NCBI GenBank assembly: GCA_947629365.1 | Contig: CANRDM010000004.1 | Span: 1 to 35,395, forward strand | Direction of reading: 5' to 3' | DNA length: 35,395 nucleotides | Source: an uncultured Bacilli bacterium | Lineage (GTDB): Bacteria > Bacillota_I > Bacilli_A > RF39 > UBA660 | In this document: piece by piece, positions 1 through 35,395 of the stretch | Layout of the letters: every line of letters starts with the position of its first letter | Position numbering within the stretch: position 1 is the stretch's first letter | Notes under the pieces: generated by a model | Told to the model about the DNA's origin: nothing | The model's input: the letters and a program-made list of their open reading frames with translations, nothing else | The model's database searches: none | Made by a program: the position numbers and the translations under genes

Positions 1-2
1 TT

Positions 3-65
3 AATTTTTATAAACAAGCAAAAATGGTTTTAGAAAAAGATCGAGATAAAGGAATTACTATTTAA
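3..65 (+). CDS. 3' end of an unidentified gene (partial)
   Basis: An open frame enters from the left edge and stops at TAA (63-65), giving a 20-residue tail that ends in DKGITI. The tail is charged and probably cytosolic. It overlaps the end of the convergent DUF368 gene by 4 bases, so the two genes are tail to tail with no visible terminator between them. Too little is present to name the family, and the frame could be fortuitous. Confidence 0.4.
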   Translation, partial: NFYKQAKMVLEKDRDKGITI

Positions 66-850
66 TTACTTAAATAATAAGAAATAATAAAACTTAATAT
101 AGCTATAATAATACTTATAATATTTATATTACCAGGATAGATAAATAAAATAGAGGAAATAATAAAACCAATAATGGCACTATAAGTATGACGGAAATGA
201 TTATTAAGTAAATAATTAATTAATTTTAAAATTAAATATCCACTAATGATAAATGTTATAATAAAGGGAATAAATATTATAATTGTGTGAATATTAATTG
301 CTAAAGGATTAGAAATAATACTAAGAAAATATTTATAAATGCCTAAAAACATTAATAAAGCAGCGCCACTAATACCAGGAACTATTTTACCAATGGCATA
401 AAATATACCCGCTATACTCATTTTTAGAATACTAGGACTACTAATTATTTCAGTAGTCTTTTTTTGAAATAAATATAAAAATAGACCAATAACTAACGTA
501 ATTATAAAAGATATTAAAGATATATTTTTATTAGTTTTACTTTTTATTTCTTTAATTAAATAGGGAATACAGCCTAATATTAAACCGATAAAAACATAAG
601 AAATAAACATTAAACGATTATCAAGTAAATATAATATTATTTTACTAAATAGTAAAATACTTATTAATATACCAATTATTATGGGAGTTAGATATAATAA
701 ATTATTTTTAAAATCTTTATTTATATTAAGTATTCTTTTCACAATTTCATCGTATATTCCTAGTATTGTAGCTAATACTCCACCAGATACTCCCGGAATA
801 ATAAAACCAAGACCAATTATTAAACCATATAAAAAGTTGTGTAAAATCAT
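62..850 (-). CDS. DUF368 family polytopic membrane protein (PopT-like)
   Basis: A 262-residue, very hydrophobic protein with about eight to nine membrane segments. It contains the two internally repeated signatures of DUF368: PGVSGGVLATILGIYD near residue 20 and PGISGAALLMFLGIYK near residue 157, each at the end of a membrane helix, as in an inverted-repeat transporter fold. Some DUF368 members (PopT) have been implicated in returning undecaprenyl phosphate across the cytoplasmic membrane for reuse in wall synthesis; that role here is inferred from the family. The start is supported by an AGAGGG ribosome site. Its placement close to a large set of peptidoglycan genes fits a role in lipid-carrier recycling. 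Confidence 0.85.
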   Translation of the reverse strand: MILHNFLYGLIIGLGFIIPGVSGGVLATILGIYDEIVKRILNINKDFKNNLLYLTPIIIGILISILLFSKIILYLLDNRLMFISYVFIGLILGCIPYLIKEIKSKTNKNISLISFIITLVIGLFLYLFQKKTTEIISSPSILKMSIAGIFYAIGKIVPGISGAALLMFLGIYKYFLSIISNPLAINIHTIIIFIPFIITFIISGYLILKLINYLLNNHFRHTYSAIIGFIISSILFIYPGNINIISIIIAILSFIISYYLSN

Positions 851-893
851 TTAATATCCCTCTTATTAATATTTATTATTAATTTAAATATGT

Positions 894-899
894 TATACT
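894..899 (+). promoter_or_regulatory. extended -10 promoter for the DUF218 gene
   Basis: TGT-TATACT is an extended -10 element (TGn before the hexamer). No good -35 is seen. Transcription would begin near 906, after the upstream ATG at 890, which supports the ATG at 917 as the real start of the next gene. Confidence 0.5.
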
Positions 900-916
900 T
901 GTATAAGAGGTTAGAT

Positions 917-1495
917 ATGAAAAAATTAAAAATATTTATGATTATTTGTTTAATAATTTTACTTATTCCCGTTATTATTAATGCTATTGTTATCTTTAGT
1001 GTAAATAAACAAATAAAAAAAGTAGATGAAATAAAAGATATTTATGATATAGGGATGGTTCTTGGCTGTGGTATTAAAAATAATGAACCTAGTTTAATGC
1101 TAAGAGATCGTTTAGATAAGGGAGTTGAATTGTATCAAAAAGGCATTATAAAAAGTATTTTAATAACAGGTGATCATAAAGAAAATTATAGTGAAGTAAA
1201 TGTTATGGAGAAGTATTTAAAAGAAAATAATATTCCTGATAATGATATTATTAAAGATTATCAAGGTTATAATACTAGTTTAAGTATTAAAAATTATAAT
1301 GCAAATTATAAAGATAAAAGTTTAATTGTTATTACGCAAAAATACCATATTTATCGTTCTTTATATATTGCTAATTATTATAATTTAAATGGTATTGGCA
1401 CAATTGCTTTAAATAAAAGATATAAAGGACAATTTATAAGAGATATAAGAGAAGTATTAGCTAGATGTAAAGATTTTCTTCAATTTCTTAACTAA
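917..1495 (+). CDS. DUF218 / SanA-YdcF-like membrane-anchored protein
   Basis: 192 residues from ATG 917, chosen because AAGAGG lies 7 bases upstream and because the in-frame ATG at 890 overlaps the promoter. An N-terminal membrane anchor (about residues 3-24) is followed by a DUF218 domain: a strand ending in VLGCGIKNNEPS, the RLDKGVELYQKG helix, the SILITGDHK strand and turn, and the VMEKYLKENNIPDNDII segment. The family includes E. coli SanA and YdcF; SanA affects envelope permeability, but the biochemical activity is not settled. The domain probably lies outside the membrane. It is followed directly by a bidirectional terminator shared with the convergent spoIVB gene. Confidence 0.8.
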   Translation: MKKLKIFMIICLIILLIPVIINAIVIFSVNKQIKKVDEIKDIYDIGMVLGCGIKNNEPSLMLRDRLDKGVELYQKGIIKSILITGDHKENYSEVNVMEKYLKENNIPDNDIIKDYQGYNTSLSIKNYNANYKDKSLIVITQKYHIYRSLYIANYYNLNGIGTIALNKRYKGQFIRDIREVLARCKDFLQFLN

Positions 1496-1520
1496 AAAAT
1501 AGGCTTTAATGCCTATTTTT
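1495..1520. terminator. bidirectional intrinsic terminator
   Basis: Perfect 10-bp stem AAAAATAGGC / GCCTATTTTT with a TTTAAT loop. The A and T tracts on either side let it work in both directions, ending the DUF218 gene and spoIVB; it overlaps the last codons of both. Confidence 0.85.
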
Positions 1521-2481
1521 CGCCTTCTTCTAACATTTTAGTTATAAATAATCCATATCCTTTAGTGGGATTATCTACAATAACGTGGGTAACAACCCCA
1601 ACAATTTTACCATTTTGCATAATTGGTGAACCACTCATTCCTTGAACAACCCCACCAGTTTTATTAAGTAGTTCTTCATCAGTTATTTCAAATGTTATAT
1701 TTTTAGTATCACTTGTTTCATTTATTTTGGTTATTCTAATAGTAAATTCTTCAACTTTTTCACCATTTAAAACCGTGTATAATTGAGCATTCCCAATTTT
1801 AATATCAGCTTTGTCACCAACAGGAACGAGTTTTAAATTATCTAATCCTTTATCATAAGTACCAAAGATACCATAATTAGTATTTTTATCTATATTACCA
1901 TAGAGAGTATTATAATAATATTTGGCATTTTTACTACCAGCTTCCCCAACTTTTGATTTATCAATTGAGGTAATTACATTTTTAAATATTAAGCCCGATT
2001 TAATTTCTACCATTCTTTTAGTGTTACTTTCAATTACTTCGTGTCCTAAAGCCCCATAAATATTGGTTCCAGGATCTATATACGTAAGTGTACCAATACC
2101 TGTTATACTATCTTTAACATATAAGCCAGTTTTATATATTCCATCATCATAAACTAAAGATAACTTAGTTTGATATTCTTTATTATTTCTTTTATAAGTA
2201 ATATTAACACTCTTTGCAGATGTATATTTTTCAATTTCATCCGTTAAATCTGATAAAGTATTTACTTCATTACCATTAACTTTAGTTATATAATCGCCCT
2301 TAGCTAAATTAGGATTACCTTTATTATATTTACCATCAATTTCATAAAATCCTACCACTAAGATGCCATCACAATCAAGTTCAATTCCTAAAGTATTACC
2401 ACCTAAATAGATTTCTTTAGAGTATGCTAGTACTTCTAAAGGCATAAATAATACCCATAATATTAATAAAACTTTTTTCAT
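1513..2481 (-). CDS. spoIVB: SpoIVB-like peptidase S55
   Basis: 322 residues. Order: signal or anchor helix (3-19), PDZ domain (about 30-110, with the carboxylate-binding-loop-like region near LGIELDCDGI and NLAKGDYITKVNG), then the S55 serine protease domain. The S55 signatures are clear: GIGTLTYIDPGTNIYGALGH with His147, and GGVVQGMSGSPIMQNGK (about 276-292) carrying the catalytic serine, followed by VGVVTHVIVDNPTKGYG. In Bacillus, SpoIVB is secreted from the forespore and cleaves SpoIVFA to activate SigK processing. The protein is shorter than B. subtilis SpoIVB (about 425 residues), mostly at the N terminus, but the catalytic core looks complete. It suggests a sporulating lineage, or a retained protease with another role. 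Confidence 0.92.
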   Translation of the reverse strand: MKKVLLILWVLFMPLEVLAYSKEIYLGGNTLGIELDCDGILVVGFYEIDGKYNKGNPNLAKGDYITKVNGNEVNTLSDLTDEIEKYTSAKSVNITYKRNNKEYQTKLSLVYDDGIYKTGLYVKDSITGIGTLTYIDPGTNIYGALGHEVIESNTKRMVEIKSGLIFKNVITSIDKSKVGEAGSKNAKYYYNTLYGNIDKNTNYGIFGTYDKGLDNLKLVPVGDKADIKIGNAQLYTVLNGEKVEEFTIRITKINETSDTKNITFEITDEELLNKTGGVVQGMSGSPIMQNGKIVGVVTHVIVDNPTKGYGLFITKMLEEGEK

Positions 2482-2523
2482 TTTTTATCACCTTACAATT
2501 ATATTATGGTTATTATTTATCAA

Positions 2524-2544
2524 AATAAAAAGCCAATATATGGC
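2524..2544 (-). terminator. terminator of the 94-residue membrane protein gene
   Basis: Read on the minus strand, GCCA-TATAT-TGGC is followed by TTTTTATTTT just after the stop codon. The stem is short, but the T tract is good. Confidence 0.6.
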
Positions 2545-2545
2545 A

Positions 2546-2830
2546 TTATTTTTTCTTAATTAAATAATCATTTATTTTATTAATTCTTACTTTTATACTT
2601 CCATAAATAAAGATAGCTGCAGCAATTAAAAGGGAAGAACCACTTAAAATATCCCAAATACTTGTATTAGTTATAATTAAAAATAAACCAAAGACAATAG
2701 ACATTATTCCTATTATAAAAACTCTATCTAATCTTTTTTTAATCATTTTTCCATAATCTGTTTGATAAAATTCTTTAGTTAATTTTTCTTTTTCTTCCTT
2801 TGTTAAAGAATAATATTTTAATTTATACAT
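2546..2830 (-). CDS. small two-helix membrane protein, unknown function
   Basis: 94 residues. A charged N-terminal amphipathic region (TKEEKEKLTKEFYQ, about 10-23) is followed by two membrane helices (about 37-55 and 63-80) and a lysine-rich C terminus ending KKK. No family is recognised. It is monocistronic, with its own downstream terminator, and is divergent from yceD. Both termini probably face the cytoplasm by the positive-inside rule. Confidence 0.65.
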   Translation of the reverse strand: MYKLKYYSLTKEEKEKLTKEFYQTDYGKMIKKRLDRVFIIGIMSIVFGLFLIITNTSIWDILSGSSLLIAAAIFIYGSIKVRINKINDYLIKKK

Positions 2831-2878
2831 TTAACTTCACCAATTAAATTATAACCGAGAATTTATTTGAAGTAAATA

Positions 2879-2907
2879 TTTTCATTTTTTAATTCTTTTG
2901 GTATAAT
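2879..2907 (+). promoter_or_regulatory. promoter of yceD-rpmF
   Basis: TTTTCA (2879-2884), 17-base spacer, TATAAT (2902-2907) preceded by TGG, making an extended -10. Confidence 0.65.
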
Positions 2908-2925
2908 TTTACTGGTGATTGATTT

Positions 2926-3408
2926 ATGTTAATTAAATTAAATGAATTAAATTATCAAAAAGAAATAAATATAGATTATGAAGTATTTAAAAATGATGAT
3001 TTAGATAAAAGAATAATTGATTTAAAAAATAGTAGAGTAGTTGGACGCATCTATTTAAATAGTAATAATGATATTAATATTGAATTAAACTTTAGAGGAA
3101 CAATGATTATTAAAGATTCTATTACTTTAGAAGATATTCCTTATGACTTTTCTATAAATATAGAGGAAAATTTAGAAAGTATTGAAGAAAATTATGATAA
3201 TTGTTATGAAAATATTCAAAATATACTTGATTTAAAACAACTTTTATGGCAAAATATTGTATTAGAGGTTCCCATTAGTTATTCTATAAATGGTGATGCA
3301 AATTTAAAAGGTAATGGTTGGGAATTAGTTAATGAAGATAATAAGACTGTGGATAGTATTGATCCAAGGCTTAAAAAATTAGAAGATTTATTGAAAGGTG
3401 ATGATTAG
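2926..3408 (+). CDS. yceD: YceD/DUF177 family protein
   Basis: 160 residues, acidic, no membrane segment. The call rests on the family's features: the [20 protein letters not shown] segment, an acidic middle (about 75-105), a [13 protein letters not shown] strand, and a C-terminal [11 protein letters not shown] helix typical of DUF177. The gene sits immediately upstream of rpmF, two bases from stop to start, which is its almost universal position in bacteria. In plants and E. coli, DUF177 proteins are linked to 23S rRNA accumulation; here that is inference. The family usually has a C-terminal CxxC pair; this copy lacks cysteines there and has only one Cys, near residue 93. Confidence 0.85.
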
Positions 3409-3410
3409 TT

Positions 3411-3596
3411 ATGGCAGTTCCTTTTAGAAGAACAAGTAAAACTAAAAAAAGAATGAGAAGAACTCATTTGAAAAAAGAAGTTGGAGCAGTTACTACTTGT
3501 CCTAAATGTGGGGCAGCATTAAGACCTCACAGAGCTTGTACAAAATGTGGTAATTACAAAGGCGATAATGTTTTAAAAATTGAAGAAAAAAAATAA
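3411..3596 (+). CDS. rpmF: 50S ribosomal protein L32
   Basis: 61 residues, full length for L32. It begins with the canonical [19 protein letters not shown] basic region and carries a zinc ribbon, CPKCG ... CTKCG (four cysteines, about residues 30-47). It is in a two-gene operon with yceD and ends at a strong terminator. Confidence 0.97.
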
Positions 3597-3610
3597 TTCT
3601 TTTACAATAC

Positions 3611-3632
3611 AAGAGTAGTAATACTCTTTTTT
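3611..3632 (+). terminator. terminator of yceD-rpmF
   Basis: Stem AAGAGTA / TACTCTT with a 4-base loop, followed directly by TTTTG. Confidence 0.85.
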
Positions 3633-3659
3633 GTTGTCTCCCTAATATTAACGCCAATA

Positions 3660-3689
3660 TTGGACTTTAAGTTTTATTATGCATATAAT
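3660..3689 (+). promoter_or_regulatory. promoter of candidate small RNA
   Basis: TTGGAC (3660-3665), 18-base spacer, TATAAT (3684-3689) preceded by TGCA. It lies downstream of the rpmF terminator and has no protein gene to serve before the terminator at 3791. Confidence 0.6.
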
Positions 3690-3695
3690 GTAGCG

Positions 3696-3824
3696 AATTC
3701 GAATTGTTATCACAGATGCCCAGGCTTGATTCACATTAAACATGATGATTGTTCAAATTCGAGTACCTATGGATGGACAATGCAGCGTTATGGTAATGAT
3801 AAAGTAATATTGAAAAAGATATTA
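3696..3824 (+). ncRNA. candidate small RNA between rpmF and mraZ
   Basis: About 130 nt lie between a good promoter and an intrinsic terminator. The stretch is visibly richer in G and C than the flanking spacers, as expected for a structured RNA in an AT-rich genome. Possible pairings include ATTGTTC (3748-3754) with GGACAAT (3775-3781, one G-U) and a 5' CGAATTG with CAAATTCG near 3754-3761; these two exclude each other. An 81-codon frame crosses the region but needs a TTG start inside the -35 element, has no ribosome site and runs on through the terminator, so I do not call it a gene. I do not recognise 6S, tmRNA, SRP RNA, RNase P RNA or a tRNA in it. Confidence 0.5.
3791..3824 (+). terminator. 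terminator of candidate small RNA
   Basis: Perfect 10-bp stem AAAGTAATAT / ATATTACTTT with an 8-base loop, then TTCTTT. Confidence 0.85.
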
Positions 3825-3884
3825 CTTTTTCTTTACAAAAAAATGTCAAGAGAAAAAATTAAGACAAATATTTGGGAATATTTA

Positions 3885-3913
3885 TTTACAATTTGGAATT
3901 ATTAAAGTATAAT
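3885..3913 (+). promoter_or_regulatory. mraZ (division/cell-wall cluster) promoter
   Basis: TTTACA (3885-3890), 17-base spacer, consensus TATAAT (3908-3913). The MraZ operator begins one base after the -10. Confidence 0.85.
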
Positions 3914-3914
3914 A

Positions 3915-3948
3915 GTGGTAGACAGTGGATATCTGTGGCAGAAAGTGG
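3915..3948 (+). promoter_or_regulatory. MraZ operator: four GTGG repeats at 10-bp spacing
   Basis: GTGG occurs at 3915, 3925, 3935 and 3945, exactly one helical turn apart and so on one face of the DNA. MraZ is known to bind direct TGGG- or GTGG-type repeats of about 10 bp in front of its own operon. The array covers the transcription start, and the fourth repeat runs into the GGGGG that must act as ribosome site for mraZ, so bound MraZ would block initiation. Confidence 0.9.
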
Positions 3949-3957
3949 GGGATGTAA

Positions 3958-4398
3958 ATGTTTATTGGTGAGTATCATCATAATATTGATGAAAAAGGGC
4001 GGATTGTTCTACCTGGAAAATTTAGAAATAATGATATGACAAAAATCGTTGTAACGCGTGGACTAGAAAAGTGCCTTTATTTGTACACCGTTGAAGATTG
4101 GGAAAAAGTTGTTTCTAAATTAAATACTTTACCTTTTACTAAAAAGGATGCCAGAACATTTATGAGATCATTTTTTGCCGGAGCCTCTGTATGCGAATTC
4201 GACAAAATGGGTCGAATCAATATTACCTCCCCGCTGGTTAGCTACGCCAATCTAACAAAAGAATGTGTTGTGATTGGCGTAAATGACCGCATTGAAATCT
4301 GGAACGAGGAAGAATATAACAATTATATGAATGAAAATTCATCTAAATTAGAAGAAATTGCTGAACACTTATTTGAGGTATCTAATGAAACATTATAG
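3958..4398 (+). CDS. mraZ: transcriptional regulator MraZ
   Basis: 146 residues with the two SpoVT/AbrB-like repeats of MraZ: GEYHHNIDEKGRIVLPGKFR (about 4-23) and CEFDKMGRINITSPLVSYA (about 80-98), each with the DxKGR-type turn. The upstream ATG at 3952 is followed at once by TAA, so 3958 is the only start. It is first in the mraZ-rsmH-ftsL-pbpB operon and should repress that operon through the adjacent operator. The segment 4164-4312 uses many G/C-ending codons (GCC, TTC, GAC, ATC, CTG, CGC), unlike the surrounding genes. Confidence 0.96.
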   Translation: MFIGEYHHNIDEKGRIVLPGKFRNNDMTKIVVTRGLEKCLYLYTVEDWEKVVSKLNTLPFTKKDARTFMRSFFAGASVCEFDKMGRINITSPLVSYANLTKECVVIGVNDRIEIWNEEEYNNYMNENSSKLEEIAEHLFEVSNETL

Positions 4399-5311
4399 TG
4401 TAATGAAAAATGAAGTTATTGATAACTTAAATATTAAAGCTAATGGAATCTATGTTGATGCTACCCTTGGGTACGCTGGGATGAGTCTAGAAATTTTAAA
4501 AAGACTTAACAAAGATGGTTTACTTATAGGTATAGATCAAGATGAAGAAGCAAGAAGTTATTCTAAAATTATCCTAGATGAGGTAGGGAGTAATTATCAA
4601 ATATTACCAATTAATTTTAAAGATATGCAAAAATATTTAAAAGAAATGGGTATAGAAAAAGTTGATGGTGTAATATTTGATTTAGGGTTTTCATCACCAC
4701 AAGTGGATGATGGAAAACGAGGATTTTCTTTTATGATTGATGCACCACTTGATATGCGTATGAACTTAGATAATAAATTAACAGCAAGAGATATTGTTAA
4801 TAGTTATAGTGAAGAAGAATTAACTAAATACTTTTATCAATATGGAGAAGAAAAGTTATCAAAAGTTATAAGTAGAGAAATAGTAAAGAAAAGAAAAGAA
4901 AAAAAGATTGAAACAACATTAGAATTGGTTGAAATTATTAAAAGTTCTGTTGGAGCTAATTACTTTTTTAAAAATCATCCTGAAAGAAAAATATTTCAAG
5001 CCTTAAGAATATTAGTAAATGATGAACTAAATGTATTAGAAAGTGTTTTACCAGATGCTATTAATATGCTTAATAAAGGTGGAAGAATATGTGTTATAAC
5101 ATTCCATTCTTTAGAAGATAGGATAGTTAAAAATATTTTTAAAAAATATAGTGAATTACCAGAAATAGTAAAAGGACTTCCTAGTATTCCGGAAGAATAT
5201 AAACCAATTATTAAATTAATAAATAAAAAACCAATAATAGCTAGTGATAAAGAATTAAGTGAAAATAGTCGAAGCCATAGTGCTAAACTTCGCGTTATAG
5301 AAAGGATATAG
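4385..5311 (+). CDS. rsmH: 16S rRNA (cytosine-N4)-methyltransferase RsmH (MraW)
   Basis: 308 residues from ATG 4385, with GAGGT 5-9 bases upstream; this start overlaps the end of mraZ by 14 bases and gives the family's usual N terminus (HYSVMKNEVIDNLNIKANGI). An in-frame start at 4358 lies deeper inside mraZ and is less likely. SAM-binding motif VDATLGYAGMS, then IGIDQDEEA, then DGVIFDLGFSSPQVDDGKRG (the family's LGxSSxQ signature) and FHSLEDRIVK near the C terminus. It methylates N4 of C1402 in 16S rRNA. Second gene of the operon. Confidence 0.97.
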   Translation: MKHYSVMKNEVIDNLNIKANGIYVDATLGYAGMSLEILKRLNKDGLLIGIDQDEEARSYSKIILDEVGSNYQILPINFKDMQKYLKEMGIEKVDGVIFDLGFSSPQVDDGKRGFSFMIDAPLDMRMNLDNKLTARDIVNSYSEEELTKYFYQYGEEKLSKVISREIVKKRKEKKIETTLELVEIIKSSVGANYFFKNHPERKIFQALRILVNDELNVLESVLPDAINMLNKGGRICVITFHSLEDRIVKNIFKKYSELPEIVKGLPSIPEEYKPIIKLINKKPIIASDKELSENSRSHSAKLRVIERI

Positions 5312-5313
5312 TT

Positions 5314-5634
5314 ATGAGTAATAAGAAAAAAATTCATTATAGATATTTAAAAGGGGAAAAATTTATGTATTTTTTAGTTGTATTATTAATTATAGCCATT
5401 CCTACAGTTAATATTTTTACCAAGGCGTTATTATCTAAAACTATCATTGAAACTGAAAATATTCAAGATAAAATAAATAAACAAGAAAATATAAATGAAG
5501 GTTTATCTATGCAAAAAGATGAACTTGTTAGTATGGAAAATATTCAAAAAGTAGCGTCAGAATATGGGCTTTCTTATCGTAGTGATAATATAGTTAAGGT
5601 TACTTATGACGAAGAAATAAATAGTGAAAACTAG
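5314..5634 (+). CDS. ftsL: FtsL-like cell division protein
   Basis: 106 residues: a short basic cytoplasmic tail (1-16), one membrane helix (about 18-40), then an extracytoplasmic coiled-coil-like segment (about 45-80). This is the topology of FtsL/DivIC, which join DivIB and the septal transpeptidase. Sequence conservation in FtsL is low, so the call relies on topology, length and the invariant position between rsmH and the class B PBP gene. The start has AAAGGA upstream, 2 bases after the rsmH stop. Confidence 0.85.
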   Translation: MSNKKKIHYRYLKGEKFMYFLVVLLIIAIPTVNIFTKALLSKTIIETENIQDKINKQENINEGLSMQKDELVSMENIQKVASEYGLSYRSDNIVKVTYDEEINSEN

Positions 5635-5644
5635 GAGGTAAATA

Positions 5645-7777
5645 ATGAGAAAAGTTACAGTAAAAATTCCCAGAATTCTTATTTTTATTGTGACTTTTCT
5701 TTTTATTGCCATCATAATTAAATTATCTTATGTTGCTCTAAGTCCTAATATTGATGGTATTAATTTAAAAGAATTTGCTAGTAATAGAAATACTAAAGAA
5801 GAAGCTATTTATGCTAAAAGAGGAGCTATATATTCAAATGATGGTAAAGTTTTAGCTTCAATGGTTAATTCTTATACTTTAATTGCTTATCTAGAACCGT
5901 CAAGAACTACTGATAAAAATGATCCCCAACACGTAGTTGATAAAGAAAAAACCGCTAAAGTTTTAAGTGAAAAGTTGGATTTATCCTATGATTACATATT
6001 AGAAAGACTAAATACTAAAGCTTATCAAGTAGAGTTTATTGGGGCTAAAAATATATCAGAGTCAAAGAAAAATGAAATTGAAGCCTTAAATTTACCTGGA
6101 ATAGATTTTCTTGTTAGTCAAAAAAGAAATTATCCAATGGGTTCATTTGCGTCATATATCTTAGGCTATGCTAAAAAAGATGAAGATGGAGAAATTATTG
6201 GTGAATTAGGAATAGAAAATGCTTATAATGATATTTTAAAAGGAAAAGATGGTAAACTAACTTATGAAACAGATGCTTATGGTTATCGTCTTCCTAGTGC
6301 TAATGTGCAAAAAGAAGAAGCCGTTGAAGGTGATGAAATATATTTAACTATTGATAGTAAGATTCAATTATTTGCCGAGAATGTAACTGATAATTTAGCT
6401 AAAACCCTTACAGATGAAGTAACTAAAAAAGTTAAAATGGATTGGATGATTTTTACCGTAATGGATGCTAAAACGGGAGCAATTGTGGCTAGTAGTACTT
6501 ATCCTGATTTTAATCCTAATGATTTAAATAGTTTAAAAAATTATGTTAATCCTTTAGTAAGTTATCCTTATGAACCAGGAAGTGTTATGAAAGTATTTAC
6601 TTGGGCATCAGCAATTGAAAATGGTGTTTATGATGGTTCTACTGAATATTTATCTGGTAAAATTAAAGTAGGGGATTATACTATCAAAGATCACGTTGGT
6701 GAACAAGGATGGGGAACAATAACTTATGATAAAGGTTTTGCCAATTCTTCCAATGTGGCAGCGACCTTAATATCAAGAGGTCTTGGCGCAAATAATTTAA
6801 AAAATTATTTATCAGAACTTGGTTTTGGCAAAAGAACTGGTATTGAATTATTTAATAAAAGTGATAAAGATGATGAACCAGCTGGAACGATTGATTTTCG
6901 AGGTGAGGTAGGTCTTGCGACTGCTTCATTTGGTCAAGGTATTATGGTAACTCCTATTCAAATTTTACAAGGACTTACGGCAATTACTAATGATGGAACA
7001 GTTATTAAACCTTATATTGTTGATAAAATAGTTAATGGTAATAATGAAGTAATCTATCAAGGGGGAAGAGAAGAGTTAAATAAAGTTTATTCTAAAGAAA
7101 CAGTTGAGCAAATGAAGAATTTAATGTATGAAGTAGTTTATAATGGTTCATCTGGTGGTATTTGGAAATCTAAAAAAACAACCATTATTGGTAAAACCGG
7201 AACAGCACAGATCGGTAGTGCTAATGGTTATCTTACTGGTCATTATGACTATATTCAAAGTTTTGCAGGTATCTTCCCTAAAGAAGATCCTCAATATATT
7301 TTCTATGTAGCTGCTGAAAAAGCGCAAACTAATGCGGGAACGATAGCTAAAGAAGTTATTAAAGCCGTTGATAATATTGTTTCCTATATGGGACTTGAAG
7401 AAAAAGAAGATGATGTATCTAATTTAACCTTTAAGTTAGATAATTATATAAGTAATGATGTAACTACTACTAAAGAAGAGTTAAAAAATAAAAAATTACA
7501 AGTTTATGTTTTAGGAAGTGGTAAATATATTACTAATCAATATCCTTTAAAAGATATGAAAGTTTTAGAGGGTAGTAAAGTATTTTTAACTACTAATTCG
7601 GATGATTATAAATTAGAAGATTTAACCAATTGGAGTTTAAATGAAGTTAAAACTTATGCTAACTTATTAGGAATAAACTTAGAAGTTGAAGGATCAGGAA
7701 AAGTAATTAGTCAAACCATTGCTAAAAATACTTTAGTAAATAAAAATACAACTTTAAAAGTTGTACTTAGTAAATAA
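5645..7777 (+). CDS. pbpB: class B penicillin-binding protein with PASTA domains (PBP2B/FtsI type)
   Basis: 710 residues. Single N-terminal membrane helix (about 10-31), PBP dimerisation domain with KRGAIYSNDGKVLA (58-71), then the transpeptidase domain with SVMK (313-316, catalytic Ser313), SSN (368-370) and KTGTA (517-521). Two C-terminal PASTA domains follow (about 590-650 and 652-710). This is the architecture of Firmicutes PBP2B, the septal transpeptidase. AGGAGGT precedes the ATG, 10 bases after ftsL. Last gene of the mraZ operon; it ends one base from the convergent gene. Confidence 0.95.
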   Translation: MRKVTVKIPRILIFIVTFLFIAIIIKLSYVALSPNIDGINLKEFASNRNTKEEAIYAKRGAIYSNDGKVLASMVNSYTLIAYLEPSRTTDKNDPQHVVDKEKTAKVLSEKLDLSYDYILERLNTKAYQVEFIGAKNISESKKNEIEALNLPGIDFLVSQKRNYPMGSFASYILGYAKKDEDGEIIGELGIENAYNDILKGKDGKLTYETDAYGYRLPSANVQKEEAVEGDEIYLTIDSKIQLFAENVTDNLAKTLTDEVTKKVKMDWMIFTVMDAKTGAIVASSTYPDFNPNDLNSLKNYVNPLVSYPYEPGSVMKVFTWASAIENGVYDGSTEYLSGKIKVGDYTIKDHVGEQGWGTITYDKGFANSSNVAATLISRGLGANNLKNYLSELGFGKRTGIELFNKSDKDDEPAGTIDFRGEVGLATASFGQGIMVTPIQILQGLTAITNDGTVIKPYIVDKIVNGNNEVIYQGGREELNKVYSKETVEQMKNLMYEVVYNGSSGGIWKSKKTTIIGKTGTAQIGSANGYLTGHYDYIQSFAGIFPKEDPQYIFYVAAEKAQTNAGTIAKEVIKAVDNIVSYMGLEEKEDDVSNLTFKLDNYISNDVTTTKEELKNKKLQVYVLGSGKYITNQYPLKDMKVLEGSKVFLTTNSDDYKLEDLTNWSLNEVKTYANLLGINLEVEGSGKVISQTIAKNTLVNKNTTLKVVLSK

Positions 7778-7778
7778 C

Positions 7779-8279
7779 TTAAAAACGTTTTAATTTAGGA
7801 CTATTTTGTTCTTTATTTAAGTAATTAAATAATTGGACAAAATAGTTCATTTCATTTTTATAGTAATCTAATTCTTGATTATTTAAATCTGAACAAAAAT
7901 AAACTTTTTTGACATAAGCTATATTATTATCTACTTTTAAATTTTTAGATATCCAATCTAGAAATTTAAACTCAAAATTAAAATCTTTGATAAAGATAAG
8001 TAAATCCGAACATTCACCATTTTCAAAACAATTTTTAATAAAATTAATTAATTTATTTATATCAAATGATGTTATTGAGTAATCTAGACAGACATTACAA
8101 AATAAACGTAAGAAATCATAAACTGACCAATTATTATATTTAAACTTGCTCGCTAATGATTTTATATAATTAGCTTGTCTTTGATATTCTTCATCAGATA
8201 TATTTCTTCTTTCAATACTTTTCTTTGGTTCTTCTTCTATTAAACCCTCTAAACGGGAACTTATAGCTAATCTTTTCAT
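7779..8279 (-). CDS. hypothetical protein at the end of the spoVD-mraY-ftsW run
   Basis: 166 residues, predicted soluble, mostly helical. A basic N terminus (KKSIERRNISDEEYQRQANY) is followed by an aromatic-rich body (YDFLRLFCNVCLDYS; FKFLDWISKNL). I recognise no family and see no catalytic motif. It lies 59 bases downstream of ftsW on the same strand and could be co-transcribed with the division genes, but nothing in the sequence proves a link. Confidence 0.7.
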   Translation of the reverse strand: MKRLAISSRLEGLIEEEPKKSIERRNISDEEYQRQANYIKSLASKFKYNNWSVYDFLRLFCNVCLDYSITSFDINKLINFIKNCFENGECSDLLIFIKDFNFEFKFLDWISKNLKVDNNIAYVKKVYFCSDLNNQELDYYKNEMNYFVQLFNYLNKEQNSPKLKRF

Positions 8280-8338
8280 AAATACCTCATTTCTTTCTCA
8301 TTATTATATAATAAATAAAAGATATTTAAAAGTTTAAA

Positions 8339-9421
8339 TTAACTATTTTTACTGATATTTAGTAATATCCCAATTGAGGCCATACTAACAAGCAAACTTG
8401 ATCCCCCATAAGATAAGAAGGGAAGAGTAACACCAGTTACGGGAATAAGGCCAACGACAACCATTAAATTCAAAACAGCTTGAATAATAAGGCCAAAAGA
8501 CAAACCAAAGGCTAAAAATTTACCAAATAAATCTTTGCTTTTTAAAGAAATCATCATCCCACGATAGAAGATAATAAAAAATAAACTACTCACAATTAAG
8601 ATACCTAAGAACCCTAACTCTTCACTAATAATAGAAAAAATAAAATCTGTTTGGGGTTCTGGTAAATAAAAATATTTTTGCCTTGATTTTAAAAAACCTT
8701 GTCCTAACAAGCCACCTGGACCAATTGCATACAAACTTTGAAGTATTTGGTAGCCGCTTCCTAAAGGGTCACTCCAAGGATTTAGAAAACTTACGATTCT
8801 TTTCATTCGGTAAGGAGCAGCGATAATGATACCTACAATCCCAAGTAAACCGAGAAGCCCCATTTTAACAAAGAAAGATATATTAACACCACTAGTAAAA
8901 ATTAACACAACTAAAGTGATGACAATAACCATTGCGGTTCCAAAATCTGGTTCCAGCATAATGATAAGGAAGAAAAAAGCAATAACTCCTAAAATAGGTA
9001 AAACACCCTTGGTAATACTTTTCATTGTTTTTTTATTATTAGTTAAATATTTGGAAACATAAATAATCAGTCCAATTTTTGCAAATTCACTTGGCTGAAT
9101 TCCTAAAGAACCAATACCAAACCAACTTCTAGAACCATTTCTAATACTACCTATACCAGGAATTAAAACAAGTATTAATAAAGTAGCGCAGATAATTAAG
9201 ATGATATTTGCGTATTTATAATAGATATGATAATCTAATTTAGTTAAGAAATACATTAAAACTAAACCGATTAAAAAGAAAATTGTTTGCATTTTAACAA
9301 ATTTATATGGATCTTGAAATTTATATTCTGCCCAAACAAAACTAGCTGAATAAATCATTACAAGTCCAAATATTGCTATTAAAAGACAAACAATTAACAA
9401 AGGTTTATCAATCTTTTTCAA
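8339..9421 (-). CDS. ftsW: FtsW/SpoVE-type SEDS peptidoglycan polymerase
   Basis: 360 residues with about ten membrane helices. SEDS signatures: IYSASFVWA near residue 24, RSWFGIGSLGIQPSEFAKIG (about 98-117), a QSLYAIGPGGLLGQG-like loop, PEPQTDFIFSIISEELGF, and the C-terminal TGVTLPFLSYGGSS. The start is a TTG with a G-rich stretch upstream (GGGGG about 10 bases away). SEDS proteins polymerise glycan strands from lipid II together with a class B PBP. It lies 23 bases after mraY, where spoVE/ftsW follows in the standard cluster, though murD is missing between them. Confidence 0.93.
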   Translation of the reverse strand: MKKIDKPLLIVCLLIAIFGLVMIYSASFVWAEYKFQDPYKFVKMQTIFFLIGLVLMYFLTKLDYHIYYKYANIILIICATLLILVLIPGIGSIRNGSRSWFGIGSLGIQPSEFAKIGLIIYVSKYLTNNKKTMKSITKGVLPILGVIAFFFLIIMLEPDFGTAMVIVITLVVLIFTSGVNISFFVKMGLLGLLGIVGIIIAAPYRMKRIVSFLNPWSDPLGSGYQILQSLYAIGPGGLLGQGFLKSRQKYFYLPEPQTDFIFSIISEELGFLGILIVSSLFFIIFYRGMMISLKSKDLFGKFLAFGLSFGLIIQAVLNLMVVVGLIPVTGVTLPFLSYGGSSLLVSMASIGILLNISKNS

Positions 9422-9444
9422 AACCCCAACCCCCTAAATATATT

Positions 9445-10437
9445 TTATAACCAAACTCCGTAAGTAATCGCTGCCATTGCGAGTAATAAACCAACCACAT
9501 AGAATAATTTTATAATATCACTTTCATTCCATTTTAATTCTTCAAAATGGTGATGCAGTGGAGCTTTTAAAAATACTTTTTTATGAAATTCTCTAATACC
9601 AATAATTTGAATAAAACTACTTAATGTTTCAATAACAAAGACTCCCCCAATAATTGCTAAAGATAATTCGTGTCTTGTTAGAATAGCAATAGTTGCTAGA
9701 GCTCCTCCTAAGGAAAGTGAACCTAAATCGCCCATAAACACTTTAGCTGGATGTGAATTAAAGACTAAAAAGCCAAGAAGAGCACCCACAATTAAGAAAC
9801 AAAAGATAGCTATTTCTTGATATCCTTCAAGCCAACCACAATTCCAAGAAATAATTCCATAAGCAAGAAAAGCAATGGCGGAAAGCCCAGCACATAGTCC
9901 ATCAAGACCATCCGTAATATTAACAGCATTAGTTGTACCTACTAATAAGAAGAGAATAAATAAACCAAAGGTCCAACCTAAAGGAATAACTAAATTTAAA
10001 GCTGTAAATTCAATTGTTGATGAACCACCACTTCGCATAAAGAAGTAGAAGAATATTAAAGCAATAATTACTTGAATTAAAAACTTAGTAACTAAACTTA
10101 AACCAGCATTATTTTTATATTTAACTTTTAAAAAGTCGTCAACTCCCCCTAAAATAGCATAGGCAAGAAAAACAAAAATTAAAATAAAGATATTAAAACT
10201 AGGCTCAATACTCCCATTTATGTAGAGGAGTATTAAAGAAAGAATAACGGGAATGATAAAAATAATTCCTCCCATTGTTGGGGTTCCTTCTTTTTTTAAA
10301 TGTCTTTTATTAATATCGCGACTAACACTTTGACCAATATGAAATTTTTTTAAAATAGGAATAAATATTAGTCCACAAGATATAGCTAGGGTAAAACCTA
10401 ACATCATTGCCATCGCAGCTTTTGCAAGAATTAACAT
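9445..10437 (-). CDS. mraY: phospho-N-acetylmuramoyl-pentapeptide transferase MraY
   Basis: 330 residues, about ten membrane helices. Family motifs: GTPTMGGIIFI (about 51-61), DDFLKVKYKNNAGLS, NAVNITDGLDGLCAG with the catalytic aspartates, FMGDLGSLSLGG, and the C-terminal APLHHHFE. It transfers phospho-MurNAc-pentapeptide to undecaprenyl phosphate to make lipid I. Second gene of the leftward spoVD-mraY-ftsW set, 78 bases after spoVD; murE, which usually sits between them, is absent. Confidence 0.97.
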   Translation of the reverse strand: MLILAKAAMAMMLGFTLAISCGLIFIPILKKFHIGQSVSRDINKRHLKKEGTPTMGGIIFIIPVILSLILLYINGSIEPSFNIFILIFVFLAYAILGGVDDFLKVKYKNNAGLSLVTKFLIQVIIALIFFYFFMRSGGSSTIEFTALNLVIPLGWTFGLFILFLLVGTTNAVNITDGLDGLCAGLSAIAFLAYGIISWNCGWLEGYQEIAIFCFLIVGALLGFLVFNSHPAKVFMGDLGSLSLGGALATIAILTRHELSLAIIGGVFVIETLSSFIQIIGIREFHKKVFLKAPLHHHFEELKWNESDIIKLFYVVGLLLAMAAITYGVWL

Positions 10438-10515
10438 ATATCCACCTCTTTTTAATTATACAACATCGTTATAGTATTTATTAAAATCGATAATAATTAT
10501 TTACATAAATTTGAC

Positions 10516-12417
10516 TTAATTTAATAGTAAAGTTATAGTGGTATCAACGCTTTGGAAAGTATTGGCTGCTGGAGACATATAAACAACTTTATCACCATTA
10601 CCACTATATTTTACTTTAAAATCTTTTAAAGCTTTAGTTGCTTCACTCTTACTCATTCCCACAACATCTGGGACAACTAAATATTTAACATCTAAATATG
10701 AATATTCTTTAAGCATTCCGCCACTTTGTTCTTTAATTCCTAATGTTTCTATCGCGCTAATTAGAATACTTCTCGCAATTGGGGCTGAGACAGTTCCGCC
10801 ATATTGAGTTACACCTTTAGGATTATCGATAGCGACATAGACTATTACCTCAGGATCATTCGCCGGTAAAAAACCAATAAAAGAAAGGGTGTAATTACCA
10901 ACCATATATTTGCCATCTTTAACTTTTTGCGCTGTTCCAGTTTTACCGCCAACACGGTAATTTTCAATGTAAGCATTTTTACCTGTCCCATTAGCTACAA
11001 CACTTTCAAGAGCAAAGCGAGCAGTAGCAGAAGTTTCGGGGGAAATAACTCTTCTTTTTTCTTTAGGTTTGTTTTCAAAGACAATGGTTTTACTTACTTC
11101 ATCAGTGGTATTCATTACTACATAAGGAGTATATAAAATACCACCATTAATAACAGCCGATACAGCAGTTATTTGTTGAATTGGTGTGACACTTATACCT
11201 TGACCAAAAGCGGTAGTGGCAAGTTCAAGTGGTCCCATTTTTTCTTCTTTAAATAGGATACCATTTCCTTCACCATTTAAATCAATACCCGTTTTACTGC
11301 CAAAACCAAAGTTTTTGATATAACTCATTAATTTTTCTACACCTAGTTTATTACCTAAAGAAACAAATCCTGGGTTACAAGAATTTTCAACTACTTCTAA
11401 GTAAGTTTGGGCACCGTGCCCACCTCTTTTCCAACAATGAAGAGTACCTCCATCAACAGATATGGCACCACTATCTGTAAAAGTATCTTTAAATAAATCA
11501 ACTGTTCCTTCTTCAATGGAAGATGCTAAAGTAATTATTTTAAAAGTACTACCAGGTTCAAAAGTCATCCAAATAGGTAAGTTTCGATTAATAACTTCTT
11601 CTGAATAATCTTGATATTTAGATGGATTAAAAGAAGGCAGGCTTCCCATTGCTAGTATTTCCCCCGTTTTAGGTTTCATTACAATACTAAGGGCGGCATC
11701 AGCATTATATTTGTCGGTAGCGTTTTTAAGTTCATTATCAACGGCTTTAACTAGTTCAATATCAAGCGTTAATTTTAAAGTCATCCCTTTAGTCGGAGCG
11801 ACATAACTATCCGGTATTTCTAATTTATTACCTTTACCATCACTATAATATTTAAGTTCTCCATTTGTCCCTTTTAAATATTCATCATAAGTAAGTTCAA
11901 GACCTGATAATCCTTGATTATCACTTCCAACAAAACCAATAATATGGGCTAAAGTTTCTCCGTAAGGATAATATCTTTTGGAATCAACTACTAAATAAAC
12001 TCCATCATATCCTAAAGCTTCAATTTTATCAGCAACTTCGCTATCTAAATCCATTCCTTTACGAATAATTTCCATACTAGAATGTTTGGAAACATATTTA
12101 TATACATCATCATAAGAACAATTTAATACATCGGCAATATCTTGGGAAACTTTTTCTTTATCTTTAATTTGATTAGGTACTACATAAATGGTTGTTGTAA
12201 CTATACTAGTAGCTAAAATATTCCCATTCCTATCAACTATATCACCCCTTGGAGCATTAATAGTCATTTTTCTACTCCACAAATCTTCAGTAATCTTGGA
12301 TAATTTATTATAAGATATTACTTGAATATAAAATACTTTGCCAATAATTAATAAAAGAGCAATCGATATAACAATTACAACAAATCTAATTCTTATATGG
12401 ATCTCGTTAAAAAACAT
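10516..12417 (-). CDS. spoVD: class B penicillin-binding protein, SpoVD-like
   Basis: 633 residues from the ATG at 12417, preceded by AGTGGTG; a GTG four codons upstream is possible but has no spaced ribosome site. One membrane helix (about 11-33), dimerisation domain with APRGDIVDRNGNILA (55-69), transpeptidase domain with STFK (290-293), SCN (346-348) and KTGTA (492-496), and a single C-terminal PASTA domain (about 575-633). Cys in SCN, one PASTA domain and the position before mraY match SpoVD, the spore-cortex transpeptidase of Bacillus. It could also be the elongation transpeptidase in this organism. First gene of the inverted half of the cluster. Confidence 0.9.
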   Translation of the reverse strand: MFFNEIHIRIRFVVIVISIALLLIIGKVFYIQVISYNKLSKITEDLWSRKMTINAPRGDIVDRNGNILATSIVTTTIYVVPNQIKDKEKVSQDIADVLNCSYDDVYKYVSKHSSMEIIRKGMDLDSEVADKIEALGYDGVYLVVDSKRYYPYGETLAHIIGFVGSDNQGLSGLELTYDEYLKGTNGELKYYSDGKGNKLEIPDSYVAPTKGMTLKLTLDIELVKAVDNELKNATDKYNADAALSIVMKPKTGEILAMGSLPSFNPSKYQDYSEEVINRNLPIWMTFEPGSTFKIITLASSIEEGTVDLFKDTFTDSGAISVDGGTLHCWKRGGHGAQTYLEVVENSCNPGFVSLGNKLGVEKLMSYIKNFGFGSKTGIDLNGEGNGILFKEEKMGPLELATTAFGQGISVTPIQQITAVSAVINGGILYTPYVVMNTTDEVSKTIVFENKPKEKRRVISPETSATARFALESVVANGTGKNAYIENYRVGGKTGTAQKVKDGKYMVGNYTLSFIGFLPANDPEVIVYVAIDNPKGVTQYGGTVSAPIARSILISAIETLGIKEQSGGMLKEYSYLDVKYLVVPDVVGMSKSEATKALKDFKVKYSGNGDKVVYMSPAANTFQSVDTTITLLLN

Positions 12418-12497
12418 ATTATTCACCACTAAATAATATGTTTTAAAATTATTTATTATTAACTTCGAAAATTTACATATAATTTATTATAAATAAA

Positions 12498-12526
12498 TTG
12501 AAAAATAAAGTTAGGTGTGATATTAT
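12498..12526 (+). promoter_or_regulatory. lemA promoter
   Basis: TTGAAA (12498-12503), 17-base spacer, TATTAT (12521-12526), followed by an AAGGAGG ribosome site before lemA. Confidence 0.75.
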
Positions 12527-12547
12527 TTTTCTATAAGGAGGATAAAA

Positions 12548-13099
12548 ATGCATTGGTGGATAATTTTAATTATTGTGGCTGTTTTAATTATTTTATATGT
12601 AATAAGTGTTTATAATAGTCTTGTTAGTTTAAAAAACAAAGTAGACGATCAAAAAAGTCAAATTGATGTAGAACTTAAAAGAAGATTTGATTTAGTACCT
12701 AATTTAGTTGAAACAGTTAAAGGTTATACTAAACACGAGAAAGAAACTTTAGAGGATGTTGTTAAAGCTAGAAATGCTTATGCAACTGCAAATAGCACCG
12801 AAGAATCTTTAAAAGCTGATGGTGAATTAACTAAAGCTATTAACAAATTATTTGCTTTATCAGAAAGTTATCCTGATTTAAAGGCTAATCAAAACTTTAT
12901 TGATTTACAAAATGAGCTTTCTGAAATTGAACAAAAAATTGTTTATGCTAGAGGTTTCTATAATGACTCTATCTTAAAATATAATAATAAAGTTCAAATG
13001 TTTCCATCTAATATAATTGCTAAAATATTTGGCTTTACTAAAGGTGCTTTCTTTGAAGCTAGTAGTGAAGAAAGAGAAAATGTTAAAGTTAAATTCTAA
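12548..13099 (+). CDS. lemA: LemA family protein
   Basis: 183 residues. An N-terminal membrane helix (about 3-22) leads straight into the LemA helical bundle: YNSLVSLKNKVDDQKSQID, RRFDLVPNLVETVKGYTKHE, and the C-terminal IVYARGFYNDSILKYNN ... FPSNIIAKIFGF signature. The bundle should lie outside the membrane. It is strongly expressed-looking (good promoter, ideal AAGGAGG) and paired with a DUF2207 protein gene; LemA genes very often neighbour such membrane proteins. The function of the family is not settled. Confidence 0.95.
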   Translation: MHWWIILIIVAVLIILYVISVYNSLVSLKNKVDDQKSQIDVELKRRFDLVPNLVETVKGYTKHEKETLEDVVKARNAYATANSTEESLKADGELTKAINKLFALSESYPDLKANQNFIDLQNELSEIEQKIVYARGFYNDSILKYNNKVQMFPSNIIAKIFGFTKGAFFEASSEERENVKVKF

Positions 13100-13122
13100 A
13101 GGCATTGTTAATGCCTTTTAAT
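13098..13122 (+). terminator. hairpin after lemA
   Basis: AAAGGCATT / AATGCCTTT with a 3-base loop, followed by a broken T tract. It could attenuate read-through into the DUF2207 gene and so set LemA in excess. Confidence 0.6.
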
Positions 13123-13136
13123 TTTTGAGGTGACTT

Positions 13137-14810
13137 ATGATAAAAAAATTATCTTATATAATAATATTATTAATAACTTTATTTATAAGTAGTGAAGTAT
13201 ACGCAAATGATATAAAAAAAATAACTATGGATATTTATGTTAATAATAATGGTGATGCTTTAGTTACGGAAGAATGGACGGCTGATTTAGATAGAGGAAC
13301 AGAAGGGTATAAGCCATACTATAATTTAGGTGAAAGTGAAATTAAAGACTTTAAAGTATATTTAAATAATTATGAATATGAAACATTATCTAGTTGGAAC
13401 GTTGATGCCTCATTTAATGAAAAAGCTTACAAAGCAGGATTAAACGAGATAAATAATGGCTATGAATTATGCTTTGGCATTAGTAAATATGGCCTTAATA
13501 CCTACAGAATGGTTTATACAATTACTAATTTTGTTTCCAGTGTTAGTGATGCTGATATGATTTATTGGCAATTAGTGCCTTATGATTTATCGGATAAACC
13601 TGATTATGTTTATATTAAAATCCATAGTGATTTTGCTTATGCTAATGACTTGCCTGTATGGGGATATGGTAACTACGGAGGATATGCTTATGTTTATGAT
13701 GGATATATCGAAATGCTAAAAGAAGATGGTCTTGATAGCGATGAATATATGACTATCTTAGTTAAATTTCCCAAAGGAACTTTTAATACTTCTTCAAAAT
13801 TAAATAAAGATTTTGCTTATTATTTAGATATGGCTAACGATGGCGCTAAAACATATTCTGATAAGCTCAGTTGGTGGCAAGTTATTTTAACGATTATAGG
13901 TATAGTCATTGCCTTTATTTTAAACTTTTTACCTTATATAATTATTCTTTTTGTTATTTATAAAATATTTAGTCAAAGCAAATATGGTACCAAAAAATTA
14001 AAATTTGGCAAAATTGGTAAAAAAGTAAAAAATTCACCATATTTTAGAGATATTCCTTTAAATAAAGATATATTTAAAGCTTATTGGGTAGCTTGTGAAT
14101 ATAATTTAATTAAAAAACAAACCGATTTTTTAGGAGCAATTCTTTTAAAATGGTTAAAAAATAATAATATTGAAAATGTAACTATGGAAGGTAAGGATAA
14201 AGCTCTTAAACTTATTAGTGGTGATAATCTATCGGTAAGAGAAAAAGAATTATTTGATATGATGTTAAAAGCCTCAGTTGATGGGGTATTAGAAAGTAAT
14301 GAATTTACTAATTGGTGTAAAAATAATTATAATAAGATATTATCTTGGTTTAATAATGTTATTGATGATCAAACAATTAATTTTGTTAATGAAGGTTTAA
14401 TTAGAGAAGAAAAAGGGAAATTTACTACAACTTATTATGTTGATGATAAAATGATGGAATATGCTATTCAAATGGATGGATTAAAAAATTTCTTAAATGA
14501 TTTTTCGAATATTAAAGACAGAGAAGCAATTGAAGTTAAAATCTGGGAATACTATTTAATGTATGCTCAAATATTTGGTATAGCTGAAAAGGTAGCCAAA
14601 GAATTTAAAAGATTATACCCTGATATTTTAACAGATGATTATTATAATGATGTAATATTTATTCATACAATATCAGCTAAAGGAGTAAGCGCTGCAAGCA
14701 CAGCTAAAAGTAGAGCCGAGAGTTATTCATCGGGTGGAGGAGGATTCTCATCTGGTGGAGGTGGCGGTGGTTCCTTCGGTGGCGGAGGCGGCGGAGGCGG
14801 TTTCCGTTAA
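13137..14810 (+). CDS. DUF2207 membrane protein with glycine-rich tail
   Basis: 557 residues. Signal peptide (1-23, ending SEVYA), extracellular DUF2207 domain (about 24-225, with ITMDIYVNNNGDALVTEEWT and YWQLVPYDLS), a long double membrane segment (about 245-280), a large cytoplasmic part, and a final tail of SSGGGGF and GGGGGG blocks ending GGGFR. The tail is typical of DUF2207 proteins. The DNA for the tail (about 14727-14810) is far richer in G and C than the rest. It follows lemA and probably works with it at the envelope; the role is unknown. Confidence 0.88.
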   Translation: MIKKLSYIIILLITLFISSEVYANDIKKITMDIYVNNNGDALVTEEWTADLDRGTEGYKPYYNLGESEIKDFKVYLNNYEYETLSSWNVDASFNEKAYKAGLNEINNGYELCFGISKYGLNTYRMVYTITNFVSSVSDADMIYWQLVPYDLSDKPDYVYIKIHSDFAYANDLPVWGYGNYGGYAYVYDGYIEMLKEDGLDSDEYMTILVKFPKGTFNTSSKLNKDFAYYLDMANDGAKTYSDKLSWWQVILTIIGIVIAFILNFLPYIIILFVIYKIFSQSKYGTKKLKFGKIGKKVKNSPYFRDIPLNKDIFKAYWVACEYNLIKKQTDFLGAILLKWLKNNNIENVTMEGKDKALKLISGDNLSVREKELFDMMLKASVDGVLESNEFTNWCKNNYNKILSWFNNVIDDQTINFVNEGLIREEKGKFTTTYYVDDKMMEYAIQMDGLKNFLNDFSNIKDREAIEVKIWEYYLMYAQIFGIAEKVAKEFKRLYPDILTDDYYNDVIFIHTISAKGVSAASTAKSRAESYSSGGGGFSSGGGGGGSFGGGGGGGGFR

Positions 14811-14822
14811 CCCAAAGATTTA

Positions 14823-14851
14823 AAAGGAAAGTTTTTGCTTTTCTTTTTTTT
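14823..14851 (+). terminator. terminator of lemA-DUF2207
   Basis: Stem AAAGGAAAG / CTTTTCTTT (one G-U) with a 6-base loop and a long T run. Confidence 0.75.
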
Positions 14852-14861
14852 GCCATAATAA

Positions 14862-14883
14862 AACTAGTCAATAAAGACTAGTT
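14862..14883 (-). terminator. lexA terminator
   Basis: Perfect 8-bp stem AACTAGTC / GACTAGTT. On the minus strand it is followed by TTTATTAT, just after the lexA stop. Confidence 0.7.
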
Positions 14884-14894
14884 ATAAAAGTTAA

Positions 14895-15518
14895 TTAAAA
14901 TTTACGATATAAGCCAATAGCAACTCCTAAAATGGTACAATTACTTAATATAATTGGTTCCATTGTATCATTTTCTGGCTGTAATCTGATATGACCATTC
15001 TCTTTATAAAATCTTTTTAGTGTTGCTTCATTTTCCATAGTCATTGCGACAACTATATCGCCATTTTTGGCATTGCTTTGCTTTTTAACAATAACATAAT
15101 CACCATCAAAGATACCAGCATTAATCATACTTTCACCACTGACGTGAAGAGTAAATACTTCTTCTTTAGCGGGGATTAAAGATGCCGGTAAATCAAAAAA
15201 TTCATTAGGTTGTTCAATGGCAGTAATAGGGCTACCGGCTGTTATTTTACCAAGAAGAGGAACTTTAACAACATCTTCATTAGTTTTTAAATATTCATTT
15301 TCACATAATATTTCAATTGTTCTAAATTTGTTACTTGTTGTTTTAATGTAACCTAATTGTTCAAGATTTTTTAAATGAACAAAAACTGTTGCGGGACTTG
15401 ATAATCCAACACCTTTACATATTTCTCTAATTGCAGGGGGATATCCGTGTTCAGCCGTATATTTTTTGACAAAATCTAAAATATCATTTTGTCTTTTAGT
15501 TAATTCTTTAGTATTCAT
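14895..15518 (-). CDS. lexA: SOS repressor LexA
   Basis: 207 residues. N-terminal winged helix (about 1-70, with GYPPAIREICKGVGLSSPATV), then the S24 self-cleavage domain: cleavage site ITAGSPITA with Ala94-Gly95, catalytic Ser130 in HVSGESM and Lys168 in EATLKRF. All residues for RecA-stimulated autocleavage are present. AGGAGTGATGAA precedes the ATG. Its own promoter overlaps a LexA box, so it should be autoregulated, and it faces a second SOS-box promoter. Confidence 0.97.
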   Translation of the reverse strand: MNTKELTKRQNDILDFVKKYTAEHGYPPAIREICKGVGLSSPATVFVHLKNLEQLGYIKTTSNKFRTIEILCENEYLKTNEDVVKVPLLGKITAGSPITAIEQPNEFFDLPASLIPAKEEVFTLHVSGESMINAGIFDGDYVIVKKQSNAKNGDIVVAMTMENEATLKRFYKENGHIRLQPENDTMEPIILSNCTILGVAIGLYRKF

Positions 15519-15536
15519 TTCATCACTCCTAAATTC

Positions 15537-15575
15537 ATTTTACACTAAATATTGTTAAATGTCAAACAATTGTTT
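15537..15575 (-). promoter_or_regulatory. lexA promoter with overlapping SOS box
   Basis: On the minus strand, TTGACA (15560-15565), 17-base spacer, TAAAAT (15537-15542). The palindrome AAACAATTGTTT (15564-15575) overlaps the -35. It matches the Firmicutes LexA box (GAACN4GTTC) in layout with an A and a T at the outer positions. Confidence 0.85.
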
Positions 15576-15602
15576 AATTTTAAGAAAATTTTCAAAAAAA
15601 GC

Positions 15603-15632
15603 TTGAAACGAACAATTGTTTTTTGATAAGAT
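15603..15632 (+). promoter_or_regulatory. SOS-box promoter of the small membrane peptide gene
   Basis: TTGAAA (15603-15608), 18-base spacer, TAAGAT (15627-15632). The spacer contains GAACAATTGTTT (15610-15621), a LexA-box-type near palindrome, so LexA would block polymerase binding. Confidence 0.8.
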
Positions 15633-15657
15633 GATAGGGAAAGAAGGAGTGATAATT

Positions 15658-15795
15658 ATGAAAAAAACATTAATTGATTTAGGAGGGATTATATTATTTT
15701 ATTTAATATTAATTTTTGGCGTAATTATCCTGAACAATCGATTTACCGAACTAAATAAAAATATTAATGCTGGTTTAATAGTAAGTACTCATTGA
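15658..15795 (+). CDS. 45-residue SOS-controlled membrane peptide (YneA/SosA-like position)
   Basis: ATG 15658 follows an ideal AAGAAGGAG ribosome site at 8 bases. The product has a short basic start (MKKTLID), one membrane helix (about 8-26, GGIILFYLILIFGVIIL) and a 20-residue polar tail ending VSTH. Its promoter holds a LexA box and its 3' end overlaps an intrinsic terminator, so it is a monocistronic SOS gene divergent from lexA. That is the position and topology of the SOS division inhibitors YneA (Bacillus) and SosA (Staphylococcus), but this peptide is shorter and has no LysM domain; I see no sequence similarity that proves the link. Function as a damage-induced division inhibitor is inference. 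Confidence 0.75.
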   Translation: MKKTLIDLGGIILFYLILIFGVIILNNRFTELNKNINAGLIVSTH

Positions 15796-15811
15796 CATAA
15801 GTACTTTTTTT
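15783..15811 (+). terminator. terminator of the SOS peptide gene
   Basis: AAGTACT / AGTACTT with a 10-base loop and a run of seven T. It overlaps the last four codons of the peptide gene. Confidence 0.85.
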
Positions 15812-15849
15812 CTTTAAAATATCATTTTGATAGTGAAAAGAGGAATATA

Positions 15850-16641
15850 ATGGAAATAACTTCAATCGATAAAATAAAGAAAGCTTATTCTTTTAGTAAT
15901 GAAAATTTAACTGCCTATCAAAACATTATTGATTTTAAAGATAAAAATGTTTTATCAGTTGTGGGAAGTGGCGACCAATACTTTTCTTTTCTTCTTTTTG
16001 GGGCAAAAGAAATAGACTTGTTTGATAACAATTTGGTGGCATTGTATTATTTTTATTTAAAATATTATGCAATTATGTTATTAAACTATAAAGAATTTAT
16101 TGATAGTTTTTATTATTATAAAAATACTCAGAAAAATTATAGTAAAATTAGAGATTGCCTCCCAGATGAAATAAAAACTTTTTTTGATGAGTTTTTAAAA
16201 AATAAGGGCTTAAACTCGTTATTATATAAGCCTATTCCTTTATCAATTCATACTGATAATGTTGATAGAACAATTCCTTATTTAAAAGGTAAACGTTATT
16301 ATGAATTAAAAGAATTACTTAAAAGCACATCTTTTCCCAATGTGTTTTTATATGATTTACGCGATTTATATGCATCATTAGATAGAAATTATGATATTAT
16401 GATATTTTCTAATATATATGCTTATTTAAATATGGAAGTTAAAGAATATCGTCAATTTTTAAAAAAATATGAAAAATTTTTAAATGATGGTGGTGTTATT
16501 GAAGCTAACTATGAATGGATATCCTTTGAACGCGATTTTAAAAAGTATGGTTTTAAAAAACATTATGTTGATTCTGCCAATGACAAAATGCTGGCTTTAA
16601 ATGATAAAGATAATATCATAACTTTAAAAAAACACTTTTAA
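15850..16641 (+). CDS. DUF3419-like SAM-binding protein
   Basis: 263 residues, soluble. The N-terminal third reads like DUF3419 (the BtaA-related SAM-dependent family): VLSVVGSGDQYFSFLLFGAK (about 35-54), a strand ending EIDLFDNN, then the LKYYAIMLLNYKEFI helix. A later strand, YDIMIFSNIYAYL (about 181-193), and FLNDGGVIEANY fit motif IV and V positions of a Rossmann methyltransferase fold. BtaA moves the aminocarboxypropyl group of SAM to diacylglycerol; whether this short version does so is unknown. AAGAGG lies upstream. The next gene is a glycolipid synthase, so lipid-related work is possible, but that is inference. Confidence 0.55.
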   Translation: MEITSIDKIKKAYSFSNENLTAYQNIIDFKDKNVLSVVGSGDQYFSFLLFGAKEIDLFDNNLVALYYFYLKYYAIMLLNYKEFIDSFYYYKNTQKNYSKIRDCLPDEIKTFFDEFLKNKGLNSLLYKPIPLSIHTDNVDRTIPYLKGKRYYELKELLKSTSFPNVFLYDLRDLYASLDRNYDIMIFSNIYAYLNMEVKEYRQFLKKYEKFLNDGGVIEANYEWISFERDFKKYGFKKHYVDSANDKMLALNDKDNIITLKKHF

Positions 16642-16653
16642 AAATTTTTAAAA

Positions 16654-16701
16654 TGTTGCAAAATAACGCAAAAAATTAAAAAAATAAGTTAGATTGCAAC
16701 A
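16654..16701. repeat. 8-bp inverted repeat before the glycosyltransferase gene
   Basis: TGTTGCAA (16654-16661) and TTGCAACA (16694-16701), 32 bases apart. The second arm contains TTGCAA, a possible -35 17 bases before TAATAA (near 16718). It could be an operator; the spacing is long for a simple hairpin. Confidence 0.35.
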
Positions 16702-16796
16702 AATTAAGCCAAAACATAATAATATATTAAGATAAAATAAATATTAATTAATTGTTTTATTTATAAATTAAGTTTATAATTATTATGAGGGATGAT

Positions 16797-17924
16797 ATGA
16801 AAAAGAAAATATTAGTGTTGTATGCAAGATATGGTTCAGGGCATAAAGCCATTGCGGAATATGTAGCCTCATACATAGCTACTCATAACGATTATGATGT
16901 AAAAGTAATTGATATAACTGATTATGGTAATAAAATTGCTAAATTTACTATTAAACTAATGGATTTTGTTTTGAATCATCATCAAGAATTTTTATTTAAT
17001 GTTGGTTATGAACTCGCTGATAATCGCATATCATCATTTGGCAATAATAAGTTAGTTAAGGGTTGCTATGATAATAAACACTTAAGAGAAGAAATCATTA
17101 ACTTTAACCCAGATATTACTATTTCTAGTCATTTTTATTGTAGTAATTTAATAACTTATTATAATAAATCTGGTTTAATTAAAAGTAAATTATTAACGAT
17201 TATTACTGATTATTGTGCTCACGAATTTTGGATTAGAAATAAAAATAGTGAAGATGGTTATATAGTTGGTAATAAAATAGTTAAAGAAGAATTAATAAAA
17301 AGAGGGGTAGATCATAAAAAAGTATATCCTTATGGTTTACCTTTAAATATTACTAAAATAAATAATTTAGATAAAGAAGAAGTTATATATAAAAGATATA
17401 ATATTAAAAATAATCAAAAAGTTTATTTATTTTTTGGTGGTTCCTCTGGTGGTAGTATGTATTACTTGAATTATTTTAAAGCAATATGTAAGTTAAATTT
17501 AAATAAAAATATCATTTTTATAAGTGGCAAGAATAATAAATTAAAAAATGCTTGTGAAAAATATGTTAAGAAAAATAATATTAAGAATATTAAAGTATTA
17601 GGATATTCAACTGATGTTTTAAATTTAATGAAAATAAGTGATTTAGTAATTAGTAAACCGGGCGGCGCTACCGTAACAGAGTGTTTAGAAATGAAAGTAC
17701 CAATGCTTTTAGTGCCAGGAATTGGTGGTCAAGAAAAATATAATGCTAGGTTTATTGCAAGAAAAAAATATGGTATTAAAGTAAGAGGAATCTTTTCTTT
17801 TAAAAGAAACTTAAAAAGATTAGAAAATAATCCTTCTTTAATCAGAAAAATGGAAGAAAGACTAAATACTTTAGATAATAATGATTCAATTGTTAAAATA
17901 AATAATTTAATTAAAAGGTTGTAG
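16797..17924 (+). CDS. UgtP/MGDG-synthase-like glycosyltransferase (GT28)
   Basis: 375 residues from ATG 16797, chosen because GAGGGATGAT lies just upstream; an ATG at 16785 overlaps that site. The N-terminal MGDG-synthase domain has LYARYGSGHKAIAEYVASY (lipid-acceptor side), a conserved NPDITISSHFYCS strand and TIITDYCAHEFW. The C-terminal nucleotide-sugar domain has FFGGSSGGS, VLGYSTDVLNLMKISDL and SKPGGATVTECLEMKVPMLL. The family adds glucose or galactose to diacylglycerol for membrane glycolipids and lipoteichoic acid anchors. It is followed 8 bases later by the transketolase-like gene, so the two are one transcript. Confidence 0.88.
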   Translation: MKKKILVLYARYGSGHKAIAEYVASYIATHNDYDVKVIDITDYGNKIAKFTIKLMDFVLNHHQEFLFNVGYELADNRISSFGNNKLVKGCYDNKHLREEIINFNPDITISSHFYCSNLITYYNKSGLIKSKLLTIITDYCAHEFWIRNKNSEDGYIVGNKIVKEELIKRGVDHKKVYPYGLPLNITKINNLDKEEVIYKRYNIKNNQKVYLFFGGSSGGSMYYLNYFKAICKLNLNKNIIFISGKNNKLKNACEKYVKKNNIKNIKVLGYSTDVLNLMKISDLVISKPGGATVTECLEMKVPMLLVPGIGGQEKYNARFIARKKYGIKVRGIFSFKRNLKRLENNPSLIRKMEERLNTLDNNDSIVKINNLIKRL

Positions 17925-17932
17925 GTGGTATT

Positions 17933-19894
17933 ATGAGTAAAATAGATGAAAAAATAATTAATAATATTAAAATGCTTAGTTTAGATATGGTTTATAAAAG
18001 TGGCAGTGGAGATGCTGGCGTTATTTTTTCTTGTGCTAATGTTTTTTATAGTCTATTTATGAATCATTTAATATTTGATCCTAATAATAGGGATTTTATT
18101 AATAGAGATCGTGTAATAGTAACTAATAGATTATTACCTCTTTTTTATAGTTGTCAATATTTATTCTATAAGGATATGGTAATTGATGATTTAAAAGATT
18201 ATAAATTATTTAAATCACCTCTTAGTGGTAATGGAAAAAAATCTTTACTTAATCAAGTAGGAAGTTTGATAAACAGCGATGTTGTCTCATCATCTGTGGG
18301 AGTATCTTTAGGAAGAGAATATTTAAATGGTTTACTTAATATTGAAGATAATAAAAATAAATTAGTTAATTATAAAACGTATTCTTTAATTACTTTAGAT
18401 GAATTAATGAGTGGCAGTGCTTATGAAGCAATGAGTTTTGCCAGTGTGGAAAATTTAAATAATTTAATATTTATTGTAATTAAAGATGAAGTAGGAAAAG
18501 ATAGTAGTAATAAAGAAACTTTTAATGAAGATTTAACTGATCGTTTTATTGCTCTTAATTTTAATGTCATCGAAGTAAATGATAATTTAAATTCAATTGA
18601 TGGCGCTATTAGTGATGCTAAAAATAGTAAAAAACCATCAATCATTATTGTTAAAAGTCTTTATGGTAAATCATCAAAAATTGAAAATAGCAATAGATTA
18701 TATAACAAACCATTAAGTGAAAGTGAAATGGATGAATTAAGAGGCAAATATGGTCTTGCTAATCCTTTTTATGTGGCTGATGAAGTAATTAAAGAAATAA
18801 GAAAAAATACGAGTAAAAGATTAAGTAAATATTTAATTAATTATCAAACTTCATTACAAGAAGGAATTAAAGATTTAAAAATAAAAGAAATAATTGATTT
18901 TTTAACTAGTCAAAAAGTAAATATAGAAATTAATCCTGATAATATTAAGATTAATGATAATTATGAAGAAGAATTATTAAAAAGTAATAGTAAGATTTTA
19001 AATTTAGTAGCTAGTAAAAGCCCTTTTATAATTTGTGCCAGTGATGATAATTTCTTATATACTTTAGCAAGTATTAAAAAATCAGGAATTATGAATAAAG
19101 AAAATAGAACGGGTAGAAATATTTTATTTGGAAATCGAACTTTGGGAATGGGCGGTATTTGTCTAGGTCTTGCTAGTCTTGGTTTTAAAGTGTTTGTAAG
19201 TACGCCTTTAATTAATGAAAGTTTACTTAAAAACACTATTAGAGTTGCGGCTTTAAATAATATTGATCTTAATTTTATCTTTACCCAAGATAGTTTTACT
19301 AATTCTTATTTAGATAATGAATTTCATCCCGATAATGAAATAAATGATTTAAGAAGTATTAATAATTTAGTTGTATATCGTCCTTGTGATATTAATGAAG
19401 TAGTTGGAGTATATAATGCTTTAACTAAATTAAATAAACCATCATCTATTATTATCGGTAGTGATATTGTTGGTAAGTTAAAAGGCACTAATGAAAAATA
19501 TGTTTTAGCGGGGGCTTATCGGGTTAAAAAAGAAAATGATGGTTTAATTGATGCTATTATTGTATCAAGTGGTAGTGAAGTTTTAAAAGCTTTAAAAATA
19601 ATTGAAGAATTAAAGCAATATGATTTAAATATTCGGCTTGTTTCCCTTGTTTCTACAACACTTTTTAAAATGCAAAGCGAAAAATATCAAAATATGTTAT
19701 TACCTAAAGATATTAAAACATTTACTTTAGAATTTGGTAGTCCTACTTATTTAGAAAAATACGCCACTAATAAAGAATATGCTTTGGGGGTTAGTGAATT
19801 TTTTGTTGGTGGTAATAAAGAAGAAAAATTAAATTATTATAATCTTAATGATGATGCCATTAAAGCTAAAATTTTAGAATTATTAAAAAAATAA
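17933..19894 (+). CDS. degenerate transketolase homologue, probably non-catalytic
   Basis: 653 residues, intact and full length for transketolase, with the three-domain order readable: PP domain (1-310), PYR domain (about 345-510) and C-terminal domain (about 525-653). The active-site motifs are gone. The N-terminal SGHPG is SGDAG (24-28); the RFVLSxGHGS histidine is replaced by RVIVTNRLL (60-68); the ThDP/metal GDG-x-MEG motif is TLDELMSG (154-161) and the following Asn is IKDEVG; the PYR catalytic Glu of FGVREHxM is FGNRTLGM (399-406); the GPTHQP loop is DNEFHP. No frameshift or stop occurs, so the protein is being kept for another purpose. Regulatory or structural function is inference. 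Confidence 0.8.
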   Translation: MSKIDEKIINNIKMLSLDMVYKSGSGDAGVIFSCANVFYSLFMNHLIFDPNNRDFINRDRVIVTNRLLPLFYSCQYLFYKDMVIDDLKDYKLFKSPLSGNGKKSLLNQVGSLINSDVVSSSVGVSLGREYLNGLLNIEDNKNKLVNYKTYSLITLDELMSGSAYEAMSFASVENLNNLIFIVIKDEVGKDSSNKETFNEDLTDRFIALNFNVIEVNDNLNSIDGAISDAKNSKKPSIIIVKSLYGKSSKIENSNRLYNKPLSESEMDELRGKYGLANPFYVADEVIKEIRKNTSKRLSKYLINYQTSLQEGIKDLKIKEIIDFLTSQKVNIEINPDNIKINDNYEEELLKSNSKILNLVASKSPFIICASDDNFLYTLASIKKSGIMNKENRTGRNILFGNRTLGMGGICLGLASLGFKVFVSTPLINESLLKNTIRVAALNNIDLNFIFTQDSFTNSYLDNEFHPDNEINDLRSINNLVVYRPCDINEVVGVYNALTKLNKPSSIIIGSDIVGKLKGTNEKYVLAGAYRVKKENDGLIDAIIVSSGSEVLKALKIIEELKQYDLNIRLVSLVSTTLFKMQSEKYQNMLLPKDIKTFTLEFGSPTYLEKYATNKEYALGVSEFFVGGNKEEKLNYYNLNDDAIKAKILELLKK

Positions 19895-19959
19895 AATATC
19901 CGACATAAACTGACATTTATTTTAACTAAGTTTTTATATAATATCTTTAAGGTGATATT

Positions 19960-20376
19960 ATGCGAAGCTTTTATGTTTTTAAAATAAAAAGAGAAATAAG
20001 TATTTTAACAAGAGAAATACCTTACAATTTATATAAAACAATTGATAATTTATATTATTTAGATACTAATAGTATGGATATATCATTTCAAGTTTATAAA
20101 GATTTATTTGATACTTTTGATATTAATTATATGAATAAAAGAATATATAATTTATTTAAAAGCAATAGATATTATACTTATGAAAATAATATTCATAAAA
20201 TAGAAAATAAATATCGTCCTGAAAAAACAATTTTAAAAGTTTACAAATCACATTTATATATTAAAAGTGACGCAATAGATCCAACTCTTTTAGTTAATTA
20301 TTTAATGAGTGATAATCTTTTTGTTTGTGATTTTAAAAATAAAGATTATTTTTGGTTAAATGAATTTGTGCGCTAA
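19960..20376 (+). CDS. SirA-like sporulation inhibitor of replication
   Basis: 138 residues, soluble. It begins MRSFYVFKIKREI and ends in a segment LFVCDFKNKDYFWLN; these match, in spacing and aromatic pattern, the start (YYTYLIKEEF) and end (FLAFDFNSKRYGWLN) of Bacillus SirA as I remember it. SirA binds DnaA domain I and blocks new rounds of replication during sporulation. Length is close to the usual 140-150. The middle is divergent, so DnaA binding is not certain. Single gene, 65 bases after the transketolase-like gene, with GGTGAT upstream. Confidence 0.6.
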   Translation: MRSFYVFKIKREISILTREIPYNLYKTIDNLYYLDTNSMDISFQVYKDLFDTFDINYMNKRIYNLFKSNRYYTYENNIHKIENKYRPEKTILKVYKSHLYIKSDAIDPTLLVNYLMSDNLFVCDFKNKDYFWLNEFVR

Positions 20377-20398
20377 ATAATTATAAACTGGAAAACTA

Positions 20399-20426
20399 TT
20401 GACATTTGCCAGATTTTGTGTATAAT
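20399..20426 (+). promoter_or_regulatory. promoter of the lipoprotein gene
   Basis: Consensus TTGACA (20399-20404), 16-base spacer, consensus TATAAT (20421-20426). Confidence 0.85.
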
Positions 20427-20459
20427 AAAAAACAGTTTTTTTAAGAGGGGGATTTTATT

Positions 20460-21509
20460 ATGATTGAAAAAACAAAAATTAAATTAAAGCAAGGTGTTGC
20501 TTGTCTTTTAGCAGCCTTACAAGTTAGTGTAGTAGCGGGTTGTTCTTCAAAAACTTATAAAGAAGAATATAGTGACGCTGTTGCAACTATTGAACAATTA
20601 GAAAAAGAAATAGAAAGTTTACAAAATAATTTAGATAAGAATAGTATTTATGAAGATAGATACAATGAAGCCTTAACTAAAATTAAACAATTAGAAGATG
20701 AAAAAAATGCTTTACTTGATGAATTAAATCAAAAAGATGACAAAGAAGATAGCGAAGAAAATATTCCAAATAATGATAAAGAAAACAATAACTTAACTAA
20801 TGACTTAACTGCAAAATTGGGCATAGATGAAAGCATTTTGGCTAACTCTGATATTAAAAATGCTCTTAAAAAATTGGCTGATTATTTAGATAAACAACCT
20901 AATTTAAAGGCTGATAATTTTGCAGATACGCATCAAATCTTCTTCTACAGTGATGGTTCTTTAAAAGGACAAATTCATTTCTCTGATACTACTAGAAGTT
21001 TTGTTGTTACCTTATATTATGAAGGCTATTCTGAATCAACCGAGATAAATCTTTACGGTAATGATTATCCTAGTTTTCTTAATGAAACTAATTATATTAT
21101 GAATAGTAAAGTCTGGGACTTTGAAAATAACACATATATTTTGAGCGAAAAAATTAATAATGAAGGTCAAATTTATCGAAGAGAAATAGAAAAAGACGTA
21201 GAAGATAAAACAACAGATATTATTTTATCTAAAGCTGCTGGAATGTATAATATAGCTGTTTTAAAATATAATTGGTCTGATAATCAAATTACGGATAGGG
21301 AATTTTGGAGGTATACTTTTAGTGATGAAGATTATCAAACATTAAGTGATTTAATAGATAATTATAAAAATGGTAATGAATTAGGGGATGCCATAGATTA
21401 TATTAAAGATGCATTACTAAATGCTTTAGAAAAATGGATTACCGAAGATGAATATACAGAACTAAAAAATATTTTAGATAACGAAAAAGTTTTAGTACGT
21501 GATAAATAA
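20460..21509 (+). CDS. coiled-coil lipoprotein of unknown function
   Basis: 349 residues. A type II signal peptide ends in VVAGC with the lipidated Cys near residue 28. A coiled coil follows (about 36-92, with heptad-like EQLEKEIESLQNNLDK and IKQLEDEKNALLDEL), then an Asp/Asn-rich linker and a C-terminal beta-rich domain (about 150-270) and helical end (320-349). I recognise no family. Consensus promoter, AGAGGGGG ribosome site and a strong terminator show a well-expressed single gene for a surface-anchored protein. Confidence 0.8.
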   Translation: MIEKTKIKLKQGVACLLAALQVSVVAGCSSKTYKEEYSDAVATIEQLEKEIESLQNNLDKNSIYEDRYNEALTKIKQLEDEKNALLDELNQKDDKEDSEENIPNNDKENNNLTNDLTAKLGIDESILANSDIKNALKKLADYLDKQPNLKADNFADTHQIFFYSDGSLKGQIHFSDTTRSFVVTLYYEGYSESTEINLYGNDYPSFLNETNYIMNSKVWDFENNTYILSEKINNEGQIYRREIEKDVEDKTTDIILSKAAGMYNIAVLKYNWSDNQITDREFWRYTFSDEDYQTLSDLIDNYKNGNELGDAIDYIKDALLNALEKWITEDEYTELKNILDNEKVLVRDK

Positions 21510-21514
21510 TTAGT

Positions 21515-21549
21515 AAAACACTGAAATTTAAGATTCAGTGTTTTATTTT
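21515..21549 (+). terminator. terminator of the lipoprotein gene
   Basis: Perfect 11-bp stem AAAACACTGAA / TTCAGTGTTTT with an 8-base loop, followed by ATTTTG. Confidence 0.9.
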
Positions 21550-21616
21550 GCCTTTAAAAGTTACTTATCATATAGCAATAATCTTTATTTTATGTTAGAA
21601 TTAAGAAGTGGTAAAG

Positions 21617-22249
21617 ATGAAATTTAAATTAAATGATTATATAATTGAATATGATATAGTTAGAAAAGATAATAAAAATCTTTATTTTCGTTTTGATGAA
21701 AATTGTCATCTTATTATTACGGCTCCGAAATTTATTACTGATTTAGAAGTAAAAAATTTAATAACAAAAAATTCTAAAGCTATTTTAAAAATGTATGAAG
21801 ATGCAATAATGCGCAGTGATCGAGATGGTTTATTTAAATATTTAGGTAAAAAATATAAAGTTGTTTTTGATAACCGTGTTAAAGACATTTGTTTTGAAGA
21901 TGATACTATAACTTGCTTTAGTGAAGAAGAATTAGATAAGTTTTATCATAGCGAATGTGAAAGAGTATTTAATGAAGAAATTGCTATATGCAGAAAATGT
22001 TTTAATAATTTACCAGAATTTAAACTAAGGATTAGAAAGATGAAAACAAGATGGGGAGTATGTAATACTAAAGATAAGATAATTACTTTGAATAGTGATT
22101 TATTAAAAAAAGATATTGCTTTAATTGATTATGTAGTGGTTCACGAAATGGCTCACTTCTATGAGGGAAATCATAGTAAGAATTTTTGGAAAATAGTTGA
22201 AGCAGTCCTACCTGATTATAAAGAAAGACGTAAAAAATTAAAATACTAA
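21617..22249 (+). CDS. YgjP-like (DUF45/M48-type) zinc metallopeptidase
   Basis: 210 residues from ATG 21617, with AAGAAGTGG upstream; a GTG three codons earlier overlaps that site. N-terminal beta-rich half with YRKDNKNLYFRFDEN-like strands, then the YgjP core: RIRKMKTRWGVCNTKDKIITLN (the RWGSC-type motif) and VVHEMAHFYEGNHSKNFW, the HExxH-(x)9-H zinc site. The family is a stand-alone metal-dependent protease of unclear substrate, often in defence or repair contexts. Its 3' end overlaps a terminator hairpin. Confidence 0.88.
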   Translation: MKFKLNDYIIEYDIVRKDNKNLYFRFDENCHLIITAPKFITDLEVKNLITKNSKAILKMYEDAIMRSDRDGLFKYLGKKYKVVFDNRVKDICFEDDTITCFSEEELDKFYHSECERVFNEEIAICRKCFNNLPEFKLRIRKMKTRWGVCNTKDKIITLNSDLLKKDIALIDYVVVHEMAHFYEGNHSKNFWKIVEAVLPDYKERRKKLKY

Positions 22250-22260
22250 CGTCTTTTTCT
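22224..22260 (+). terminator. terminator of the YgjP-like gene
   Basis: AAAGACGT (22224-22231) pairs with ACGTCTTT (22249-22256), 17-base loop, then TTCTTTTC. It overlaps the last codons. Confidence 0.65.
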
Positions 22261-22308
22261 TTTCATTAGTTTGTTTTTTTGCTATTATATTAATAGTAGG
22301 TTATGGAT

Positions 22309-23604
22309 ATGTACGAAGAATATATAAAAGATGTTTTTGATAATGCTTATGAAGTGGCATTACCATTAGTAGAAAAAATTAATACAGTTAATGTATGTCC
22401 CCATTGTGGTGGAACTTATATAGATACCTATTGCAAGTATTGCCAGCAAGAAAATAAAGATTTAGAAGAAGGTGTCGTTGCTTTAAAAACTCTTTTATCA
22501 CGTCTTCAAGAAATGCTTGCAAATATTCCGGCAACCAAAACTAAATATCATCCATTTTTAACTCTTTTAGCTAAACTTAAAAATGTAGATCTTCCCGAAG
22601 TAGAAGAATTATTTTTAAAATTTAATTATAATGAGGTTTTAGAAAAAATCTATTTAGATATTAAAAATAAAGGAATGAATGATGTGCCTTTAAACAAATC
22701 AGAAATTGATGTTAGTGAGGCTCTCATTTATCGTAATTTAGATCGTAAAAAACGTAATAATAATCAAGTTTTAGATTTAGTTAGTTTGTATTTAAGAAAA
22801 ATAATTATTAATTCTATAAAAGATGAGAAAGAATTAATAATAAGTTATGAGGCTTTTCAAACTCTAATAAAAGAATTTACTGAAGTAGAAATTGGTTACT
22901 TTTATAAACAAGGTAAATGTCAAATTTTTGAAGGACCTATTTTCGAAAGAGATAATAGTGTTGTTTTAGGCTTGGCTGATTATAACTCTGTTTCTTTATC
23001 GGATATTGATATTAAAGCCTTTTATTATGATGGTAATAATTCATTACTAGAAACGATTTTTCACGAAATAAATCACGTAAGACAACAAGCTATAACTTAT
23101 AAACAAAAAGCAGTTTCAGAATTTGAACTATTACAAATAAAAGACCGTGTAATAGGACGTTATTTAAAAAATTATATTAATGAAAATTATGCAAATCTTT
23201 CTTATGAAGTTGAAGCTTATTATTGTGGCCTAAGAGATCAAAGATTAGCTTTAAATAGTATTGGAATTAATTTTAATCAAGAAACTAATTTGCGAGTGGA
23301 GAGAAATTTAGAAGAATTAGCTAAAAAAATGCTTAATAAAGAAAGAACTTTAAATGGTAGGAGTATTGATATTGATCAAGAATTTACCAAAATACTATCT
23401 ACGCGTCCTCAACTCTTAAATGAATATCCTTGTTTAAAAAGATTATATAAATCGGAAAATAATGGTGTTGTAAGAAAAAGTGATGAAGAATTAACAAATG
23501 AATTAAAAGATATTTTAGCCAGTGATATAAGTGAAGAAGAAAAACAAAATTATGTGACAATGTATGGAATTTATGGTATAAATGTGCTTGATTTTAAAAG
23601 ATAA
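22309..23604 (+). CDS. zinc-ribbon plus HExxH putative metallopeptidase, unnamed family
   Basis: 431 residues from ATG 22309, 8 bases after TAGTAGG; the ATG at 22303 is only 2 bases from that site. Near the N terminus is a four-cysteine zinc ribbon, CPHCG and CKYCQ (C30, C33, C42, C45). A helical middle follows, then FHEINH (H252, E253, H256), a HExxH site, and about 45 residues later SYEVEAYYCG with candidate third-ligand Glu (300 or 302), as in gluzincin-like peptidases. I do not recognise the family. It follows another metallopeptidase-like gene but has its own start region. Confidence 0.75.
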   Translation: MYEEYIKDVFDNAYEVALPLVEKINTVNVCPHCGGTYIDTYCKYCQQENKDLEEGVVALKTLLSRLQEMLANIPATKTKYHPFLTLLAKLKNVDLPEVEELFLKFNYNEVLEKIYLDIKNKGMNDVPLNKSEIDVSEALIYRNLDRKKRNNNQVLDLVSLYLRKIIINSIKDEKELIISYEAFQTLIKEFTEVEIGYFYKQGKCQIFEGPIFERDNSVVLGLADYNSVSLSDIDIKAFYYDGNNSLLETIFHEINHVRQQAITYKQKAVSEFELLQIKDRVIGRYLKNYINENYANLSYEVEAYYCGLRDQRLALNSIGINFNQETNLRVERNLEELAKKMLNKERTLNGRSIDIDQEFTKILSTRPQLLNEYPCLKRLYKSENNGVVRKSDEELTNELKDILASDISEEEKQNYVTMYGIYGINVLDFKR

Positions 23605-23621
23605 AAATAGTATATTAAAAA

Positions 23622-23711
23622 TACATAAGAAATTATGTAAAAAAAGCGGTGATTCCAGCCATAAATGGGAAACGAAAAAAGTTGATTAGAGACTAAACTC
23701 TAATCATTTTT
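23622..23711 (+). terminator. two hairpins, the second an intrinsic terminator
   Basis: TACATAA-GAAA-TTATGTA (23622-23639) is a perfect 7-bp stem with a GNRA-type tetraloop. A 44-base stretch richer in G and C follows, then GATTAGAG / CTCTAATC (23684-23705, loop ACTAAA) with ATTTTTG. The terminator ends the metallopeptidase transcript or attenuates entry into the methyltransferase gene at 23788. I do not recognise a riboswitch class. Confidence 0.6.
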
Positions 23712-23787
23712 GCATTTCATAGATAATTTAGTTGCTAAAATATGAGGATTTTAGTAAAATATAGGTAGTTATAAGGCGTGTGGTAAT

Positions 23788-24507
23788 ATGTTTTTGACAA
23801 GTATTAATAATGATAAAGTTAAATTTTGGGAAAAATTACATAATAAGAAATTTCGCGATATAAATCAGCTATTTTTAATTGAAGATGAACATTTAATTAA
23901 AGAAGCTTTGAAATACAATATAGTTAAAGAAATAATTACAACTGATGAAACTAAAACATATGCTATCCCAACATATTATGTTAATGATAAGATAATGAAA
24001 AAAATATCAAATCAAGAAAGTGGCGCTACAGAAATTGCTGTAACAGAGTTTTTAAAAACAAGAGAAATTTTAGGCAATATATTAGTCTTAGATAATTTAC
24101 AAGATCCTGGTAATTTAGGAACAATTATTAGAAGTGCTGTTGCCTTTAATTTTGACTCAATTATTTTAAGTGATAATTCTGTTGATTTATATAATCCTAA
24201 AGTTGTAAGGGCTAGTGAAGGAATGTTATTTCATATAAATATTGTAAGATGTAATATCATTGAGTTTTTAAAAAAATTAGATGAAGATTATAAAATAATT
24301 GGTACTGATGTTTTAAAGGGTAAAAATATAAAAGATATTAAGTTTAATAAATGTGCTATATGTATCGGTAATGAAGGTAATGGCTTAAGTAAAGAAGTTA
24401 AAGAATTATGTAATGATTTTGCTTATATTAAAATGAATGATAAATGTGAAAGCTTAAATGCTGGTGTTTCAGCAAGTATTTTAATGTATGAGGTAGCCAA
24501 TGAATAA
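23788..24507 (+). CDS. SpoU/TrmH-family RNA 2'-O-methyltransferase
   Basis: 239 residues. N-terminal substrate-binding domain with INQLFLIEDEHLIKEAL (about 26-42), then the SPOUT knot: LVLDNLQDPGNLGTIIRSA (motif 1, about 98-116), CIGNEGNGLS (motif 2) and AYIKMNDKCESLNAGVSASI (motif 3). The motif 1 Asn and Arg, motif 2 Glu and motif 3 Ser-Leu-Asn are present. It resembles YsgA-type rRNA methyltransferases; the target nucleotide cannot be read from sequence. It overlaps rimM by 8 bases. Confidence 0.92.
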   Translation: MFLTSINNDKVKFWEKLHNKKFRDINQLFLIEDEHLIKEALKYNIVKEIITTDETKTYAIPTYYVNDKIMKKISNQESGATEIAVTEFLKTREILGNILVLDNLQDPGNLGTIIRSAVAFNFDSIILSDNSVDLYNPKVVRASEGMLFHINIVRCNIIEFLKKLDEDYKIIGTDVLKGKNIKDIKFNKCAICIGNEGNGLSKEVKELCNDFAYIKMNDKCESLNAGVSASILMYEVANE

Positions 24508-24991
24508 TTATTTATTAGTGGGGAAAATTATTAATACTTTTGGTATTAAAGGAGAAGTTAAAGTATTATCAGATTTTGAATATAAAGAAAGAATATTTAA
24601 AAATGGTTTTAGTATTTATATTGGAGAAGATTATAATAAAGAAGTTATAAATACTTATCGCGTTCATAAAAATTATGATTTATTAACATTTATGGGTTAC
24701 ACTAACATTAATGAAATATTAAAATATAAAGGTTTAAATATCTATATTAATAAAGATGATTTAAAGTTACAAGATAATGAATACTTACTTAGTGATTTGA
24801 TTGGCTTAGAAGTCTATGATAATACCTCTTTAATTGGGGTAGTTATAGATTATGAATTAAATAATACAGTGTTATTAAAAATCAAAGGTGAAAAAAATTT
24901 TTATGTTCCTTTAGTAGATGAATATATTAAAAAAGTTGATTTAAAGAATAGAAAAATAATAACGAATGGAGGAAGTAATTTAATATTATGA
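24500..24991 (+). CDS. rimM: ribosome maturation factor RimM
   Basis: 163 residues. Starts LVGKIINTFGIKGEVKVLSD, the RimM N-terminal signature, and has the PRC-barrel half with LLSDLIGLEVYD (about 96-107) and FYVPLVDEYIKKVDLKNRKI near the end. RimM assists 30S head maturation. Overlaps the gene before it by 8 bases and trmD by 4, so translation is coupled. The usual first gene, rpsP, is not next to it. Confidence 0.95.
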   Translation: MNNYLLVGKIINTFGIKGEVKVLSDFEYKERIFKNGFSIYIGEDYNKEVINTYRVHKNYDLLTFMGYTNINEILKYKGLNIYINKDDLKLQDNEYLLSDLIGLEVYDNTSLIGVVIDYELNNTVLLKIKGEKNFYVPLVDEYIKKVDLKNRKIITNGGSNLIL

Positions 24992-25662
24992 AAATTGATA
25001 TTTTAACTCTTTTTCCTAATATGTTTCAGGGGTTTTTAACTGAATCAATTATTAAAAGAGCAATTCAAAAAGATTTAGTAGAAATTAATATAATTGATTT
25101 TCGTGACTATTCTTTGGATAAACATAAAAAAGTTGATGATACTCCTTATGGGGGAGGAGCAGGAATGGTCTTAATGTGTGAACCAGTTGTTAGGGCAATT
25201 GAAGATTTACGGGGTGATGATTCCCTTGTGATTCTTACTTGTCCACAAGGAAAAACCTTTAATGAAGGCGTTGCCACTAAATTAAAAGAATATCATCATT
25301 TAATTATTGTCTGTGGTCATTATGAAGGTTATGATGAGCGCATTAGAAATTTTGTTGATATGGAAATAAGTATTGGAGATTATGTTTTAACTGGGGGTGA
25401 AATACCCGCAATGGCCATTACTGATTCAGTGGTAAGATTATTAGATGGGGTAATTAATACGGAATCATCTACTTTTGATTCTTATACTGATAATTTGCTT
25501 GATTATCCAACTTATACTAAACCCGAGAATTTTAGAGGGTTAAAAGTTCCCGAAATTCTTCTTAGTGGTAATCACGAAAAAATTAAGGAATATCGTAAAT
25601 TAGAACAAATAAAAAATACGCAAAAAAGAAGACCAGATCTTTTGGAGAAGAAAAATGATTAA
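24988..25662 (+). CDS. trmD: tRNA (guanine-N1)-methyltransferase TrmD
   Basis: 224 residues, slightly shorter than usual at the C terminus. Motifs: DILTLFPNMFQGFL, DDTPYGGGAGMVLMCEPV, LTCPQGKTF, CGHYEGYDERI, and the trefoil-knot SIGDYVLTGGEIPAMA. It methylates N1 of G37 in tRNAs. ATGA overlap with rimM; it overlaps the following small gene by 8 bases. Confidence 0.97.
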   Translation: MKIDILTLFPNMFQGFLTESIIKRAIQKDLVEINIIDFRDYSLDKHKKVDDTPYGGGAGMVLMCEPVVRAIEDLRGDDSLVILTCPQGKTFNEGVATKLKEYHHLIIVCGHYEGYDERIRNFVDMEISIGDYVLTGGEIPAMAITDSVVRLLDGVINTESSTFDSYTDNLLDYPTYTKPENFRGLKVPEILLSGNHEKIKEYRKLEQIKNTQKRRPDLLEKKND

Positions 25663-26020
25663 ATTAGAAGAAGTTAGTTGTAATTTTGAAATAGTGGAAA
25701 TGCCTAATTTGGAAGGAATTACTTTAAATAAAAATAATGCTAAAATTACTATTTATGATAAAGAGATTATTGAAAAAGTAATTGATGAAAATTTTAATAA
25801 AAAATATCGGACTTTACTATATTTAATTATGAGTTTAAATGATAGTGAAGATACCACCGAAACAGATACTGAATTAGCTTTTTTAAAAATTGATGATTTA
25901 AAAAATCATTTACTTAAATATTATAAATTTATTAGTAAAGATTTATTAGATAAGTATTTAAGTATGTTGATGATTTTAGGGGAAAAAATCCCTTATGTTG
26001 AAAAAAATCGCGGAAGATAA
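25655..26020 (+). CDS. small hypothetical protein coupled to trmD
   Basis: 121 residues, soluble, acidic, no recognised domain. A beta-rich first third (EEVSCNFEIVEMPNLEGITL) precedes a helical rest (IIEKVIDENFNKKYRTLLYL; LLDKYLSMLMILG) and a basic end (VEKNRGR). It overlaps trmD by 8 bases and is last in the rimM-trmD operon, so it may serve translation, but no function can be read. It takes the place where rplS often follows trmD. Confidence 0.75.
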   Translation: MIKLEEVSCNFEIVEMPNLEGITLNKNNAKITIYDKEIIEKVIDENFNKKYRTLLYLIMSLNDSEDTTETDTELAFLKIDDLKNHLLKYYKFISKDLLDKYLSMLMILGEKIPYVEKNRGR

Positions 26021-26030
26021 GTAAAAAAGA

Positions 26031-26059
26031 TTGAATCTCCACCTAAAAATTTATATAAT
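26031..26059 (+). promoter_or_regulatory. promoter of the CAP-domain gene
   Basis: TTGAAT (26031-26036), 17-base spacer, TATAAT (26054-26059). Confidence 0.7.
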
Positions 26060-26095
26060 TATATTGGATATAGATTAAAGGTAGGGGATTTTTAT

Positions 26096-26956
26096 ATGAA
26101 AAAAAATAAGTTGGTTGGCACTATTTTAGGCCTTTGGGTTTTTGTTATTGCTCTTTTAGTATGTAAAGTAATATATGATGATGTTAAAAAGGTTAATAAT
26201 CCTGCCTCAGTTGATAAAAGTATTCCTTTTAATGCGGTGGTAGGTAATATTGATGAAAAAAATGAAAAAGAAGAAGAGGATAAGGTAGATAACAAAACAC
26301 AAAATAAAGAGGCATTAAATAATGAAAAAGTTGATAATGAAGAAAGTAAAATAGATAATGAAATAGCTTTAGCAAATCCAAAAGATGTAAATGATAATAG
26401 TGAGAAAGTATTAGTTAAAGAAATATATGGAACGAAGATTTATGATGAAATAACTTATACTATTAAAAATGGTGAAAAAGTTAAAACGAGTTCGAAGAGA
26501 ATAGTGGATGCTTCTAATTACAATGCTTCATTAAATGATTTAGTTAATGAGGCTTTAATTTTAATTAATAATAATGAATCTATTTATAAAGAGGTTTTAG
26601 ATTATACAAATCTTTATCGTAATGAAGTAAATGTTTCTAAACTTACTATTGACTCAAAGCTAAATATCCTAGCTACAATTAGAGCTTTAGAAATGGCTTA
26701 TAGCAATAATTTTAGTCATACCCGTCTTGATGGAACTAACTGTACTAAGCTTGCAAAAGAGTTAGGCATATCTTTTAAAGTAATGGGTGAAAATATTGCT
26801 TATGGTTATAAAAATAGTTTAAGTGTTTCCAAGGGTTGGAAAAATAGTAAAGGACATTACGCTAATATGATAAATGCAAGTTATAATAAGATAGGAATTG
26901 GTTTATTTAACTTTAATGGTAATATTTATTGGGTTCAAATATTTAGTGGTGATTAA
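26096..26956 (+). CDS. membrane-anchored CAP/SCP-domain protein
   Basis: 286 residues. One N-terminal membrane helix (about 7-26), a long Lys/Glu/Asp/Asn linker (about 50-105), then a CAP domain (about 165-286): VLDYTNLYRNEVNVSKL, ALEMAYSNNFSHTRLDGT with a candidate ligand His, LAKELGISFKVMGENIAYG, and GHYANMINASYNKIGIGL. The layout matches YkwD-type bacterial CAP proteins outside the membrane. Their biochemical role is uncertain. Own promoter, GTAGGGG ribosome site. Confidence 0.88.
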   Translation: MKKNKLVGTILGLWVFVIALLVCKVIYDDVKKVNNPASVDKSIPFNAVVGNIDEKNEKEEEDKVDNKTQNKEALNNEKVDNEESKIDNEIALANPKDVNDNSEKVLVKEIYGTKIYDEITYTIKNGEKVKTSSKRIVDASNYNASLNDLVNEALILINNNESIYKEVLDYTNLYRNEVNVSKLTIDSKLNILATIRALEMAYSNNFSHTRLDGTNCTKLAKELGISFKVMGENIAYGYKNSLSVSKGWKNSKGHYANMINASYNKIGIGLFNFNGNIYWVQIFSGD

Positions 26957-26963
26957 AATTTTC

Positions 26964-26991
26964 TTGACAATAGATTAAATAGTGCTATAAT
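26964..26991 (+). promoter_or_regulatory. promoter of the 275-residue unknown gene
   Basis: TTGACA (26964-26969), 16-base spacer, TGC-TATAAT (26983-26991): consensus -35 with extended consensus -10. Confidence 0.88.
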
Positions 26992-27016
26992 ATTTCCTAA
27001 CTTTAGGGGGAATATT

Positions 27017-27844
27017 ATGAAAATTTACCGAGTTGTTCCAAATGGTTTTGCTACTAGAGGAAGACTTAACAATGAAAGAGCTTGTGCGGAAGAAATATAT
27101 TATCAAATGGGTTATGCCAGTACCCCAAGAAAAAATTTTCACAAATTCAATAATTTAGACTGTGAAGGCAAAATAGGAAAATATTTTTTCTTATTTGTTG
27201 AAGATGCTGTAGCTATTGGTAATAGTTTTCTAGGTAACTTTCACCATTTAAGTAATAGTACTTGTACAATTCTTGAATATGATGTGCCAGAAGATTTAAT
27301 TTTCAAACATATTGGTTGTGGGGATTATAAAAATGATATATTTCCTTTGGATTTAGCTGAAACTTTTATTGAAAAAGAAGATTTAGGAGATAATCCTATA
27401 AACTCTTATGATATTGCGGATATCGAAAAAGAAAAACATTTTTTACAAGCCTTTGAAAGATTTTTAAAATTAATGATTAACTATGATAGATATTTAGATG
27501 ATGATATATATTTTTATCTTAATCATTTTTGGATAGGTGATTTATCCGATGTATTAAATAATATGGATGAATATAAAAGCTCATTACTTAAAACTCCTTT
27601 ATTTAATGCGTTTTTAAATGATTTTCGAAAATTAATTCCTTGCCATTTTATTACTGGTAAAGTTTTATTAGCAAATAACTATTTATTAACGCATACCAAT
27701 GGTGAATATTTAGGCATCAATCTTGATTACTCAAAAGAACAACGTGAATTTAAAAAAGAAATTATTAATAATCTTTATAATAATCCCGAATCAAAAGATA
27801 TAGAAAATGTTAGAAGATTATTAAAAGAAAGAAAATACTTATAA
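27017..27844 (+). CDS. hypothetical protein, unknown family
   Basis: 275 residues, soluble, rich in aromatic and charged residues. It opens KIYRVVPNGFATRGR and contains YFFLFVEDAVAIGNSFLG, TILEYDVPEDLIFKHIGCG and an acidic stretch (KEDLGDNPINSYDIAD). The N-terminal half resembles, in pattern only, ADP-ribosyltransferase-like or DUF-type domains that open with a strand then xxRG, but I see no diagnostic catalytic triad and do not assign it. Strong promoter and TAGGGGG ribosome site indicate real expression. Single gene. Confidence 0.75.
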   Translation: MKIYRVVPNGFATRGRLNNERACAEEIYYQMGYASTPRKNFHKFNNLDCEGKIGKYFFLFVEDAVAIGNSFLGNFHHLSNSTCTILEYDVPEDLIFKHIGCGDYKNDIFPLDLAETFIEKEDLGDNPINSYDIADIEKEKHFLQAFERFLKLMINYDRYLDDDIYFYLNHFWIGDLSDVLNNMDEYKSSLLKTPLFNAFLNDFRKLIPCHFITGKVLLANNYLLTHTNGEYLGINLDYSKEQREFKKEIINNLYNNPESKDIENVRRLLKERKYL

Positions 27845-27863
27845 TAAATTTCTGATTATTGAT

Positions 27864-27920
27864 ATAATATTAAGTAAGCATTTAAAAATTATAATAATAT
27901 TAAGTAAGCATTTAAAAATT
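27864..27920. repeat. two 27-bp direct repeats, period 30
   Basis: The 27-base unit that begins ATAATATTAAG occurs identically at 27864-27890 and 27894-27920, separated by ATA. The second copy ends 2 bases before the rplS -35. Confidence 0.95.
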
Positions 27921-27922
27921 AG

Positions 27923-27951
27923 TTGAAACCCACAGTAAGTTGTGCTATAAT
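27923..27951 (+). promoter_or_regulatory. rplS promoter
   Basis: TTGAAA (27923-27928), 17-base spacer, TGC-TATAAT (27943-27951), an extended consensus -10. Confidence 0.88.
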
Positions 27952-27956
27952 GTTTA

Positions 27957-28038
27957 GTGCCCAAAGGTATGTAATCCGCTTAAAGAATTTATTTTAATGA
28001 TTACAGGTAATTTTATTTATAAGAAAGGAGTGTATCTG
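27957..28038 (+). ncRNA. rplS leader, candidate L19 autoregulatory leader RNA
   Basis: About 80 nt of untranslated leader precede rplS. TGTAATC (27970-27976) pairs with GATTACA (27999-28005), closing a 22-base loop that holds a weak inner stem. Firmicutes rplS genes commonly carry a short L19 leader that binds L19; position fits, but I could not match the consensus. A start at ATG 27997, inside this hairpin, has no ribosome site and is rejected. Confidence 0.45.
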
Positions 28039-28380
28039 ATGGCTAATTTAGTTGATAAAATAAATGAACGTCAAATACGTAAAGACATTCCTGAATTTCG
28101 TGTTGGTGACACAGTTCGTGTCGATGTATGGGTAAAAGAAGGGAAAAAAGAAAGAATCCAAGCTTTTGAAGGATTAGTAATTGCTAAAAAAGGTGGCAGT
28201 GTATCTGAAACTTTTTCGGTTCGTAAAACTTCATCAGGTGTTGGTGTAACAAGAATTTTTCCAGTCAATGCTCCCACTATTGATAAAATAGTTGTTATCA
28301 AAAAAGGAATGGTTAGAAGAAGTAAACTTAACTTTATTAAGAAAATGCGTAAAGGCTATAAGGTTAAAGAAAGAAATTAA
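28039..28380 (+). CDS. rplS: 50S ribosomal protein L19
   Basis: 113 residues from ATG 28039, 8 bases after AAAGGAG, giving the canonical ANLVDKINERQIRKDIPEFR start. Family segments: GDTVRVDVWVKEGKKERIQA, FEGLVIAKKGG, SETFSVRKTSSGVGVTRIFP and KLNFIKKMRKGYKVKE. It sits at the 30S-50S interface. Unusually it is 2.4 kb from trmD, separated by three unrelated genes, and has its own promoter and leader. Confidence 0.97.
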   Translation: MANLVDKINERQIRKDIPEFRVGDTVRVDVWVKEGKKERIQAFEGLVIAKKGGSVSETFSVRKTSSGVGVTRIFPVNAPTIDKIVVIKKGMVRRSKLNFIKKMRKGYKVKERN

Positions 28381-28403
28381 GGTAATTAACCTTAATTTCT
28401 TTT
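28373..28403 (+). terminator. rplS hairpin terminator or attenuator
   Basis: Perfect 10-bp stem GAAATTAAGG / CCTTAATTTC (28373-28382 with 28390-28399), then TTTTG. It overlaps the rplS stop codon and precedes lepB by 20 bases, so it may only reduce read-through. Confidence 0.7.
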
Positions 28404-28422
28404 GTTTGAAAAGGAGACTAGG

Positions 28423-28908
28423 ATGAAAATAATTAAAAGTTTAATACCATATTTAGTGATAATAATTGTGGTAATGATTATTAGAACGTTTATTGTAACT
28501 CCGATAATTGTGCAAGGCGGAAGTATGCAACCAACTTTATCTGGTAATGAGTTAATGATTTTAAAAAAATATGATACTAATTATAAAAGATTTGATATTG
28601 TGGTTGTTAATAAAAGCGTTGAAGGTGATAATTTAATTAAAAGAGTTATTGGTCTACCGGGAGAAACAATTAGATATGATAACGAAAAATTATATATCAA
28701 TGATGAAGCTTTTGAAGATCCATATGCAAGTGGAGTCACTGGTACTTTTCAAAGTATAACTTTAGGTGAAGATGAATACTTTGTGATGGGTGATAACAGA
28801 ACTATATCTCTTGATAGTAGGGTACTTGGTCCAATTAAAAGGGCGGAAATTGAGGGAACAGTTAATTTTATTATCTATCCTTTTAAAGAATTCGGTAACG
28901 TAAACTAA
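28423..28908 (+). CDS. lepB: signal peptidase I
   Basis: 161 residues from ATG 28423, with AAGGAG 8 bases upstream; an in-frame TTG at 28402 lies in the rplS terminator. N-terminal membrane helix (about 7-26), then box B QGGSMQPTL with nucleophile Ser34, box C (RFDIVVV), box D LIKRVIGLPGE with Lys73, and box E GDNRTISLDSR. The catalytic dyad is intact. It cleaves type I signal peptides on the outer face of the membrane. Confidence 0.96.
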   Translation: MKIIKSLIPYLVIIIVVMIIRTFIVTPIIVQGGSMQPTLSGNELMILKKYDTNYKRFDIVVVNKSVEGDNLIKRVIGLPGETIRYDNEKLYINDEAFEDPYASGVTGTFQSITLGEDEYFVMGDNRTISLDSRVLGPIKRAEIEGTVNFIIYPFKEFGNVN

Positions 28909-28931
28909 GTATAAAAATGCTTAGTTTTTAT
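28902..28931 (+). terminator. lepB terminator
   Basis: AAACTAAG / CTTAGTTT (28902-28909 with 28920-28927) and T-rich tail; overlaps the lepB stop. Confidence 0.8.
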
Positions 28932-28961
28932 ATATGATAGCAAGTATGAGGTGTAGTATTA

Positions 28962-29630
28962 ATGGAAATAGCGGATTTAAAAAAAGAATATGATAAAATG
29001 CAAATTAAGTATGGTGCTAAAGAATTAGATTCAATCTATAATGGTGGCTGTGAAGAAAATCCCGATATATGTTTTGTCTTTATGAATCCAACCGGTAGAA
29101 ATATTGCCAGTGATAAATCGTGGAAAGGTAGAAAGTCTCCTTGGATAGGAACAAAAAATATTTGGAAACTATTTTATAAAGTTAATTTATTAAGTGAAGA
29201 TACATTTAAACAAATTCAAGAAAAGAAACCTAAAGATTGGGATTATGAATTTAGTGATAAAGTTTATGGAGAAATAGCTAGTAATAAAATATTTATTACA
29301 AATTTAGGTAAATGTACCCAAATAGATGCTAGACCTTTAACTAATGAAGTATTAAAAAAATATTTGACTTTGTTATTTAAAGAAATAGATATCATAAAAC
29401 CTAAAGTAATTATTACCTTTGGTAATCAAGTAAGCTCTATTATTTTAAATAGAAATATTTCTGTATCGGAAAATAGAAAAAATTATTATGAAATTAATGT
29501 TAATAATAATATCTATAAAGTATATCCGGTTTATTATCCTGTTGGTAATGGGATATTTAATATAGATAAAGCAATTGAAGATATCAATTGGATAATGGAT
29601 AACGAAATAAAAAATAAAGTAACAATGTAA
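28962..29630 (+). CDS. uracil-DNA glycosylase superfamily protein
   Basis: 222 residues, soluble. The fold signatures are in order: DICFVFMNPTGRNIASDKSW (motif 1 region, about 36-55), WIGTKNIWKLFYKVNLLS, IFITNLGKCTQIDARPL (about 110-126), the KPKVIITFGNQVSSIIL strand and helix, and a late VYPVYYPVGNG in place of the usual HPS loop. The protein lacks the four-cysteine cluster of family 4 enzymes and the classical GQDPYH motif, so it belongs to one of the divergent branches; glycosylase activity is not assured. It is followed 15 bases later by an unknown gene on the same transcript. Confidence 0.75.
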   Translation: MEIADLKKEYDKMQIKYGAKELDSIYNGGCEENPDICFVFMNPTGRNIASDKSWKGRKSPWIGTKNIWKLFYKVNLLSEDTFKQIQEKKPKDWDYEFSDKVYGEIASNKIFITNLGKCTQIDARPLTNEVLKKYLTLLFKEIDIIKPKVIITFGNQVSSIILNRNISVSENRKNYYEINVNNNIYKVYPVYYPVGNGIFNIDKAIEDINWIMDNEIKNKVTM

Positions 29631-29645
29631 AGGTATTTTTGAGTT

Positions 29646-30065
29646 ATGAAAAAAAATAGCAATGTTTTTATTTTAAATGATAATAATTTAGAAATAGGTA
29701 AAATTGTCTTAGATAACGCTGATTTAAAAATTTTTGATAAATCTTTTAAATATTGTTTTCGGGTTGTTTTATTTTATAATTGGCAAGATATTCTTAATGT
29801 TAAAATGGGAGAAAAGAAACAAATTGATTTTAATGAATATATTTTATCAGAAAATGATGAACCAGCCTTAATTATACCATCCGAAAGTTATGTAGAAAAA
29901 ATAAATGATAAAGAATTATGTTTTTATTTTAATTTTAAAAAGAAAGCCCAAAATATTTGTTATATGAATGAGAGAAATAGATTTGATATTATGCTAAATT
30001 CTCTTGAAGCTAGGGTATTTATAGATTTTAAAGACGCTAAAGATGGTTTTATTATATATGATTAG
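29646..30065 (+). CDS. hypothetical protein paired with the UDG-like gene
   Basis: 139 residues, beta-rich, soluble, no recognised family. Alternating strands are visible (NVFILNDNNLEIGKIVL; FRVVLFYNWQDIL; ELCFYFNFKKKA; ARVFIDFKDAKDGFIIYD). It starts 15 bases after the UDG-like gene and ends before a good terminator, so the two form an operon that marks the last ordinary-looking unit before the accessory region. Confidence 0.7.
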   Translation: MKKNSNVFILNDNNLEIGKIVLDNADLKIFDKSFKYCFRVVLFYNWQDILNVKMGEKKQIDFNEYILSENDEPALIIPSESYVEKINDKELCFYFNFKKKAQNICYMNERNRFDIMLNSLEARVFIDFKDAKDGFIIYD

Positions 30066-30100
30066 ATTAGGGGCAGAATATAATCTAAAATGTTTTTAAA

Positions 30101-30129
30101 AATATGAGAATCATTTCTCGTATTTTTTT
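30101..30129 (+). terminator. terminator of the UDG-like operon
   Basis: AATATGAGAA pairs with TTCTCGTATT (one T-G pair, 4-base loop), followed by seven T. Confidence 0.85.
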
Positions 30130-30163
30130 GTGTAAGATTTTTATCTTTTAACAGAAAAAAATA

Positions 30164-30192
30164 TTTACAAACATACGTTTTGATAATAAAAT
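30164..30192 (+). promoter_or_regulatory. promoter with third LexA-type box, no intact gene behind it
   Basis: TTTACA (30164-30169), 17-base spacer, TAAAAT (30187-30192). The spacer carries AAACATACGTTT (30169-30180), the same AAAC-N4-GTTT layout as the lexA operator at 15564. The promoter points rightward into a stretch without a convincing gene before the ASCH gene at 30393. Confidence 0.55.
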
Positions 30193-30392
30193 ATTATTGA
30201 ATTGCAAGAAATGGGGGTTAAATTAAAAAAAGAATTTATAAAAGTAAAAAAGAAACAAGTGAGATGCACTATAATATTAATTAAAAATTTAGTATAATAG
30301 TAGATAAGAACATCTATAAAGTTCTAAAATGAATATTTAAAGAAAGGCATTAATTAGCAAAAAATAAATAAAAAAATTAATGAAAAATAGAA
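30193..30392 (+). other. gene-free stretch after the SOS-type promoter
   Basis: About 200 bases with an AATGGGGG ribosome-like site near 30215 but no ATG after it; a short frame (ELQEMGVKLKKEFIKVKKK) crosses 30199-30255 and may be a remnant. A second TATAAT-type -10 lies near 30292. I see no RNA gene. Confidence 0.4.
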
Positions 30393-30800
30393 ATGAATGT
30401 TAAAAAAATGAAAGTATTAACAATTAAACAACCGTGGGCAACGTTAATAGCTAAAGGTTATAAAGAATATGAATTTAGAACTTGGAAAACTAAATATCGG
30501 GGAGATATATTAATTCACGCTGGTAAAGGGATTGATAAAGAAGCTATGAAGCATTTTAAACACTTAAATTTAGAATATCCCGCTGGTAAAATAATTGCTC
30601 GGGCAACTATTACAGATTGTATATATGTTGATAAAAGTTTTGCCGAAAAATTGGTTAAAAAAGATCCACTTGTATATAAAAATTTAATAAATGAAAAAAA
30701 TTGGGAGGGATATGGTTTTAAATTAGAAAATGTTGTGGAAATAAAACCCATTCAAGTAAAGGGTAAATTAAGTCTATGGGACTATGAATATAAAAGTTAG
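30393..30800 (+). CDS. ASCH-domain protein
   Basis: 135 residues with the PUA-like ASCH fold: KVLTIKQPWATLIAKGYKEY (about 6-25), EFRTWKTKYRGDILIHAGK, then AGKIIARATITDCIYV and VKGKLSLWDYE. The IKQPWA and ExRTW elements are characteristic of ASCH proteins that bind RNA or modified nucleosides; one branch (YqfB) is an N4-acetylcytidine amidohydrolase. No ribosome site is seen before either ATG (30393 or 30408), so translation may be weak. Head of the accessory region; the next gene is a second ASCH protein. Confidence 0.8.
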   Translation: MNVKKMKVLTIKQPWATLIAKGYKEYEFRTWKTKYRGDILIHAGKGIDKEAMKHFKHLNLEYPAGKIIARATITDCIYVDKSFAEKLVKKDPLVYKNLINEKNWEGYGFKLENVVEIKPIQVKGKLSLWDYEYKS

Positions 30801-30822
30801 GTTAAAATTTACGGAGGCAAAT

Positions 30823-31170
30823 ATGAAATATAATATGAATTTAAATAATGATGTTTTTAATTTAATAAAGGCTGGAACTAAGACAATAGAAATGAGATTA
30901 AATGATGAAAAAAGACAATTATTAAAAGAAAACGATTTGATTGAATTTACTAATAGAACTACTTTAGAGGTAATCTTGACAAAGGTAGTAAGATTGTATA
31001 AATTTCCAAGTTTTTCTGAATTATATAAACATTTTGATAAGGTATCACTAGGTTATGATAAAAATGATGTTGCAAACCCTGAAGATATGGGAAAATACTA
31101 TTCAAAAGAAGAGCAAGATAAATATGGGGTTATAGGAATAGAAGTAAGAGTAATTGATTCACAAAAATAA
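30823..31170 (+). CDS. second ASCH-domain protein
   Basis: 115 residues from ATG 30823, 9 bases after GGAGG; the earlier in-frame ATG at 30784 lies inside the previous gene and lacks such a site. Family pattern: FNLIKAGTKTIEMRLNDEKR (about 11-30), LKENDLIEFTNRTT, LTKVVRLYKFPSFSELYKHF and KYGVIGIEVRVI at the end. It is of the YqfB/ASCH type common in phage-related islands. Not closely similar to the neighbouring ASCH protein, so not a recent duplicate. Confidence 0.82.
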   Translation: MKYNMNLNNDVFNLIKAGTKTIEMRLNDEKRQLLKENDLIEFTNRTTLEVILTKVVRLYKFPSFSELYKHFDKVSLGYDKNDVANPEDMGKYYSKEEQDKYGVIGIEVRVIDSQK

Positions 31171-31209
31171 ACGTTATAATTGATAAAAATTTAGATTAGA
31201 GATGATAAA

Positions 31210-31595
31210 ATGAATAAAATAGAAGAACAAAATAATTTGTTAATATATAAAAATAAAGATGGTAATGTAGTTGTTGATGCCATTTATAAAGATAAAACTT
31301 TATGGCTTACACAAAAGGGAATGGCTAAAGTTTTTGATTGTTCTACCGATAATATTTCGTTACATTTAAAAAATATTTTTAAAGATAATGAACTTGATGA
31401 AAAATCAGTTGTTGAGTATTCCTCGGTAACTACTTCTGATGGAAAAAACTATAAAACTAAAATTTATAATTTAGATGCTATAATTGCCGTTGGTTATTGA
31501 GTCAATTCTAAAAAAGCAACTGAATTTAGAATATGGGCCTTACTAATTTGAAAAATAGCCCTGATGGGTTAATTTATAAGTATATATTTCAATAG
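31210..31595 (+). pseudogene. RhuM-family gene, N-terminal remnant
   Basis: The first 96 codons match the start of RhuM/virulence-protein family members: NNLLIYKNKDGNVVVDAIYK, DKTLWLTQKGMAKVFDCS, ISLHLKNIF, VVEYSSVTTSDGKNY and YNLDAIIAVGY. A TGA at 31498 replaces the codon usually for Arg in GYRVNS; in the same frame VNSKKATEFRIWA continues the family sequence, then a frameshift near 31540 leads to TNLKN and a stop at 31595. RhuM proteins run to about 330 residues, so at least the last 200 are missing. A C-terminal piece lies 3.3 kb away at 34892. Confidence 0.85.
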
Positions 31596-31661
31596 CCAAA
31601 AACTATTGGACACAAAATAATGACTATGAAAGATTTAATATAAAAATAAGGGAGCAAAATT

Positions 31662-32252
31662 ATGGAAAAAATATTTTTAGAAATTCCTACAATAAATAGA
31701 AAACAGGAAGCACTAGACTATTTAAAAGAAAATATTGAATATAATTCAGATTTAAATGGTATAGGTAATATGGATATGTGCCTTTATGGAGTAACTTATG
31801 AAGAATGGTTGTTAGAACTTAAAAAAAGAGAAGATATAGAATATTTAAAGCAAATAAATCGCTGCCAATCAAAAACGTTTTTTGTAGTAAGAGACAGTGA
31901 TGATAAAATAGTTGGTATGATAAATGTAAGATATAATATTTCAGAAGATAAATTAAAAACTTGGGCATCACATATTGGCTATGGCATAAGACCTACTGAA
32001 AGACGAAAAGGATACGCTAAAATAGCTCTATATTTGGGATTGTTAGAAGAAAGAAAGTTAGGAGAAGAAAAAGTATTATTAAATTGCGCTGTTGATAATG
32101 TTGGCTCAAATAAAACAATCTTGTCTTTAGGGGGAGAATTAGAAAAAACAAAATTTGATGAATATGATAAAACAATGACAAATTATTATTGGATAAATGT
32201 TAATGATTCGATTGAAAAAAATTATGACAATTATAAAAATTATATAAAGTAG
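31662..32252 (+). CDS. GNAT family N-acetyltransferase
   Basis: 196 residues. Core: FFVVRDSDDKIVGMINVRY (about 68-86), HIGYGIRPTERRKGYAKIAL with the acetyl-CoA loop RRKGYA, then EKVLLNCAVDNVGSNKTILSLGG (motif B) and a C-terminal YYWINV strand. The first 60 residues are a helical extension found in several low-GC GNAT proteins. Good AAGGGAG ribosome site. The substrate cannot be inferred. It is intact, between two broken genes. Confidence 0.9.
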   Translation: MEKIFLEIPTINRKQEALDYLKENIEYNSDLNGIGNMDMCLYGVTYEEWLLELKKREDIEYLKQINRCQSKTFFVVRDSDDKIVGMINVRYNISEDKLKTWASHIGYGIRPTERRKGYAKIALYLGLLEERKLGEEKVLLNCAVDNVGSNKTILSLGGELEKTKFDEYDKTMTNYYWINVNDSIEKNYDNYKNYIK

Positions 32253-32289
32253 CCTCTAAAATAAAAAGGTATATGTGTTAAGTAAATGA

Positions 32290-32820
32290 GCTTTAGGGCA
32301 AACTTACTTTGCTATTCAAACGAGAAAACAGAAAATTACAGAACAGTATATGATTCACTATCAGATGATGAGAAAAGATTTTATCAAAGAAAGTTAACTA
32401 GGCAAGGTAATTATACACTTCAAAAAGTTGCTTCATCTGCTGGTGTTAAAAATATGGCAGAATTTCATAATGCAGGTTATAGAGGGTTGTATAATGGCGA
32501 AACAGCTGATGATATTTTTAAAAGAAAGAAATTACGCTATAGAGAAGATATATTAGACAATATGAGCGAAGATGAATTAGTGGCTAATCTGTTTAGAATA
32601 AATCAAAAAAACAAAAATTAATACGTGATAATGTAAAAGGTGAGAATAATGCCAGGAATGTTCATTATAAAGTTGGTAAAAAGGTACGAAAAGCTATTCA
32701 AGATATTGGTGGAATGATGGCGGATATATGCCAACACCTAAGAAAAGTTTAAAAGAACTTGAAAGAGAAAAGAAACAACTCGAAAATGGAAAACCAGAAA
32801 AATTTATGGAAACACTTTAA
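32290..32820 (+). pseudogene. dinD: dinD pseudogene (C-terminal part, at least three frameshifts)
   Basis: Reading across frames recovers the C-terminal part of DNA-damage-inducible protein D in order: QTYFAIQTRKQKITEQ (frame of 32299), then SLSDDEKRFYQRK, VASSAGVKNMAEFHNAGY and ELVANLFRINQ (frame of 32286), then RDNVKGENNARNVHYKVGKK and VRKAIQDIGG (frame of 32621), then PTPKKSLKELEREKKQLENG to TAA 32820. The N-terminal part is absent. The apparent 111-codon gene at 32286 is only the middle frame and its ATG is an artefact. The degree of decay implies an old relic of a mobile or SOS-linked gene. Confidence 0.88.
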
Positions 32821-32870
32821 CAAGACCTTATAAATAAAGGAAATTGTCAAAAAAGTTTTTACATTTTTGA
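32804..32870 (+). repeat. partial copy of the intergenic cassette repeat
   Basis: TTATGGAAACAC (32804-32815), then CTTATAAATAAAG (32827-32839) and TTTTTACATTTTT (32856-32868): the core elements of the 206-bp repeat in the same order and near-same spacing. It overlaps the end of the dinD remnant and precedes the KilA-N gene. Confidence 0.6.
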
Positions 32871-32921
32871 GAAAAAAAGTTTTATTTGAAATATGTTTGA
32901 TTAAAATTAGGAGGTGAATAT

Positions 32922-33779
32922 ATGTCTAATAAAATATTAGAAGTTCAAAACATAAAAGTTAATGTTACAAAGCTAAACGATAATGATTATATTTGTATTT
33001 CTGATTTTGGTAAATATAAAGAAGGGAATTCAAAATCTGATGATATAATACGCAATTGGTTAAGAAATCGGATAACTTTAGAGTTTTTAGGCACTTGGGA
33101 ATCAATTTATAATCCAGATTTTAATTCCGTCGAATTCGACGGATTTAGAAAAAATGCTGGTCTTCATACCTTTACACTTAGTGTAACTGAATGGTGTGAA
33201 AAAACTAATGCTATTGGTATTTATTCTAAACGAGGAAAATATGGTGGAACTTATGCCCATAAAGATATTGCCTTTGAATTTGCATCTGCTATAAGTCCAG
33301 TATTTAAATTATATTTAATAAAAGAATTTGAAAGGTTAAAAGAAATAGAAAATCAAAATAGAGAATGGGATGTAAAAAGAATACTTACAAAGAATAATTA
33401 TTTAATTCATACGGATGCTATAAAAAGATATATATTACCAGATAATGATTATTTTAAAAATAGAGAATGGCTAAAATATGCTGAAGAAGCTGATATTTTA
33501 AATGTTGTATTATTTCATACGACAGCAAAAACATGGAGAGAACTTAATCCTAATTTAGCAAAAAACTCTAATATTAGAGACTATGCTTCCATTAATGAAT
33601 TAACAGTATTATCAAATCTTGAGTCACATAATGCAGAATTAATTAAAGAAGGGAAAAGCAAAGAAGAGAGATTTGATATATTAAGTGTCATTGCGAAATA
33701 TCAATTAGGTATACTTAATAATGCTGAAGAAATTAAATTATTAAAAGAAACTAAAGAGAGTAGTGATAAAAATGAATGA
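32922..33779 (+). CDS. KilA-N domain protein
   Basis: 285 residues. KilA-N domain (about 10-140): DNDYICISDFGKYKEG, DDIIRNWLRNRITLEFLGTW, NPDFNSVEFDGFRKNAG, FTLSVTEWCEKTNAIGIYSK, GKYGGTYAHKDIAFEFASAI and FKLYLIKEFERLKE. The C-terminal half is helical (YILPDNDYFKNREWLKYAEE; TAKTWRELNPNLA) as in the related phage antirepressor-like proteins. AGGAGGTG precedes the ATG by 7 bases. KilA-N is a DNA-binding domain of phage and large DNA virus proteins. Its last codons (SDKNE) lie inside the 206-bp repeat and are shared with an unrelated gene end at 35119. Confidence 0.9.
   Translation: MSNKILEVQNIKVNVTKLNDNDYICISDFGKYKEGNSKSDDIIRNWLRNRITLEFLGTWESIYNPDFNSVEFDGFRKNAGLHTFTLSVTEWCEKTNAIGIYSKRGKYGGTYAHKDIAFEFASAISPVFKLYLIKEFERLKEIENQNREWDVKRILTKNNYLIHTDAIKRYILPDNDYFKNREWLKYAEEADILNVVLFHTTAKTWRELNPNLAKNSNIRDYASINELTVLSNLESHNAELIKEGKSKEERFDILSVIAKYQLGILNNAEEIKLLKETKESSDKNE
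33126..33143. repeat. 18-bp perfect palindrome in the KilA-N gene
   Basis: TCCGTCGAATTCGACGGA reads the same on both strands and encodes SVEFDG, using G/C-ending codons unusual for this genome. Confidence 0.9.
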
Positions 33780-33967
33780 AAATAAAACAAACATCAATTG
33801 TGAGGTACGGATTTATGGAAACACCATCCCAAGCCATTATAAATAAAGACTTTTCGTTAAATTTAATCTTACACATTTTCATTAAAATTTGGTGAAAATC
33901 ATTAAAAATTGATAAAAATATAATAAATTTAGTATAAATTATGTTAGGAATTAGAGAGGTGATTACG
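33762..33967 (+). repeat. 206-bp intergenic cassette repeat, copy A
   Basis: Runs from AGTGAT in the last codons of the KilA-N gene to GGTGATTACG before the BRO gene. It aligns without gaps over all 206 bases with copy C (35102-35307), about 78% identical by my hand count; the first 35 bases and the 3' half are best conserved. Elements in order: gene end plus ATGAATGA overlap, TACGGATTTATGGAAACAC core, TATAAATAAAG at offset 76, CTTACACATTTT, candidate promoter TTGATA (33909) with TATAAA (33933), and AGGTGATTACG. Confidence 0.9.
33772..33846 (+). CDS. possible 24-residue peptide inside repeat copy A
   Basis: ATG overlaps the KilA-N stop (ATGAATGA), giving NENKTNINCEVRIYGNTIPS-HYK. Copy B encodes a related ending (INCAIRSYGNT ... 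PYK), and the partial copy at 32804 also reads YGNTLTRPYK before TAA. The CGG codon and lack of a ribosome site argue against translation; the conservation may belong to a DNA or RNA element. Confidence 0.25.
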   Translation: MNENKTNINCEVRIYGNTIPSHYK

Positions 33968-34006
33968 GAATTGTAACCCTTAATAAAAAAGAAAGTAGGT
34001 GGAATT

Positions 34007-34768
34007 TTGAATAATAAATTAGAAACAATTTCAAATCTTTTTGATGGTAAAGAAATAAGAAGTATTTGGGATAGTGAAAAAGAAGAATATTACTTTAGTG
34101 TTGTTGATGTTATAGGTGCATTAACTGATAGTAAAATACCAAAAAGATATTGGACTGATTTAAAAAGAAAATTAGAAAGTGAAGGAAGTCAGTTGTACGA
34201 AAATATCGTACAACTAAAAATGAAATCTTTAAAAGACGGAAAATTTTATAGTACAGATATGTTAGAAACAAAAAATGTATTCAGGTTAATTGAGTCAATT
34301 CCTAGTCCCAAAGCGGAGCCTTTTAAAATGTGGTTGGCAAATTTAGGAAGTGAAAGAATTGATGAGGTCTTTGATCCTGAAATTGCAGTTAATAGAGCAG
34401 TAGAATATTATCGAAAAAAAGGATATAATGATGAATGGATAAAGGCAAGGTTAAATGGAATTGTAGATCGATTTAAACTTACCGATGTATGGAAAGAAGG
34501 GGGAATTACTAAACCATTAGAATATGCTCTTTTAACTAATGAAATATATAAAGGTTGGTCAAATATGACTGCTTCTGAATATAAAAAATTAAAAGGTCTT
34601 CGAAAAGAATCGTTGAGAGATAATATGACTGACATTGAAGTGGCTCTAACAAATATTGGTGAAATAGCAGCAAGGGATATTGCAAGAGAAGAATATCCAA
34701 AAGGATTAAAAGAAAATCTAAATGTAGCAAATGAAACAAAGAAAATAGAAGAAAAAGTGAGTGATTAA
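34007..34768 (+). CDS. BRO-family phage antirepressor-like protein
   Basis: 253 residues from a TTG at 34007, 6-7 bases after AGGTGG; no ATG fits. The N-terminal BRO domain (about 10-115) has GKEIRSIWDSEKEEYYFSVV, DVIGALTDSKIPKRYWTDLK, YSTDMLETKNVFRLIESIPS and PFKMWLANLGSERIDEVFDP. The C-terminal half has YYRKKGYNDEWIKARLNGI and ITKPLEYALLTNEIYKGWSN, typical of the longer antirepressor-type members. BRO domains bind DNA, and such proteins are associated with phage regulation. It lies between repeat copies A and B. Confidence 0.9.
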   Translation: MNNKLETISNLFDGKEIRSIWDSEKEEYYFSVVDVIGALTDSKIPKRYWTDLKRKLESEGSQLYENIVQLKMKSLKDGKFYSTDMLETKNVFRLIESIPSPKAEPFKMWLANLGSERIDEVFDPEIAVNRAVEYYRKKGYNDEWIKARLNGIVDRFKLTDVWKEGGITKPLEYALLTNEIYKGWSNMTASEYKKLKGLRKESLRDNMTDIEVALTNIGEIAARDIAREEYPKGLKENLNVANETKKIEEKVSD

Positions 34769-34867
34769 AATGAGTAATAATAGTGGAGAACAGGGGTTGC
34801 ATAAAAGCGTAATCAACTGTGCGATACGGAGTTATGGAAACACCTTAACAACCCCCTATAAATAAAG
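34760..34867 (+). repeat. cassette repeat, copy B (first half only)
   Basis: Starts at AGTGAT in the last codons of the BRO gene, contains TACGGAGTTATGGAAACACC and TATAAATAAAG (34857-34867), and is 21 bases longer than copies A and C up to that point. GGGGTTG (34793-34799) can pair with CAACCCC (34849-34855), enclosing the core. The second half with the promoter is missing; the RhuM fragment begins there. Confidence 0.75.
34770..34865 (+). CDS. possible 31-residue peptide inside repeat copy B
   Basis: ATG follows the BRO stop by one base. The frame ends SVINCAIRSYGNTLTTPYK, similar to the copy A peptide ending. No ribosome site. Kept only because the reading is conserved between copies. Confidence 0.25.
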   Translation: MSNNSGEQGLHKSVINCAIRSYGNTLTTPYK

Positions 34868-34891
34868 AAAGTCGGCAAAAAAAGTAATGCA

Positions 34892-35119
34892 ATGACAATG
34901 AATAATTGGATAGAAAAGCTTAATGCCTTCTTACAATTTAATGGAAGGGAAATATTACATAAATCTGGAAAAATTTCTCATAAGGTGGCGCAAGAACTTG
35001 CATATAAGGAATATGATAAATTTAGGAAAAAACAAGACGTATTATTAATTTCAGATTTTGATAAATTTCTTGAAAATGATAAAATATTAAAAGAAATTGG
35101 AAGTGATAAGAATGAATGA
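34892..35119 (+). pseudogene. RhuM-family gene, C-terminal remnant
   Basis: 75 codons that match the C terminus of RhuM proteins: MTMNNWIEKLNAFLQFNGRE, ILHKSGKISHKVAQELAYKE and YDKFRKKQ ... LISDFDKFLE. The frame is open only from 34862, right at the end of repeat copy B, and has no ribosome site, so the 5' part was lost at the repeat. It complements the N-terminal remnant at 31210, but the middle of the protein (about 150 residues) is found nowhere in the window. It ends SDKNE, shared with the KilA-N gene through the repeat. Confidence 0.8.
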
Positions 35120-35307
35120 AAATAAAACAAACATCAACTGGTTGATTACGATTTATTTAACCCCCTAGTGAAGCCCTTATAAATAAAGGGTTTTCGTGAA
35201 AAACAATCTTACACATTTTTATTAAAAAAAGGCTAAAATTACTAAAAATTGATAAAAATACTTTAAAATTCGTTAAATTTATGTGAGGAATTGAAAAGGT
35301 GATTACG
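35102..35307 (+). repeat. 206-bp intergenic cassette repeat, copy C
   Basis: Same boundaries and length as copy A. The core differs: GATTACGATTTATTTAACCCCC replaces the TATGGAAACACC part, and GCCCTT / AAGGG around TATAAATAAAG with TTTTC forms a terminator-like hairpin (35173-35193). The promoter candidate is TTGATA (35249-35254) with TTAAAT (35273-35278). The MNENKTNIN frame is cut by TAG at 35166. Confidence 0.9.
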
Positions 35308-35356
35308 ACCATTTAACACTGAATATATTATAAATTAAAAGGAAGGTGATTATTGA

Positions 35357-35395
35357 ATGGATAAGAAAAATGAAATGATAGTAAATAATGAAAAT
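35357..35395 (+). CDS. 5' end of next cassette gene (partial)
   Basis: ATG 35357 follows AAGGAAGGTGAT at a good distance; 13 codons (MDKKNEMIVNNEN) are present before the edge. It stands directly behind repeat copy C, where an antirepressor-like gene would be expected, but too little is present to name it. Confidence 0.6.
   Translation, partial: MDKKNEMIVNNEN

Follow-up and report, generated by a model that had tools for sequence, protein, structure and literature searches.

A conserved 45-residue membrane peptide gene under a predicted LexA-type operator beside lexA, probably encoding an SOS division inhibitor, in Bacilli with reduced genomes

The known membrane-bound division inhibitors of the SOS response are single-span proteins that are often encoded beside lexA (PMC6851548). 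The transmembrane helix of YneA from Bacillus subtilis binds transmembrane helix 7 of FtsW, and structures predicted with modest confidence put SosA and SidA at this helix as well; the YneA helix deprived of its LysM domain localizes without inhibiting division (PMC13396833). SosA of Staphylococcus aureus (77 aa) is encoded divergently from lexA, is SOS-controlled and has one transmembrane helix and no LysM domain; its membrane-proximal outer residues are required, and trimming of its C-terminus stabilizes it (PMC6851548). SidA of Caulobacter, a very short SOS membrane peptide of 29 aa, also targets FtsW (PMC4211646).

The DNA analyzed here, referred to as the window, is a stretch of 35,395 nucleotides from a lineage of gut bacteria placed by NCBI among uncultured Bacilli/Mycoplasmatota, whose family includes Candidatus Pelethosoma and has reduced genomes of about 1.1 Mb. 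Beside lexA, the following features were delineated.

14895..15518, minus strand: lexA (207 aa), divergent from the small gene (TIGR00498, 2.6e-68; PF01726, PF00717)
15564..15575, minus strand: second LexA-type operator, AAACAATTGTTT, overlapping the -35 element of the lexA promoter
15603..15632, plus strand: predicted small-gene promoter, TTGAAA, 18 nt, TAAGAT (from the sequence, with equivalent hexamers in relatives)
15610..15621, plus strand: LexA-type operator, GAACAATTGTTT, filling the -35/-10 spacer of the small gene
15644..15649, plus strand: ribosome site AAGGAG, 8 nt 5' of the ATG (from the sequence)
15658..15795, plus strand: gene for the 45-residue peptide (MKKTLIDLGGIILFYLILIFGVIILNNRFTELNKNINAGLIVSTH), ATG at 15658 to TGA at 15795 (sequence and conservation)
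15782..15813, plus strand: weak stem and T run across the stop codon, claimed as a terminator and unsupported by folding against shuffles

An earlier note on this DNA had described a 45-residue, one-helix frame divergent from lexA, with a LexA-type box in its promoter spacer and a strong ribosome site, and all of this stands: the frame (15658-15795) runs away from lexA (15518-14895), AAGGAG lies at 15644-15649, and the box (15610-15621) sits exactly between the -35 TTGAAA (15603-15608) and the -10 (15627-15632), the latter forming part of an extended -10, TGaTAAGAT (15624-15632). The predicted -10 implies an mRNA leader of only about 20 nt. A longer reading from TTG at 15616 was dismissed because it overlaps the operator and because the conserved start is the ATG at 15658. 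Equivalent promoter hexamers flank a LexA-type box at 102 of 115 family loci, and in almost all relatives the box begins 42-52 nt 5' of the peptide's ATG. Box frequency was dropped as evidence, as counts in the window and the genome are at chance level: chance alone predicts 1.0 occurrences of GAACNNNNGTTY per window, so that a single occurrence is not improbable, and the genome-wide count of the box class showed no enrichment over a reversed control. What goes beyond chance is the placement and conservation of the box, together with the conservation of the frame.

Within the genus, lexA was found in 35 genomes (the window's own included), and the earlier note had staked its reading on the frame being conserved beside lexA in close relatives. 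It is: 34 of the 35 loci have the same frame with a ribosome site and two boxes upstream of lexA, and the exception (G031), in which lexA lies elsewhere, keeps the peptide gene adjoining an MGDG-type glycosyltransferase gene and tkt, its promoter spacer holding the box-like GAACAAAGATTT with one mismatch. The pN/pS ratio is about 1.2 in the tail against 0.45 for the helix together with the juxtamembrane part, and F14, Y15, G21, L25, R28 and N33 are invariant in 34 sequences; judged by these comparisons, the small frame is under purifying selection. Short open frames are common in AT-rich DNA, and a chance frame in the AT-rich lexA promoter region might be suspected in one so short, unrelated frames of 40-60 aa being also present among those listed for the window. 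That reading is scarcely credible, however, and conservation at the sequence level already contradicts it, given a core pN/pS well below 1, homologues in phage and, in over 30 genomes, a conserved start and ribosome site and indels that stay in-frame.

The same LexA-type box recurs 76-82 nt upstream of recA in 15 of 15 genus genomes checked, from which it follows that an SOS regulon exists, and no box was found at a comparable position before recA in the readable genomes of the class without lexA. In the window's own genome, a LexA-type box also precedes a Y-family polymerase gene; another lies between ruvA and ruvB (L248, G000:C11:696-707). LexA control of the small gene is supported by the boxes in the two divergent promoters and by the identical box at recA, the gene thus having a conserved operator in its promoter alongside a lexA and a recA that look functional. 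It is almost certainly a conserved protein-coding gene under a predicted LexA-type operator.

Beyond the genus, 81 of 95 other distinct lexA loci in the family have an open reading frame of 28-64 aa in the same slot, picked by size, ribosome site and hydrophobicity, a few of the picks (such as L101, L104 and L162) being doubtful; about 14 have none. Only one box is present at 10 of the 14 loci without the frame, whereas two or more are found at 59 of the 81 with it. The A1 peptide profile recognized roughly half of 120 lexA-adjacent peptides at E < 1e-3. The remainder, the MKEMLKSK type among them, match in size, topology, operator and position but show no detectable likeness in sequence, and hhalign gave a probability of 13%, that is, no detectable homology, between the divergent genera with the MKEMLKSK type and the genus peptide. 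In a different family of the class (f11; L069, L158 and L159), which we guess to be Turicibacter-like, the same slot holds an unrelated membrane peptide of 57 aa, with three LexA-type boxes. Conservation thus extends much further for the arrangement (lexA, then a small membrane gene, at some loci a glycosyltransferase gene, then tkt) than for the sequence of the peptide. In many genera the peptide gene sits between lexA and tkt; we take tkt to lie likewise a short distance after lexA-yneA in B. subtilis and lexA-sosA in S. aureus.

These neighbours bear on the idea that the peptide is a small membrane regulator of a neighbourhood function, namely glycolipid synthesis by the MGDG-type glycosyltransferase or a membrane protease. 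At most genus loci the glycosyltransferase gene comes next or after one intervening gene, and in G031 it and the peptide gene stay paired away from lexA; many genera, however, have tkt as the neighbour instead while the peptide and its LexA box remain, and the downstream genes appear to have separate promoters of their own, which makes such a role improbable.

The peptide consists of a conserved core, formed by the helix and a juxtamembrane motif LNxRFxYLN (LN-x-RF-xx-LN), and a variable tail that usually ends [VI][TA]MN[NKE]. The ending [VIL][ATGN][MVI]N[NKEQD] occurs in 21 of 34 tails against 0.09 expected in shuffled tails, a contrast that is somewhat flattering as the motif was derived from the same sequences. 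AlphaFold2 predicts one helix over residues 2-43, with pLDDT of 95-97 for residues 11-30 and confidence to about residue 30. Clustering of conserved residues on one helical face was suggestive and not significant (p = 0.13). Searches of Pfam, NCBIfam and the PDB gave no match and hence no detectable homology to a characterized inhibitor. As the earlier note had said, there is no LysM domain and little outside the helix: the tail is about 18 aa long, without a Pfam match.

That note had also placed an intrinsic terminator at the end of the gene, which did not survive scrutiny: the 7-bp stem, with two G-C pairs and -4.5 kcal/mol, folds no better than shuffles (z -0.92), the structure at 15782-15813 is not listed in a terminator scan of the window, and the stem is missing in most relatives. 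It overlaps the TTGACA that opens an 11/12 candidate promoter (15792-15820) of a DUF3419 gene. This gene (15850-16641) lies between the peptide gene and the MGDG-type glycosyltransferase gene only in the window species, L004 and L008, and in the same lineages the peptide tail is without the MN motif, coinciding with the insertion just downstream. From the sequences, it looks as if the DUF3419 insertion had replaced the 3' end of the peptide gene.

Set beside the described inhibitors, the peptide has the anatomy of SosA in miniature: a helix is followed by a strict outer motif close to the membrane and by a loose tail whose end is conserved, and SosA too is conserved in its extracellular segment next to the membrane and to some extent at its C-terminus (PMC6851548). 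The peptide differs in having 45 aa, with about 18 residues outside, and is likened to SosA by description, no model named SosA having matched among the family models searched with it. YneA is similarly divergent from lexA under a LexA box, SOS-controlled and anchored by an N-terminal transmembrane segment, but the peptide is roughly half its length and, because it is without the LysM domain that YneA needs for inhibition, is not a YneA. SidA resembles it in size and proposed function rather than in sequence and comes from another phylum. The likeness to YneA and SosA drawn in the earlier note therefore stands for slot, divergence and topology, whereas the missing LysM domain does not by itself set the peptide apart, because SosA and SidA are also without it.

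TisB of Escherichia coli, a LexA-controlled peptide of 29 aa (PMC11449926, PMC8145889), suggests another reading, in which the peptide is an SOS membrane toxin that depolarizes the membrane and drives dormancy, with no divisome target. Its small size, LexA control and single hydrophobic helix are all matched here. However, tisB depends on a standby site that lies about 100 nt 5' of its ribosome-binding site (PMC7708055), and the predicted leader of the small gene is too short for control of that type; the long tisB leader is absent, the window has no Rfam match, and no antisense RNA is known. The strict position beside lexA, to which tisB is not tied, and sequence-specific invariants (R28, F29 and the N33 motif) suggestive of a protein partner also argue against a TisB-like toxin, which we regard as rather unlikely.

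The peptide is instead probably an SOS-induced division inhibitor, and the components on which it might act are encoded in the same genome, which has FtsZ and, in the window, FtsW, FtsL and two FtsI-type penicillin-binding proteins (PBPs).

5314..7777, plus strand: FtsL and a division-type PBP (FtsI/PBP2B class), proposed target complex (TIGR02209, 2e-11; PBP families)
8339..9421, minus strand: FtsW/SpoVE-type septal glycan polymerase, proposed target (TIGR02615, 8.6e-136; TIGR02614, 1.5e-121)

They belong to a division and cell-wall cluster (3958-12429) of unusual order, with mraZ-rsmH-ftsL-PBP on the plus strand and the FtsW/SpoVE-type gene, mraY and a SpoVD-like PBP gene on the minus strand; a LemA-like gene and then a gene for a DUF2207 membrane protein whose C-terminal tail is rich in glycine follow at 12548-14810. 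An FtsW-directed inhibitor is favoured because of the SosA-like anatomy, the precedents of YneA and SidA, and by prediction SosA, acting on FtsW, and the presence of genes for FtsW, FtsL, PBPs and FtsZ; by analogy, FtsW may well be the target, an assignment that we hold tentatively. LexA sitting between the -35 and -10 elements would repress the small gene, and RecA-triggered LexA cleavage would turn it on along with lexA, recA and the Y-family polymerase gene. The product would be a bitopic peptide, oriented according to the positive-inside rule with its N-terminus inside; through its helix and the juxtamembrane LNxRFxYLN it would dock onto the complex that synthesizes the septal wall, most likely at FtsW, and halt septum synthesis until the DNA is repaired. 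As the YneA helix without LysM does not inhibit division in B. subtilis, so short-tailed a peptide would need another way to block FtsW. The variable extracytoplasmic tail with its conserved end is proposed as a turnover or degradation signal, which is speculative and rather doubtful. On the whole, the best explanation is likely to be an SOS-induced inhibitor of septal wall synthesis of the YneA/SosA/SidA kind, probably acting on FtsW, and the suggestion of a minimal or independent type in the earlier note fits best a conserved one-helix peptide that is small, divergent from lexA and without LysM, the inhibition itself being what we infer.

Homologues also occur among phage replication genes.

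L257 (G072:C29), 10575-10724: phage-like copy (A1 profile E 4.7e-16, its sequence not being part of A1)
L253, 282-446, and L255, 5980-6135: phage copies

The G072 copy lies on a 12-kb contig full of phage replication genes, possibly a prophage and possibly a separate phage contig that was binned into the metagenome-assembled genome; the lexA locus of G072 is without the peptide gene. Scans of IMG/VR gave two further phages with homologues, one found in two samples, and no INPHARED phage matched the peptide. A further IMG/VR match (L256) was rejected as chance, being GC-rich and read inside a larger gene (HMM E 0.015). The phage homologues have HMM E-values of 7e-15 to 5e-11 (over 688 segments), and the PHROGs around them include SSB, an Erf-like annealing protein, an exonuclease, a DnaD-like loader and DnaB helicase. 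They keep VIVxGVIxLNARFEYLN most strictly and have no LexA box and no MN tail; because the helix and juxtamembrane motif are kept in all lineages, these would form the functional core. Such homologues, and a weak PHROG match of the G072 copy to a Sie-like family (E 0.001), could also be read as signs that the chromosomal gene came from a phage, where its peptide served host takeover or superinfection exclusion, and was domesticated beside lexA. This is very improbable, as phage copies are few while chromosomal copies are far more numerous, fixed in position and LexA-boxed; for the same reasons, capture by phages from their hosts is the simpler direction and apparently took place. Gp11 of S. 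aureus phage phiNM1, an early small membrane protein that blocks division by binding MurG and DivIC and disrupting FtsW recruitment (PMC11237401), is a precedent for a phage small membrane protein that stops division, although it is likened by description and is, as far as is known, no homologue of a host SOS gene. One possibility, which we put forward with some doubt, is that of a minimal SOS division inhibitor, with the helix and LNxRFxYLN as its core, that stops FtsW without a wall-binding domain; temperate phages would have taken it, shed both its LexA box and the MN motif usual at the C-terminus (a putative turnover tag), and placed it in an early operon as a block on host division.

YneA requires LysM whereas SosA and SidA are without it, which raises the question of how single-helix SOS peptides stop FtsW. 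A sharp core of about 25 residues, natural variants without the tail motif, and phage versions make this question directly testable. For the organisms themselves, the locus would mean that a dedicated SOS checkpoint is retained in strongly reduced genomes (about 1.1 Mb) through genes that fall under the usual annotation length limits.
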